Shown here one piece after another: positions 1 to 50,047 of a stretch of DNA of 50,047 nt (positions within the stretch are counted from its first letter, which is position 1; each line of letters begins with the position of its first letter). The stretch is from the NCBI GenBank assembly GCA_947478405.1, contig CANJVX010000022.1, positions 1-50,047 on the forward strand, in the 5' to 3' direction. The stretch is from Beijerinckiaceae bacterium (GTDB taxonomy: Bacteria > Pseudomonadota > Alphaproteobacteria > Rhizobiales > Beijerinckiaceae). Made by a program: the position numbers and the translations under genes. The notes under the pieces were generated by a model that did no database searches, was not told the DNA's origin, and was given only the letters and a program-made list of their open reading frames with translations.

Positions 1-2
1 AG

Positions 3-1397
3 CTTTATCAATCCAATTGGTCGGGGCGTGTAGAGACAGGCCTTTTGGGCGATGATAAATACCGTATCAAAGTCTCTGCAGATGGTGTGGCTTGGAAAGA
101 TGCGCTGTCGATTGACCCGAGCACGGGGCGTGTGAGTTTTCCCAATGGCCTTGCTGATCTCACACCCGTTGACCCAAAGGCGCAGGTGACGAGCAAGGGC
201 AATGCGTTTTTATTTGCGCCTTATACGGTGGCGGAAGGTGGCACGGGTGATGTGCGCTTCACGCTCAATCGCGCGCAGGGGACGAATGTTGTCTCGCAGC
301 TGTATCAATCCAATTGGTCGGGGCGTGCTGAAACCGGGCTGATGGCGGATGATCGGTTCCGCATCAAAGTGTCGGCAGATGGGGCAGCTTGGAGAGATGC
401 CCTTTATGCCGATCCAGCCACAGGGCGGGTGTTCTTTCCCAACGGGGCGAGCGATCTCATTGCCTCTGTGGCCGTCACCAGCGGGACGCCTGCGGCTTAT
501 TTTCTAAGCGCGCCGATGCGGGGGCCTTTGCCGGATGGTGCGCTGTTTTGGATGGTGCCGCATGCGCCCAATGCCACAGCGCTGAATGTCGATCCGACTT
601 TGCAGATTGACCAGGTTGATGGGGCACCGCTTCCCTTGAAGGCTTTTGATGGCTCCACTTTGCCGCAAGGTTGTCTGGAAACTGGAAAGGCAATTGCTGT
701 TCGTAAAAGCGGCGGGGTTTATTTTGCGCAGGTTGCGCGCGCCATTCCTGCTTTGCTTAATCTTGTGGAAGATGGCGGTCGTTTTGCGGGCAATCCGGAG
801 CCGTCCGCCTGGGCGGTTGCGACTTATGCCGATGTGACGTGGATCACCAATCTCAACGGAGCTGTGCGCGCCAATTATGGTGTTGCGCGGCCAAGCACGA
901 CGCTGAACACGAATATTGCCGATCTGTTGAATAAAATGAGGCCCGTGTCCGCGCAGGCTTCGGGCTCCGAATTTTTTGTGCAGCAGGTGGCCGCAGGAAT
1001 TGGCGTGACCTTGCCGGTGACGGTGCAATCCACACTTTACTATCCAGTCCTGTCGAGTGTGCGCAGTGTCGGGCGGGCCATTACGGCGGGTGCTTATTTT
1101 CGTGTTCTTTCTGGCAATGTGGTGCTGGCCAGTAGCGAGATTGTTCCGCGACTGCTGATTGATGGGGTGGCACATAATATGGCCACCGATACGCCCACGC
1201 GTATTTTCAATGCAGCGTCCGGCTGGAAGCACATGCAAATGTGGCTGACGCCTGCCAATGGATCGACAATATCGCTTTGGCCGTTCCGCGCGACACCGGG
1301 CGCGGTGTTTCTCTTTGCTCTGCCCAGCATTGTGCAAGGGCTTGAGACGATCCCTTGGGATATCGGGCCAATCCCCTCTTATCGTCAGTGGAGGTGA
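3..1397 (+). CDS. Phage tail-fibre-like protein, N-terminus cut by window edge
   Basis: The reading frame is open from the left edge, so the true start lies outside the window; 464 residues are visible. Two copies of a block of about 53 residues are seen, starting LYQSNWSGR at nt 3 and nt 300 (period 297 nt, 99 residues), identical at about 40 of 53 positions. This block resembles the repeated modules in tail and host-recognition proteins of rhizobial prophages. After it, from about nt 465 to 740, comes a segment of the kind seen in many tail fibres (LFWMVPHAPNATALNVD, then ETGKAIAVRKSGGVYFAQV), followed by a C-terminal part with no motif I recognise. The stop lies 2 nt before the muramidase start, so the two are probably co-transcribed. 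A role in a tail tip or fibre is inferred from composition and context. An adhesin of other origin cannot be excluded. Confidence 0.7.
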   Translation, partial: LYQSNWSGRVETGLLGDDKYRIKVSADGVAWKDALSIDPSTGRVSFPNGLADLTPVDPKAQVTSKGNAFLFAPYTVAEGGTGDVRFTLNRAQGTNVVSQLYQSNWSGRAETGLMADDRFRIKVSADGAAWRDALYADPATGRVFFPNGASDLIASVAVTSGTPAAYFLSAPMRGPLPDGALFWMVPHAPNATALNVDPTLQIDQVDGAPLPLKAFDGSTLPQGCLETGKAIAVRKSGGVYFAQVARAIPALLNLVEDGGRFAGNPEPSAWAVATYADVTWITNLNGAVRANYGVARPSTTLNTNIADLLNKMRPVSAQASGSEFFVQQVAAGIGVTLPVTVQSTLYYPVLSSVRSVGRAITAGAYFRVLSGNVVLASSEIVPRLLIDGVAHNMATDTPTRIFNAASGWKHMQMWLTPANGSTISLWPFRATPGAVFLFALPSIVQGLETIPWDIGPIPSYRQWR

Positions 1398-1399
1398 AT

Positions 1400-2254
1400 A
1401 TGGCGGCGCGCAATTTCTCCATCTGTCTGGCTGCCATCCTTTCTGAAGAAGGCGGATTTGCCGATAATCCGGGTGATCCGGGTGGTGCGACCAATATGGG
1501 CATCACGCGGGCGACATTGGCCACTTGGCGTGGACAGGCTGTATCGCGCGAAGATGTGATGATGCTGGAGCGACCAGAGCTCGAGCGCATTTATCGCGAA
1601 AAATTCTGGGCCGCGATTAGCGCTGATGATGTGTCGGATGGGCTCGATCTTGCGCTGTTTGATGATGCGGTCAATTCAGGGCCGCGTCAGGCGATCCGGG
1701 ATCTGCAGCGCGCCTTGCAGGTCACCGAAGATGGCCTGTGCGGGCCGGTAACGCGCGCCGCCATGGAGGCGTGTGCGCCTGCCGATTTGATTGTGGCGCT
1801 GGGAGCCGCGCGCTTGGCGCGGCTGAAAGGCCTGTCGCATTTCTCGCTGTTTGGCCGGGGGTGGGCGCGGCGCATCCAGCGCATTGAGCGGCAGGCCAAG
1901 GCGCTTGCCAAAGAGCTTGCCAAAGAGCTTGCCAAAGTTTCGCGGGGCAGGGGCCCGGCGCCGCAGGTGGCCCGGGGGGCCACTACACACAAGGAGACTG
2001 CACATATGGCAGAGAGCAATAATCCTACGAATGACACCAAGCCCTTCTGGGCCTCGCAGACCATCTGGTCATCCATTGCTGTAATCGGTTCATCCGTCAC
2101 CGGCGCGCTGCTGGCCTGGAAGGGCAACGATATTGCAGGCTTTGGTGCCGCGCTGACCGCGCTTCTGGGGGCGTCAATGCCATTGTCGGGCGCGTACGGG
2201 CGACGTCGGCTATCTCCTGAGCGTGGATTTGCGGTCGGCGCGCCACGGCGTTAG
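1400..2254 (+). CDS. GH108 family muramidase, frame fused to holin-like tail
   Basis: The start at 1400 has a good ribosome site (GGAGGTG just upstream); 284 residues. Residues 1-175 show the glycosyl hydrolase 108 pattern: EEGGF with the presumed catalytic Glu17, then DPGG at 26-29 and GIT at 34-36. A peptidoglycan-binding-3-like segment follows (DAVNSGPRQAIRDLQRALQ, about 95-113). The family cleaves the glycan of peptidoglycan and serves as phage endolysin. Around residues 180-195 there is a short repeat, KALAKELAKELAKV. From residue 203 the same frame continues into a membrane segment that looks like a separate holin with its own ribosome site. The last residues, after the GGGGG run at 2167-2171, do not look like a natural holin end. 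The fused product may therefore result from indels in a decaying prophage. The enzyme call is firm; the C-terminal 80 residues are doubtful. Confidence 0.75.
   Translation: MAARNFSICLAAILSEEGGFADNPGDPGGATNMGITRATLATWRGQAVSREDVMMLERPELERIYREKFWAAISADDVSDGLDLALFDDAVNSGPRQAIRDLQRALQVTEDGLCGPVTRAAMEACAPADLIVALGAARLARLKGLSHFSLFGRGWARRIQRIERQAKALAKELAKELAKVSRGRGPAPQVARGATTHKETAHMAESNNPTNDTKPFWASQTIWSSIAVIGSSVTGALLAWKGNDIAGFGAALTALLGASMPLSGAYGRRRLSPERGFAVGAPRR
2006..2220 (+). pseudogene. Holin-like gene with a probable 1-nt frameshift
   Basis: An ATG at 2006 has AAGGAG at 1991-1996, correct spacing for an independent start, in frame with the upstream muramidase. It encodes MAESNNPTNDTKPFWASQTI, then one or two hydrophobic segments (SIAVIGSSVTGALLAW and IAGFGAALTALLGA). 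After the G5 run at 2167-2171 the current frame gives ASMPLSGAYGRRR. In the next frame the sequence reads VNAIVGRVRATSAIS followed by TGA at 2218-2220, which matches the usual GR.RA ending of small phage holins. One extra G in the run would restore a 71-residue holin. A sequencing or assembly slip in the homopolymer is as likely as a real mutation. Confidence 0.6.
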
Positions 2255-2256
2255 AG

Positions 2257-2625
2257 GTGTTCATCTCGGGTTCACCAGAGCTGTGGCAGATTTGGATGAT
2301 GGGAACGATGCTAGCAATGGTGGCTATGACAGTCACACTCGCGACACCTGCCGCGGCGCAGGCCGAGCGGGTGCGCGCCTGCCTGTCGCCATCCGAGACG
2401 CGCGAGAGTGTTGTGACGTATCAGTTGCGCGAGCCCTTGAGTCTTTTGCGCGATGCCGCGCGCGATACACGCGCCGACCCGCTCAATTCGCGTCTGTGCC
2501 GGTGGAACGAGCAATATGTCTACGAGATGTCGCTTTTGCGCCGCGACGGGCGTGTCTTGCGTATTTTTATTGATGCGAAATCGGGCGACAGGTTGCCGCC
2601 GCGCGATTCCGGTCAGGGGCGCTAA
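2257..2625 (+). CDS. Small exported PepSY-like protein upstream of a two-component pair
   Basis: 122 residues from a GTG at 2257; an ATG at 2296 is an alternative that starts directly at the hydrophobic core. Neither has a strong ribosome site. A signal peptide is visible (MLAMVAMTVTLATPAAAQA, likely cleavage after AQA), so the mature protein is periplasmic. The C-terminal half ends in GRVLRIFIDAKSGDRL, the typical strand pattern of PepSY domains. Two cysteines (RACL, RLCRW) could form a disulfide. The stop is 3 nt before the response regulator start, so it is probably translated with it. In rhizobia a small periplasmic protein, FeuN, is encoded next to FeuPQ and restrains the kinase. A similar role here is an inference from position and topology, not from recognisable sequence identity. 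Confidence 0.65.
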   Translation: MFISGSPELWQIWMMGTMLAMVAMTVTLATPAAAQAERVRACLSPSETRESVVTYQLREPLSLLRDAARDTRADPLNSRLCRWNEQYVYEMSLLRRDGRVLRIFIDAKSGDRLPPRDSGQGR

Positions 2626-2628
2626 GAG

Positions 2629-3306
2629 ATGCGACTGCTGGTTGTAGAAGATGACAAGGATATCAATCGTCAGCTGGTGAATGCGCTGGAACAGGCCGGC
2701 TATGCTGTCGATCATGCGCATGATGGCGAAGAGGGCTGGTTCCTCGGTGATACTGAACCCTATGATGCCGTTGTTCTTGATATTGGCCTGCCGAAAAAGG
2801 ACGGGCTCACGGTGCTCGAAGAGTGGCGTAGCGCGGGTCGTACGATGCCCGTGCTAATTCTCACCGCGCGCGACCGCTGGAGCGACAAGGTGCAGGGCTT
2901 TGATGCCGGCGCAGACGATTATGTCGCCAAGCCGTTTCATATGGAGGAAGTGCTGGCGCGCGTGCGCGCATTGTTGCGTCGCGCAACGGGGCATTCCACC
3001 AATGAATTGACCTGCGGTCCTGTGCGTCTTGATACGAAATCGGGCCGTGTGGTTGTTGGGGCCCAGGCGGTGAAGCTCACCTCGCATGAATATCGCTTGC
3101 TCGCTTACATGATGCATCACATGGGGCGTGTCGTGTCGCGCACGGAATTGGTCGAGCATTTGTACGATCAGGATTTTGACCGGGATTCCAACACAGTCGA
3201 AGTTTTTGTCGGTCGATTACGCAAGAAGCTCGGTGTCGATGTGATCGAGACTGTGCGGGGCCTTGGCTATCGGCTTGATCCGGCGGCCGAAGGCTTGTCG
3301 AAATGA
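2629..3306 (+). CDS. feuP: OmpR/PhoB-family response regulator, FeuP-like
   Basis: 225 residues. The receiver domain (1-115) has the acidic pocket EDD at 7-9, phosphoacceptor Asp51 (VVLDIGLP), Thr79 and Lys101 (AKPFH). The winged-helix DNA-binding domain (about 125-220) has the usual LTSHEYRLLAYMMHH and the NTVEVFVGRLRKKL recognition region. It is a transcription factor activated by phosphorylation by the kinase encoded next. The kinase ATG overlaps its stop (ATGA at 3303-3306), so the two are translationally coupled. The FeuP assignment rests on overall look (RR directly paired with a FeuQ/PhoQ-type kinase, near cyc genes) and should be read as FeuP/PhoP-type. Confidence 0.85.
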   Translation: MRLLVVEDDKDINRQLVNALEQAGYAVDHAHDGEEGWFLGDTEPYDAVVLDIGLPKKDGLTVLEEWRSAGRTMPVLILTARDRWSDKVQGFDAGADDYVAKPFHMEEVLARVRALLRRATGHSTNELTCGPVRLDTKSGRVVVGAQAVKLTSHEYRLLAYMMHHMGRVVSRTELVEHLYDQDFDRDSNTVEVFVGRLRKKLGVDVIETVRGLGYRLDPAAEGLSK

Positions 3307-4685
3307 CAGCGCGCGCGCCGCGCTCACTGGCGCAACGGCTGTTTGCCTCGGCCGCGCTGTGGAGCCTCAGCATTCTGCTGGTGGCTGGGCTCATTCTTTC
3401 GGCCATTTATCGTCGTTCAGCGGAAAATGCTTTCGACGAGCGGCTGGGCGTTTATCTGCGTGCCATCGTTGCTGATGTGGCGACACCGGGCGAGGATACG
3501 CGAACCGAGCCTGGACAATTGGGCGATCCTCAATTCGAATTGTCGCTCTCTGGCTGGTATTGGCAGATCACGCCTCTGTCGCAGCAGACTAAGAAAGTGA
3601 AAGCCTCGCGCTCTTTGTTTGCCAGCCGCTTGCCCCTTCTGGCCGATCAGGGTGTGAAAGCGGAGCTGGGTGAATATCGGCGCGGTTATGCGCAAGGCCC
3701 CGATGGGCGCTCGGTGCGCCTGATCGAGCGTGTGATCGAGACGGATGAGGAAGGTAAGTTTCTCATTCAGGTGGCGGCTGCCATCAATCAGCTGGAAAGT
3801 GATATTCGTCGCTTTGAATATTCGCTGGCTGCGACGTTCCTTCTGCTCGCCTTGGCGCTTGTGGGCTCTACCGTGGCGCAAGTGCGCTTTGGCCTGTCGC
3901 CCTTGCGTCGTTTGCAGGGTGAGGTCTCAGCCATTCGTCGCGGCGAGGGCGACCGGATCGAAGGCGAGTTTCCGCCTGATCTCGCGCCTTTGGCGGGCGA
4001 ACTCAATCTGCTCATTTCCTCCAATCGCGAAATCGTGGAGCGCGCACGCACGCAGGTGGGCAATCTGGCCCATGCGTTGAAAACGCCACTCAGCGTCATT
4101 GCCAATGAAGCGCAGTCTGAACAATCGCCGCTCGCGGACAAAGTCAGCGAACAGGCGCAGGTGATGCGCGATCAGGTGAATTATTATCTCGACAAGGCGC
4201 GCGCTGCCGCCCGCTCCAATATGGTGGGCGCCACAACAGAAGTTGTGCCCGCGATTGAGGGGCTGGTGCGCACTTTCCAGAAGATACATCGCGACGGTGT
4301 GCCCGAGTTTGAGATGGACCTCACTTGCGCACCGCGCTTTCGGGGGGAGGAGCAGGATTTTCAGGAGATGCTGGGCAATCTGCTCGACAATGCCGGCAAA
4401 TGGGCCGCGGCTCGCGTGCTTGTGACCCTGCACCAGGAGCCGGGTTTCGTGGGCGGCGGGCAGGACTTTCTGGTCCTTAGTGTGGATGATGACGGGCCGG
4501 GCCTGCCACCCGATCTGCGTGAACAGGCAGTGAAACGGGGCCGCAGGCTAGACGAAACCAAGCCCGGTTCGGGCCTGGGATTGTCCATTGTCGCTGATCT
4601 GGCAGCCGTTTATGCTGGGGAATTTACATTAGAAGATGGTATTTTGGGGGGCTTGCGGGCCCGCCTGCGGCTGCCGGCCGCCTGA
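3303..4685 (+). CDS. feuQ: Two-component sensor histidine kinase, FeuQ/PhoQ-like
   Basis: 460 residues. Membrane segments lie at about 19-38 and 174-194 and bracket a periplasmic sensor loop of about 135 residues. A HAMP-like linker follows (RFGLSPLRRLQGEVSAIRRG). The phosphoacceptor is His257 in NLAHALKTPLSVI. The ATPase domain has the N box (EMLGNLLDNAGKWA), G1 box (DDDGPGLP) and G2 box (GSGLGLSI). It is predicted to sit in the inner membrane, sense a periplasmic signal and phosphorylate the regulator encoded just upstream, with which it overlaps by 4 nt. The periplasmic loop could be the partner of the small exported protein at the head of this cluster. Confidence 0.85.
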   Translation: MTARAPRSLAQRLFASAALWSLSILLVAGLILSAIYRRSAENAFDERLGVYLRAIVADVATPGEDTRTEPGQLGDPQFELSLSGWYWQITPLSQQTKKVKASRSLFASRLPLLADQGVKAELGEYRRGYAQGPDGRSVRLIERVIETDEEGKFLIQVAAAINQLESDIRRFEYSLAATFLLLALALVGSTVAQVRFGLSPLRRLQGEVSAIRRGEGDRIEGEFPPDLAPLAGELNLLISSNREIVERARTQVGNLAHALKTPLSVIANEAQSEQSPLADKVSEQAQVMRDQVNYYLDKARAAARSNMVGATTEVVPAIEGLVRTFQKIHRDGVPEFEMDLTCAPRFRGEEQDFQEMLGNLLDNAGKWAAARVLVTLHQEPGFVGGGQDFLVLSVDDDGPGLPPDLREQAVKRGRRLDETKPGSGLGLSIVADLAAVYAGEFTLEDGILGGLRARLRLPAA

Positions 4686-4749
4686 AAATGCCGTGACCGC
4701 GACTTTATTGGCCTTTGCCCGAAAGCCTCCAAAGCGGTAAGATCAGAGA

Positions 4750-5826
4750 ATGATCTGGGCTTCTTTTGCCTTCATGACGGGGGCCGTCGTTTTGGCCGTG
4801 CTCTGGCCGCTGGGCCGCGCGCGTGCATCGTCCGTGCGCGCGCCTGACGTTGCCTTCTATCATTCCCAGCTCGAAGAGATTCAGCGCGATCTTTCGCTGG
4901 GTCTGCTCACGCCCGAAGATGCAGAGGCCGCGAAGACGGAAGCGGGGCGTCGCCTGCTGCAAAATGCTGATGGCGGGGAAACCAAGTCTGGCTCGCGCAC
5001 GGCGGTGCGCCTGGCTGCCGTTTTTGCACTTGTGGTCATTCCGGCGTTCTCTCTCTCGCTTTATTCCCGCATCGGCAGTCCCGACGCTCCCGACCTGCCG
5101 CTACAAGCGCGCGCGGCCGAGCGCGAGGGCAATGCCGAACTCATGTCGGCCATTGGCAAAATAGAACAGCATCTGGCGGCCAATCCGGATGATGGACGCG
5201 GCTGGGAAATTATTGGCCCCGTCTATATGAAGCTTGGCCGCTATGAAGAGGCAGCGCGTGCTTTTGCCAATGCGAGCCGTGTGCTCGGCGATAGCGCTGA
5301 GCGGCTGGTCGCGCAGGGCGAGTCGCTGGTTTATGCCGCGCAAGAGCGCGTCACGCCGGAAGCTGCGGAGCTGTTTGAAAAAGCGCTGGAGCTGCGAGAA
5401 GGCAATCCGGTGGCTTACTTCTATCTGGCGCTCGCCCGCGAACAGATGGGCGACCGCGATGGTGCGCTGGATGCTTTCAGCAATCTTGCGCGTGGCACGC
5501 CGCCCGATGCGCCCTGGCAAGCGGCCGTGCGCGCGCGCATTGTCGCGCTCGGCGGCCGCATCGAGGCCATCGAGTCTGTGCAGAATGCCATTCCCTCTGA
5601 ACAGCAGGCAATGATCCGCGCCATGGTTGATCAGCTGGCCGGCAAGCTTGAGCAGAACGGCCAGGATGCCGAAGGCTGGGCCCGGCTCATTCGCTCTTAC
5701 ACTGTCTTGCGCGCACAGGATCTGGCGAAAGCCGCTCTGGGCAAGGCGCGCGCGGCGCTGGCCAAAGATGCTGATGGTCTCAAGCGCATCAATACGCTGG
5801 CTGATGAACTTGGATTGAAAGGCTGA
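4750..5826 (+). CDS. ccmI: Cytochrome c maturation protein CcmI (CycH)
   Basis: 358 residues. It starts with a membrane segment ([16 protein letters not shown]), then the typical CcmI cytoplasmic stretch [20 protein letters not shown] (about 36-55), a second membrane segment near 80-98, and a periplasmic TPR region ([20 protein letters not shown], then [20 protein letters not shown]). CcmI holds apocytochrome c and hands it to the CcmF/CcmH haem ligation complex. It is first in ccmI-ccmE-ccmF-ccmH, with 2 nt to ccmE. The length and two-membrane-segment layout fit the alphaproteobacterial form. Confidence 0.92.
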
Positions 5827-5828
5827 TC

Positions 5829-6281
5829 ATGACCCGCAAGGGCCGCCGTCTCACCCTCATTGCCGCCGCCCTTGCCGTCATTGGTGTGGCGATTGGTCTT
5901 GCGTTGTTTGCTTTCCGCGATGGTGTCGTCTTCTTTGTGACGCCAACCGAACTCGCCGCCAAGACAGCGGAGCTGCGCCCCAATGCGCGCATGCGCATTG
6001 GCGGGCTTGTGCTGCCAGGCTCCGTACAAAAGGCGGATGAACGCCATGTCTCTTTCGCCATCACCGACAACCAGACCGAGGTGAAAGTGACTTATACCGG
6101 CCTGCTGCCCGATCTCTTTCGCGAGGGGCAGGGGGTTGTGGCTGAAGGGCAGCTGATCAATGGCGTGTTCCGCGCTGACAGCGTGCTCGCCAAACATGAT
6201 GAAAAATATATGCCGCGTGAAGTCGCTGATTCCCTGAAGCAACAGGGTGTCTGGAACGATGGCAGCGGTAAAAAGCCATGA
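5829..6281 (+). CDS. ccmE: Haem chaperone CcmE (CycJ)
   Basis: 150 residues, usual for the family. A short basic start (MTRKGRRL) precedes one membrane anchor (about 9-29), then the periplasmic OB-fold domain. The haem-binding histidine is His123 in [10 protein letters not shown], with the haem-contacting Tyr127 following. CcmE carries haem covalently in the periplasm and passes it to CcmF. The start is 2 nt after ccmI stops, and ccmF starts 10 nt after it ends. Confidence 0.95.
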
Positions 6282-6291
6282 GGAACATGCT

Positions 6292-8265
6292 GTGATCGTC
6301 GAGACCGGACATTACGCACTTGTTTTGGCTCTGGCCCTTGCCATTGTGCAGGGCCTCGCACCGCTGGTCGGCGCGATCCGTCGCGATGGGGAACTCATGG
6401 CGATGGCGCAGCCCGCCGCCGTGATGCAATTTCTGCTGGTGGCTTTCTCCTTCGGCGCGTTGACATATTCTTATGTGACGTCGGATTTTTCCGTCACCAA
6501 TGTTTTTGAAAATTCCCACTCGTTGAAGCCGCTGATTTATAAAATCTCCGGCGTCTGGGGCAATCACGAAGGGTCGATGCTTTTGTGGGTGCTGATTTTG
6601 GCAGCTTTTGGCGCAACCGTGGCGCTCTTCTCGCGCGGCATGCCCGATGATCTGCGCGCATTGGTGCTGGCCGTGCAGAGCTGGATTGCAGCGGCCTTCC
6701 TTCTCTTTGTGCTGCTCACCTCCAATCCGTTCGCGCGACTGGATCCAGCGCCGATCGATGGGCGCGATCTCAATCCGCTGTTGCAGGATCCGGGTCTGGC
6801 CATTCATCCACCGCTTCTCTACATCGGTTATGTCGGCTTCTCGATCACCTTCTCTTTTGCTTTGGCCGCGCTGATTTCTGGGCGCATTGATGCAGCGTGG
6901 GCGCGCTATATTCGGCCCTGGACCCTGGGTGCATGGGTGTTTCTGACGCTTGGCATCGCGATGGGCTCTTATTGGGCCTATTACACGTTGGGCTGGGGCG
7001 GCTTCTGGTTCTGGGATCCTGTGGAAAATGCCTCGCTTCTGCCCTGGCTGGCGGGCACCGCGCTTTTGCACAGCGCCGCGGTGATGGAAAAGCGTGATGC
7101 GCTGAAAATCTGGACGATTTTTCTCGCGATTCTCGCTTTCTCTTTGTCGCTGCTGGGCACATTCCTTGTGCGCTCGGGTGTGCTGACCTCCGTTCATTCT
7201 TTTGCCAGCGATCCGCAACGTGGCATCTTCATTCTCGCCATTCTTGTTTTCTTCATTGGCGGCTCTCTTGCCCTGTTTGCATTTCGCGCTTCGGCGCTGA
7301 AACCGGGCGGCATTTTTGCGCCCGTGTCGCGCGAAGGCGCGCTGGTGCTCAACAATCTTCTGCTGACGACAAGTTGCGCAACTGTTTTCATCGGCACGCT
7401 TTATCCGCTGGCGCTGGAAGCTGTGACGGGCGAGAAAATTTCCGTCGGCGCGCCTTTCTTCAACCTCACTTTCGGGCCGCTCTTCATTCCGATTCTTTTG
7501 GCCATGCCTATTGGCCAGATGCTTGCCTGGAAGCGCGGTGATCTGTTGGGCGCGGCGCAGAGGCTTGTGCTTGCCACGGCGCTCGGCGTCGTCGGCACGC
7601 TGGTGCTCTATGCGCTACGTGGTGGCGATGTTGTGCCGGCTGTTCTCGCGGGCTTGGCGATTTATCTGACCATCGGCTCTTTTGTTGAAATTGCCGGACG
7701 TTTGAGCGGCGCGCCCTCAGCTTCAGCTGTGTTGGCGCGCGCACTTGGTTTGCCGCGGTCGGCTTGGGGCGCGGCCTTTGCGCATGCGGGTGTCGGACTG
7801 ACTTTGTTTGGATTGGCAGCAACCGGCTGGGGGGTCGAGCGCATTGTCTCGGTCAAGCCCGGCGAGGCTGTTTCGGCTGGGCCTTATGAAGTGGTCATCA
7901 TGTCCATCGCTCCACGCGAAGGGCCCAATTACAATGAGCTTGTCGCACATACGCAGATCCGCGAAGGCGGCCGGGTAATTGCTGAAATAGATCCCTCGCG
8001 GCGCTCCTTCACAACACGCACCATGGTGCGCACAGAAGCTGGCATTGTCACGTTGGGCCTGGGCCAAGTTTATATGAACATTGCCGATGTGCGCGTGGAT
8101 GGTGCGATTGATCTGCGCCTTTATTGGAAGCCCTATGTGGCACTTATCTGGATCGGGGCCCTCGTGATGGCCCTGGGTGGACTTCTTTCCATGTCGGACC
8201 GGCGGTTGCGCATCGGCATTGCCAAGCGCGCTGCGGCGCATGTCCAGACGGCGGCAGCGGAGTGA
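6292..8265 (+). CDS. ccmF: Cytochrome c haem lyase subunit CcmF (CycK)
   Basis: 657 residues, many membrane segments. I chose the GTG at 6292 (MIVETGHYALVLALALA): it has GAGGA at 6280-6284 at proper spacing and follows the ccmE stop, while longer in-frame starts lie inside ccmE. The tryptophan-rich WWD haem-handling motif is clear (YTLGWGGFWFWDPVENAS, around residue 235-245), with conserved periplasmic histidines such as the one in ENSHSLKPLIYK. CcmF accepts haem from CcmE and ligates it to CxxCH motifs of apocytochromes, together with CcmH and CcmI. Confidence 0.93.
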   Translation: MIVETGHYALVLALALAIVQGLAPLVGAIRRDGELMAMAQPAAVMQFLLVAFSFGALTYSYVTSDFSVTNVFENSHSLKPLIYKISGVWGNHEGSMLLWVLILAAFGATVALFSRGMPDDLRALVLAVQSWIAAAFLLFVLLTSNPFARLDPAPIDGRDLNPLLQDPGLAIHPPLLYIGYVGFSITFSFALAALISGRIDAAWARYIRPWTLGAWVFLTLGIAMGSYWAYYTLGWGGFWFWDPVENASLLPWLAGTALLHSAAVMEKRDALKIWTIFLAILAFSLSLLGTFLVRSGVLTSVHSFASDPQRGIFILAILVFFIGGSLALFAFRASALKPGGIFAPVSREGALVLNNLLLTTSCATVFIGTLYPLALEAVTGEKISVGAPFFNLTFGPLFIPILLAMPIGQMLAWKRGDLLGAAQRLVLATALGVVGTLVLYALRGGDVVPAVLAGLAIYLTIGSFVEIAGRLSGAPSASAVLARALGLPRSAWGAAFAHAGVGLTLFGLAATGWGVERIVSVKPGEAVSAGPYEVVIMSIAPREGPNYNELVAHTQIREGGRVIAEIDPSRRSFTTRTMVRTEAGIVTLGLGQVYMNIADVRVDGAIDLRLYWKPYVALIWIGALVMALGGLLSMSDRRLRIGIAKRAAAHVQTAAAE

Positions 8266-8266
8266 A

Positions 8267-8743
8267 ATGATGCGTTTCATCCTCGCGCTGTGCCTCAATC
8301 TTCTGCCTTCACTTTGCTTTGCTGTGCAGCCGGGCGAGATGTTGGCAGACCCGAAACTAGAGACCCGCGCGCGCGAGATTTCGGCAGAACTGCGTTGCCT
8401 TGTCTGTCAGAACCAATCAATCGATGATTCTGATGCAGGCCTTGCGCGCGACCTTCGGCTGCTCGTGCGCGAGCGCTTGCGCGCTGGTGATGATGATCAT
8501 CAGGTGCGTGACTTTCTTGTCCAGCGCTATGGCGATTTTATTTTGCTCAAGCCGCCGTTCAAGACTGGGACGTTTCTGCTCTGGCTCTTGCCTTTTGGTG
8601 TTTTGCTCGCGGGTGCTGGCGCATTGGTGGCTTTTGCGCGCAGCCGGCATATTCAGACGGCGCCGGCCACGGGCCTTTCGGAAGCCGAACAGGCGCGGCT
8701 CAAGGCTCTTCTGGAGACCGAGGGCACCAAACCATCTCTCTAA
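8267..8743 (+). CDS. ccmH: Cytochrome c maturation protein CcmH (CycL)
   Basis: 158 residues from ATG 8267 (a second ATG follows at 8270). It has a signal peptide (MMRFILALCLNLLPSLCFA), then the redox motif LRCLVCQNQ with Cys44 and Cys47, a helical segment, and a C-terminal membrane anchor (about 101-123, FLLWLLPFGVLLAGAGALVA). CcmH reduces the CxxCH cysteines of apocytochrome c before haem attachment. It starts one base after the ccmF stop and is the last gene of the ccm set here. Confidence 0.93.
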   Translation: MMRFILALCLNLLPSLCFAVQPGEMLADPKLETRAREISAELRCLVCQNQSIDDSDAGLARDLRLLVRERLRAGDDDHQVRDFLVQRYGDFILLKPPFKTGTFLLWLLPFGVLLAGAGALVAFARSRHIQTAPATGLSEAEQARLKALLETEGTKPSL

Positions 8744-9209
8744 CATTACGAAATTTTATCTAGCCGCCAGCGCGGCGCAGGCATCGAGCTACAAATTTCC
8801 GACCTCGCCGGACGCAAAGTGTTCGTGACATCTTGAAACTGGAGCCCGCCTCATGTCGCTTGCATCCAGTCTGACCTTGCATCTCAACGCACCGCTTGGC
8901 GCCGTTGCGTTGATTTCTGACGAAGTCTTTGCCAATCACGCCGGTGGCCATTGTCGCGAAGTAATGACAAGACAATGAGAGAATTGAAGGACGGCTTTGA
9001 CATCATTGCGCATGACTTGAAGACGCCGCTCACGCGCCTGCGCAGCATTGTCGATCGCTTTGTATGTCTGGAACGTTACTGCTCGCGGCCGGAAAACGGC
9101 CATTGCCTGTCGAAGGCGCGGGCCATTTTGAAATTGCATCGCCGGAAATTGCGCATTGAAGATGATGCGTCGATTTTGTGCGTGAGGCATTCGCTACCAT
9201 TGGTTGACC
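8744..9209. other. Gene debris between ccmH and glnE
   Basis: About 466 nt without an intact gene. From 8853 a short frame of about 41 codons runs to 8979 and matches nothing I know. From about 8975 a histidine-kinase phosphoacceptor region is readable (listed separately). Short pieces around 8761-8845 read like coding sequence (GAGIELQISDLAGRK) but stop quickly. I see no terminator or promoter that stands out. Confidence 0.5.
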
Positions 9210-9217
9210 ATGCGTGA
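8951..9217 (+). pseudogene. Histidine-kinase HisKA fragment
   Basis: A frame of 88 codons contains ELKDGFDIIAHDLKTPLTRL, the dimerisation and phosphoacceptor box of a HisKA kinase (His in IAHDLKTP). There are no membrane segments before it and no ATPase domain after it, and the residues after SIVDRF no longer resemble a kinase. It overlaps the start of glnE. It is best read as the remains of a sensor-kinase gene; in several rhizobia, as I recall, a protease and a two-component pair lie between the cyc genes and glnE. A small real protein is possible but unlikely. Confidence 0.55.
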
Positions 9218-12125
9218 GCCGCTCTGGAAATGCGTGACGAAAGCGCCGCGCTTGTCAGATGCACGAGCGGCGCGCGCAAAGATGGCCGATCTTATGGCGG
9301 AGCCAGCTTTGGCCGGGATATTTCTAAACCCAAAATTTCGTATTTTGTTGGAGGGGCTTGCCGATCATTCCCCCTATCTCTGGCGTTTGGTTTCCGGTGA
9401 TCCGCAGAGATTGCTCCGCCTTGTCATTCGGTCGCCGGATGTGGCGTTGCTCGAGATTTTGGATCGTGCACGAACACGCACGCGCGACGCATCCGGTGAA
9501 GCCGATGTGATGTCAGCTTTACGCCATGCCAAGCAGGAAACCGCACTTCTTATCGCGCTGGCTGATATTGGTGGGCTGTGGGATGTGATTGCGGTGACAG
9601 CTGCCCTGTCCGACTTTGCTGATTGCATGGTCTCATGCGCACTTTCTTTCTTGCTGCGTGAGGCTGCGGAAGCGGGAAAGCTTACGCCCGCTAACCAACA
9701 GGATCCAGAACAGGGGTGCGGTGTTGTCGTTCTCGCGCTGGGAAAACACGGTGCGCGCGAATTGAATTACTCGAGCGATATTGATCTGGTCGTCTTCTTC
9801 GATCCGGAATCGCCTGCTATAAATCCGAATATTGAATCAGGCCCGCTCTTTGTGCGCATCACCAAAAATCTAGCGCGCCTTCTGCAAGAGCGCACGGGCG
9901 ATGGCTATGTTTTGCGCGTTGATTTGCGCTTGCGGCCAGATCCTGGCTCGACTTCCGTGGCAATCTCTTTGCCCGCGGCATTTTCCTATTATGAAAACCG
10001 TGGCCAGAATTGGGAACGTGCCGCCCTCATCAAAGCGCGGTCGGTTGCTGGCGACAAGCCGCTCGGCGATCGATTGCTGGTCGATCTGGCGCCCTTCATC
10101 TGGCGAAAATATTTTGACTTTGCCGCTATTGCCGATATTCACGCGATGAAGCGGCAGATTCATGCGGTGCGCGGCCATGCCGAAGTGATGGTCGAAGGGC
10201 ATGATGTGAAGCTCGGGCGCGGAGGCATCCGCGAGGTCGAGTTTTTTGTGCAAACGCAGCAGCTGATTTTCGGCGGCCGACGTGTACAATTGCGCGGCGC
10301 GCGCACGCTCGACATGTTGAAAGAATTATCGAGCGATGGATGGGTGACGCCAGAGGCTATGCGGGATCTGACCGAAGCCTATGCCTTCCTGCGTATGGTC
10401 GAACATCGCCTGCAGATGATGGACGATGAGCAAACACAACGTCTACCCTCAGACCACAAACAGCTTGAGCAGTTTGCTCGATTCTGTGGATTTGCTAATC
10501 TTTCGAAATTTTCCACAGCGCTCATCAAGGAAATGCGCAAGGTCGAGACCCATTATGCGCGCTTGTTTGAACACGCTCAGGGGCTCGATACGCAAAAAGG
10601 GTCTTTGGTTTTTACCGGTGTGACGGACGATCCAGATACGCTCGAGACTCTGCGAGGAATGGGTTTTGTCGATCCGGCTGTGACGGTAGAGACGATCCGG
10701 GGTTGGCATTTTGGTCGCCGCGCTGCCGTACAATCGGCCCGTGCGCGCGAAGTGCTGACTGAATTGGTCCCTGCATTGCTTGAATCATTTTCTGGTAGCG
10801 GAGACCCCGATTCAGCATTGGCTGCTTTTGACGCAGCTTTGGCACGCATGCCCGCTGCGGTAGAACTATTTTCGATTTTGAAAAGCCATAAAGCCGTGCG
10901 CGATCTTTTTGGTGATATTTTGGGTGGCGCGCCCCGCCTCGCACAAGTTGTTGCGCAGCGCCCGCACGTTCTGGACGCTGCCATTGATCCTGCATTTTTG
11001 GTCTCAGCATCGCATGAAACGAATTATGATGGGCGTGTCGAACGCATTCTACGCCCACCCCATCTGATCGAAGAATTTTTGGATGCTGCGCGCGACATGT
11101 TGTTTGAGGAGAGCTTTATCATTGGTGTGCGTACGCTTTCGGGTATGATTGGCCCAGAGGCAGCCGGGCCTGCTTACACGGATTTGGCTGCCAGCCTCAT
11201 CCGTGCCTCGCTGGCACAGATGGAAGCAGCCTTTGCACTTGAATATGGCCAAGTGCGTGGGGGCCGATGCATTGTTGTTGGAATGGGCAAGCTTGGCTCA
11301 CGCGAAATGACGGCGACATCTGATCTCGATCTTGTTCTTATTTATGATTTTGACGCTGATCGCCCCGAGTCTGATGGGCCTAAAAGTCTGCACGCTGTGC
11401 AATATTATACCCGCCTCACGCAGCGCCTTGTTTCTGCGCTTACGGTGGCGACGCGACGTGGGCGGCTTTATGAGGTGGACATGCGTCTGCGCCCGTCTGG
11501 TGGCAAAGGTCCGTTGGCGACACAATGGCAAAGTTTTTCTGATTATCAACAAAGCGAAGCTGAAACCTGGGAACATATGGCGCTGACACGTGCGCGGCCT
11601 GTGGCCGGCGACATGAGTTTGCGTGAGGAATTTGTGAGGGGTGCGGCGCACGTGATCGGGCGCTCGCGCGATGGACGCGCGCTGCGCAAGGCGGTCGCCG
11701 AAATGCGGGCGCTGATCGCGCAGGAAAAGGGTGATGGTGCAATCTGGGACTTGAAGCTGGTGAAAGGCGGCATGATGGATATTGAATTCCTCGCCCAGTA
11801 TCTGTCGTTGAATTTTGCGCATCTTCATCCCCAGATCGCGCAAGTCGAAACCGCTTCTATTCTGAAGGCGGCCTTGGCCGCACAGCTTTTGGACGCCGAT
11901 GATGGTGAGCGGCTGATCAGCGCCGATCGACTTTATACAATTTTGATGCAGATGTTTCGCCTGTCGACGGATGGCGCTTTCAACCCCGAGCTGATGGCAT
12001 CAGGCGTTTTGCGGCGCATTGCTGCGGCAGCAGATCTGCCGGATTTTCGTTTGTTGGAAATGAATCTGCGTGAGACGCGTGCGCAGGTGCGGTCGATCTT
12101 TGAAAAAATACTCAAGCCTAATTGA
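9210..12125 (+). CDS. glnE: Bifunctional glutamine synthetase adenylyltransferase/removase GlnE
   Basis: 971 residues from ATG 9210 (a TTG two codons upstream is also possible). It contains two nucleotidyltransferase halves: the first has GARELNYSSDIDLVVFFD (about residue 181-198), the second GSREMTATSDLDLVLIYDFD (about 694-713), each with the Asp-x-Asp metal ligands. Family-typical RVDLRLRPDPGS and VDMRLRPSGGKGPL follow each of them. GlnE adds and removes AMP on glutamine synthetase in response to PII state and so tunes ammonia assimilation. The gene ends head-on against the kinase gene on the other strand without a gap. Confidence 0.95.
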   Translation: MREPLWKCVTKAPRLSDARAARAKMADLMAEPALAGIFLNPKFRILLEGLADHSPYLWRLVSGDPQRLLRLVIRSPDVALLEILDRARTRTRDASGEADVMSALRHAKQETALLIALADIGGLWDVIAVTAALSDFADCMVSCALSFLLREAAEAGKLTPANQQDPEQGCGVVVLALGKHGARELNYSSDIDLVVFFDPESPAINPNIESGPLFVRITKNLARLLQERTGDGYVLRVDLRLRPDPGSTSVAISLPAAFSYYENRGQNWERAALIKARSVAGDKPLGDRLLVDLAPFIWRKYFDFAAIADIHAMKRQIHAVRGHAEVMVEGHDVKLGRGGIREVEFFVQTQQLIFGGRRVQLRGARTLDMLKELSSDGWVTPEAMRDLTEAYAFLRMVEHRLQMMDDEQTQRLPSDHKQLEQFARFCGFANLSKFSTALIKEMRKVETHYARLFEHAQGLDTQKGSLVFTGVTDDPDTLETLRGMGFVDPAVTVETIRGWHFGRRAAVQSARAREVLTELVPALLESFSGSGDPDSALAAFDAALARMPAAVELFSILKSHKAVRDLFGDILGGAPRLAQVVAQRPHVLDAAIDPAFLVSASHETNYDGRVERILRPPHLIEEFLDAARDMLFEESFIIGVRTLSGMIGPEAAGPAYTDLAASLIRASLAQMEAAFALEYGQVRGGRCIVVGMGKLGSREMTATSDLDLVLIYDFDADRPESDGPKSLHAVQYYTRLTQRLVSALTVATRRGRLYEVDMRLRPSGGKGPLATQWQSFSDYQQSEAETWEHMALTRARPVAGDMSLREEFVRGAAHVIGRSRDGRALRKAVAEMRALIAQEKGDGAIWDLKLVKGGMMDIEFLAQYLSLNFAHLHPQIAQVETASILKAALAAQLLDADDGERLISADRLYTILMQMFRLSTDGAFNPELMASGVLRRIAAAADLPDFRLLEMNLRETRAQVRSIFEKILKPN

Positions 12126-14417
12126 TCAGCCGGTCGCCAGTAGATCGGCTTGCGCGGGCTTGGAAAGATTGAGCGGCAGCCGGATGCGCACAATGGTACC
12201 AGAGCCGAGGCTTGAGCGAATGGTCAGCGTGCCGCCGTGCAGCTCAACCAGCGATCGCGCGATGGCGAGGCCAAGGCCCGAGCCCTTATTGCCATTATCA
12301 AGTGGCGAGTCGACTTGTTCGAAGGGGCGCCCGAGTCGGGGTAATACGTCAGGGGCAATGCCAACACCGCTGTCTTCCACATAGAGCACCAGTGCGTCAT
12401 CCTCATCAAGGCGTGTGCGCAGAGAAATGCGGCCGCCGTCGGGTGTGAATTTGACGGCATTGCGCAAGAGCGAGACCAGAACTTTTTCAATCGCATTGCG
12501 GTCAGCAAAGAGCTTGGTTTTGGGTAAGCTTTCTGCCTCAAGCTTAATATTCTTTTCTTCTGCTGCAAAACGCAGCGCTTCAATGGCACGCGAAATGGCG
12601 CTGTCGATCTCGAAGCTTTCGGGATGCAGGGTGACTTTGCCTGATTCCAGACGCGACATATCAAGCACGTCGGAAATGACGCCCAGAAGATGCTGGCCGC
12701 TCTCGCGGATGTGGCTTGAATAATCGATATATTTCGCGCAACCCAGCGCACCGAAGGTTTCATGTTCCATCATTTCGGCAAAGCCGATGATGGCATTGAG
12801 CGGTGTGCGTAATTCGTGGCTCATATTGGCGAGGAATTCGCCCTTGGCGCGGTTTGCGGTCTCGGCCTCGGCCTTTTGTTCCAGATATTTTTCTGCCAAA
12901 TCGGCGAGCTGCTGGGCCTGCGTTTCCAGTGTCTGGCGGGATTTGCGCAGATCGGCGATGGTCGCCATCAGACGCCGTTCTGAATCGAGCAAACGTTCTT
13001 CGTGAATTTTGAGCTTGCTGATGTCGGTGCCGACCGAAACGTAGCCGCCATCCTTGGTGCGGCGTTCGTTGATCTGCAACCAGCGGCCGTCGGTGAGGCG
13101 GGCTTCATAAGTGCGTGCGCCCGGTACTTTGCGTGCGCCCAATGGAATCTGCGCCTGAATATTGGGTGAAGTGCCAATCGACATGACGTCAGCATAGGGG
13201 AGGCCGAGGATTTCGGCTTCAGCAGGCAGATTGTGCAGGCTCTGGAATTTCGAATTGCACATGACCATGCGGTTTTCCGCATCCCACAGTACGAAAGCTT
13301 CCGAGATGGTTTCAATCGCGTCACGCAGGCGCATGTCGGCTGTGGCCGTGCGTTCGATCAGGTTCTTCTGATCGGAAATATCCACCGCGATGCCAACGAG
13401 ATGCGGATTTTTTTGTGCACCTTGGCGCATGATTTCAGCGCGCGCACGGATCCAGAGCCATTCGCCTTTGGCATTGCGCATGCGGAAAGCATGATCGAGT
13501 GAGTTGGTCTGTGAGGCTGCGAGCATTTCGGCCATAGCCTGGAGATCGCCATCTTGCGGGTGGATGAGTGTGTTCACATCGCCGAAAGAGAGGAATTCTT
13601 GTTTCTGATCGAGCCCAAGAATTTCATACATGGAGCGCGACCAATAAATGCGGCCGCGCGCAATGTCCCAATCCCACAAGCCGCAGCGCCCGCGTGCCAG
13701 AGCCGCATCAAAGCGTTGGCGCAATCCCGTGCGCGCGTCTTCCGCCTCGGCGCGATTTGAAAATTCCTTGAGATAGGCGCGCGCACCAAATCCCGTCAAA
13801 AGCAGAAACCCGATCAGCAGGATGCCGCCGCGCGCCATATCCTTGCGCCAATCTTCATACACATGAGTGACTGGCTGAACGAGTGCGAGTTGGCCGTAGG
13901 GTGCGTTGAGGACACGCACTGCAGCGAGAACTTCGCGTCCGTCTCCCAGAGTGATCTGCATGGCGCCGGCGGTGTCAGCGAAAAAAGTAATTGGCTGCGT
14001 GGTGCCCAGCACGTCTTGCAGATTTTCGCCGGTTGCTACCGATTGCGGAGATTGGCCTGTAATGATGCCGCTTTCGTTGGTGACGTAAATTTCGCGTCCA
14101 TGCATAAACACGCGGCCGGGGAGCAACGGGTTTGTGCCCTCGCGATTGCGCGCGAGCAGATTGAATTCCGCTTTCAGCCCCGAGGCAATCATATCGATTT
14201 CATCAATGGCGGCTGCATGGACGGCCTTGCGGCTTTCAATCGCCTCATGCAGGCCCAGCAGAGCCAGACACGCAGACCCCAGAAGGATAACCAGGGGAAT
14301 GACAAAGCGGCGATGAAAGCGAGGCGCGGAAATGCAGACGCCGGAGGCATTGCCTGTGGCAATCTCCGTTTCGATTTCTGCGCGAGCAGAGAAAGTGGCT
14401 GCGTTTGCACGCGCCAT
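12126..14417 (-). CDS. PAS-domain membrane sensor histidine kinase
   Basis: 763 residues from ATG 14417 (MARANAATF), preceded by GAGGGGG at good spacing; an upstream in-frame start adds 16 residues without a ribosome site. Two membrane segments (about 38-56 and 200-216) frame an extracytoplasmic sensor with dual-Cache-like length. Two PAS domains follow (AALARGRCGLWDWDIARGRI; EAFVLWDAENRMVMCNSKF), then a coiled coil, the HisKA box ANMSHELRTPLNAIIGFAEM (His near residue 533) and the ATPase domain (NAVKFTPDGG, EDSGVGIAPD, GSGLGLAI). The FG..KY.DY...I..SGQHLL stretch is the style of the alphaproteobacterial PleC/DivJ/PdhS group. There is no regulator gene next to it, so the partner is unknown; the C-terminus has no receiver domain. 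Confidence 0.85.
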   Translation of the reverse strand: MARANAATFSARAEIETEIATGNASGVCISAPRFHRRFVIPLVILLGSACLALLGLHEAIESRKAVHAAAIDEIDMIASGLKAEFNLLARNREGTNPLLPGRVFMHGREIYVTNESGIITGQSPQSVATGENLQDVLGTTQPITFFADTAGAMQITLGDGREVLAAVRVLNAPYGQLALVQPVTHVYEDWRKDMARGGILLIGFLLLTGFGARAYLKEFSNRAEAEDARTGLRQRFDAALARGRCGLWDWDIARGRIYWSRSMYEILGLDQKQEFLSFGDVNTLIHPQDGDLQAMAEMLAASQTNSLDHAFRMRNAKGEWLWIRARAEIMRQGAQKNPHLVGIAVDISDQKNLIERTATADMRLRDAIETISEAFVLWDAENRMVMCNSKFQSLHNLPAEAEILGLPYADVMSIGTSPNIQAQIPLGARKVPGARTYEARLTDGRWLQINERRTKDGGYVSVGTDISKLKIHEERLLDSERRLMATIADLRKSRQTLETQAQQLADLAEKYLEQKAEAETANRAKGEFLANMSHELRTPLNAIIGFAEMMEHETFGALGCAKYIDYSSHIRESGQHLLGVISDVLDMSRLESGKVTLHPESFEIDSAISRAIEALRFAAEEKNIKLEAESLPKTKLFADRNAIEKVLVSLLRNAVKFTPDGGRISLRTRLDEDDALVLYVEDSGVGIAPDVLPRLGRPFEQVDSPLDNGNKGSGLGLAIARSLVELHGGTLTIRSSLGSGTIVRIRLPLNLSKPAQADLLATG

Positions 14418-14601
14418 GCGTTGGCCCCCTCGATGGTATGTTTCGGGCGAGCCAATGTGCCGCATCGCCTGCCCGAATCACTTCCCATCTGAATCCGCGC
14501 GAATCACTTTGTCCAGACCTTAATGAAAGGTTGATGGATTTTTTTTCATCCGGGAAAGGTTCGGGGCTTGTTTCTGAATCCCGCTCGGACTCAGGGGTCT
14601 T

Positions 14602-17268
14602 TCAGACTCCCAGTGATCGCTGGGCGATGTCGCGCACGTCCGCCGAGAGATCTTTCACGGCGGCGACGCGCTGGAGGGCTGCCTCAGCAAAGGCGCGGCG
14701 GCTCGGTTCCAGTGAGCGCCAGCTGCGGAAGGCTGCGAGCAGGCGGGCGGCGACCTGCGGGTTTTTGGGGTCCACCGCGATGACGGTTTCGACCAGCAAA
14801 TCGTAGCCCGAACCATCGGCCGCATTGAAGCGGGTGAGATTTCCGGTGGCGAAAGCGCCGATTAGCGAGCGCAAGCGATTGGGGTTGGTCAGCGAGAAGG
14901 CGTGGTGGTTCATGAGCCGCTTCACCCGAACCAATGTGGCCTCTTCGGGAATCATGGCCTGAATCGCGAACCATTTATCTGTGACAAGCGGATCGCTGGC
15001 ATGCGCACGGAAGAACGAATCCAGGGCTGCTTCGCGCGCATCTCCGGGAATGAGCGACAGCACATTCAAGGCGCCGATCTGGTCAGTCATATTATTGGCG
15101 GCGCGGAATTGCTCTGCCGCCAATTGCACGCCTTTATTGGGTGCCCCTGCTGCGATGAGATCGAGTGTCGCATTGCGCAAGGCGCGACGGCCGGCATGGA
15201 CTGCGTCCGGGGAATAGGCCTGCGTATGACCGAGTTCGTGATAGACGCGCTCCAAATCGTCTTTGAGCGAACGGCCAATCTGGGCACGTAGGATTTTGCG
15301 CGCATAATGCACGGCTTCGGGATCAACATCCTCTCCGATCTCGCGCGCCAGATCGCTTTCGCTGGGCAAGATCATAGCTTGCGCCGTGAAGGCTGGATCC
15401 ATCTCGAAATTGGCGAGAACAGCTGCGAGCGCCTTAGCGATTTTAACCGCATCATCAGGTGTTCCGCCGTGACGCACGGCATCAACAGCGCGGATCATCC
15501 AGCGCGTGGCGCATGTTTGCGCTGCTTGCCAGCGATTGAACATGTCGCTGTCATGGGCAAGTAGGGTCAGCAGATCATCGTCCGAGAGTGGGCTGTCCAG
15601 ATTCACCGGGGCTGAAAAGCCACGCATCAGACTTGGTACAGGGCGGCGTGCCACTTTCTCGAAAACAAGTCGTCGCGTGATTTGCGTGAATTCGAAAACG
15701 CCCCGGCGTGTTTCATCGGCGCTGGCGCCACCATCTTCATCTTTTGGCGGCGTGACGAGCGCGATCTCGGCACCATTTTCATCGATCAGACCAAGGGCTA
15801 CCGGAATGACGACGGGGTATTTCTCGCTCTGCCCATTGGTGGGAGCGGTTGATTGTTTAAAATCCAATGTGAGGCGTTGTGCTGTCTCATCATAATGAGC
15901 GGTAACCTTCAACCGCGGCGTTCCGGCTTGCGTATACCAGCGTTTGAATTGCGTGAGATCGCGGTGTGATGTTTCCTCAAAGCAGGCAAGAAAATCTTCG
16001 ACCACAGCGGCTGTTCCATCGCAGCGCTGGAAATAAAGATCCATGCCTTTACGAAACGCATCGGGCCCGATGAGCAGCTTCAGCATGCGGATGATTTCCG
16101 CGCCTTTCTCATAGACCGTCGGCGTATAGAAATTATTGATCTCAAGATAGGTCTCGGGCCGCACATTATGCGCAAGCGGGCCTGCATCTTCAGGAAATTG
16201 TGCGGCACGCAGCGTGCGCACATCTACGATGCGCTTGACCGCACGCGAGCGCTGGTCCGCCGAAAATTCCTGATCGCGGAAGACGGTGAGGCCTTCTTTT
16301 AAACAAAGCTGAAACCAGTCACGACAGGTAATGCGATTGCCGGTCCAATTGTGGAAATATTCATGCGCAATGACGCCTTCGATATGTGCGTAATCCGTAT
16401 CTGTGGCTGTCTGGGGTAGGGCCAGAACAAATTTATCGTTAAAAATATTGAGGCCCTTGTTCTCCATCGCTCCCATGTTGAAATCTGATACGGCAACAAT
16501 GTTGAAAAAATCGAGATCATATTCGCAGCCGAAGGCCTCTTCATCCCACCGCATTGAACGCTTGAGCGCATCCATGGCGTAATCAGCGCGCATGTCTTTG
16601 CCATGTTCGACATAAATGCAAAGCGCGACTTTGCGGCCCGAGAGGGTTGTGAATGTATCGCTTATGCAAGCCAGATCACCGCCGACAAGCGCAAAGAGAT
16701 AGGCGGATTTTGGCCAGGGGTCATGCCAGATGGCATAATGTCTGTTGCCGCCTTCTATTGTGCCCATGTCAGTACAATTGCCATTGCTAAGAAGCACAGG
16801 CGTTTCACCCCGGTCGGCTTCAATGCGCGTTGTATAGACGGAGAGCACATCCGGACGGTCGAGAAAATAGGTGATGCGGCGAAATCCCTGAGCTTCGCAT
16901 TGTGTGCAATAAACAGAACCCGAACGATAGAGTCCCATCAATTTGGTGTTGGATGCCGGATCCAGCTCAGTGATCGTGATGAGCGTGAAGGCATCGGGAA
17001 CCTCAGCGATTTGCAATCTTTGAGGGGTTGCAATGCCATTGAGTGTGAGCGCGATGCCATTGAGTTCGACAGAGAGAACTTTCAACCCTTCCCCATCAAG
17101 CACAAGGGGGGCGTCAGGGCGCCCCTTAGGATTGCGCCGGATAGCGAGTTTGGATTCGACACGGGTCTGATTACCTGCGAGCTGCACATCGAGATGGACT
17201 GTGTCGATGAGAAAGTCCGGAGCCTGATAATCGGCAAGGCGGACAGGCTCGGCAATATCGGTGCGCAT
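14602..17268 (-). CDS. pepN: Aminopeptidase N (M1 family)
   Basis: 888 residues, normal for PepN. It has the substrate-binding GAMENKG (about residue 262-268) and the zinc site HEYFHNWTGNR (about 300-310) with the third ligand Glu downstream in LKEGLTVFRDQEFS. The N-terminus reads PVRLADYQAPDFLIDTVHLD, typical of the family. It removes N-terminal residues from peptides in the cytoplasm. It is transcribed toward the PAS kinase with 184 nt between the two genes; no clear terminator was seen. Confidence 0.95.
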   Translation of the reverse strand: MRTDIAEPVRLADYQAPDFLIDTVHLDVQLAGNQTRVESKLAIRRNPKGRPDAPLVLDGEGLKVLSVELNGIALTLNGIATPQRLQIAEVPDAFTLITITELDPASNTKLMGLYRSGSVYCTQCEAQGFRRITYFLDRPDVLSVYTTRIEADRGETPVLLSNGNCTDMGTIEGGNRHYAIWHDPWPKSAYLFALVGGDLACISDTFTTLSGRKVALCIYVEHGKDMRADYAMDALKRSMRWDEEAFGCEYDLDFFNIVAVSDFNMGAMENKGLNIFNDKFVLALPQTATDTDYAHIEGVIAHEYFHNWTGNRITCRDWFQLCLKEGLTVFRDQEFSADQRSRAVKRIVDVRTLRAAQFPEDAGPLAHNVRPETYLEINNFYTPTVYEKGAEIIRMLKLLIGPDAFRKGMDLYFQRCDGTAAVVEDFLACFEETSHRDLTQFKRWYTQAGTPRLKVTAHYDETAQRLTLDFKQSTAPTNGQSEKYPVVIPVALGLIDENGAEIALVTPPKDEDGGASADETRRGVFEFTQITRRLVFEKVARRPVPSLMRGFSAPVNLDSPLSDDDLLTLLAHDSDMFNRWQAAQTCATRWMIRAVDAVRHGGTPDDAVKIAKALAAVLANFEMDPAFTAQAMILPSESDLAREIGEDVDPEAVHYARKILRAQIGRSLKDDLERVYHELGHTQAYSPDAVHAGRRALRNATLDLIAAGAPNKGVQLAAEQFRAANNMTDQIGALNVLSLIPGDAREAALDSFFRAHASDPLVTDKWFAIQAMIPEEATLVRVKRLMNHHAFSLTNPNRLRSLIGAFATGNLTRFNAADGSGYDLLVETVIAVDPKNPQVAARLLAAFRSWRSLEPSRRAFAEAALQRVAAVKDLSADVRDIAQRSLGV

Positions 17269-17344
17269 GGTTATGTCTCGTTCTGAAATGACGGCTCAGA
17301 CTAGCCTCGTCGGCGGTCGTACGTCGGATTTTTAGAATGATGGC

Positions 17345-18739
17345 TTAGCTCAACGGGTCGGCATGTCCGACAACCCTGACGATGCCAGTGATATGTGCAC
17401 GTAAATGCCGGTCAAGTGCATCTACAGCGTCATGCACGGCATGGACGGTCAGTGCAGCATCGGCACGACAATGGTAATTAACGACCGTCCCAGAGGGTGT
17501 TTTTCGGGCGCGTACAAAATGTACTTCCTGCAAAATGCCATTGCTGGCAGCGCCAGTCACCAGAACGCGCTTGATCTCAGCGGTGGCTTCGGGTGAAAGA
17601 TCTTCGCCAGCAAGCTCTTCGGATTCGAGCGGCTCGATATGGGTCTCGATTTCCACCTCGGCGCCGATTTCATCAGAAATGGCAGTTTCGAGGTCGGTGG
17701 CAATCTCATGGGCGGCGCCATGGGACATTTGTGCATCGAGTTCGAGGTCCAGGCTGATGGCGATTTTTCCCGCGACGCGCTGAATTGTAATTTGGTGAAT
17801 GGCGAGCCTGCGGCGTGCAGCCATCAGCAGCACGCGCTCCAGAATACTTTCATCATCGAGTGCACGCGGATTGACGGCGATGGTGAGATCTACTTCCGGC
17901 ATGTCCTGCGCCACAGCCTGGGTAATCGCCAATTTCACCTGCGCAACTTTCTCAAGTGGCATGGTGCGGGGCACGGCAACCGAGATCTCTCCGATGATCT
18001 GCCCGCCCGCCGGGCGCAGGCGCAGCACTTCGATTGCGACCACGCCGGGAATGGATTCAACAGTCTGGCGCAAACGCTCGGTAACGCCTGCAGGGGCCGC
18101 ATCAACCAGTGTATTGATGGTGCGCCGTCCCAGTTTCCAGCCAGCAATGGCGATGAACAAAGCGACGCCAAGGGCGGCGAGCGTATCACCCTGTTTGAAG
18201 CCATATTCCGTTGCAGCCAGGCCGATCAGCACGAGGGTTGAGGCGACAAGGTCGGATGAAAAGTGCAAAGCATCTGCGGCCAGTGCGTCGCTTTTCGTAC
18301 GCTTTGCAATGGCATTGAGCGAGCGCCAGCGTACTGCATCGACGACGATGGAAACGACCAGCACGCCATATGTGAGCCAAGTGGCGTCAACAGGGCCCGG
18401 ATCTTTCGTCATGAGACGATGGATTCCTTCATAGAGCACGCCAGCGGCGAGCACCATCAAGAGGCCGGTTTCAGCGAGCGCGGCGACAGCCTCGATCTTA
18501 CCGTGGCCGTAATGATGCTCGTCATCGGCGGGCTTGTCGGCCGCGCGCACAGCGAAATAGGTGAGAATGGTGGCGCCGGTGTCGAGCAGGCCGTGGCCTG
18601 CTTCCGACATCAAGGCCAGTGAGCCGGACAGAAGGCCAGCCACCAATTTGCCGATTGTCAGCAAGGCGCTCGCAAAAATCGAGGCAAGCGCGGCGGAGCG
18701 CTTTAGCTGGCTGTCACTCGTGAGGGCCGGGGCGCTCAT
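17345..18739 (-). CDS. Cation diffusion facilitator with extended C-terminus
   Basis: 464 residues from ATG 18739 (MSAPALTSD), with AAGGATGACGAG before it; longer in-frame starts lack support. The N-terminal half has six membrane segments and the two metal-site signatures of the family: EAGHGLLDTG in segment 2 and ADALHFSSDLVAS in segment 5, plus HYGHGKIEAVAAL. It exports divalent metal ions (zinc, iron, manganese or cobalt; the ion cannot be told from sequence alone). Ordinary members are about 300 residues with one cytoplasmic dimerisation domain. Here I see three consecutive segments with the look of that fold (about residues 205-285, 285-370 and 380-464). Confidence 0.85.
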   Translation of the reverse strand: MSAPALTSDSQLKRSAALASIFASALLTIGKLVAGLLSGSLALMSEAGHGLLDTGATILTYFAVRAADKPADDEHHYGHGKIEAVAALAETGLLMVLAAGVLYEGIHRLMTKDPGPVDATWLTYGVLVVSIVVDAVRWRSLNAIAKRTKSDALAADALHFSSDLVASTLVLIGLAATEYGFKQGDTLAALGVALFIAIAGWKLGRRTINTLVDAAPAGVTERLRQTVESIPGVVAIEVLRLRPAGGQIIGEISVAVPRTMPLEKVAQVKLAITQAVAQDMPEVDLTIAVNPRALDDESILERVLLMAARRRLAIHQITIQRVAGKIAISLDLELDAQMSHGAAHEIATDLETAISDEIGAEVEIETHIEPLESEELAGEDLSPEATAEIKRVLVTGAASNGILQEVHFVRARKTPSGTVVNYHCRADAALTVHAVHDAVDALDRHLRAHITGIVRVVGHADPLS

Positions 18740-18873
18740 CTCGTCATCCTTTTGTCGGCAAGGGAGGCGCGCCTTCTTTAACGGAGACCGGGCCTTTTGG
18801 CCAGAAAGGCGCTGGAACCATCTATCGCAATTCTTGTATGACAGGCAGGTGACCCTTTCCGGAGCCCGCCCCG

Positions 18874-19317
18874 ATGATGGAATATCTGCACACAATGGTC
18901 CGTGTGACCGATCTTGATGCTGCGCTTGATTTTTATTGCCATAAGTTCGGGCTGAAGGAGATGCGCCGCGTCGACAATGAAAAGGGCCGCTTTACGCTCG
19001 TCTTTCTGGCTGCACCGGGCGATGAAGAGCGCGCCCGCGAAAGCAAGGCGCCGCTGGTCGAGCTGACGTACAATTGGGATCCGGAAGTCTATACGGGCGG
19101 GCGCAATTTCGGCCATCTGGCCTATCGCGTCGACAATATATACCAGACATGTCAGCGGCTCATGGATGCGGGTGTGATGATTAATCGTCCGCCACGTGAT
19201 GGCCATATGGCTTTCATTCGATCACCCGACAATATCTCCATCGAGCTTTTGCAGCGCGGCGAGCCTCTACCGAAGGCTGAGCCTTGGGCATCGATGCCTA
19301 ATACGGGTGTCTGGTAG
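18874..19317 (+). CDS. gloA: Glyoxalase I family (VOC) protein
   Basis: 147 residues. It starts [20 protein letters not shown] and shows all four metal ligands expected of lactoylglutathione lyase: His6 (LHTMVRV), Glu in [10 protein letters not shown], His in FGHLAYRVD and Glu near the end in [10 protein letters not shown]. The enzyme converts the hemithioacetal of methylglyoxal and glutathione to S-lactoylglutathione. It is divergent from the cation-efflux gene and stands alone. Another VOC substrate is possible, but the sequence fits GloA well. Confidence 0.85.
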
Positions 19318-19333
19318 TTGAACAAGCAAAGAC

Positions 19334-19355
19334 GCCGCCCCGTTCGAGGGGCAGC
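19334..19355 (-). terminator. Possible weak terminator for the GlcG-like gene
   Basis: GCCGCCCC and GGGGCAGC can pair (8 bp, one wobble) across a 6-nt loop between two convergent genes. On the minus strand the stem is followed by a loose T-containing stretch (GTCTTTGCTTG). The weak T tract keeps confidence low. Confidence 0.35.
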
Positions 19356-19365
19356 GCATGCTGGT

Positions 19366-19797
19366 TTAGCCAGCGTCGGCGACAAGGCCCGCTGCTTCAA
19401 TGCCAGCAATGCCAGCCAGTTCGTCATTGTCGGATGTGTCGCCCGACACGCCGACGGCGCCTAGAACTTCGCCATCCTGATTGCGGATCAGCACACCGCC
19501 GGGCACAGGCATCAGGCCCATTTCGGCGAGCGGCGTTGCGCCGGCCACGAAAGCAGGACGGTCGGCTGCAAGGCCCATCAATTTGCGGGTGCCCATGCCC
19601 ATGTTGATAGCGCCGCTGGCTTTGGCGAAAGCCACCTTCCAGCGCATCAGCGTGGATTTGTCTTCAATGGCCGAGGCCTTCAGCGCGCCGCGCGCATCGA
19701 CAATGATAATGCCGAGCGGCGAGAATTTCTTGGAATGGGCGAAAGCCAACGCCGCTGTGATGATCTTCTGGGCGGCTTCGAGCGTGAGCGTATTCAT
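19366..19797 (-). CDS. GlcG/HbpS-family protein
   Basis: 143 residues. The GlcG/HbpS (DUF336) pattern is complete: LTLEAAQKIITAALAFA, then GIIIVDARGALKASAIEDKS, the AFAKASGA stretch, and PVPGGVLIRNQDGEVLGAVG near the end. Members bind haem or cobalamin-like ligands or are linked to glycolate and diol metabolism; the biochemical role is not settled. It is divergent from the class II aldolase with a 66-nt gap, so the two may share a control region. Confidence 0.85.
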   Translation of the reverse strand: MNTLTLEAAQKIITAALAFAHSKKFSPLGIIIVDARGALKASAIEDKSTLMRWKVAFAKASGAINMGMGTRKLMGLAADRPAFVAGATPLAEMGLMPVPGGVLIRNQDGEVLGAVGVSGDTSDNDELAGIAGIEAAGLVADAG

Positions 19798-19863
19798 GCT
19801 ATCCTCCGGTCAAGTTTATGGCCCTGTCTGACAAGACTGGGCGGGCAGGTCAAGGAAGGTCTG

Positions 19864-20523
19864 ATGCAAGTCCTGAAACAAGTCCACGTTATCCGCGCTG
19901 CGATGGTGGCCGCCTGTCAGGAGATGAACCGGACGGGGCTCAATCAGGGCACATCGGGCAATCTTTCGGTGCGTGTGGACGGGTCCATGCTGATCACGCC
20001 GACCGCCACGGCTTATGACCAGCTTGCGCCTGACATGATGGCCACTGTTCGGATCGGCGATGAAGAGGGGCGTTTTGCGGGCCCCCGTGCGCCGTCGAGT
20101 GAATGGCGTTTTCATCGCGATATTTATCGCGCGCGGGCCGATGTGGGGGCGATTGTTCATGCGCATGCGCCTTATTCGACGGCGCTGTCCATGCTGCGCA
20201 AAAATCTGCCCGCCGCGCATTACATGATTGCGGCTTTCAACACGCATGACATCATCTGCACGGATTATGCGCCTTATGGCACAGCGGAATTATCAGCGCT
20301 GGCTGTTGCGGGATTGGGTGAGGCGCAGGGTGTGCTGTTGGGCTCGCATGGCATGATTGCCGTGGGCGAGACGCTGGAGCGCGCGATGTGGCGCGCGCAT
20401 GAACTCGAAACAATCGTGCGCCAATATATGCTCGCCTGTCAGATCGGCGAGCCGGTGATTTTGCCCAAGGAAGAGATCGACGCGCTGATCCCGCGCTTTG
20501 CGGCTTACGGGGTGACGGTGTAA
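19864..20523 (+). CDS. Class II aldolase/adducin family protein
   Basis: 219 residues from ATG 19864, preceded by AAGGAAGG; longer frames run into the neighbour. The fold is recognisable: NQGTSGNLSVRVDGSMLITP (phosphate-binding Gly-Asn-x-Ser), the catalytic Glu in SSEWRFHRDIY, zinc histidines in IVHAHAPYS and the third in LLGSHGMIAVG. Such enzymes are L-fuculose-phosphate, ribulose-phosphate or related aldolases and epimerases. No sugar kinase or isomerase is adjacent, so the substrate cannot be assigned. Its stop codon is formed by the first bases of the palindromic repeat that follows. Confidence 0.85.
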   Translation: MQVLKQVHVIRAAMVAACQEMNRTGLNQGTSGNLSVRVDGSMLITPTATAYDQLAPDMMATVRIGDEEGRFAGPRAPSSEWRFHRDIYRARADVGAIVHAHAPYSTALSMLRKNLPAAHYMIAAFNTHDIICTDYAPYGTAELSALAVAGLGEAQGVLLGSHGMIAVGETLERAMWRAHELETIVRQYMLACQIGEPVILPKEEIDALIPRFAAYGVTV

Positions 20524-20650
20524 CCCTCTCCCAGAGGGAGAGGGTCGGCGCGAATGCGCCGGGGTGAGGGGTTACGCACTTATGTCGTGCGAGTGTAACC
20601 CCTCATCCGTCACGCTTCGCGTGCCACCTTCTCCCACTGGGAGAAGGTTA
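20521..20650. repeat. Palindromic intergenic repeat element
   Basis: The whole gap between two convergent genes is one structured element with inverted ends (TAACCCTCTCCC and GGGAGAAGGTTA). It contains a 10-bp hairpin at 20523-20545 (arms ACCCTCTCCC and GGGAGAGGGT), a long-range pair GGGTGAGGGGTTAC with GTAACCCCTCATCC, a small hairpin CACGC-TTC-GCGTG and a 10-bp hairpin at 20626-20648. Elements of this look are dispersed in many alphaproteobacterial genomes. Its ends supply the stop codons of both flanking genes. It may act as a bidirectional transcription end point. Confidence 0.75.
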
Positions 20651-22036
20651 TGCGCGCGCCCAACTCGCCAGCGCGCTCTCAATAAAGTCTTGCGTGGCGC
20701 CGAGCTGGTTCAGCGGATCGAGAATCGTGTCGATCTCACTTGCGCTCAGGGCTTTTGCAGATGGATCGGCTTTCACCACCTCTGCCAGACTCCTGCCAGA
20801 TGCACTCACCTCGCGCGCAGCTTTTTCAACCAGTGCGAAAGCTTCTGCACGGCCCAGATGTGGGGCCAGTGCGAGGGAGAGCATTTCTGTCATCGGCAGG
20901 CCGTTCAGCGCGTCGAAGTTTTCGCGCATCCGCTGTGCATCGACGTTCAATGCCTCGAGCGTCTGCGCCATATTGTCGAGCGCGCCTGCGCAAAGCTTGA
21001 CGAGTTCTGGGAGCGCCCCCCATTCGCTTTGCCAGCCGCCCAACGCGCGCTCATGTTCTTGCACCATGCCTGACAAAAGCGTGGCCATCAGGCCCGGTGT
21101 GCGCAGAGACGCAGAGACGGTGAGCATGCAGCGCACAGGATTGCGCTTGTGCGGCATGGCGGAAGAGCCGCCGCGGCCTGCTTCTGCGGGCTCGAATGTT
21201 TCGCCGATTTCGAATTGCATCATCAGCGCGATATCGCGCGCGATTTTTCCGGCGATTCCCGTGGCAATGGCACATTCGCTGGCAAGCGCAATCAGCGCAC
21301 CGCGGCGCGTGTGCCAGGGCAGGGGCGTGCCCTCAACGCGCGCATGGCGTGCGGGCTCATAAGCATTCAGTGCCGCAAGCCGTTTGAAGAGATGGCGCGC
21401 GGTGGCCGCGCCATGGGCACCCAGCGACCCCAATGTGCCAGCAGCGCCGCCCAATTGCGCGACCAAGGCTTCCTGCGCGCGGGCGCGCAAGCGGGCGCGT
21501 GATTCCGATGCGGCCAAAAGCCATTGTGCGGCTTTCAGGCCGAAAGTGATCGGCGTTGCAGGCTGCATCAAAGTGCGACCCAGCATCGCGCTTTTGGCGT
21601 GCGTGCGGGCGAGCTTGGCTGCCGCCTCTGCAAGGCGCGTCAGATCCTTATCGATCAGAACAAGCGCTTCGCCCAGTTGCAGGACAAGCGCGCTGTCGAT
21701 GACGTCCTGGCTGGTGGCACCGAAATGGACGCTGCTGGCGGCAGCGGGATCAATTGTGCGCACGGCGGTGGTGAGCTGCTTCACAAAGGGAATGGCCAGC
21801 GTGCCACCCAAAAGAGCCTCGGCAAAGAGGGCGGGCTCATCGAAGATCAGCTTATGTGCGGCCTCGACAATCACATCGGCCGTTTGCCGGCCGATCAGGC
21901 CGGCATCTGCCTCAGCCTGTGCCAGTGCGCCTTCAAAGGCCGCCATATGGCGCAGCAGCCTGCCGTCCGACAGGATTTCGGCCATTGCGGGAGTGGTGGA
22001 GTAAGTGTCGTTTAATGTCTTCATAAAATGAGGCAT
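20648..22036 (-). CDS. pcaB: PcaB-like 3-carboxy-cis,cis-muconate cycloisomerase
   Basis: 462 residues from ATG 22036 (GGAGAA upstream); an ATG at 22024 is possible. It belongs to the fumarase/aspartase superfamily: signature GGSSAMPHKRNPV near residue 285, VHFGATSQDVIDSALVLQL near 105-123, and the PcaB-like start TYSTTPAMAEILSDGR. PcaB acts in the protocatechuate branch of the beta-ketoadipate pathway. No other pca gene is nearby, so a related lyase (for example an adenylosuccinate-lyase-like enzyme) should be kept in mind. The 3' end abuts the palindromic repeat. Confidence 0.8.
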   Translation of the reverse strand: MPHFMKTLNDTYSTTPAMAEILSDGRLLRHMAAFEGALAQAEADAGLIGRQTADVIVEAAHKLIFDEPALFAEALLGGTLAIPFVKQLTTAVRTIDPAAASSVHFGATSQDVIDSALVLQLGEALVLIDKDLTRLAEAAAKLARTHAKSAMLGRTLMQPATPITFGLKAAQWLLAASESRARLRARAQEALVAQLGGAAGTLGSLGAHGAATARHLFKRLAALNAYEPARHARVEGTPLPWHTRRGALIALASECAIATGIAGKIARDIALMMQFEIGETFEPAEAGRGGSSAMPHKRNPVRCMLTVSASLRTPGLMATLLSGMVQEHERALGGWQSEWGALPELVKLCAGALDNMAQTLEALNVDAQRMRENFDALNGLPMTEMLSLALAPHLGRAEAFALVEKAAREVSASGRSLAEVVKADPSAKALSASEIDTILDPLNQLGATQDFIESALASWARA

Positions 22037-22152
22037 ATCAATATTTTTCTCCGCCGTAATCCGCTATTGTGGCATTCATAAACAATGGAACCTTGCAGCC
22101 TTGCCGATGATTGGGTGAGTGGCCTCGGGGGTCGGATAGCGAAGGAGCCTAT

Positions 22153-22467
22153 ATGGATCGTCGTTTCTTTCTCACATCACTACTCGGTGCTGCTGGCACA
22201 AGCATAGCCTTGGTGGCACTGGCCCCCAAGGCGCAGGCCGCGACACTCTTGGAGGAATTGGCGGAGATGGAGGCCAGCGGGGGCAATCTGCTCGCCGCCG
22301 AACTTGCCGACATGCCCGCCTCCGGCGCGACCCAGGCGCAATATTATTACACTCGGCCGCATCGTGCCTATCGTCGGCGTTATTATGCTCCCCCGCCGCG
22401 CATACGCCGCTGCCGCACCTTTTACGATCGCTGGGGCCGCCTCGTCCGCCGCTGCTGGTGGAGATGA
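22153..22467 (+). CDS. Small exported basic protein, unknown function
   Basis: 104 residues from ATG 22153, with a strong GAAGGAG at 22141-22147. The N-terminus is a signal peptide with a twin-arginine-like start (MDRRFFLTSLLGAAG ... APKAQA). The mature part begins with an acidic segment (LLEELAEMEASGGN) and ends in an Arg/Tyr/Pro-rich tail (YYYTRPHRAYRRRYY; CRTFYDRWGRLVRRCW). I know no function for this type; small Arg/Tyr-rich exported proteins are common in this bacterial group. A strong terminator follows, so it is a single-gene unit. Confidence 0.7.
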   Translation: MDRRFFLTSLLGAAGTSIALVALAPKAQAATLLEELAEMEASGGNLLAAELADMPASGATQAQYYYTRPHRAYRRRYYAPPPRIRRCRTFYDRWGRLVRRCWWR

Positions 22468-22500
22468 GACTTTCCGACGCTGCCGCCCTCAAATCGGCCA

Positions 22501-22529
22501 AGGCGCTGCTGTCGAGCAGCGCCTTTTTT
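22501..22529 (+). terminator. Rho-independent terminator
   Basis: A perfect 10-bp stem (AGGCGCTGCT and AGCAGCGCCT) with a GTCG loop is followed by TTTTTC. It ends the small exported protein gene and insulates the cco promoter region. Confidence 0.88.
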
Positions 22530-22593
22530 CTTTGATTTCAGTGATCTTAGACTTTGGTCTCCTGCCGATTGGCCAGGACGAAACGAGCGTCTG

Positions 22594-22607
22594 TTGACTT
22601 GGGTCAA
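22594..22607 (+). promoter_or_regulatory. FNR/FixK-type box upstream of ccoN
   Basis: TTGACTTGGGTCAA is a perfect inverted repeat TTGAC-N4-GTCAA, the pattern bound by FNR/FixK-family activators. Its centre lies 97 nt before the ccoN start and downstream of a terminator, where an oxygen-responsive promoter is expected. It implies low-oxygen induction of the cbb3 operon. Confidence 0.85.
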
Positions 22608-22697
22608 TGCCGCGGAGGCACTCAAAGGTGAGTGTAGCACCGTGGCCAACGAGCGCGACAGATTGCGAGTCGCGCCGCAAAGACCCGGGGCAATCAG

Positions 22698-24371
22698 ATG
22701 GCGCAAACAGGATCGATAGGGCGTTTGCCCGCTCAAAAGGCCATGACGTTCGGAGAGATGGGGCTTTCCGTGGCAGCCGTCATATCGGCGGTCTTGTGGG
22801 TCTATATTACCGCCAATGCATGGACGCCGGAATATGCATTTCATGCCGGCCTGTTCGCGCTTGCAAGCGTGGTGACGGTCTTCCTAATCGTGAACCGCTA
22901 TCAGGCGCGTCCGGCGGAACTCCCAACGCAGGAGATCAACGGCAAGCCCAATTATAATTTTGGCCCCGTCAAATTCTCGACCATCGCTGCCATGTTCTGG
23001 GGGATCGCAGGCTTCCTCGTGGGGCTCATCATCGCGCTGCAGCTCGCCTATCCGGAATTGAATTTAGGTCTGCCGTGGACCTCCTTTGGTCGTCTGCGCC
23101 CGCTGCATACATCTGCGGTGGTCTTTGCCTTTGGCGGTAATGTGCTGTTGGCTTGTTCCTTCTATGTCGTGCAGCGCACGTGTCACGCGCGGTTGGCGGG
23201 TGATCTCGCGCCGTGGTTTGTTGTGCTGGGCTATAATTTCTTCATTGTCATTGCCGGCACCGGCTATTTGCTCGGCATCACACAGGGCAAAGAATATGCA
23301 GAGCCCGAATGGTATTCGGATCTGTGGTTGACGATTGTCTGGGTGACTTATTTCATCGTCTTTCTCGCCACCATCATCAAGCGCAAGGAGCCCCACATTT
23401 ATGTGGCCAATTGGTTCTTCCTTGCCTTCATCCTGACGATTGCTGTTTTGCATCTGGGCAATAACACCACCATTCCCGTTTCGATCTTCTCATCGAAATC
23501 CTACATCGTCTGGTCGGGTGTACAGGATGCGATGATACAATGGTGGTATGGCCATAATGCGGTGGGTTTCTTCCTGACCGCGGGCTTTCTCGCCATCATG
23601 TATTATTTCATCCCGAAGCGCGCGGAGCGCCCGGTCTATTCTTATCGCCTGTCGATCATCCACTTCTGGGCTCTGATCTTCATGTATATCTGGGCGGGCC
23701 CGCACCATCTCCATTACACAGCACTGCCCGATTGGGCGCAGACGCTTGGCATGACTTTTTCGATCATGCTGTGGATGCCCTCATGGGGCGGCATGATCAA
23801 TGGTCTGATGACGCTGTCTGGTGCATGGGACAAGCTGCGCACCGACCCTGTGTTGCGCATGCTTGTTGTGTCGGTCGCTTTCTATGGCATGTCGACTTTT
23901 GAAGGTCCGCTGATGTCGGTGAAAGCGGTCAATTCGCTCTCGCATTACACCGACTGGACTGTTGGCCACGTGCATTCGGGTGCGCTGGGTTGGGTTGGTT
24001 ATGTCTCCTTCGGCGCGATCTATTGTCTCGTGCCGTGGTTGTGGAACAAACCGAAACTTTACTCGCTGAAGCTCGTCAATTGGCACTTCTGGATCTCGAC
24101 GCTGGGCATCGTCTGCTACATTTCTGCGATGTGGGTGGCGGGCATCATGCAAGGCTTGATGTGGCGCGCTTACACAGCGCTCGGCTTTCTGGAATATTCC
24201 TTCCTCGAAACGGTCGAAGCCATGCATCCCTTCTACATCATTCGTGCCTTTGGCGGCGGGCTCTTCCTCGCAGGTGCGCTGATCATGGTGTGGAACCTTT
24301 ACAAGACCATTGTGATGCCGGCCGAAGAAATCGAAGCCCGCATCACGCCCTCTCTCGTGCCAGCTGAATAA
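22698..24371 (+). CDS. ccoN: cbb3-type cytochrome c oxidase subunit I CcoN
   Basis: 557 residues, about 12-14 membrane segments. Haem and copper ligands typical of subunit I are present: [30 protein letters not shown] (CuB His and the nearby Tyr of this type), [13 protein letters not shown] and [15 protein letters not shown]. It is the catalytic core that reduces oxygen to water with high affinity and pumps protons. It opens the cco block and is preceded by the FNR/FixK-type box; ccoO follows after 11 nt with AGGGGGGG as ribosome site. Confidence 0.95.
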
Positions 24372-24382
24372 GGGGGGGACTC

Positions 24383-25117
24383 ATGTCACTCTGGAACAAG
24401 CACGCGATTTTCGAGAAAAACCCGATCCTGCTGCTCATCGGTGTGCTGATCGTCATTTCGATTGGCGGCCTCGTTGAAATCGCGCCGCTCTTCTATCTGA
24501 AGAGCACGATTGAAAAAGTGGAGGGCGTTCGTCCCTATACGCCGCTGGAGCTTGCTGGGCGCAATATTTATGTGCGCGAAGGCTGCTACAATTGTCACTC
24601 GCAGATGATCCGCGCTTTGCGTGACGAAGTGGAACGCTATGGTCATTATTCGCTCGCAGCCGAGAGCATGTATGACCATCCGTTTCAATGGGGCTCCAAG
24701 CGCAATGGCCCTGATCTGGCGCGCGTTGGCAATAAATATTCGGATGATTGGCACCGTCGTCATCTGGTCAATCCGCGCGCGGTTGTCGCGGGCTCGATCA
24801 TGCCTGCCTATTCGTGGCTTGCCAAAAATGATGTCGATCTGGCGCATATCGATCAGCATATGAAAGTGCTGGCGATGGAAGGTGTGCCTTACACGCCCGA
24901 GATGATCGAGAAAGCGTCAGCCGATGCGAAAGCGCAGGGGACTGATGATGATCCGGGCGCCGCTGATTTTATGAAACGCTACCCAAAAGCCCAGGCCCGC
25001 GCTTATGGCGAGGACAAGGGCCGGCTGACCGAGGCGGATGCACTGATCGCCTATCTGCAACAGCTCGGCACGCAGGTGGATTTCAAGCTTTACGATGGCA
25101 AGGCCAATCTGAGGTAA
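24383..25117 (+). CDS. ccoO: cbb3-type oxidase subunit II CcoO
   Basis: 244 residues. One N-terminal membrane anchor (about 14-38) precedes a periplasmic monohaem cytochrome c domain with [10 protein letters not shown] (Cys68, Cys71, His72). The probable axial Met is in IMPAYSWL. It passes electrons from CcoP to CcoN. Its CxxCH needs the ccm system encoded elsewhere in this window. Confidence 0.95.
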
Positions 25118-25124
25118 TCCCGAG

Positions 25125-25274
25125 ATGAACATCGCTTCGCTTCTTCAAGATGCACAGATTATCAGCCTGATTGCCGTGTGCATCACATTCACAGGGATCG
25201 TTGCTTATGCGCTGTGGCCCTCCATGCAGTCGTCTTTCGACCGCGCTTCCCGTCTCCCTTTAAACGAGGACTGA
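25125..25274 (+). CDS. ccoQ: cbb3-type oxidase subunit CcoQ
   Basis: 49 residues, starting ATG 25125 seven bases after the ccoO stop and ending 3 nt before ccoP. One membrane segment (about 13-31, SLIAVCITFTGIVAYALWP) is followed by a short polar tail. Size, position and topology are those of CcoQ/FixQ, which stabilises the oxidase complex. Confidence 0.88.
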   Translation: MNIASLLQDAQIISLIAVCITFTGIVAYALWPSMQSSFDRASRLPLNED

Positions 25275-25277
25275 GCC

Positions 25278-26159
25278 ATGAGCGTCACCTCGCATGAACA
25301 TGAAGTTGATGCCGCCACCGGCACGGCCACGACCGGCCATGAATGGGATGGCATTCGCGAACTCAATACACCGCTGCCCAAATGGTGGCTCTATATTTTC
25401 TATGCCACGATTGTCTGGTCGCTCGGCTATTGGGTCGTCTATCCGGCGATCCCTTTGGCCTCGAGCTTTACCAAAGGCGTGATCAATTATTCGTCGCGTG
25501 CCGAAGTCACGGCTGAGGTGGCGCAGCTGACGAGCGCGCGTGCTCCGATGGTCGCACAGCTTGCCAAGGCGAGTTTTGATGAGATTCAAAAAGACACAAA
25601 ACTGCTGACCTTCGCACGCGCGCAGGGCAAGGCGGCTTTTGGTGACAATTGCGCGCCCTGTCATGGGGCGGGCGGTGGCGGCTCGAAAGCTTTTCCCAAT
25701 CTCGCCGATGATGATTGGCTCTGGGGCACGGGCACGCTGGATGATATCCAGACGACCCTGACCCATGGCATTCGCTCCACCGATCCGCAGACGCGACAAG
25801 GCAATATGCCAGCCTTTGGTGATGGCGTTTTGAAGCCCGCAGAAATTTCAGCCGTGGCTGATTACGTGCGCTCGCTCACTGTTCTGGATGTCGACAAGAC
25901 CGCTGATCTGAAGCTTGGTCAAAAAATCTATGTTGAAAATTGTGCTGCCTGCCATGGCGAAGATGCGCGTGGCAATCACGATCTTGGCTCGCCCAATTTG
26001 TCCGATCAGATCTGGCTCTACGGATCTGACAAAGCGACCATTGTTGAGGGCATTACCAAAGGGCGCGGCGGCATGATGCCCAATTGGGGCGAGCGCCTTG
26101 ATGCGGGCACGATCAAAGCGCTGGCTGTCTATGTCCGCACGATTGGTGGCGCCCGTTAA
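25278..26159 (+). CDS. ccoP: cbb3-type oxidase subunit III CcoP
   Basis: 293 residues. The N-terminus (HEWDGIRELNTPLPKWWLYI) and one membrane segment (about 36-58) are typical. Two cytochrome c domains follow with CAPCH (Cys125, Cys128, His129) and CAACH (Cys222, Cys225, His226), and Met ligands in GNMPAFGDG and GMMPNWGER. It accepts electrons from the bc1 complex or soluble cytochromes and passes them to CcoO. Confidence 0.95.
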   Translation: MSVTSHEHEVDAATGTATTGHEWDGIRELNTPLPKWWLYIFYATIVWSLGYWVVYPAIPLASSFTKGVINYSSRAEVTAEVAQLTSARAPMVAQLAKASFDEIQKDTKLLTFARAQGKAAFGDNCAPCHGAGGGGSKAFPNLADDDWLWGTGTLDDIQTTLTHGIRSTDPQTRQGNMPAFGDGVLKPAEISAVADYVRSLTVLDVDKTADLKLGQKIYVENCAACHGEDARGNHDLGSPNLSDQIWLYGSDKATIVEGITKGRGGMMPNWGERLDAGTIKALAVYVRTIGGAR

Positions 26160-26247
26160 AGACACAGAGATGCCGCCCTTTATCGGGTGGCCGCTCAATC
26201 TTCATCCAGCCCGAACCTTGAACTCGGCGCGCGGAGTGGCAAACAAA

Positions 26248-27753
26248 ATGAGTGTGAAGCAAGAGCAGGCGCATGAGATCGAGCTGGAGGCGGCAGGCGT
26301 CGATGCGCCCCTCTATGCCTCGCTCCAGAAAATTTATCCGGCTGCTGTGAGTGGGCGTTTCCGCAAGATCAAATGGATCATTCTGGTCTGCACGCTGGGT
26401 GTTTATTATTTTCTGCCTTTTATTCGCTGGGATCGGGGGCCCAATGCCCCTTCGCAAGCGGTGCTGATCGATATGGATCATCATCGCTTCTATTTCTTCT
26501 TCATCGAAATCTGGCCGCAGGAAGTTTATTACCTCACGGGCCTCTTGATCTTGGCCGCGGTGACGCTGTTTTTGATGAATGCCATTGCCGGTCGCGTATG
26601 GTGTGGCTACCTCTGCCCGCAGACGGTTTGGACCGATCTGTTTTTTGCCGTCGAGCGCTTGATTGAGGGGGATCGGCGCGAACGCATGCTCAAGGCCGGG
26701 CAGACATGGACTCTCGAAACTTTCGCGCAATCCGTGCTCAAACATTGGGCCTGGCTGATGATTGCTTGGTGGACGGGCGGCGCTTGGGTTTTGTATTTTT
26801 CGGATGCGCCCACGCTGGTCTATCAACTCGCCACATTCCAGGGACCTTTTGTCGCTTATACGTGGATTGCGATCCTTACTTTCACGACCTATTTCTTGGC
26901 GGGCTTCATGCGCGAGCAAGTGTGCACTTACATGTGCCCGTGGCCGCGCATTCAGGCTGCACTCACCGATGAATGGGCGCTCAATGTCACCTATCGCTAT
27001 GATCGGGGCGAGCCGCGCGGCTCATTGAAGAAAAATGATGCCTTGCGCGAGACAGGTGCGCCGGCGGGTGATTGCATTGATTGCCATCAATGCGTCTATG
27101 TCTGCCCGACAGGCGTTGATATTCGCCAAGGTCTGCAAATTGATTGCATCCAATGCGGGCTGTGCATTGATGCCTGCGACACAGTGATGGACAAGCTCGG
27201 GCGCCCCACGGGGCTGATTGGGTATGACACAGACATCAATGTGAAGCGCCGCGAAATTGGTAAGACTGCGCTGAAGCCGCGGCTGATCCGCGCGCGCACG
27301 CTTCTTTATGCAGCCGTGATTGCCATTGTGGGCGGCATTATGATTGGCGCTCTGGCGACTCGTCATGATTCAGGCTTGGCCGTGATCCATGATCGCAATC
27401 CTTTGTTTGTGCGCCTGAGCGATGGTGGCATTCGCAATGCCTATACATTGCGCCTGTCGAACAAATTGCCCGAAGACCGGGCCTTTGAAATCCGCGTCGA
27501 TGGTTTTGCACCTGACGATGTGGCATCGGCTTCAGGCAAACGTGCCGATACCGGCTGGCCGCTCTTCACCGTTGGCCCTGACCAAACTCTGGAAGAGCGT
27601 CTCTTCATCACTCTGTCCCGCAAGGCGCTTGGCAGGGGCCATGATCATGATGAAGATAAACGCGATATTTCCTTCCGCCTGATTGATCTGCGCTCGGGTG
27701 CGCAGGTGAAGGTCGAGGACCATTTCATTCAGCCTGAGGGAGAGAAGAGATGA
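26248..27753 (+). CDS. ccoG: cbb3 oxidase accessory ferredoxin-like protein CcoG (FixG)
   Basis: 501 residues from ATG 26248 (GGAG upstream at 26233); longer frames overlap ccoP. Several membrane segments are followed by two 4Fe-4S motifs, CIDCHQCVYVCP and CIQCGLCIDACD (about residues 275-312), and a C-terminal immunoglobulin-like domain. The membrane part also carries CGYLCPQTVW and CTYMCPWPR. CcoG is a copper reductase that supplies Cu(I) for cbb3 assembly. Its last 4 nt overlap ccoH. Confidence 0.93.
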   Translation: MSVKQEQAHEIELEAAGVDAPLYASLQKIYPAAVSGRFRKIKWIILVCTLGVYYFLPFIRWDRGPNAPSQAVLIDMDHHRFYFFFIEIWPQEVYYLTGLLILAAVTLFLMNAIAGRVWCGYLCPQTVWTDLFFAVERLIEGDRRERMLKAGQTWTLETFAQSVLKHWAWLMIAWWTGGAWVLYFSDAPTLVYQLATFQGPFVAYTWIAILTFTTYFLAGFMREQVCTYMCPWPRIQAALTDEWALNVTYRYDRGEPRGSLKKNDALRETGAPAGDCIDCHQCVYVCPTGVDIRQGLQIDCIQCGLCIDACDTVMDKLGRPTGLIGYDTDINVKRREIGKTALKPRLIRARTLLYAAVIAIVGGIMIGALATRHDSGLAVIHDRNPLFVRLSDGGIRNAYTLRLSNKLPEDRAFEIRVDGFAPDDVASASGKRADTGWPLFTVGPDQTLEERLFITLSRKALGRGHDHDEDKRDISFRLIDLRSGAQVKVEDHFIQPEGEKR

Positions 27754-28253
27754 CATCGCTTTCTGTGCAAGGCTTCACTCTCAAGGGGCGACATGTGCTC
27801 GCCATGTTGCTGTTGTTTTTCGGCACCGTGTTTTCGGTGAATTTCTATATGGCACGCGTTGCCATTCAGACCTTCTCCGGGTTGGAGGCTGAAAAGCCCT
27901 ATCAGGAGGGTTTGAAATATAATGATGAGATCGCTTTTGCGCGTGAGCAGGCCGCGCGCGGCTGGAAGGTGGAGGCAACAGTCGAGCCGCAAGGCCAAGG
28001 CGTGATGGTTGATATTGTCCAGCACGACAAGACGGGTGTGGCAACGCCGGGTCTCTCCCTTCGCGCGACTTTCATCCACCCCGCGGATCGGCGCCGTGAT
28101 GTGAAGCTCGACGTGGCGCTGGTGGAGGCTGGTCATTATCGCGCGGCCGCGCCGGTGGCAGCTGGGCGTTGGGATGTGCAGATCGAAGCGTCCCAGAATG
28201 GCGTGCTGATGTTTCGTTCGCTCAATCGCATTGATATTGCCGCGGTGAGGTGA
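27750..28253 (+). CDS. ccoH: cbb3 oxidase assembly protein CcoH (FixH)
   Basis: 167 residues. One N-terminal membrane segment (GRHVLAMLLLFFGTVFSVNF) leads to the family motif SGLEAEKPYQEGLKYN and a periplasmic beta domain ending in WDVQIEASQNGVLMFRS. FixH assists early assembly of the oxidase. It overlaps ccoG by 4 nt and ccoI starts right after its stop. Confidence 0.92.
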   Translation: MTSLSVQGFTLKGRHVLAMLLLFFGTVFSVNFYMARVAIQTFSGLEAEKPYQEGLKYNDEIAFAREQAARGWKVEATVEPQGQGVMVDIVQHDKTGVATPGLSLRATFIHPADRRRDVKLDVALVEAGHYRAAAPVAAGRWDVQIEASQNGVLMFRSLNRIDIAAVR

Positions 28254-30503
28254 ATGAACGACGGGCTCGAGACCATCGACTTTTCATCTTTCGTTCGCCC
28301 AGCAGAGCAGGGTCGGGCGTCGATGGATCTTGCGCTGGATGGTGTCGATTGCGCGGCTTGTATGGATGATATTGAGCGCACTATGGCGGCTGTAGCGGGT
28401 GTTGTCTCCGCACGCCTCAATCTCACAACTTACCGTCTGCGCTTGATTTGGGAGGCGGATAAGACAGATGCATCGGCGCTCATCAATGCTTTGGCCAAGG
28501 GTGGCTATCGCGCCTATCCTTTTGAGCAAAGCCGTGTTGAGCAAGAAGAGACGCGGCGCACGCAATGGCTTTTGAAATGCCTGGCGGTCGCTGGCTTTGC
28601 GTCGATGAATATTATGTTGCTGTCGGTCTCGGTCTGGTCGGGCAATGCAACGGACATCACGCCTGAGACGCGCGATTTCTTTCATTGGCTGTCAGCCTTG
28701 ATTGCGCTTCCCGCAGCTGCTTATGCGGGCCAGCCGTTTTTCCGCTCGGCCTTGGCCAGCATGCGGGCTGGAAAACTCAATATGGATTTTCCGATCTCGC
28801 TGGGCATTTTGCTCGCCCTCACCATGTCGGTGGTGGAAACCGCGCTGCATGGACAAGAGGCCTATTTTGATTCCGCTGTCATGCTGCTGCTCTTTCTGTT
28901 GGCGGGGCGTTATCTCGATCAGGCCATGCGCAAGCGCACGCGCGCGGCAGCAGGCAATCTGGCAGCTCTCAAGGGTGAGATGGCGCAGCGTGTGGGGGCG
29001 GATGGTGCGCTGGTGGCCGTGCCTGTTGGCGTGCTCAAAGCAGGCGATCAGATTTTTGTGCGCCCCGGTGATCGTATCCCAGCCGATGGTGTGATCCTGT
29101 CGGGATCATCTGAAATCGACACAAGCCTTGTCACGGGCGAGACCCTGCGCGCGCGCGTGGGCAGTGGTGCGCAGGTCTATGCCGGTTCCATGAATTTTGA
29201 TGGCGCTCTCAGCGTGCAAGTGACGGCTGCGGGCGAGGGCACGATGCTTGATGAGGTGGCGCGCCTTGTCGAAAAAGCGGGCGAAGCGCGCTCACGCTAT
29301 ATGCGGCTGGCGGATCGTGCTGCACGCGTCTATGCGCCGATTGTGCATGTGACAGCGGCCTCGACACTGGTCTTTTGGTTGTTGATGGGTGCGGGCGCGC
29401 ATCATGCGATCATCATCGCCATTTCAGTTCTCATCATCACATGTCCTTGCGCGCTAGCTTTGGCGGTTCCCGCTGTGCAGGTGGTGGCGGCGGGTCATTT
29501 GTTTCGTGCGGGCATTTTCCTGAACAATGCGGATGCGCTGGAGCGTTTGGCGGAAATCGACACGATTGTTTTTGATAAAACCGGCACGCTCACTCTGCCT
29601 GATCCCAATGTTGTCAATGCTTGGGCGCTTGAGCCCGATCTCTTGCAGCGCGCCGCGCGTCTGGCTTTGTCGAGCCGTCATCCTTTGGCTTTGGCCGTGT
29701 CGCGGCTGGCTGTTGATGTGGCTCCCTTCGATCAAGTGGAAGAAGTAACAGGCGCGGGTGTGCGGGCGCTGGTGGATGGGGTTGATCTGCGTTTGGGCAG
29801 TGCTGAATTTTGTCAGGCGCAAACACATCAGCCTTCAAGCCCCGATGTGTCTCTCATCTATTTGCGTTTTGGCGCGCGGCAGGCGGCGATTGAAATTCGC
29901 CAGAGCCTGCGCCCTGATGCTGTCGCAACCATGGCTGGTTTGCGCCAGCGTGGTTTTGATTTGCATATTCTGTCGGGTGACCGGCCGGAGGCCGTGGAGC
30001 CGCTGGCTCACCAACTCGCTATTGCGCAGGCTGATGGCGGGATGACTCCCGCACAGAAGATTGCGGCCATCGAGGCGCTGCGCGCGCAGGGCCGCAAAGT
30101 TCTGATGGTTGGCGATGGCATCAATGATGCGCCAGCTTTGGCGGCAGCTTACGCTTCGCTCTCGCCCATCACGGCGGCTGATTTGGCGCAAGCGCAGGCT
30201 GATGCAGTTTTTCTGTCGGATCGGCTGGCGCCTGTGGCCCATGCGCTCGATCTTGCACGCCAATCGCGCGCTTTGATGCGGCAGAATTTATGGATCGCCG
30301 TCATCTATAATGCCTTCGCCGTGCCGCTTGCCATTGCAGGCTATGTGACGCCCTTGATTGCGGCGGCTGCCATGTCGGGCTCTTCCATCATTGTCACGCT
30401 CAATGCGTTGCGCATGCGCGGTGTTGCGCGCGAGGCTTCGCCCGAGCGCGCTGCGAATTCAGCTTCGCCTTTCTCTCTTTCAGCTCGGGAGCATCGCGCA
30501 TGA
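28254..30503 (+). CDS. ccoI: Copper-exporting P1B-type ATPase CcoI (FixI)
   Basis: 749 residues. The N-terminal heavy-metal domain has GVDCAACMDD (Cys33, Cys36). Eight membrane segments carry the metal site ITCPCALALAVP (CPC near residue 396). The phosphorylation motif is FDKTGTLT (Asp near 441), with HP in SSRHPLALAVSR and GDGINDAPAL near the C-terminus. It delivers copper across the membrane for the cbb3 active site. It starts immediately after ccoH and overlaps ccoS by 4 nt. Confidence 0.93.
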   Translation: MNDGLETIDFSSFVRPAEQGRASMDLALDGVDCAACMDDIERTMAAVAGVVSARLNLTTYRLRLIWEADKTDASALINALAKGGYRAYPFEQSRVEQEETRRTQWLLKCLAVAGFASMNIMLLSVSVWSGNATDITPETRDFFHWLSALIALPAAAYAGQPFFRSALASMRAGKLNMDFPISLGILLALTMSVVETALHGQEAYFDSAVMLLLFLLAGRYLDQAMRKRTRAAAGNLAALKGEMAQRVGADGALVAVPVGVLKAGDQIFVRPGDRIPADGVILSGSSEIDTSLVTGETLRARVGSGAQVYAGSMNFDGALSVQVTAAGEGTMLDEVARLVEKAGEARSRYMRLADRAARVYAPIVHVTAASTLVFWLLMGAGAHHAIIIAISVLIITCPCALALAVPAVQVVAAGHLFRAGIFLNNADALERLAEIDTIVFDKTGTLTLPDPNVVNAWALEPDLLQRAARLALSSRHPLALAVSRLAVDVAPFDQVEEVTGAGVRALVDGVDLRLGSAEFCQAQTHQPSSPDVSLIYLRFGARQAAIEIRQSLRPDAVATMAGLRQRGFDLHILSGDRPEAVEPLAHQLAIAQADGGMTPAQKIAAIEALRAQGRKVLMVGDGINDAPALAAAYASLSPITAADLAQAQADAVFLSDRLAPVAHALDLARQSRALMRQNLWIAVIYNAFAVPLAIAGYVTPLIAAAAMSGSSIIVTLNALRMRGVAREASPERAANSASPFSLSAREHRA

Positions 30504-30649
30504 ATGTGCTGATCTATCTCGTGCCCATTGCGTTGGCATTAGGCATCACCGCGCTCTTTGCATTCATGTGGTCTTTGAAGAACGGCCAATATGAAGATTC
30601 CGAAGGGCCAGCCCATCGCATTCTGTCGGATGAGGATGTGAAGAAGTGA
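30500..30649 (+). CDS. ccoS: cbb3 oxidase assembly protein CcoS (FixS)
   Basis: 49 residues from ATG 30500. It is one membrane segment (LIYLVPIALALGITALFAFM) followed by SLKNGQYEDSEGPAHRIL, the hallmark FixS sequence. It is needed for cofactor insertion into CcoN. It overlaps both neighbours by 4 nt. Confidence 0.92.
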   Translation: MNVLIYLVPIALALGITALFAFMWSLKNGQYEDSEGPAHRILSDEDVKK

Positions 30650-31779
30650 AAAGCCTCCTGCCAGAAATTGCGGCGCGCGCAGGCAGGCTCGTCTGTTTCT
30701 GCCCGCCCGGCATGCCGGTGGAAGGTGCGCAAGCGCGCGGGCCCCTATTGCTCTCTGCGGGTTTTGCGCTTTCCGTTCTCGCGCAAACTTTGACGCTTGG
30801 CATTTTGCCTCTCACAGGCCTCTTGATGGCACCGCGCGCGGAGCTGGCCGGTCTGCCTTACATGGCGATGCTGATCGGCGCTGCGGTTGCGACATTTCCG
30901 GCGTCTTTTCTTCTTGATGCTTTTGGTCGGCGCGCGTCATTCGCGCTGGGGGCTTCGCATGGCATTGCGGGCGGGCTTGTGCTCGCATGGGCATTGATGG
31001 CGCATGCTTTCATTCCGTTCTGCCTGGGCGCTTTCTGGCTCGGTGTCGCGCAGGGTTTTGGGCTTTTCTATCGCCATGAAGCGGCGATGGGGGGCGGCGT
31101 GATGGGGCGCGCCATGCTGGTGGGGGTTGTCTTTGGCTCTGGCGCGCTGGCAGGGCTTGTGGGGCCAGGCTTTCTGTTGGTGGGGCAAAAGCTGATGCCC
31201 GCAACACCCTTCGTGCCTGCCGCATTGGCCGCGGCTTTTGTGCAAGTGGCGGTGCTGGCGCTGGCCATGTTCTGGGGGCCGCATGAGGGCGGGCTGCTTG
31301 TCGAGAAACATGTGCCGCGTGTTTTCAGCTGGCGTGAAGCTTTGGCCCCCACAATCATTGCTGCCACGGCTTGGTTTGGCATGACTGCGCTGATGCTGGC
31401 CTCGCCCGCGGCGATGATCTCTTGTGGCCTCTCGGCTGCCGGTGTCACCGGGCTTCTCGCTTGGCATGTGGTGGCTATGTATGCGCCGGGCTTTGGCATG
31501 GGTGTGTTGGTGACATTTTTTGGGCAAGCCGGTACCGCGCTCGTTGGCCTCGCGCTCGTGATTGCCGCGCGGCTTGTTTTGTCTCAGGCGTCAGATGCGG
31601 CGGGGTTTGGCTTTGGCCTGATGATGCTGGCTGTTGGCTGGTGTCTGGCAACAGCGGCTGCGACCATCTGGATGCAAAAACTGGCGCCGCCACGCTGGGT
31701 GCTGGCGGCGCATGATGCATGTCTGCTTTTGGCAGCCCTCGCTGGGGCTTTTGCTGCCCCAGCGTTGAGTGGATTTTAA
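30646..31779 (+). CDS. ccoA: CcoA-like major facilitator copper importer
   Basis: 377 residues, starting with GTG at 30646 that overlaps the ccoS stop, so it is coupled to the cco block. About 11-12 membrane segments and an MFS loop (LLDAFGRRASFALG) are seen. Two metal motifs are present: Met246-x3-Met250 (GMTALMLASP) and His274-x3-Met278 (AWHVVAMYAPGF). Their 28-residue spacing equals that of the MxxxM and HxxxM motifs of CcoA from Rhodobacter capsulatus, a copper importer needed for cbb3 oxidase. The call combines these motifs with the position; a general MFS permease is the alternative. Confidence 0.8.
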   Translation: MKSLLPEIAARAGRLVCFCPPGMPVEGAQARGPLLLSAGFALSVLAQTLTLGILPLTGLLMAPRAELAGLPYMAMLIGAAVATFPASFLLDAFGRRASFALGASHGIAGGLVLAWALMAHAFIPFCLGAFWLGVAQGFGLFYRHEAAMGGGVMGRAMLVGVVFGSGALAGLVGPGFLLVGQKLMPATPFVPAALAAAFVQVAVLALAMFWGPHEGGLLVEKHVPRVFSWREALAPTIIAATAWFGMTALMLASPAAMISCGLSAAGVTGLLAWHVVAMYAPGFGMGVLVTFFGQAGTALVGLALVIAARLVLSQASDAAGFGFGLMMLAVGWCLATAAATIWMQKLAPPRWVLAAHDACLLLAALAGAFAAPALSGF

Positions 31780-32600
31780 TGCGACATGAAAATCGGCACG
31801 GTCATCGTCTGAAGGATCGTGCGTGTGGTGCCGCCCAGCACAAATTCACGCAGCCGCGAATGGCCATAGCCGCCCATCACCAGAAGATCGGCGCCCGCAT
31901 CAGCAGCATAAGACAAAAGCGTTTCGCCAATGTCGCCTGACATGGGAAGGCGTTTCAATTCTGCATTCAGCCCGTGGCGTGACAAATGCCGGGTGATGTT
32001 GAAGCCCGGCAATTCCTTGTAGTTGAGGCGCGGATCAGAAATGCTGACGACATCCACCACGGCCGCTTGTTCAAGAATTGGCATGGCATCGGCGAGTGCG
32101 CGTGTGGAGGTGCGGCTGCCATCCCATGCCACCATCACGCGCTCAAGCTTGGGGTCGCGCGTCTGGATGCGCGGCACGAAGAGAACGGGGCGCCCGCTTT
32201 CAAACAAAGCGGCTTCCGCCATCAGCGCATCCTCACCATTGCGCTCACGCGGCTGGGCGATGATGGTGACGTCGAAATGGCGCGCCAGTCGGGCAAGCTC
32301 GTAGCGCGCTTCGCCGGGAATGGCATCAATCTCGACCAGCTCGCTGCGCAGGCTTGCGGGGCCCGCCTTGCAAAGGGTCTCGAAGGCTGCCGCATTGCGC
32401 TGGCGCGATTGATCGGAAAGCGAGGCCATAATGTCGGCCGGATAATCGCCAGCAAAACCCGAGGGCACCAGCATTTCATAGACAACGCCAGCAGCCGTCA
32501 GATGGGCGCCGAGCCCATCGGCCAGCTTGGTGGCAAAAGCTGCCGCAGGTTGCCGTTCGGCATCCGGCTCCAGAACGAAAAGCATGTCCTTGATGGCCAT
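31776..32600 (-). CDS. Tandem universal stress protein (UspA family)
   Basis: 274 residues from ATG 32600 with GGAGGAGACGAAT before it; the long upstream extension of the frame is not supported. The first half starts MAIKDMLFVLEPDAE; the second half has VMVAWDGSRTSTRALADAMP and ends with the nucleotide-binding signature GGYGHSRLREFVLGGTTR. Two Usp modules in one chain are common for stress proteins induced by low oxygen or starvation. Its stop overlaps that of the CcoA-like gene on the opposite strand within TTAA. Confidence 0.88.
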   Translation of the reverse strand: MAIKDMLFVLEPDAERQPAAAFATKLADGLGAHLTAAGVVYEMLVPSGFAGDYPADIMASLSDQSRQRNAAAFETLCKAGPASLRSELVEIDAIPGEARYELARLARHFDVTIIAQPRERNGEDALMAEAALFESGRPVLFVPRIQTRDPKLERVMVAWDGSRTSTRALADAMPILEQAAVVDVVSISDPRLNYKELPGFNITRHLSRHGLNAELKRLPMSGDIGETLLSYAADAGADLLVMGGYGHSRLREFVLGGTTRTILQTMTVPIFMSH

Positions 32601-32701
32601 ATTCGTCTCCTCCTCCCAATTGGCACGGTCTTGCCCCAAGTGGCGCGGTCCCGCGTGACTTCGGGCTGTTGTCGTTCTATGTGACAGGCATGGGCCTCGC
32701 C

Positions 32702-32715
32702 TTGACCTCGGACAA
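32702..32715 (+). promoter_or_regulatory. Imperfect FNR/FixK-like box between uspA and the next gene
   Basis: TTGACCTCGGACAA matches TTGAC-N4-GTCAA with one mismatch. It lies between divergent genes, about 102 nt before the uspA-type start and 75 nt before the small coiled-coil gene. Low-oxygen control of either gene would fit the neighbouring cco block, but a chance match is possible. Confidence 0.4.
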
Positions 32716-32789
32716 ATCGAGCGGCTTGGCTTGCACAGACACAACGTTTTGCTCTGCTTTCGGTTCAAAGCAGGTTTTGGGAGATTCAT

Positions 32790-33053
32790 ATGGTCGACGA
32801 TTCTGCCCGCATCGCAGCGCTCGAACAGCGCGTTGAAGCGCTGAGCCACACGATCAAGACAATCATGACCACATTCATGCTGCGCGGCATTCTGACCCGC
32901 GAAACAGTGAATGCCGTTTTGGCGGAAGCCGAACTGGGGCTGTCTGGCCAGTCCAAGGCCATGGCCGAGATCGCCCATATCAAGGAAGACATGCCAGCCT
33001 ATTTGCGTCACGCCATGGGCGCGCCCTCTGAAGATGACGACCACGGTCATTGA
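32790..33053 (+). CDS. Small coiled-coil protein, unknown function
   Basis: 87 residues from ATG 32790 with GGGAG at 32779-32783. The first 30 residues form a likely coiled coil (DDSARIAALEQRVEALSHTI), then a helical region (LRGILTRETVNAVLAEAELG) and an acidic, His-rich tail (PSEDDDHGH). No known domain is recognised. It is divergent from the stress protein and 12 nt upstream of dusA, so it may be co-transcribed with dusA. Confidence 0.7.
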   Translation: MVDDSARIAALEQRVEALSHTIKTIMTTFMLRGILTRETVNAVLAEAELGLSGQSKAMAEIAHIKEDMPAYLRHAMGAPSEDDDHGH

Positions 33054-33065
33054 GCGCTTTCAAGG

Positions 33066-34082
33066 ATGTCTGCTTTGAAACACAGCATGCGCTTTTCAGT
33101 TGCGCCCATGATGGATTGGACGGACCGGCATTGCCGCGTTCTCCACCGCACCATGTCGCGCCATGCGCTGCTCTATACGGAAATGGTGACAACGGGCGCA
33201 ATCTTGCATGGGGATCGCAATCGTCTGTTGGGGTTTGATGATGCCGAGCATCCGGTGGCGGTGCAGCTCGGCGGTTCCGATCCGCAAGCGCTGGCGACCT
33301 CGGCCAAGATTTGCGAAGATTTTGGCTATGACGAGATCAATCTGAATTGCGGCTGTCCGTCAGATCGTGTGCAGAATGGCGCCTTTGGTGCCTGTCTGAT
33401 GCGTGAGCCGCAGCTTGTGGCTGATTGCGTGGCGGCGATGAAAGCGGCGGTGAAACTTCCCGTCACAGTGAAATGTCGCATCGGCGTGGATGATCAAGAG
33501 CCGCGCGAAGCTTTGTGGGCAATGACGCACGCGCTGACCCAAGCCGGTGTGGATGCACTCATCGTGCATGCGCGCAAAGCCTGGTTGCAGGGGCTCTCAC
33601 CCAAAGAAAACCGCGACATTCCCCCGCTTGATTATGATCTGGTGCACCAGCTGAAAGCAGATTTTTCGCATTTGCCGATGGCGATCAATGGCGGGATAGC
33701 GACAATCGAAGAGGGCCTCGCGCATCTCGATCAACTCGATGGCATCATGCTTGGGCGTGCGGCCTATCAGATGCCCGATCTTCTGCTGAAGGTGGATCCG
33801 TTTGTCTTCGGTCTGCCGGCACCTTTTGCGGATAGTTTCGAAGTGGTGGAAGCCTATCTTCCCTATGTCGAAGCGCGTTTGAAAGACGGCTATCGCTTGC
33901 ACGATATGACACGCCATATGCTGGGCCTGTTCACGGGGCTGCCGGGCGCGCGTCTGTGGCGGCGCACGATTGCAACGAAGGCGCCGCTGCGTGGCTCGGG
34001 TGTCGAGGTTCTTCGCGAAGCGATGGGCCATGTACAGCGCACAAGCGAGGCGCTCTATGGCTCTGCGAGCCTCAGCGTTTAA
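33066..34082 (+). CDS. dusA: tRNA-dihydrouridine synthase DusA
   Basis: 338 residues. The DusA start FSVAPMMDWTDRHCRVLHR is clear, with the catalytic Cys region INLNCGCPSDRVQNGAFGAC and the FMN-binding MAINGGIATIEEGLAHLDQL. The C-terminal helical domain includes MTRHMLGLFTGLPGARLWRR. It reduces uridine 20/20a in the tRNA D loop with NADPH and FMN. Its start lies 12 nt after the small coiled-coil gene. Confidence 0.93.
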   Translation: MSALKHSMRFSVAPMMDWTDRHCRVLHRTMSRHALLYTEMVTTGAILHGDRNRLLGFDDAEHPVAVQLGGSDPQALATSAKICEDFGYDEINLNCGCPSDRVQNGAFGACLMREPQLVADCVAAMKAAVKLPVTVKCRIGVDDQEPREALWAMTHALTQAGVDALIVHARKAWLQGLSPKENRDIPPLDYDLVHQLKADFSHLPMAINGGIATIEEGLAHLDQLDGIMLGRAAYQMPDLLLKVDPFVFGLPAPFADSFEVVEAYLPYVEARLKDGYRLHDMTRHMLGLFTGLPGARLWRRTIATKAPLRGSGVEVLREAMGHVQRTSEALYGSASLSV

Positions 34083-34178
34083 GCGCTCTACACGGGCAAG
34101 GCGTGGGCTGCCCAGACTTGCAGCGGATGGCCTTATGGCTCATGAAGCGGGACAAACATTTTTCCTCGCAGAGGCCCC

Positions 34179-35009
34179 ATGCTCGCCGGACATGATCTGA
34201 ACGAAATCCTTTTCCTCATTGGCGCACTGGCAGCGGCTGGTGGGGTCACTGGTATTTTGGCGGGCGTCTTTGGCGTGGGTGGCGGGGCGCTGATCGTGCC
34301 CGTGCTCTATGAGCTGTTTCGTGTTCTGAACGTGCCCGAAGAGATCCGCATGCCGCTGAGTGTTGGCACATCACTGGCGATCATCATTCCCACGTCGATC
34401 CGCTCTTTCCGCGCGCATCGCGAGCGTGGCGCAGTTGATATGGATGTATTGAAGGCTTGGGCAATTCCGACCATTTTGGGCGTGTTCGTCGGCAGTTTCA
34501 TCGCCCGTTATGCGCCGGCTTATGTGTTCAAATTTGTCTTCGTGGGCATTGCTGGCATCAGTTCGGCGCGCTTGCTGTTCAATCTGAAATGGAATCTGGG
34601 CGCTGATGTGCCCAAGGGAATGTCTTTGCGCATTTTTGGTTTCGTGAATGCGGTTTTGTCAGCATTGATGGGCATTGGCGGCGGGCAATTGGCCACGATG
34701 TTCATGACCTTTTATGGCCGCACCATTCATCAGGCTGTGGCGACATCCTCAGGTGTGGGTGTGCTGGTTTCGATTCCTGGCGCCATTGGCTATGTGCTGG
34801 CGGGGCTCGATAAGCCTGATTTGCCCCCGTTATCGCTGGGCTTTGTGTCGCTGATTGGCATTGCCGCTTTCGCGCCGGTGAGTGTGATGACGGCACCCAT
34901 TGGCGTGAAGATCGCGCATGCTTTGTCCAAGCGGCATTTGGAACTGGCCTTCGGCACGTTCCTGCTGCTGGTCTCGCTGCGCTTTCTTCTGTCTATTCTG
35001 GGTTATTGA
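34179..35009 (+). CDS. TauE/SafE (TSUP) family permease
   Basis: 276 residues with about eight membrane segments. The repeat typical of this family is visible: AGVFGVGGGALIVPVLYELF in the first half and ALMGIGGGQLATMFMTFYG in the second. Members move sulfite, sulfoacetate or other small organosulfur anions; the substrate is not evident here. The 3' end overlaps the DUF1289 gene on the other strand by 17 nt. Confidence 0.87.
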   Translation: MLAGHDLNEILFLIGALAAAGGVTGILAGVFGVGGGALIVPVLYELFRVLNVPEEIRMPLSVGTSLAIIIPTSIRSFRAHRERGAVDMDVLKAWAIPTILGVFVGSFIARYAPAYVFKFVFVGIAGISSARLLFNLKWNLGADVPKGMSLRIFGFVNAVLSALMGIGGGQLATMFMTFYGRTIHQAVATSSGVGVLVSIPGAIGYVLAGLDKPDLPPLSLGFVSLIGIAAFAPVSVMTAPIGVKIAHALSKRHLELAFGTFLLLVSLRFLLSILGY

Positions 35010-35175
35010 GCGCGTCTTTGCGCGCGACCAACTCGCCCATGATCTGTGAGCGTTGGTCATCGCTCATGGTGCCCCAAGCGCCAACTTCTTGGCGGGTGCG
35101 ATAGCAGCCCATGCAATATTCGCCTTTGGCATCAAGCATGCAGATTTTGATGCAGGGGGATTCCATCTCGCTCAT
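34993..35175 (-). CDS. DUF1289 family protein
   Basis: 60 residues. It has the family pattern ESPCIKICMLDAKGEYCMGC, with four cysteines, then GCYRTRQEVGAWGTMSDDQR. A metal or iron-sulfur site is often proposed for this family but the function is unknown. It follows cobS on the same strand with a 30-nt gap, so it may be translated from the same message. Confidence 0.87.
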   Translation of the reverse strand: MSEMESPCIKICMLDAKGEYCMGCYRTRQEVGAWGTMSDDQRSQIMGELVARKDALNNPE

Positions 35176-35205
35176 GTCCCTTTCATAGGGAATTTGGGGC
35201 GCCGA

Positions 35206-36009
35206 TCAAAGAGCCAAACGGCTCGCGAGCGCAGCGAAAAAGAGGATTTCTGCAATTTGTTGTGTGGCGCCGGCAATATCGCCGGTCATTCCTTTGATCT
35301 GGCGGTGCGCAATCCCGGCCATGGCAAAAGCCGCCCCCGCCATCAGTGCAAGACCAATGGCCAGAGGCAAGGCCCCCAAACCCAGCGCCATAGGTGAGAA
35401 GCCCACGACCAGCGCAAGGCCTGTTGCCAGCATCAGCGTTGAGGGTAGGGGTTTGGCGGCAGCCCAGGCCGCACCATCATTGCGGGCGGAGGGAAGCAGG
35501 GCATGGAGCATGAGTGCGGCGACCCGTGAGGCCCCGCCCGAGGCCGCCAGCACGAGGGCTGCAGCGGGAGCCCCAAAACGCGTGATGATCTCAGCCATGA
35601 GAAGCGTGCGCAGCAGCAGCGACATGATCAGCGCCGCGCCACCAAAAGTGCCGATGCGGCTGTCTTTCATGATTTCGAGCTTGCGCTCGAGAGTCATGCC
35701 GCCACCCAAACCATCAGCAGTATCGGCCAGTCCATCCTCGTGAAAGGCGCCCGTCACCAGCAGCAAGGCGGCGAGGCAGAAGGCAGATGCGAGCAGAGGC
35801 GAGAAGCCAGCCAGGCTCGCCCCCCACAGCACCACCCCACCCGAACCGCCGATGAAAAAGCCTGCGAAGGGCAGAACACGCACTGAGGTCGCGAAATCCA
35901 GCATGGCATAGGGCTCGGCCTCATACGGCAGAACCGGCACAGGCAGGCGGGAATAGAAGCGCAGGCAGGCGAGGAAATCGGCCAGAAGGCGGGCGGGCAA
36001 GGTCAGCAT
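35206..36009 (-). CDS. cobS: Adenosylcobinamide-GDP ribazoletransferase CobS
   Basis: 267 residues from ATG 36009; longer in-frame starts overlap the divergent cobT promoter region. Family motifs are LACLRFYSRLPVP near the start, GAFHEDGLADTADGLGGG (about 97-114) and KDSRIGTFGGAALIM. Several membrane segments are present. It joins adenosylcobinamide-GDP to alpha-ribazole in the membrane, the last assembly step of cobalamin. It is divergent from cobT, which makes the other substrate. Confidence 0.93.
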   Translation of the reverse strand: MLTLPARLLADFLACLRFYSRLPVPVLPYEAEPYAMLDFATSVRVLPFAGFFIGGSGGVVLWGASLAGFSPLLASAFCLAALLLVTGAFHEDGLADTADGLGGGMTLERKLEIMKDSRIGTFGGAALIMSLLLRTLLMAEIITRFGAPAAALVLAASGGASRVAALMLHALLPSARNDGAAWAAAKPLPSTLMLATGLALVVGFSPMALGLGALPLAIGLALMAGAAFAMAGIAHRQIKGMTGDIAGATQQIAEILFFAALASRLAL

Positions 36010-36109
36010 GGAGCGACATTGGCATGAGTCGGGGCGCGACACGAGGTCCGTTTGAGTTCTGCGGACGCAGGCCCTAAACAGGCCGCCACTGATCACGCGC
36101 GAGAATCTC

Positions 36110-37129
36110 ATGTCCGCCACCGGCCTGCCTTTCGATGATATCCGCAATCTCTTGCCCCAAATGCCCGAAGCCGCGACCGCTATGGTCGAGGAGATCCGCC
36201 GGCGCGATGGTGAACTGACCAAGCCCGCCGGTGCTTTGGGCCGCATGGAAGAAATCGTCGAATTTCTCGCGGCCTGGCAGGGCAAATCCAAGCCGACGAT
36301 TTTGCGCCCCATGGTGGCTGTGTTTGCGGCCAATCATGGTGTTGTCGCGCAAGGCGTCTCGGCCTTTCCGCCTGAAGTCACCCGCGCCATGCTGGAAAAT
36401 TTTGCAGCCGGTGGCGCTGCGATCAACCAGATCTGCGCGACTTATGACATTGGTCTGAAAGTGTTCGAGCTGGCGCTGGATTATCCCACGCCCGACATCA
36501 CGCAAGAGCCCGCTTTTGATGAAGCGGCCTGTGCGGCGACTTTCGCTTTCGGCATGGAGGCCATTGCGGGTGGCACAGATCTCTTGTGTCTGGGTGAAAT
36601 GGGCATTGGCAATACCACCATTGCCGCGGCCATTTATCATGCGCTTTACGGCGGTGCGGCGGCAGATTGGGTTGGTCGTGGCACGGGCATTGATGATGCT
36701 GGTTTGCAACGCAAGGTCGATGCGGTGGCGCGTGCGGTGGCGCTGAATGCTGGCCAGCTCAGCGATCCGCTGGAGGTTTTGCGTCGTCTGGGTGGGCGCG
36801 AGATTGCAGCCATTGCGGGCGCCATTATGGCGGCGCGCATGGAGCGCATCCCGGTTGTGCTTGATGGTTATGTGGTGACGGCTGCAGCAGCTGTGCTGCA
36901 TGCTTTGGATCCGCGCACCATTGACCATTGCATCGCTGGGCATCTGTCAGCAGAAGGCGCGCATGCGCGCGTGCTGGAGCGTTTGGGCAAAAAGCCCTTG
37001 CTCGATTTGGGCCTGCGTCTGGGCGAAGGCTCGGGTGCTGCGCTGGCTGTGGGTGTGATGAAGGCAGCTCTTGCTTGCCATCGCGACATGGCAACCTTCG
37101 ATCAGGCGAAAGTGCCCGGCAAGGCGTGA
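36110..37129 (+). CDS. cobT: Nicotinate-nucleotide-dimethylbenzimidazole phosphoribosyltransferase CobT
   Basis: 339 residues. It shows VAVFAANHGVVAQGVSAFP near residue 68-86, CLGEMGIGNTTIAAA in the middle and the catalytic Glu in LGLRLGEGSGAALAV near the C-terminus. It forms alpha-ribazole phosphate from dimethylbenzimidazole and nicotinate mononucleotide. It is divergent from cobS with a 100-nt gap. I looked for a cobalamin riboswitch in this gap and found none. Confidence 0.94.
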   Translation: MSATGLPFDDIRNLLPQMPEAATAMVEEIRRRDGELTKPAGALGRMEEIVEFLAAWQGKSKPTILRPMVAVFAANHGVVAQGVSAFPPEVTRAMLENFAAGGAAINQICATYDIGLKVFELALDYPTPDITQEPAFDEAACAATFAFGMEAIAGGTDLLCLGEMGIGNTTIAAAIYHALYGGAAADWVGRGTGIDDAGLQRKVDAVARAVALNAGQLSDPLEVLRRLGGREIAAIAGAIMAARMERIPVVLDGYVVTAAAAVLHALDPRTIDHCIAGHLSAEGAHARVLERLGKKPLLDLGLRLGEGSGAALAVGVMKAALACHRDMATFDQAKVPGKA

Positions 37130-37132
37130 AAC

Positions 37133-38674
37133 TCAGGCGGCTTTGCGCGCGTTCACGCGGCCATCGCGGCGGCGTTCCGGCTTGGCTTGCGCCATGGCTT
37201 CAATGACGCGCTCGGCAGGCAGGATCACAGTGACTTCTGTGCCCTGGCGCAGTTCTGATTGAATATGGAACGTGCCGCCATGCAGATCGACGAGGCCTTT
37301 CACAATCGGCAGGCCGAGGCCTGAGCCTTCTTCCGCATTCTTTTGGGCCAGCGAGCCGCGACCGAAAGACGACAGCACAACTGGAATTTCATGTTCGGGA
37401 ATGCCCGGCCCCGTATCGCGGATGGAAATATATTGCCCGCCCGACTGCGTCCAGCCGCATTTCAGCGTCACATGTCCACCTGAGGGTGTGAATTTGATGG
37501 CATTGGTCAAGAGATTGAGCGTGATCTGGCGCAGCGCGCGCTCGTCGCCCCAGATGCGCGGGAGCGCGGCTTCGACCGCACGCGTGATGGTGATCTCGCG
37601 CTGTTCTGCGCGCAAAGCCAAGAGATGCAGACATTCTTCGACGACATTGACCAGCGAAACAGGTTCCTCGCGCAATTCATACCGCCCGGCTTCGACGCGC
37701 GACAGATCGAGAATTTCATTGATGAGCATCAGGAGATGCTGGCCGCTCGAATGGATGTCGCCAGCATAATCCTTGTAAGCAGCCACGCCATGTTTGCCGA
37801 ACAGTTCGGCTTTCATCACTTCCGAAAAGCCGAGAATGGCATTGAGCGGTGTGCGCAGCTCATGGCTCATGGTGGCCAGAAAACTCGACTTTGCGAGATT
37901 GGCTTCTTCAGCGCGCCGGCGTGCTTCATCGGAATTGGCCTTGGCCTGTTCCAGCTCGGCAATCAGCATGTCTTTCTCAAGCCTGAAGGAGAGCGAGGAC
38001 AGGTTCGTGGCATAAAGACGCTGCGCCAGAATGAGAAAGAAGAATTGCGCGCCGCAGGCCATGAGTGCCACGGGCCAAGCCTGCTCTTGCCAGACGGGGT
38101 TCATATAAAGCACGACGGCAATGGTGGTGGGCATCAAGCCTGCATAGACGGCCAGCGGCACGGTGGCTGAAATCAGCGATGTCAGAGCCGAGATCAGCAG
38201 CAACACAAACAACACGAAAACGCGCGCGGTCGCATCCGGCTCGTTGAGAAAGAGTACGGTGAGCATGGCCCAGGCAAGACCGTGGCAGAATTCGGTGGCC
38301 ACAAAGCGCCGGCGCCAGAAGGCGACATTCAGCTCGGGCTCCGGTTGCTCCATCAGGCTGCGAGCCGTTTTGTAGGAGACAAGATGGCAGGCCAAGACAA
38401 TGCCGAGCCAGACAAGTACATCGATTTCGGGCGTCCACATGAAGGACATGACGGCGACCGACAGAGCAATGATGGCCAAAGCGGGCACGGAGGTCATGCG
38501 GCTCTGGGCAAAGAGGCGCAGCAGTTCCACGTCGAACGAGCGGTTGCCTGTGCCTGACGCAAAGATCTTTTCGCGCAGCAGGCGCAGGCCGGCTTGGAAG
38601 CGGGTACGGCGCGCGAAAGCCGCGGGGTTTCTCCCGCTGTTTGGCTCAATCACTTGCCGTGACGCTTCACTCAT
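37133..38674 (-). CDS. Membrane sensor histidine kinase, PdhS/DivJ-like
   Basis: 513 residues from ATG 38674 (MSEASRQVIE). Membrane segments occupy about residues 60-220 in pairs, with no large periplasmic loop. A coiled coil (AELEQAKANSDEARRRAEEA) leads to the HisKA box ATMSHELRTPLNAILGFSEV and the ATPase domain (NAIKFTPSGG, RDTGPGIPEHE, EGSGLGLPIVKG). The stretch FGKHG...YKDYAGDIHSSGQHLL repeats the style of the PAS kinase near glnE, placing both in the same cell-cycle-type kinase group. No response regulator is adjacent. It is convergent with cobT, 3 nt apart. Confidence 0.82.
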   Translation of the reverse strand: MSEASRQVIEPNSGRNPAAFARRTRFQAGLRLLREKIFASGTGNRSFDVELLRLFAQSRMTSVPALAIIALSVAVMSFMWTPEIDVLVWLGIVLACHLVSYKTARSLMEQPEPELNVAFWRRRFVATEFCHGLAWAMLTVLFLNEPDATARVFVLFVLLLISALTSLISATVPLAVYAGLMPTTIAVVLYMNPVWQEQAWPVALMACGAQFFFLILAQRLYATNLSSLSFRLEKDMLIAELEQAKANSDEARRRAEEANLAKSSFLATMSHELRTPLNAILGFSEVMKAELFGKHGVAAYKDYAGDIHSSGQHLLMLINEILDLSRVEAGRYELREEPVSLVNVVEECLHLLALRAEQREITITRAVEAALPRIWGDERALRQITLNLLTNAIKFTPSGGHVTLKCGWTQSGGQYISIRDTGPGIPEHEIPVVLSSFGRGSLAQKNAEEGSGLGLPIVKGLVDLHGGTFHIQSELRQGTEVTVILPAERVIEAMAQAKPERRRDGRVNARKAA

Positions 38675-38996
38675 GACGCACACAATGCTTGGCCGGAAAT
38701 ACGGCTCTTGCAGGTGTGACAATGACGGGGAAAGTTTAACGTGGTTTTCGCTCGAAAATTCGAGTTTTAACCTTTGACCTCGCCCCGTATGGGAGCTGGC
38801 TGGGTGCGGGGCCGGCAAAAACCCCCGGAAAAAGCCCAAATCCCGCGGTCTTTGGCCGGCTTGTAGTGGCCAGAGGCGCATCACAGCGGGCTGGGGGGAT
38901 CCTTGCGCGTTAACCCTCCCCGGTAAAAACTTCTGTCGCCCGCCTCTTTATGCCCCCCGCACCATGCCTCGCCCCTTTTTGAGACGCCGATCTGGC
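38675..38996. other. Gene-free stretch between a kinase and a dehydrogenase
   Basis: 322 nt without a supported gene; both flanking genes are on the minus strand. It must hold the kinase promoter. A 14-nt palindrome CTCGAA-AA-TTCGAG lies at 38751-38764, with TTAAC and TTAACC on either side (from about 38736 and 38767). I see no convincing terminator for the dehydrogenase. Confidence 0.5.
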
Positions 38997-39863
38997 CTAT
39001 CTGTTCAGCCGCTTGATCAGGCTTGATGTGTCGTAGCGAGCGCCCCCCATGGTCTGGACTTCCGCATAAAATTGATCGACCAGCGCGGTGATGGGCAAAT
39101 GCGAGCCATTGCGGCGCGCTTCGGCGAGGCAGATGCCCAGATCTTTGCGCATCCAATCGACTGCAAAGCCAAAATCGAATGTGTCGGCCACCATGGTCGC
39201 GGAGCGATTTTCCATCTGCCAGCTTTGTGCGGCGCCCTTGGAAATCACATCGACCACAGCGAGTGGATCAAGCCCCGCCTTTTGTGCGAAATGCAGGCCT
39301 TCAGCCAAAGCCTCCACAAGGCCTGCAATGCAGATTTGGTTGACCATTTTGGTCAGCTGGCCGGCACCCGAGGCACCCATGAGGCGGCAGGCGCGGGCAT
39401 AGGCGCCGATGATGGGCTCGGCCGTAGCATAGGGTTGCGCATCGCCACCGCACATGATTGTGAGCACACCATTTTCAGCCCCCGCCTGTCCGCCCGAAAC
39501 AGGCGCGTCGATAAAGGCAAGGCCGAGGTCTGCTGCTCTGACCTGCAGCTCGCGGGCAACATCGGCAGAAGCCGTTGTATGGTCGACGAAAATCGCGCCT
39601 TTTGACATGGATTGAAAAGCGCCATCGGACCCTAAGGTCACGGCGCGCAGATCGTCGTCATTGCCCACACAGGCGAGAACCATGTCGGCGCGCTTGGCCG
39701 CTTCTGCGGGTGTGGGAGCGCTGCGGCCGCCATGTTTGCGCAACCAATCCTGCGCCTTGGTCGCGGTGCGATTGTAGACACACAGTTCATGGCCCTTGGC
39801 TGCCAGATGACCGGCCATGGGAAAACCCATAACGCCGAGGCCTAGGAAGGCGAGTTTGGCCAT
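38997..39863 (-). CDS. NAD-binding 3-hydroxyisobutyrate dehydrogenase-like protein
   Basis: 288 residues from ATG 39863, with GGAG nine bases upstream; longer frames are unsupported. The start carries the Rossmann motif LAFLGLGVMGFPMAGHLA. Then come DHTTASADVARELQ, the substrate-binding DAPVSGGQAGAENGVLTIMC and the catalytic Lys region GQLTKMVNQICIAG. It oxidises a 3-hydroxy acid (3-hydroxyisobutyrate, tartronate semialdehyde or similar). No valine or glycerate pathway genes are adjacent, so the substrate is open. Confidence 0.88.
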   Translation of the reverse strand: MAKLAFLGLGVMGFPMAGHLAAKGHELCVYNRTATKAQDWLRKHGGRSAPTPAEAAKRADMVLACVGNDDDLRAVTLGSDGAFQSMSKGAIFVDHTTASADVARELQVRAADLGLAFIDAPVSGGQAGAENGVLTIMCGGDAQPYATAEPIIGAYARACRLMGASGAGQLTKMVNQICIAGLVEALAEGLHFAQKAGLDPLAVVDVISKGAAQSWQMENRSATMVADTFDFGFAVDWMRKDLGICLAEARRNGSHLPITALVDQFYAEVQTMGGARYDTSSLIKRLNR

Positions 39864-40141
39864 ATGTCTCACTCCGGTGTTGATTATCTGTCGATGGCTG
39901 CCAATCCCACGCACCGCCGGGCGATGCAAGGCGTCTGTGATCCTCACTTGAGCGTGATCAGGTTCCCCCATTTTTAATGGCACACAATGCTGGCGGTTTA
40001 GGCACCGCTTTCCATATGACTAAAGGGGCATTGCTCTGGGCTCTGGCTGTGCTCTTTTGCGTTGCATGGACCCGAGTCTTTGGTACTTGATAGCCATAAC
40101 CGTCGGCGCGTCGCGCGGGCGCAGAAAATTGGAGGAAATTG

Positions 40142-41233
40142 ATGAAGCGTCGCCAGTTCCTGAAGTCCGCCAGCCTCGCGGCTGCCGGCACCGCCGCCAT
40201 CGCGGCCCCCGCCATTGCCCAGTCTTCCCCGGACGTGAAATGGCGCGTGACAACCAGCTTCCCGCGCTCGCTCGACACCATCCATGGTGCGGCTGAAACG
40301 GTCGCCAAATACGTGTCGGATGCCACCGACGGCAAATTCCAGATGCAGGTTTTTGCGGGTGGTGAAATTGTACCTGCACTTCAGGCGCTCGACGCCGTGT
40401 CCAACGGAACGGTCGAAGCTTGCCATACCTGCCTTTACTATTATTGGGGCAAGGATCCGACTTTTGCGTTTGGCACAGCGGTTCCCTTTGGTCTCAGCTC
40501 ACGTCAGCAAAATGCCTGGATGTTGTTTGGCGGCGGTGAGCAGCTGATCAATGAATTTCTTGCCCCCTATAAGGTGAATAACTTCACCGCCGGAAACACC
40601 GGCACTCAGATGGGTGGCTGGTTCCGCAAGGAAGTGACCAAGCCGTCAGATCTTGATGGCCTCAAGATGCGCATCGGCGGTTTCGGTGGCGCTGTTTTGC
40701 AAAAGCTCGGCGCTGTGCCGCAGCAGATTGCGGGCGGCGATATTTATCCCTCGCTCGAAAAAGGCACGATCGACGCGGCTGAGTGGATCGGCCCCTATGA
40801 TGATGAGAAGCTCGGCTTCAACAAAGTCGCGCCGTTCTATTATTATCCCGGCTGGTGGGAAGGTGGTGCAATGATCAACTTCTGCACCAATCTCGACAAG
40901 TTCAATGCACTGCCAAAGAATTATCAGTCGATCCTGCGGGCTGCGACCGCCTATGCCAATGTTGAAATGCAGGCCAAATATGATGCGGGCAACGTGCCAG
41001 CGCTGAAGCGTCTGGTGGCAGCGGGCACAAAGCTGCGCCCCTTCTCGCCGGAAATTATGGAAGCCTGCTGGAAGGCTGCCAATGAAGTCTATGCGGATAT
41101 CAATGCCAAGAACGATAAGTTCAAGAAGGTCTATGATTCCTACATGAACTTCCGCAACGATGAATATCTCTGGTGGCAGGTTGCCGAGTTCAACTACGAC
41201 AACTTCATGATCCGCCAGCGCTCGAAGGGCTAA
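40142..41233 (+). CDS. dctP: TRAP transporter substrate-binding protein DctP
   Basis: 363 residues from ATG 40142 with GGAGGAAATTG directly upstream. The N-terminus is a twin-arginine signal (MKRRQFLKSASLAAAGTAA ... AIAQ). The DctP fold is clear: VKWRVTTSFPRSLDTIHGAA, the central helix LDGLKMRIGGFGGAVLQKLG and EKGTIDAAEWIGPYDD. It binds an organic acid, probably of the mannitol/chloroaromatic subgroup, in the periplasm. It is followed by a strong terminator and faces the two membrane subunits on the opposite strand. Confidence 0.9.
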   Translation: MKRRQFLKSASLAAAGTAAIAAPAIAQSSPDVKWRVTTSFPRSLDTIHGAAETVAKYVSDATDGKFQMQVFAGGEIVPALQALDAVSNGTVEACHTCLYYYWGKDPTFAFGTAVPFGLSSRQQNAWMLFGGGEQLINEFLAPYKVNNFTAGNTGTQMGGWFRKEVTKPSDLDGLKMRIGGFGGAVLQKLGAVPQQIAGGDIYPSLEKGTIDAAEWIGPYDDEKLGFNKVAPFYYYPGWWEGGAMINFCTNLDKFNALPKNYQSILRAATAYANVEMQAKYDAGNVPALKRLVAAGTKLRPFSPEIMEACWKAANEVYADINAKNDKFKKVYDSYMNFRNDEYLWWQVAEFNYDNFMIRQRSKG

Positions 41234-41257
41234 GTCTTTCGCGCCTTACAAAAAGAA

Positions 41258-41285
41258 AGCCCCGGAGGAAACTCCGGGGCTTTTT
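41258..41285 (+). terminator. Rho-independent terminator, probably bidirectional
   Basis: A 10-bp stem (AGCCCCGGAG and CTCCGGGGCT) with a GAAA loop is followed by TTTTG and preceded by an A-rich run (ACAAAAAGAA). It can end dctP on the plus strand and dctM on the minus strand. Confidence 0.9.
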
Positions 41286-41356
41286 GTAATTGCTGGCCAA
41301 GGGGCAAAGCGCCACGTGAGGCCTCTGGATTGATTCACTGCCTTTGCAATGAGGGT

Positions 41357-43249
41357 TTAAAATTTCAGCTCCGGTGGTATCTCGACATTAGGCACTGCAA
41401 TGCCTTTAAACTGTTCTTCGATCTGCGTCGCGTTGAGTTTCACTTCGCCCGACTTGTAGACCATCACCATTTGCGGGAACAAAATCACCAGGGCGACCAT
41501 GATGCATTGGATAATGACAAATGGAATCGCACCAACATAAATCTGTCCTGTTGTTACCGGATCCATCATCTTGCCGGTCAATCGATCCTTGAACGGATTT
41601 TTGGGCGCCACCGATCGCAGATAGAAGAGAGCAAAACCAAATGGGGGATGCATAAAGCTTGTCTGCATATTGACGCCTAGAATGACGCCGAACCAGATGA
41701 GGTCGATGCCGAGCTTTTCTGCTGCAGGCCCCAGCAACGGAATGACGATGAAGGCCAGCTCGAAGAAATCTAGGAAGAAGGCCAGCACGAAGACCATCAT
41801 GTTGACGATGATCAGGAAGCCCGTCTGTCCGCCCGGCAGTGATGTCAGCAGATGTTCGACCCAAGTGTGTCCATTCACGCCATAGAAGGTGAGTGAGAAG
41901 ACACGCGCGCCAATCAGGATGAAGACCACGAAGCAGGAGAGTTTGGCTGTCGTGTTCATTGCCTGCTTAAGCAGCGACATGTCGAGGCGACGCTTGGCCA
42001 TGGCCAGCAAGACACCGCCGCCCGCGCCCATGGCACCAGCCTCCGTTGGTGTTGCAATGCCAACGAAGATGGTGCCCAGCACGAGGAAGATCAGCGCCAG
42101 CGGTGGCACCAGAACGATCACCACTTGTTCCGTCATGCGCGACATGATGCCGAGGTTCGACGATTTGTTCAGGAGTGCAAGAACATAGAGAATGCCGGTT
42201 GCGATAAAGGCGCTCCAGATGAGCACATTGTCAGTCGGCATGTCAGGGAAGCGCGCGTCGAGATATTGGCTGAGCACGGCCGTTGCAATGCCTGCGGCCC
42301 CAACCATGGCAAAGGTATTCCAGCGCGGAACGTCCTGGTCCTTGTCCACGTGACCCATGAGACGGCGACCGAACACCAGCAGCGATGCAATCACCGCGCC
42401 AATCCATTGAACATGATTGGATACGTGGAAAGGCTTATCGAGGCTCTCGCCAATCCATTCAGAGAAAGAAATGAGGAGATAGAAGATTGGTATGCCGACG
42501 AAAATCAGCAAAAAGCCTGTCAACCATTTCTGACGGTTTTCGAGTGCTGGATCTTCCGGGATAGTGCGCGCTTCCAGCGGCAAAGCGGGTGCTGCTTCAG
42601 GCTTCACTATGGTGACGAGAAAAACATAGCCTGCATAAAGGGCGGCAAGCGTCAGGCCCGGAATGAATGCGCCTTTGTACATATCCCCAACGGAACGCCC
42701 GAGTTGGTCGGCCATCACGATGAGCACAAGCGATGGCGGAATGATTTGCGCCAGCGTTCCCGATGCGGCGATGACACCGGCAGCCATACGGCGATCATAG
42801 CCATAGCGCAGCATGATCGGCAGAGAAATAAGCCCCATGGAAATGACGGATGCTGCAACAACGCCTGTGGTGGCAGCGAGCAGTGCGCCGACAAAGATCA
42901 CTGCATATGCAAGACCGCCACGCACGGGGCCGAAAAGCTGACCGATGGTGTCAAGCAGGTCTTCCGCCATTCCAGAGCGTTCCAGAATGAGGCCCATGAA
43001 AGTGAAGAATGGGATGGCCAGCAGTGTGTCATTGTTCATCACGCCAAAAATGCGTTCAGGCATGGCTTGCAAAAGTGACCATGACAGATTGATCGAGCCG
43101 CCCGACAGGGGTGCCAGCTCCACGCCTACGACGAAGAAGGCAAGACCAACAGCAGCCAATGAAAAGGCAACGGGATAGCCGATCAACAGAAAGATCACGA
43201 GGAACAGGAACATGATCGGCGCCATGTTCTGTGCGATGAAAGCAGCCAT
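41357..43249 (-). CDS. dctM: TRAP transporter large permease DctM
   Basis: 630 residues, about 200 more than a standard DctM. It shows LLAIPFFTFMGLILERSGMA, the GALLAATTGVVAASVISMG stretch and SGTLAQIIPPSLVLIVMADQ, then after the extra part VGIATPTEAGAMGAGGGVLL. The extra membrane segments lie at about residues 235-370. This longer form is known from mannitol/chloroaromatic-type TRAP systems. It couples sodium entry to uptake of the substrate captured by DctP. It follows dctQ by 17 nt. Confidence 0.9.
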   Translation of the reverse strand: MAAFIAQNMAPIMFLFLVIFLLIGYPVAFSLAAVGLAFFVVGVELAPLSGGSINLSWSLLQAMPERIFGVMNNDTLLAIPFFTFMGLILERSGMAEDLLDTIGQLFGPVRGGLAYAVIFVGALLAATTGVVAASVISMGLISLPIMLRYGYDRRMAAGVIAASGTLAQIIPPSLVLIVMADQLGRSVGDMYKGAFIPGLTLAALYAGYVFLVTIVKPEAAPALPLEARTIPEDPALENRQKWLTGFLLIFVGIPIFYLLISFSEWIGESLDKPFHVSNHVQWIGAVIASLLVFGRRLMGHVDKDQDVPRWNTFAMVGAAGIATAVLSQYLDARFPDMPTDNVLIWSAFIATGILYVLALLNKSSNLGIMSRMTEQVVIVLVPPLALIFLVLGTIFVGIATPTEAGAMGAGGGVLLAMAKRRLDMSLLKQAMNTTAKLSCFVVFILIGARVFSLTFYGVNGHTWVEHLLTSLPGGQTGFLIIVNMMVFVLAFFLDFFELAFIVIPLLGPAAEKLGIDLIWFGVILGVNMQTSFMHPPFGFALFYLRSVAPKNPFKDRLTGKMMDPVTTGQIYVGAIPFVIIQCIMVALVILFPQMVMVYKSGEVKLNATQIEEQFKGIAVPNVEIPPELKF

Positions 43250-43266
43250 GGTGGGGATCCGTTCTC

Positions 43267-43818
43267 TTATTCGGCTGGTGCAGCGTCGCCATCGGTGACG
43301 CCATAGGGATCATCGATCAATCCTTTCATCACCGCGATGCGTTTGATGAGTTCGGAGATCGACTGTGCAAATAGAAACGTGAAGCCAAGCGGTACGAGTA
43401 ATTTTGCAGGCCAGACAATCAATCCGCCCGCGCTCGACGACACTTCAGCCTGTGCAAAGGAACGCAGGAAGAATGGCCAGCCCAGCCACATGATGACGAG
43501 GCAAAGCGGCATCAGAAAAAGGATGTGACCTATCACATCAATCATGTCGCGATGGCGCTTGGACAGGCGCGAGGACACAATGTCAATGCGGATATGTTCG
43601 TTCTGCTTGAACGTGTAGGCAGCTCCCATCAGGACGACGGCACCAAACAGATACCATTGCAATTCGAGCCAAGCGTTCGAGCTTCGATTGATCGAAAAAC
43701 GCACCAGCGCGTTGACGGATGACACGGTGACAGCTGCGAGAATGAGCCAGCCGGTCGCGCGGCCGATCTTTTCATTCACAGCGTCGATGATGCGGCTGAT
43801 GGCCAGCAAGCCATTCAT
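43267..43818 (-). CDS. dctQ: TRAP transporter small permease DctQ
   Basis: 183 residues from ATG 43818, with AGGAGGAAAAAG before it; longer frames lack support. Four membrane segments are seen. The sequence has NAWLELQWYLFGAVVLMGAA and KQNEHIRIDIVSSRLSKRHR, typical for DctQ. It forms the membrane complex with DctM. It is followed by dctM on the same strand. Confidence 0.9.
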   Translation of the reverse strand: MNGLLAISRIIDAVNEKIGRATGWLILAAVTVSSVNALVRFSINRSSNAWLELQWYLFGAVVLMGAAYTFKQNEHIRIDIVSSRLSKRHRDMIDVIGHILFLMPLCLVIMWLGWPFFLRSFAQAEVSSSAGGLIVWPAKLLVPLGFTFLFAQSISELIKRIAVMKGLIDDPYGVTDGDAAPAE

Positions 43819-43923
43819 CTTTTTCCTCCTCGGATGTCCGCTTCTTTTGGGCGCGGAGCCTCGATGGTTCTCAACAGAACTAGCATTGCCGCCCAGCTCC
43901 GACCAGCGCTCGCCGATCATACT

Positions 43924-44823
43924 TTAGCGAAGCGCGGCAATTTGATGCGCCCTGGCGCGCAGGGCCTCATCGCGCATGGCGAAGATTCCAGAGCCAATCA
44001 CTAGAATGATCCCAATACTGGCAAGGAGATCGGGCGCCTCTCCCCAAACGATGGCGCCGATCAGCAGGGCCACAGGCACGCCCGCATAGCGGAAGGGCGA
44101 GACGGCCGAGACTTCGGTGCCACGAAAGGACAGAATCATCAGGAATGTTGCCACGAGAACAAAAAGAGCGGCTCCCAAAATGAGCGCCAGTTCCAGCGTC
44201 GAGGGCATGCGCCAGACCTCATTCGTGGCCAAGCCGTAAAGGCCGCAGCCCACAATATTGGCGAGGGAAGCAGCCAGCACGATCAGAAAGGTCGGCACAT
44301 GGCGCGGCACGAGCCTGTTCGACAAGTCGCGAATGGCGACGAAGACGGCCGTCAGAATGGCCAGGGCCATGGCCCAGGAAATGCCCGCGGAATCTGGTTG
44401 CACAATCAGCAGCACACCCAGAAAGCCGACGACCACCGCAACCCAGCGCGCAAGCCCCACAATCTCTTTGCCCGAGATGGCGGCAAAAGCTGTGATCATC
44501 AGCGGGGTGGCTTGCAGGATGGCGGTGGCGAGTCCCAGCGGCATGAGGCGCAAGGCCTGCATGTAAGTCACCACCACAGCGCCTTCGAACAAAGCGCGGA
44601 TCAGGACGGGGCGGCTCCATATGGCGGCTAAGAAGTTGAGCTGCTTGGCCTGCCAGAGCAAAGCGAAGGACGCCACAACGGCGATGATGCCCCGTAAAAC
44701 CACAGCCTCTGACACAGCCATATCTGCAACGAGATACTTCATCGCTGCATCATTGATCGCAAAGCATGCCGTCGCGCCCGTCATGGCGGCCATGCCGAGC
44801 CGATTGATGCGGGTCTGATCCAT
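43924..44823 (-). CDS. EamA/DMT family permease
   Basis: 299 residues with ten membrane segments in two EamA repeats (GATACFAINDAAMKYLVADM at the start; AILTAVFVAIRDLSNRLVP in the second). Second-repeat residues FRYAGVPVALLIGAIVWGE are typical of drug/metabolite exporters. The substrate is not predictable. It starts 8 nt after moaA ends, so it is probably in the same transcript. Confidence 0.88.
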   Translation of the reverse strand: MDQTRINRLGMAAMTGATACFAINDAAMKYLVADMAVSEAVVLRGIIAVVASFALLWQAKQLNFLAAIWSRPVLIRALFEGAVVVTYMQALRLMPLGLATAILQATPLMITAFAAISGKEIVGLARWVAVVVGFLGVLLIVQPDSAGISWAMALAILTAVFVAIRDLSNRLVPRHVPTFLIVLAASLANIVGCGLYGLATNEVWRMPSTLELALILGAALFVLVATFLMILSFRGTEVSAVSPFRYAGVPVALLIGAIVWGEAPDLLASIGIILVIGSGIFAMRDEALRARAHQIAALR

Positions 44824-44831
44824 GAAGTGCG

Positions 44832-45863
44832 TCAGCCGCCGGTCACGCTCATATGGCGTCCCACGGCCGGCATGCTGGTGGTGCGGTCGATGACAAAGTC
44901 ATGCCCCTTGGGCTTGCGGGCAATGGCTTCTTCCATCGCGGCCATGAGAGGCGTATCGGATTCAGAGGCGCGCAAAGGTGTCCGCAGATCAGCCGCATCT
45001 TCTTGGCCCAAGCACATATAGAGCGTGCCCGTGCAGGTGACGCGCACGCGGTTGCAGCCTTCGCAGAAATTATGTGTGAGCGGCGTGATGAAGCCGAGCC
45101 GTCCGCCGGTTTCCTTCACCTGCATATAGCGCGCAGGCCCGCCGGTTTTGTAATCGCTGTCTTCCAGCGTGAAATGATCGTTGAGGTCAGCGCGCAACTG
45201 GGTGAGTGGCAGATATTGATCGACACGCGCGCCTTCAATCTCTCCCAGCGGCATGACTTCAATGAAAGTCATGTCCATGCCCCGCCCATGCGCCCAGCGG
45301 ATCATGTCTGGCGCTTCCGCATCATTCACGCCTTTCAGCGCGACGGCATTGATCTTGATAGACAGGCCTGCTTTCTGGGCTTCATCGAGGCCCTCCATCA
45401 CCTTGCCCAGATCACCCCAACGGGTAATGGCGCGGAATTTATCGGCATCCAATGTGTCGAGCGAGACATTGATGCGCTTGACGCCGGAATCGGCGAGCTC
45501 GTGCGCATAGCGGGCGAGCTGCGAGCCATTGGTGGTCACCGTGATCTCCTCCAGCGCGCCGCTTTGCAAATGGCGCGAGAGTGAGCGGAACAACGTCATA
45601 ATGCCCCGGCGCACCAGCGGCTCACCGCCGGTGATGCGGATCTTCTGCGTGCCGCGCGCGACGAAAGCCGAGGAGAGCCGGTCCAGCTCTTCCAGCGTCA
45701 GCAGATCGCCTTTGGGGAGGAAATTCATGTCTTCCGACATGCAATAGACACAGCGGAAATCGCAGCGGTCGGTCACCGAGACGCGGATATAGCTGATGGC
45801 CCGGCCAAACGGGTCGACCAAGGGGGCAGCGTGAGGCGTTTCCAGACCGGAGTGCATTGTCAT
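44832..45863 (-). CDS. moaA: GTP 3',8-cyclase MoaA
   Basis: 343 residues from ATG 45863; ATG 45881 and 45857 are alternatives, and AGGGAC just upstream favours 45857-45863. The radical-SAM cluster motif is CDFRCVYC (three cysteines). Further family parts are [30 protein letters not shown] and the second iron-sulfur site [20 protein letters not shown]. The C-terminus ends with Gly-Gly (VTGG), required in MoaA. It performs the first step of molybdenum cofactor synthesis. Confidence 0.94.
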
Positions 45864-45924
45864 TGTCCCTATATTGCCCATGCGGGGCGCCGGTTCAATG
45901 GCAAGCCGGGGGTCTTGCCCCCAT

Positions 45925-45951
45925 AAAAAAGGCCGGGCGGAGCCCGGCCTT
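45925..45951 (-). terminator. Rho-independent terminator of the L,D-transpeptidase gene
   Basis: On the minus strand a 10-bp stem (AAGGCCGGGC and GCCCGGCCTT, loop TCC) is followed by TTTT (AAAAAA on the plus strand at 45925-45930). It lies 23 nt after the transpeptidase stop. Confidence 0.9.
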
Positions 45952-45973
45952 GGTGCAGATCGAGGCTGGCGGC

Positions 45974-46561
45974 TTAGCGCATCACATAGACGCGCGTGCC
46001 GACCTTGGCGCGCTCATAGAGGTCCATCACATCGTCATTGGTCATGCGGATGCAGCCCGAGGAGACGGCCTGACCGATGGTATCAGGCTCGTTGGAGCCA
46101 TGGATGCGGTAAAGCGAGGAGCCCAGATACATGGCGCGTGCGCCCAGCGGGTTCTCCGGACCACCCGACATATGGCGGGGCAAGTCGGGACGGCGCTTCA
46201 ACATCTGCGCGGGGGGCGTCCATGAGGGCCATTCGCGCTTGTTGGAAATGGCATGTGCACCGGCCCATTCGAAGCCAGGACGCCCCACGCCCACGCCATA
46301 ACGAATGGCCTTGCCCTCTGGCAGTACAAAATAGAGCCGACGCTCCTTGGAATTGACGACAATTGTGCCTGGCGCATGTTTCTCATCGAATGAGACGATT
46401 TCCCGCGGAATGGAGCTGGCCATGGGGCGGCCATCAAATTTCAGGTTCATGCGCAGGAATTCGACGGCGCTGCCGCCCACTTCATCGCTGGCCAACGCGG
46501 CGCTGCCGGAGAGGGCGACCGTCAGGCCCAACAGGGCTGCTTTGATCTGCTTCATCATCAT
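45974..46561 (-). CDS. L,D-transpeptidase (YkuD family), exported
   Basis: 195 residues from ATG 46561 (three Met codons in a row); GGGAC lies upstream. A signal peptide ([22 protein letters not shown]) is followed by the YkuD domain: [20 protein letters not shown], then [30 protein letters not shown] and the catalytic [12 protein letters not shown]. It cross-links peptidoglycan or attaches outer-membrane proteins to it in the periplasm. It is a single-gene unit with its own terminator. Confidence 0.92.
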
Positions 46562-46774
46562 CTTTGTCCCGCTTTGCGGCCCGCTGGGGCACGTCACTTG
46601 AATGCCTGTGCCAGAGGCCCGCTTTTGCTCAAGCGACTCATCCCGGCAACAGTTCCAGCCTAAGCACCACCCTTATAGAAATGCTTAACAATCTGAGCAT
46701 GGCGGACGCAAGATCGCCGTTTTCTTGACTTCGGGGAGCGGGCCGCAAAAAGCTTGAAGCGAGGCACTGCTCGC

Positions 46775-46803
46775 TTGACCCGATGGGCGGCCTTGGCCTA
46801 CAT
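46775..46803 (+). promoter_or_regulatory. Probable sigma-70 promoter of tRNA-Val
   Basis: TTGACC at 46775-46780 and CTACAT at 46798-46803 are 17 nt apart. The predicted start near 46810 is about 25 nt before the tRNA 5' end. The -35 is good, the -10 only fair. Confidence 0.55.
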
Positions 46804-46834
46804 CCTCCTCCTGCCTCGGGCCTAGCCCGGCGGC

Positions 46835-46909
46835 GGGCGCGTAGCTCAGCGGGAGAGCACTCCCTTCACACGGGAGGGGTCACAGGTTCAATCCCTGTCG
46901 CGCCCACCA
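46835..46909 (+). tRNA. tRNA-Val (anticodon CAC)
   Basis: A complete cloverleaf with encoded CCA can be folded: acceptor GGGCGCG pairing with CGCGCCC, D stem GCTC/GAGC, anticodon stem CTCCC/GGGAG with loop TTCACAC (anticodon CAC at 46867-46869), T stem ACAGG/CCTGT. It decodes GUG valine codons. The 3' half from 46860 is the left attachment site of the integrated element, and the gene is intact after integration. Confidence 0.97.
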
Positions 46910-46913
46910 TTAT
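46860..46913 (+). repeat. attL: 54-bp direct repeat in the tRNA-Val 3' half
   Basis: It runs from the anticodon stem (CTCCCTTCACACGGGAG) through the CCA end and four bases beyond (TTAT). It is identical over 54 bp to 49723-49776. This is the classic attachment-core arrangement of tyrosine integrases that use tRNA genes. Confidence 0.93.
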
Positions 46914-46989
46914 CTTCAGATGGTTACACAAGCCTAGCCAAGATCGCCCTGCCAACTGGTCACACTCTGGTCACAGAGAGGGGCTGACA

Positions 46990-48039
46990 GTGGCTACGAT
47001 CCGTAAGCATAGGGGCAAGTGGCAGGTTCAAATCCGGAGGGTGGGCTATCCTGCGGTTAGCCGCAGTTTCCTGTCTAAGGCGGATGCCCAGCGCTGGGGG
47101 CGTGAACAAGAGCGGCTTGTTGATTTGGGAGAAGCACCCAGTCCAAACCGTGTAAGCGCTTCTGCTCCCTTATCAGAGTTTATTGCCCGTTATCTGGCTG
47201 AGGTTTCCAGTCGGAAGCGTTCCAAATCAGATGAATTCCATTTCCGCCAGATCATGCGGCATCGCTTGGCAGCGTTGGTGGTGTCCAAGCTGACAGCTGC
47301 TGACATTGCGTCATTCAGAGATCATCGCCTTAAAAGTGTTGCGGGACCTACCGTCAGGAAAGAGCTGAACCTGCTGGGTCACCTTCTTAAAGTCGCCCGC
47401 TGTGAATGGGGAGCCAGCGTAAAGCCGGATCTGGTTGCATCGGTTCGGAAGCCCGAAAACGCGCAGGGTCGTGATCGGAGGCCATCATCCGATGAGTTTC
47501 TCCGTGTCTATCAAGAACTCAAAAAGAGCAGAAACCCTTTGGTGGCTGACATTGCCAAGTTTGCGATGGTTACGGGGATGCGTCGTGGTGAGGTCTTGTC
47601 TCTGCTTTGGGAGAATGTGGATTTGCCGAACCAGACGGCGCGGTTGCCTTTAACGAAGAATGGGGAATGTAGGGTCGTGCCTTTGGGTCCCCGCGCCATG
47701 ACAGCACTGGCCCGCCAGTTGGAAACGCACCCCTGCAATTATGAAGCTTCAAACGGGAAGCTGAGTGGACCTGTTTTCAATATTTCTGCGAACGCAGTTC
47801 GTTTGGCATGGGGTAGAGCTACCCGTAGGGCTGGTGTGAGTGACTTGCGGTTCCATGATTTACGTCATGAAGCAATTAGTGCCTTTTTTGAAATGGGTCT
47901 GTCCGTGCCAGAAGTTGCACTCATCAGTGGCCACAAGGATGCCCGAATGTTGTTTCGCTATACCCATCTAAAGCCATCAGCCGTCGCTGAAAAAATCTCT
48001 CGTCAATCTGCATCGCTGCTTAACGTTCATCTGCTTTAA
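46990..48039 (+). CDS. int: Tyrosine recombinase/integrase
   Basis: 349 residues from GTG 46990 (VATIRKHRGKWQVQIRR). Starts further upstream would read through the tRNA and attL and are rejected. The N-terminal part is an Arm-binding-type domain (MATIRKHRGKWQVQIRRVG), then a SAM-like core-binding domain around 60-150. Catalytic residues are all visible: Arg198 (TGMRRGEVLSLLW), His289 and Arg292 (HDLRHEA), His315 (GHKD) and Tyr324 (RYTHL). It should recombine the 54-bp site in tRNA-Val. It lies 76 nt inside attL, as usual for tRNA-inserted elements. No excisionase is recognised. Its stop overlaps that of the next gene on the other strand. Confidence 0.93.
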   Translation: MATIRKHRGKWQVQIRRVGYPAVSRSFLSKADAQRWGREQERLVDLGEAPSPNRVSASAPLSEFIARYLAEVSSRKRSKSDEFHFRQIMRHRLAALVVSKLTAADIASFRDHRLKSVAGPTVRKELNLLGHLLKVARCEWGASVKPDLVASVRKPENAQGRDRRPSSDEFLRVYQELKKSRNPLVADIAKFAMVTGMRRGEVLSLLWENVDLPNQTARLPLTKNGECRVVPLGPRAMTALARQLETHPCNYEASNGKLSGPVFNISANAVRLAWGRATRRAGVSDLRFHDLRHEAISAFFEMGLSVPEVALISGHKDARMLFRYTHLKPSAVAEKISRQSASLLNVHLL

Positions 48040-48539
48040 CTTTCGATGTTCCGAACAAAGCTTACATTGCTCACAGGAAGAAAAGCATCTGGGTAGCTCT
48101 TATTTTTCCAAATCCGTTCTTCCCCTTTTCCCCAAACAAGCAACTTGTTATCTTTGCCCATTGGCGGATGGTCGAGAGTTATTTCGCTTGGCAGAAAACC
48201 TTTTCGTAGGTCAGAAACAAAATCGCTAAAAAAATCTTCATTTAACGCTAAAGCGGCTGAGAAAAACCCTGAAGTATCCTCATTTGGCTCCCAAAATCTG
48301 ATCGAATTTATGTGTTCATTGATTTTGATTGATTTTCCAGAAAACAAGCACAATTCAAAAAAAATGGATTCATCGAAGTTTTTCACATTATGAAAGAAGC
48401 GGCTGCCGCTTTCTAATTTAATTACCCCGCTGGTCCCATTAGTGCATCGAATTGACACGGTTGATGAACCACGATCCGATTTGCTTGTGAGTTTATTGCT
48501 CATCTCCAGAGTGGCGTTGATTGGGATAAGAGAAATCAC
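48036..48539 (-). CDS. Element-borne AT-rich protein, unknown function
   Basis: 167 residues from a GTG at 48539 with GGGGGG before it; an ATG at 48503 is an alternative. No signal peptide, membrane segment or known motif is seen. It is rich in Phe, Ser, Asn and Lys (FFELCLFSGKSIKINEHINS; NEDFFSDFVSDLRKGFLPSE) and clearly lower in GC than the chromosome around it, which points to recent transfer. It is convergent with the integrase, stop codons overlapping. As the only cargo-type gene of the element it could serve the element or protect the host, but nothing in the sequence says which. Confidence 0.65.
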   Translation of the reverse strand: MISLIPINATLEMSNKLTSKSDRGSSTVSIRCTNGTSGVIKLESGSRFFHNVKNFDESIFFELCLFSGKSIKINEHINSIRFWEPNEDTSGFFSAALALNEDFFSDFVSDLRKGFLPSEITLDHPPMGKDNKLLVWGKGEERIWKNKSYPDAFLPVSNVSFVRNIES

Positions 48540-48652
48540 GTGTCCCCCCTAACTAGCTAGATCTTATTTATCGCCATTTATCCTTCCAAACTTATCAACA
48601 TGGCAAGGTGCCAGTTGTTGTCGTGTGTCTTTTGCGCTATTTTCAACTATCG

Positions 48653-48671
48653 TCGTTAGTGTGACTAACGA
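48653..48671. promoter_or_regulatory. Palindrome, possible operator
   Basis: TCGTTAGT-GTG-ACTAACGA is a perfect 8-bp inverted repeat with a 3-nt centre, inside the element and between the divergent unknown gene and the rightward genes. The size suits a dimeric repressor site; no repressor gene is recognised in the element. Confidence 0.45.
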
Positions 48672-48784
48672 TGTCCAAAATGTGCGTTTGCTTTTGCTGG
48701 CGCATGACTCCGGAACAACGCCCGGCTATGCCGACTGAGCGTGGAGGAAAATGCGGGTGGGTTTAGCGACTGTCCCTGCATTGT

Positions 48785-49120
48785 ATGGTTGGTGATGTTC
48801 TCCGAGCCAGCCAGATTGATGAGTTGCTAGGGGTTACCCGTCCTCACAAACAAAGCGGGAGAATGCACTGCCGGAACTTTGCCCGTAAGGGACTTCCGAC
48901 GGCCCGAATGTCCGGACACGGGCTGAGGGGAAACCAAGACAAACATACCCCCCTTTTTTGCGGCTACGGCATATGTGGCGGGGAGGGCGGCTGGCCACCG
49001 ACAAAAGGCATCTTGGCTATACGGTGCTGCAAAGTGTCCCCCTCCAAGCCGCGACCCAACCCAAAAGAAAGGGGAGGGGAGGGAAAGCGGAAGCGGATGT
49101 CGGCCATTGGTATGGCGTAA
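48785..49120 (+). CDS. Doubtful small frame inside the element
   Basis: 111 codons from ATG 48785, no clear ribosome site. The first part (ASQIDELLGVTRP, then NFARKGLPTARMSG) has a mildly helix-turn-helix-like look that could suit a small regulator or excisionase. The second half is low-complexity and looks non-coding. An opposite frame over the same stretch is equally long. I list it only because an excisionase or regulator would be expected here. Confidence 0.25.
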   Translation: MVGDVLRASQIDELLGVTRPHKQSGRMHCRNFARKGLPTARMSGHGLRGNQDKHTPLFCGYGICGGEGGWPPTKGILAIRCCKVSPSKPRPNPKERGGEGKRKRMSAIGMA

Positions 49121-49151
49121 TGCCACACAATTTTGGACTAGGACCCGTGAA

Positions 49152-49601
49152 ATGACGAGAAAAGGGCGCCCTACACGCTATCGCGCAGAGTTTTGCGAAC
49201 GGATCGTTGATCTTATGAGGGAGGGGCGTTCCCTCGACGGCTGCGCTGCATTGTTAGGAGTGCATCCAGACAGTCTTTATGAATGGCAGCACCGCTATCC
49301 AGAATTTTCCGATGCCGTGCGGAGGGGTAGGGCGGCGGCTACAGCGTTTTGGGAAGGGAGGCTTCTAGATGTGGCAAATGGTGGTGCTGGTAATGCTCAG
49401 CTCGTCCAATGGGCGTTAAGGAACCGGTCCCGTGCTGCATCTGGATGGGATCATGCACATAGAAAGGTTGAAATCTCAGGTCCTGACGGAGACCCAATAG
49501 CCCTAAACACTTGCTCTACCGTGATTGACGCCAGATCGCTTACAAAAGAGCAAAGGGATGGATTGAGACAGGCGCTTCTTGCTGTTCGGCCCTCTGACTG
49601 A
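49152..49601 (+). CDS. Phage small terminase subunit-like protein
   Basis: 149 residues from ATG 49152 (AGGA at the right distance); the longer frame upstream is not supported. The N-terminal part is a helix-turn-helix of the small-terminase type: RPTRYRAEFCERIVDLMREG, then CAALLGVHPDSLYEWQHRYP, followed by EFSDAVRRGRAAATAFWEGR and the NAQLVQWALRNRSRA segment seen in these proteins. In phages it recognises the packaging site and brings in the large subunit. Here no large subunit follows. Satellites such as phage-inducible islands carry such a gene to redirect packaging of a helper phage. An ordinary DNA-binding regulator is the alternative. Confidence 0.7.
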   Translation: MTRKGRPTRYRAEFCERIVDLMREGRSLDGCAALLGVHPDSLYEWQHRYPEFSDAVRRGRAAATAFWEGRLLDVANGGAGNAQLVQWALRNRSRAASGWDHAHRKVEISGPDGDPIALNTCSTVIDARSLTKEQRDGLRQALLAVRPSD

Positions 49602-49722
49602 CGGTCACAGTGTGGTCACACCTCGCCGCTGGCGTTATGTTTGCCTTGCATTCTCTTGGCGCGGTATTAGTCTGGCATTGAAGGAGTTTTCCAGTCGGCT
49701 GGTTCGTCCGGAAAGGCTAGGT

Positions 49723-49776
49723 CTCCCTTCACACGGGAGGGGTCACAGGTTCAATCCCTGTCGCGCCCACCATTAT
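49723..49776 (+). repeat. attR: second copy of the 54-bp tRNA-Val repeat
   Basis: It is identical to 46860-46913, but lacks the 5' half of the tRNA, so it is not a second tRNA gene. It marks the right end of the element; sequence after 49776 should be the original chromosome. Confidence 0.93.
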
Positions 49777-49852
49777 TTTTCTTGTTCGCAACATGTTACT
49801 CGTCTGCCCGTGGACGCTTTGCGCCTCTCCAAAAAACTTAGTTTGTTGCTCA

Positions 49853-50047
49853 TCAGCGGTTTCCCACACATTCAGACAGCTGGGGGAAGGGCTTGCGCTT
49901 TTCGGTCAGATAATGGCCGCTGTTTGTAAATGTGTTGTTGTCGAAATTGAACACGCGGAGATTGATGATCTTGCCGTCGTTCGAATAGCCTAAAGCGATG
50001 GCACGGGATGCATTGAATTCCAGCAAATTCATTTTTTCGTTGATTGA
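49853..50047 (-). CDS. C-terminal end of an unknown protein, cut by window edge
   Basis: A frame on the minus strand enters from the right edge and stops with TGA at 49853-49855, giving 64 visible residues (MNLLEFNASRAIALGYSNDG ... GHYLTEKRKPFPQLSECVGN). The start must lie beyond the window, unless the ATG at 50032 is used (no ribosome site seen). I do not recognise the family. It lies just outside attR. Confidence 0.5.
   Translation of the reverse strand, partial: SINEKMNLLEFNASRAIALGYSNDGKIINLRVFNFDNNTFTNSGHYLTEKRKPFPQLSECVGNR

Follow-up and report, generated by a model that had tools for sequence, protein, structure and literature searches.

In the window, the whole 50,047-nucleotide stretch of DNA that was analysed, a unit of 2863 bp was found between two copies of the 3' part of a tRNA-Val gene. 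The gene order of the unit is tRNA, integrase (int), orphan ORF, terS and attR, and its features, with the basis of each assignment in parentheses, are as follows.

46835..46909, + strand: intact tRNA-Val(CAC) gene, the integration site (ARAGORN, Rfam)
46860..46913, + strand: left 54-bp core repeat (attL core), tRNA 3' part plus 4 nt (repeat comparison)
46958..46975, + strand: left arm-like pair, GGTCACACTCTGGTCACA, 44 nt past the left core (same sequence beside related integrases in loci L051 and L068)
46990..48039, + strand: tyrosine integrase, 349 aa, GTG start (PF00589, E 2.9e-25; phrog_1, 7.5e-56; catalytic residues)
48036..48539, - strand: orphan ORF, 167 aa, GC 0.40 (no family at cut-off)
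48540..49151, no strand: 612-bp region without a recognised gene (family searches)
48785-49120, within that gap: 111-aa ORF with no family match (ORF list, Pfam, PHROG)
49152..49601, + strand: terS-like gene, 149 aa, ATG start, small terminase subunit relative (phrog_309, 3.5e-17; Sf6 gp1 profile match)
49603..49620, + strand: right arm-like pair, GGTCACAGTGTGGTCACA, 102 nt ahead of the right core (motif search)
49723..49776, + strand: right 54-bp core repeat (attR core) (repeat comparison)

The tRNA-Val(CAC) gene (+) was the only tRNA gene detected by ARAGORN in the 50-kb window, Rfam concurred (66.6 bits), and within the unit the tRNA alone reached the threshold in the search for RNA elements. 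An earlier reading, made from the sequence only, had claimed that the 3' half of an intact tRNA-Val gene is duplicated 2863 nt downstream. Both parts of the claim were borne out, since the two programs found the gene at the left end intact and the two core repeats, 2863 nt apart from start to start, were identical at 54 of 54 positions. The repeat search aligned 46860-46916 with 49723-49779 (57 nt, 98%), the first 54 nt being identical. The core extends from the anticodon stem through the CCA to 4 nt past it, and on the basis of this extent over the 3' part of the tRNA a chance repeat was rejected as the source of the match. Tyrosine integrases that act in tRNA genes commonly leave such a repeat of the tRNA 3' part.

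A complete tyrosine integrase with all catalytic residues just inside the left repeat had also been proposed, and the PF00589 match confirmed it, with R (GMRRGE), K (TKNGE), HxxR (HDLRH), H (GHKD) and Y (RYTHL) all in place. The longer ORF in the integrase frame, from 46783, merely reads through the tRNA. A scan of IMG/VR by a few short peptide patterns found no relatives of the integrase. The sequence GGTCACAnnnTGGTCACA, with one mismatch allowed, was found at two places in the 50-kb window, inside the left and the right end of the unit, compared with 0.00 occurrences in shuffles, and by their sequence these pairs resemble integrase arm sites. When the motif was sought in eight other loci as GTCACA-N4..7-GTCACA, it was located between the tRNA and the integrase in five of the six loci with a related integrase (L051, L067, L068, L069 and L126, in the last of which only the start of the integrase is present, as judged by eye) and was absent in the sixth, L070, as well as in L107 and L108. 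The left arm-like sequence was present exactly in L051 and L068, and among another ten loci that have a 3' fragment of tRNA-Val, L107 and nine new ones, only L160 had the motif.

The nature of the element is decided by the two remaining ORFs, 48036-48539 (-) and 49152-49601 (+). The sequence-only reading had left both unnamed, and the terminase gene was missed.

Several comparisons indicate that the product of the 49152-49601 ORF is a relative of the phage small terminases, 1) phrog_309, 'terminase small subunit', matched not only this ORF but all 21 of the 21 members of an alignment of the family (A2), 2) when the profile of this alignment was searched against solved structures, the best match was Sf6 gp1 (3hef, 7.2e-8) over profile positions 10-130 and 3) more weakly, a Foldseek search with the AlphaFold model (pLDDT 77, pTM 0.55) returned Sf6 TerS chains as the top five matches, with a probability of 1.00, E values of 0.012-0.038 and TM-scores of about 0.5. 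The TerS family was recognised by sequence relationship (phrog_309, 3hef), but the Pfam Sf6_terminase model scored 22.2 bits, under its cut-off of 27. HTH_28 and HTH_Tnp_1 exceeded their Pfam cut-offs on the 149-aa protein, and there was a weak match to the IS66 TnpA (E 0.024). These matches would fit an ordinary integrase islet, transferred by chance only, whose 149-aa protein would be a regulator that binds DNA, or an accessory of a transposase, and not a packaging subunit. An HTH is part of TerS proteins. The uniform phrog_309 matches across the family and the standing of Sf6 gp1 as the best solved relative argue against the islet explanation, which is considered improbable.

Relatives of terS were found in 46 of 50,697 records of known phages, all at less than 60% identity, and in a single IMG/VR contig when the database was scanned by a few short peptide patterns. 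In a viral locus, L106, the terS relative is 38% identical and the ORF directly after it was judged by eye to be a large terminase. That int and terS are both phage-like is what would be expected of a prophage remnant in which these two genes had been kept by chance. However, the host genome, which is 95% complete, had no match to the large terminase models PF20441 and phrog_2, both of which matched positive controls, so that this mark of a prophage was not found in the host, and one TerL query matched only the viral locus L106 among the loci compared. Moreover, the chromosomal copies of terS are 43-71% identical to that of the window, as opposed to a maximum of 39% for phage relatives among the matches listed (30 of the 46 records). 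A prophage remnant is therefore regarded as very improbable.

The GC3 of int, terS and the orphan gene was 0.52, 0.46 and 0.40, respectively, compared with 0.74 and 0.73 in two host genes on the left side, and the codon usage of int and terS is foreign. In a comparison with 29 other tRNA-Val loci, the left neighbour gene accompanied the tRNA-Val in five (G019, G012, G031, G002 and G025), and neither int nor terS nor the orphan gene followed the tRNA in any of these. The sole match after a tRNA, 30 residues of the 111-aa ORF in L140 (E 0.002), was taken as chance. At their extreme ends, the window contig and contig C27 of the host genome are identical over 48 bases. Read across this join, right-flank genes shared a piece with the tRNA in all five relatives; in G031, G002 and G025 these were the nearest ones, in G019 and G012 only genes farther out. 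Since the flank genes lie on both sides of the tRNA-Val and the element genes are absent, the site in the relatives is without the element, at the gene level only. The 276 bp to the right of attR, searched for the exact empty junction, matched none of the 60 other genomes. The proposed check for an empty tRNA-Val site in relatives thus succeeded for the gene order in five relatives and not for the exact junction. As for the same 2.9-kb unit in other strains, no other genome had a copy of the whole unit, and the orphan ORF was present in the host genome only, of 61 genomes. The core of the sequence-only reading, a very small island integrated in tRNA-Val, its integration system apparently complete, stands on the repeats, the catalytic residues, the arm-like pairs, the GC3 values and the element-free sites. 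Three marks of a tyrosine-integrase islet in a tRNA gene were found, namely an integrase with its catalytic residues, direct repeats of the tRNA 3' part and, at the gene level, relatives free of the element.

Less could be assigned in the rest of the unit. No family reached the cut-off for the orphan ORF in domain, PHROG or other family searches, the weak matches to Csx19 (PADLOC, E 0.026) and SCPU (Pfam, E 0.089) were taken as chance, and the AlphaFold model (pLDDT 30) was uninformative. A Pfam and PHROG scan of the unit recognised no HTH/AlpA-type excisionase, replication, portal or capsid gene. The promoter and terminator scan was no better than shuffles, a palindrome 5' of terS that some of the relatives have did not reach significance in the window (p 0.36), and a search of plasmids for the unit gave a single 84-bp match only. 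The 612-bp gap could hold regulatory, origin or pac sequences.

Matches to terS were found in 15 of the 61 genomes: the host, 13 of 36 others of the genus, two of them (G004 and G026) only at E ~3e-4, and one of 24 of the order. In a class-wide draw at E 1e-10, terS was found in 4 of 387 genomes, the host included, while the GTDB contigs, scanned once by pattern, yielded 31 loci, labelled Beijerinckiaceae, Rhizobiales, Rhodospirillaceae, Acetobacteraceae and others; the source names of most look like lake MAGs, and at least one (URHD0017) is a non-MAG. With a second copy in L092 these loci contain 32 terS copies, a set that excludes a partial second copy in L096, the viral L106 and loci from the 61-genome search only, such as L052, where integrase ORFs lie on both sides of terS, at 6.4 kb upstream and 2.7 kb downstream. 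Nineteen of the 32 copies face the 3' end of a tRNA gene, on the opposite strand and within 1.0 kb. With 41 tRNA genes in the 3.03 Mb of the host genome, the expected tRNA-facing rate is about 0.8%, and at a rate of 1% the binomial p is 3e-30, evident pairs (L085/L086 and L087/L102) being non-independent. In 12 of the 19 loci the tRNA has a direct-repeat pair (p <=0.05 against shuffles) at a distance of 30-70 bp, compared with 2 of 37 control tRNA flanks, one of which was the window's own site; under a looser rule (score >=7, period 10-12, 30-70 bp) the counts were 14 of 19 and 6 of 37. The tRNA-facing and direct-repeat counts together indicate that the terS family often lies in an integrase attachment region.

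Some terS copies belong to larger satellite-like elements with int, HTH, helicase and terS, while others look solitary. The order in L098 (genome G005) is tRNA-Ser, int, a 183-aa ORF, HTH_17, an AAA_25 protein and terS, cut by the contig end, in at most 5 kb. In L051 (contig C39 of the host genome) it is tRNA-Thr, int, a 157-aa ORF, HTH_17, DUF3987 and the contig end. The small ORFs of L098 and L051 are 46% identical and the HTH proteins 45%, and there is no detectable likeness between the helicase-type proteins. The window integrase is of the type found in L051, to which it is 55% identical, and terS is common to the window and L098. The unit also shares the exact left arm-like pair with L051; in contrast, L098 and L051 have HTH_17 with AAA_25 or DUF3987, and both are cut by contig ends. 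No convincing attR was found for the larger related-integrase pieces L051, L067, L068 and L069, the first two of which run off their contigs. An integrase ORF lies near terS, on its 3' side, in 5 of the 31 loci (L093, L094, L098, L099 and L104), four of which have little or no upstream DNA; in L104 and L099 terS is followed by int and HTH genes, and in L093 terS is convergent with int, followed by arm-like repeats and a tRNA 3' fragment, as judged by eye. An upstream integrase was present in none of the 15 terS loci with at least 1 kb 5' of terS, within the sequence present, and only such loci were counted. Several of these 15 genes sit between ordinary-looking chromosomal genes. Contig breaks inside terS, seen in many of the 31 loci, were rejected as proof of integrase-free copies, because an integrase may lie in the upstream DNA beyond the break. 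When 12 solitary loci were searched for a second att site in up to 3 kb of upstream sequence, 11 gave nothing above shuffles and L080 gave a self-match only, because its contig starts at terS. Exact tRNA repeats of at least 16 bases were absent from the solitary loci except between the two tRNAs of L059.

The unit is probably derived by reduction from larger elements of the same genus (int, HTH_17, helicase or DUF3987, with terS in L098), perhaps through a deletion that spared the integration and packaging genes. It might even be an immobile remnant of a larger satellite, its replication and regulation genes lost by deletion, for the larger relatives have HTH_17 and a helicase or DUF3987 between int and the far end, the 612-bp gap has no recognised gene, recent loss would explain the perfect att repeats, and decay is evidently common, given the solitary terS copies in which no second att site was detected. 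However, int and terS are full-length and both arm-like pairs are intact, as are all 54 core positions, and an immobile remnant is considered rather unlikely.

The explanation that we favour is that the 2863-bp unit is probably a miniature TerS-type phage satellite in tRNA-Val, whose mobility, helper and packaging are deduced from its genes and sites. The integrase would recombine attL with attR to give a 2.9-kb circle, the attP of which would be the tRNA core flanked by the arm pairs. Once a helper phage infected the cell, TerS from the element would bind a pac site on the element and recruit the large terminase of the helper, multimers of the circle would fill the helper capsids, and in the next cell the integrase would insert the circle into tRNA-Val. 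An excision factor, replication and the capsid would come from the helper, the host or unrecognised parts of the 612-bp gap. Because PF20441 and phrog_2 found no TerL in the host genome, the helper would be an outside phage, or its TerL was missed by both models; because no replication gene was recognised, copying of the circle would fall to the helper or the host; and because of the 2.9-kb size, many copies would be packaged together, as in PICMI.

PICIs with TerS (PMC6092414) and reduced satellites (PICMI) are already known. As in the unit, the integrase of PICIs and SaPIs lies at the attached end, and some of these islands have a TerS of their own by which packaging is directed to the pac site of the island (PMC6092414, PMC10690885). 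At a mean length of 9.5 kb (PMC10803314), PICIs include genes for replication and for regulators. The unit has the attachment site and integrase of a PICI; since no replication gene or AlpA/Stl-type regulator was recognised, it is not filed as one despite int and terS. PICMI115, described in 2024 as the smallest satellite whose activity had been characterised, measures about 6.1 kb and has a core of int, alpA and primase, and eight copies of 6.1 kb fill one head (PMC10803314). PICMI is likewise very small, lacks capsid genes and is packaged as multimers, which the 2.9-kb unit would also need; the unit, however, is less than half the size of PICMI115 and has only int of that core, plus terS, and the word terminase is absent from the text of the PICMI115 paper (PMC10803314). 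Pseudomonas islands transduced by jumbo phages (I55 and others) also have an integrase, direct repeats at an RNA gene (tmRNA) and no transfer genes and are moved by phages, but they carry defence cargo, and the abstract mentions no small terminase (PMC12595487). Among the matches listed from open full texts, a scope mostly outside subscription journals, no title or start of an abstract described an int and terS element this small or a lone terS at att sites. Judged by its gene content, the unit may be among the smallest elements able to travel inside the particles of other viruses.

More tentatively, a satellite might be shrinkable to a small terminase and attachment sites. The int and terS of the window would then be one step in an alphaproteobacterial series that leads from elements of about 5 kb (int, HTH, helicase and terS) to a lone terS beside a tRNA, keeping only the integrase arm sites and moved in trans by the integrase and packaging machinery of others, much as MITEs relate to insertion sequences; this extension is regarded as rather unlikely. 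How few genes suffice for a phage satellite has been asked in the PICMI paper (PMC10803314), and an int and terS element of 2.9 kb with larger and apparently smaller relatives in the same genus makes the question testable. Should the lone terS genes next to tRNA attachment regions prove mobile, a solitary small-terminase gene would be the mark of a class of elements that are too small for present satellite finders. The terS genes of L077 and L082 match closely in the 3' part and not in the middle, which shows that the DNA-binding half of terS can be swapped.

Going by the partial copies in many relatives' tRNA-Val loci, which match only the 3' part of the gene (for example in contigs G013:C214, G017:C299, G021:C58, G025:C56 and G033:C16), tRNA-Val is a busy integration site among the relatives. 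The window's own genome, G000, has a further tRNA-Val 3' fragment besides the window's site, in locus L107, with the truncated start of a window-type integrase about 1.7 kb away; L107 is a decayed relative. A second locus, L069 in genome G007, carries an integrase that adjoins tRNA-Arg and is 45% identical to that of the window.

G000:C39:12000-27267, about 9200-11100 within L107, minus strand: tRNA-Val 3' fragment and integrase start
G007:C104:40000-56000, 7241-15172 within L069: candidate satellite-like element

The L069 integrase was followed by a protein whose HNH_4 and RuvC_III domains are of Cas9 type, the N-terminal part of which lay in a different frame, by repeats that were judged by eye to be CRISPR-like, and by HTH_17 and Prim-Pol proteins. 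L069 is possibly a satellite-like element bearing a CRISPR-Cas9 system.

In seven loci (L077, L079, L087, L089, L090, L096 and L102), a TATNAT-like box and then a palindrome, TTTCGnnnnCGAAA, TTAGATnTCTAA or TTAACATGTTAA, preceded terS, an arrangement that looks as if terS were under repressor control. The upstream palindrome reached p <= 0.05 in 5 of the 18 tested; the region upstream of the window's terS, tested likewise, did not reach p <= 0.05. Directly after terS, L088 (about 1020-1250) and L103 (about 10250-10400) retained a remnant with the motif FKPGQSGNPAGxPKG, which resembles a second terminase-type protein, unlike terS.
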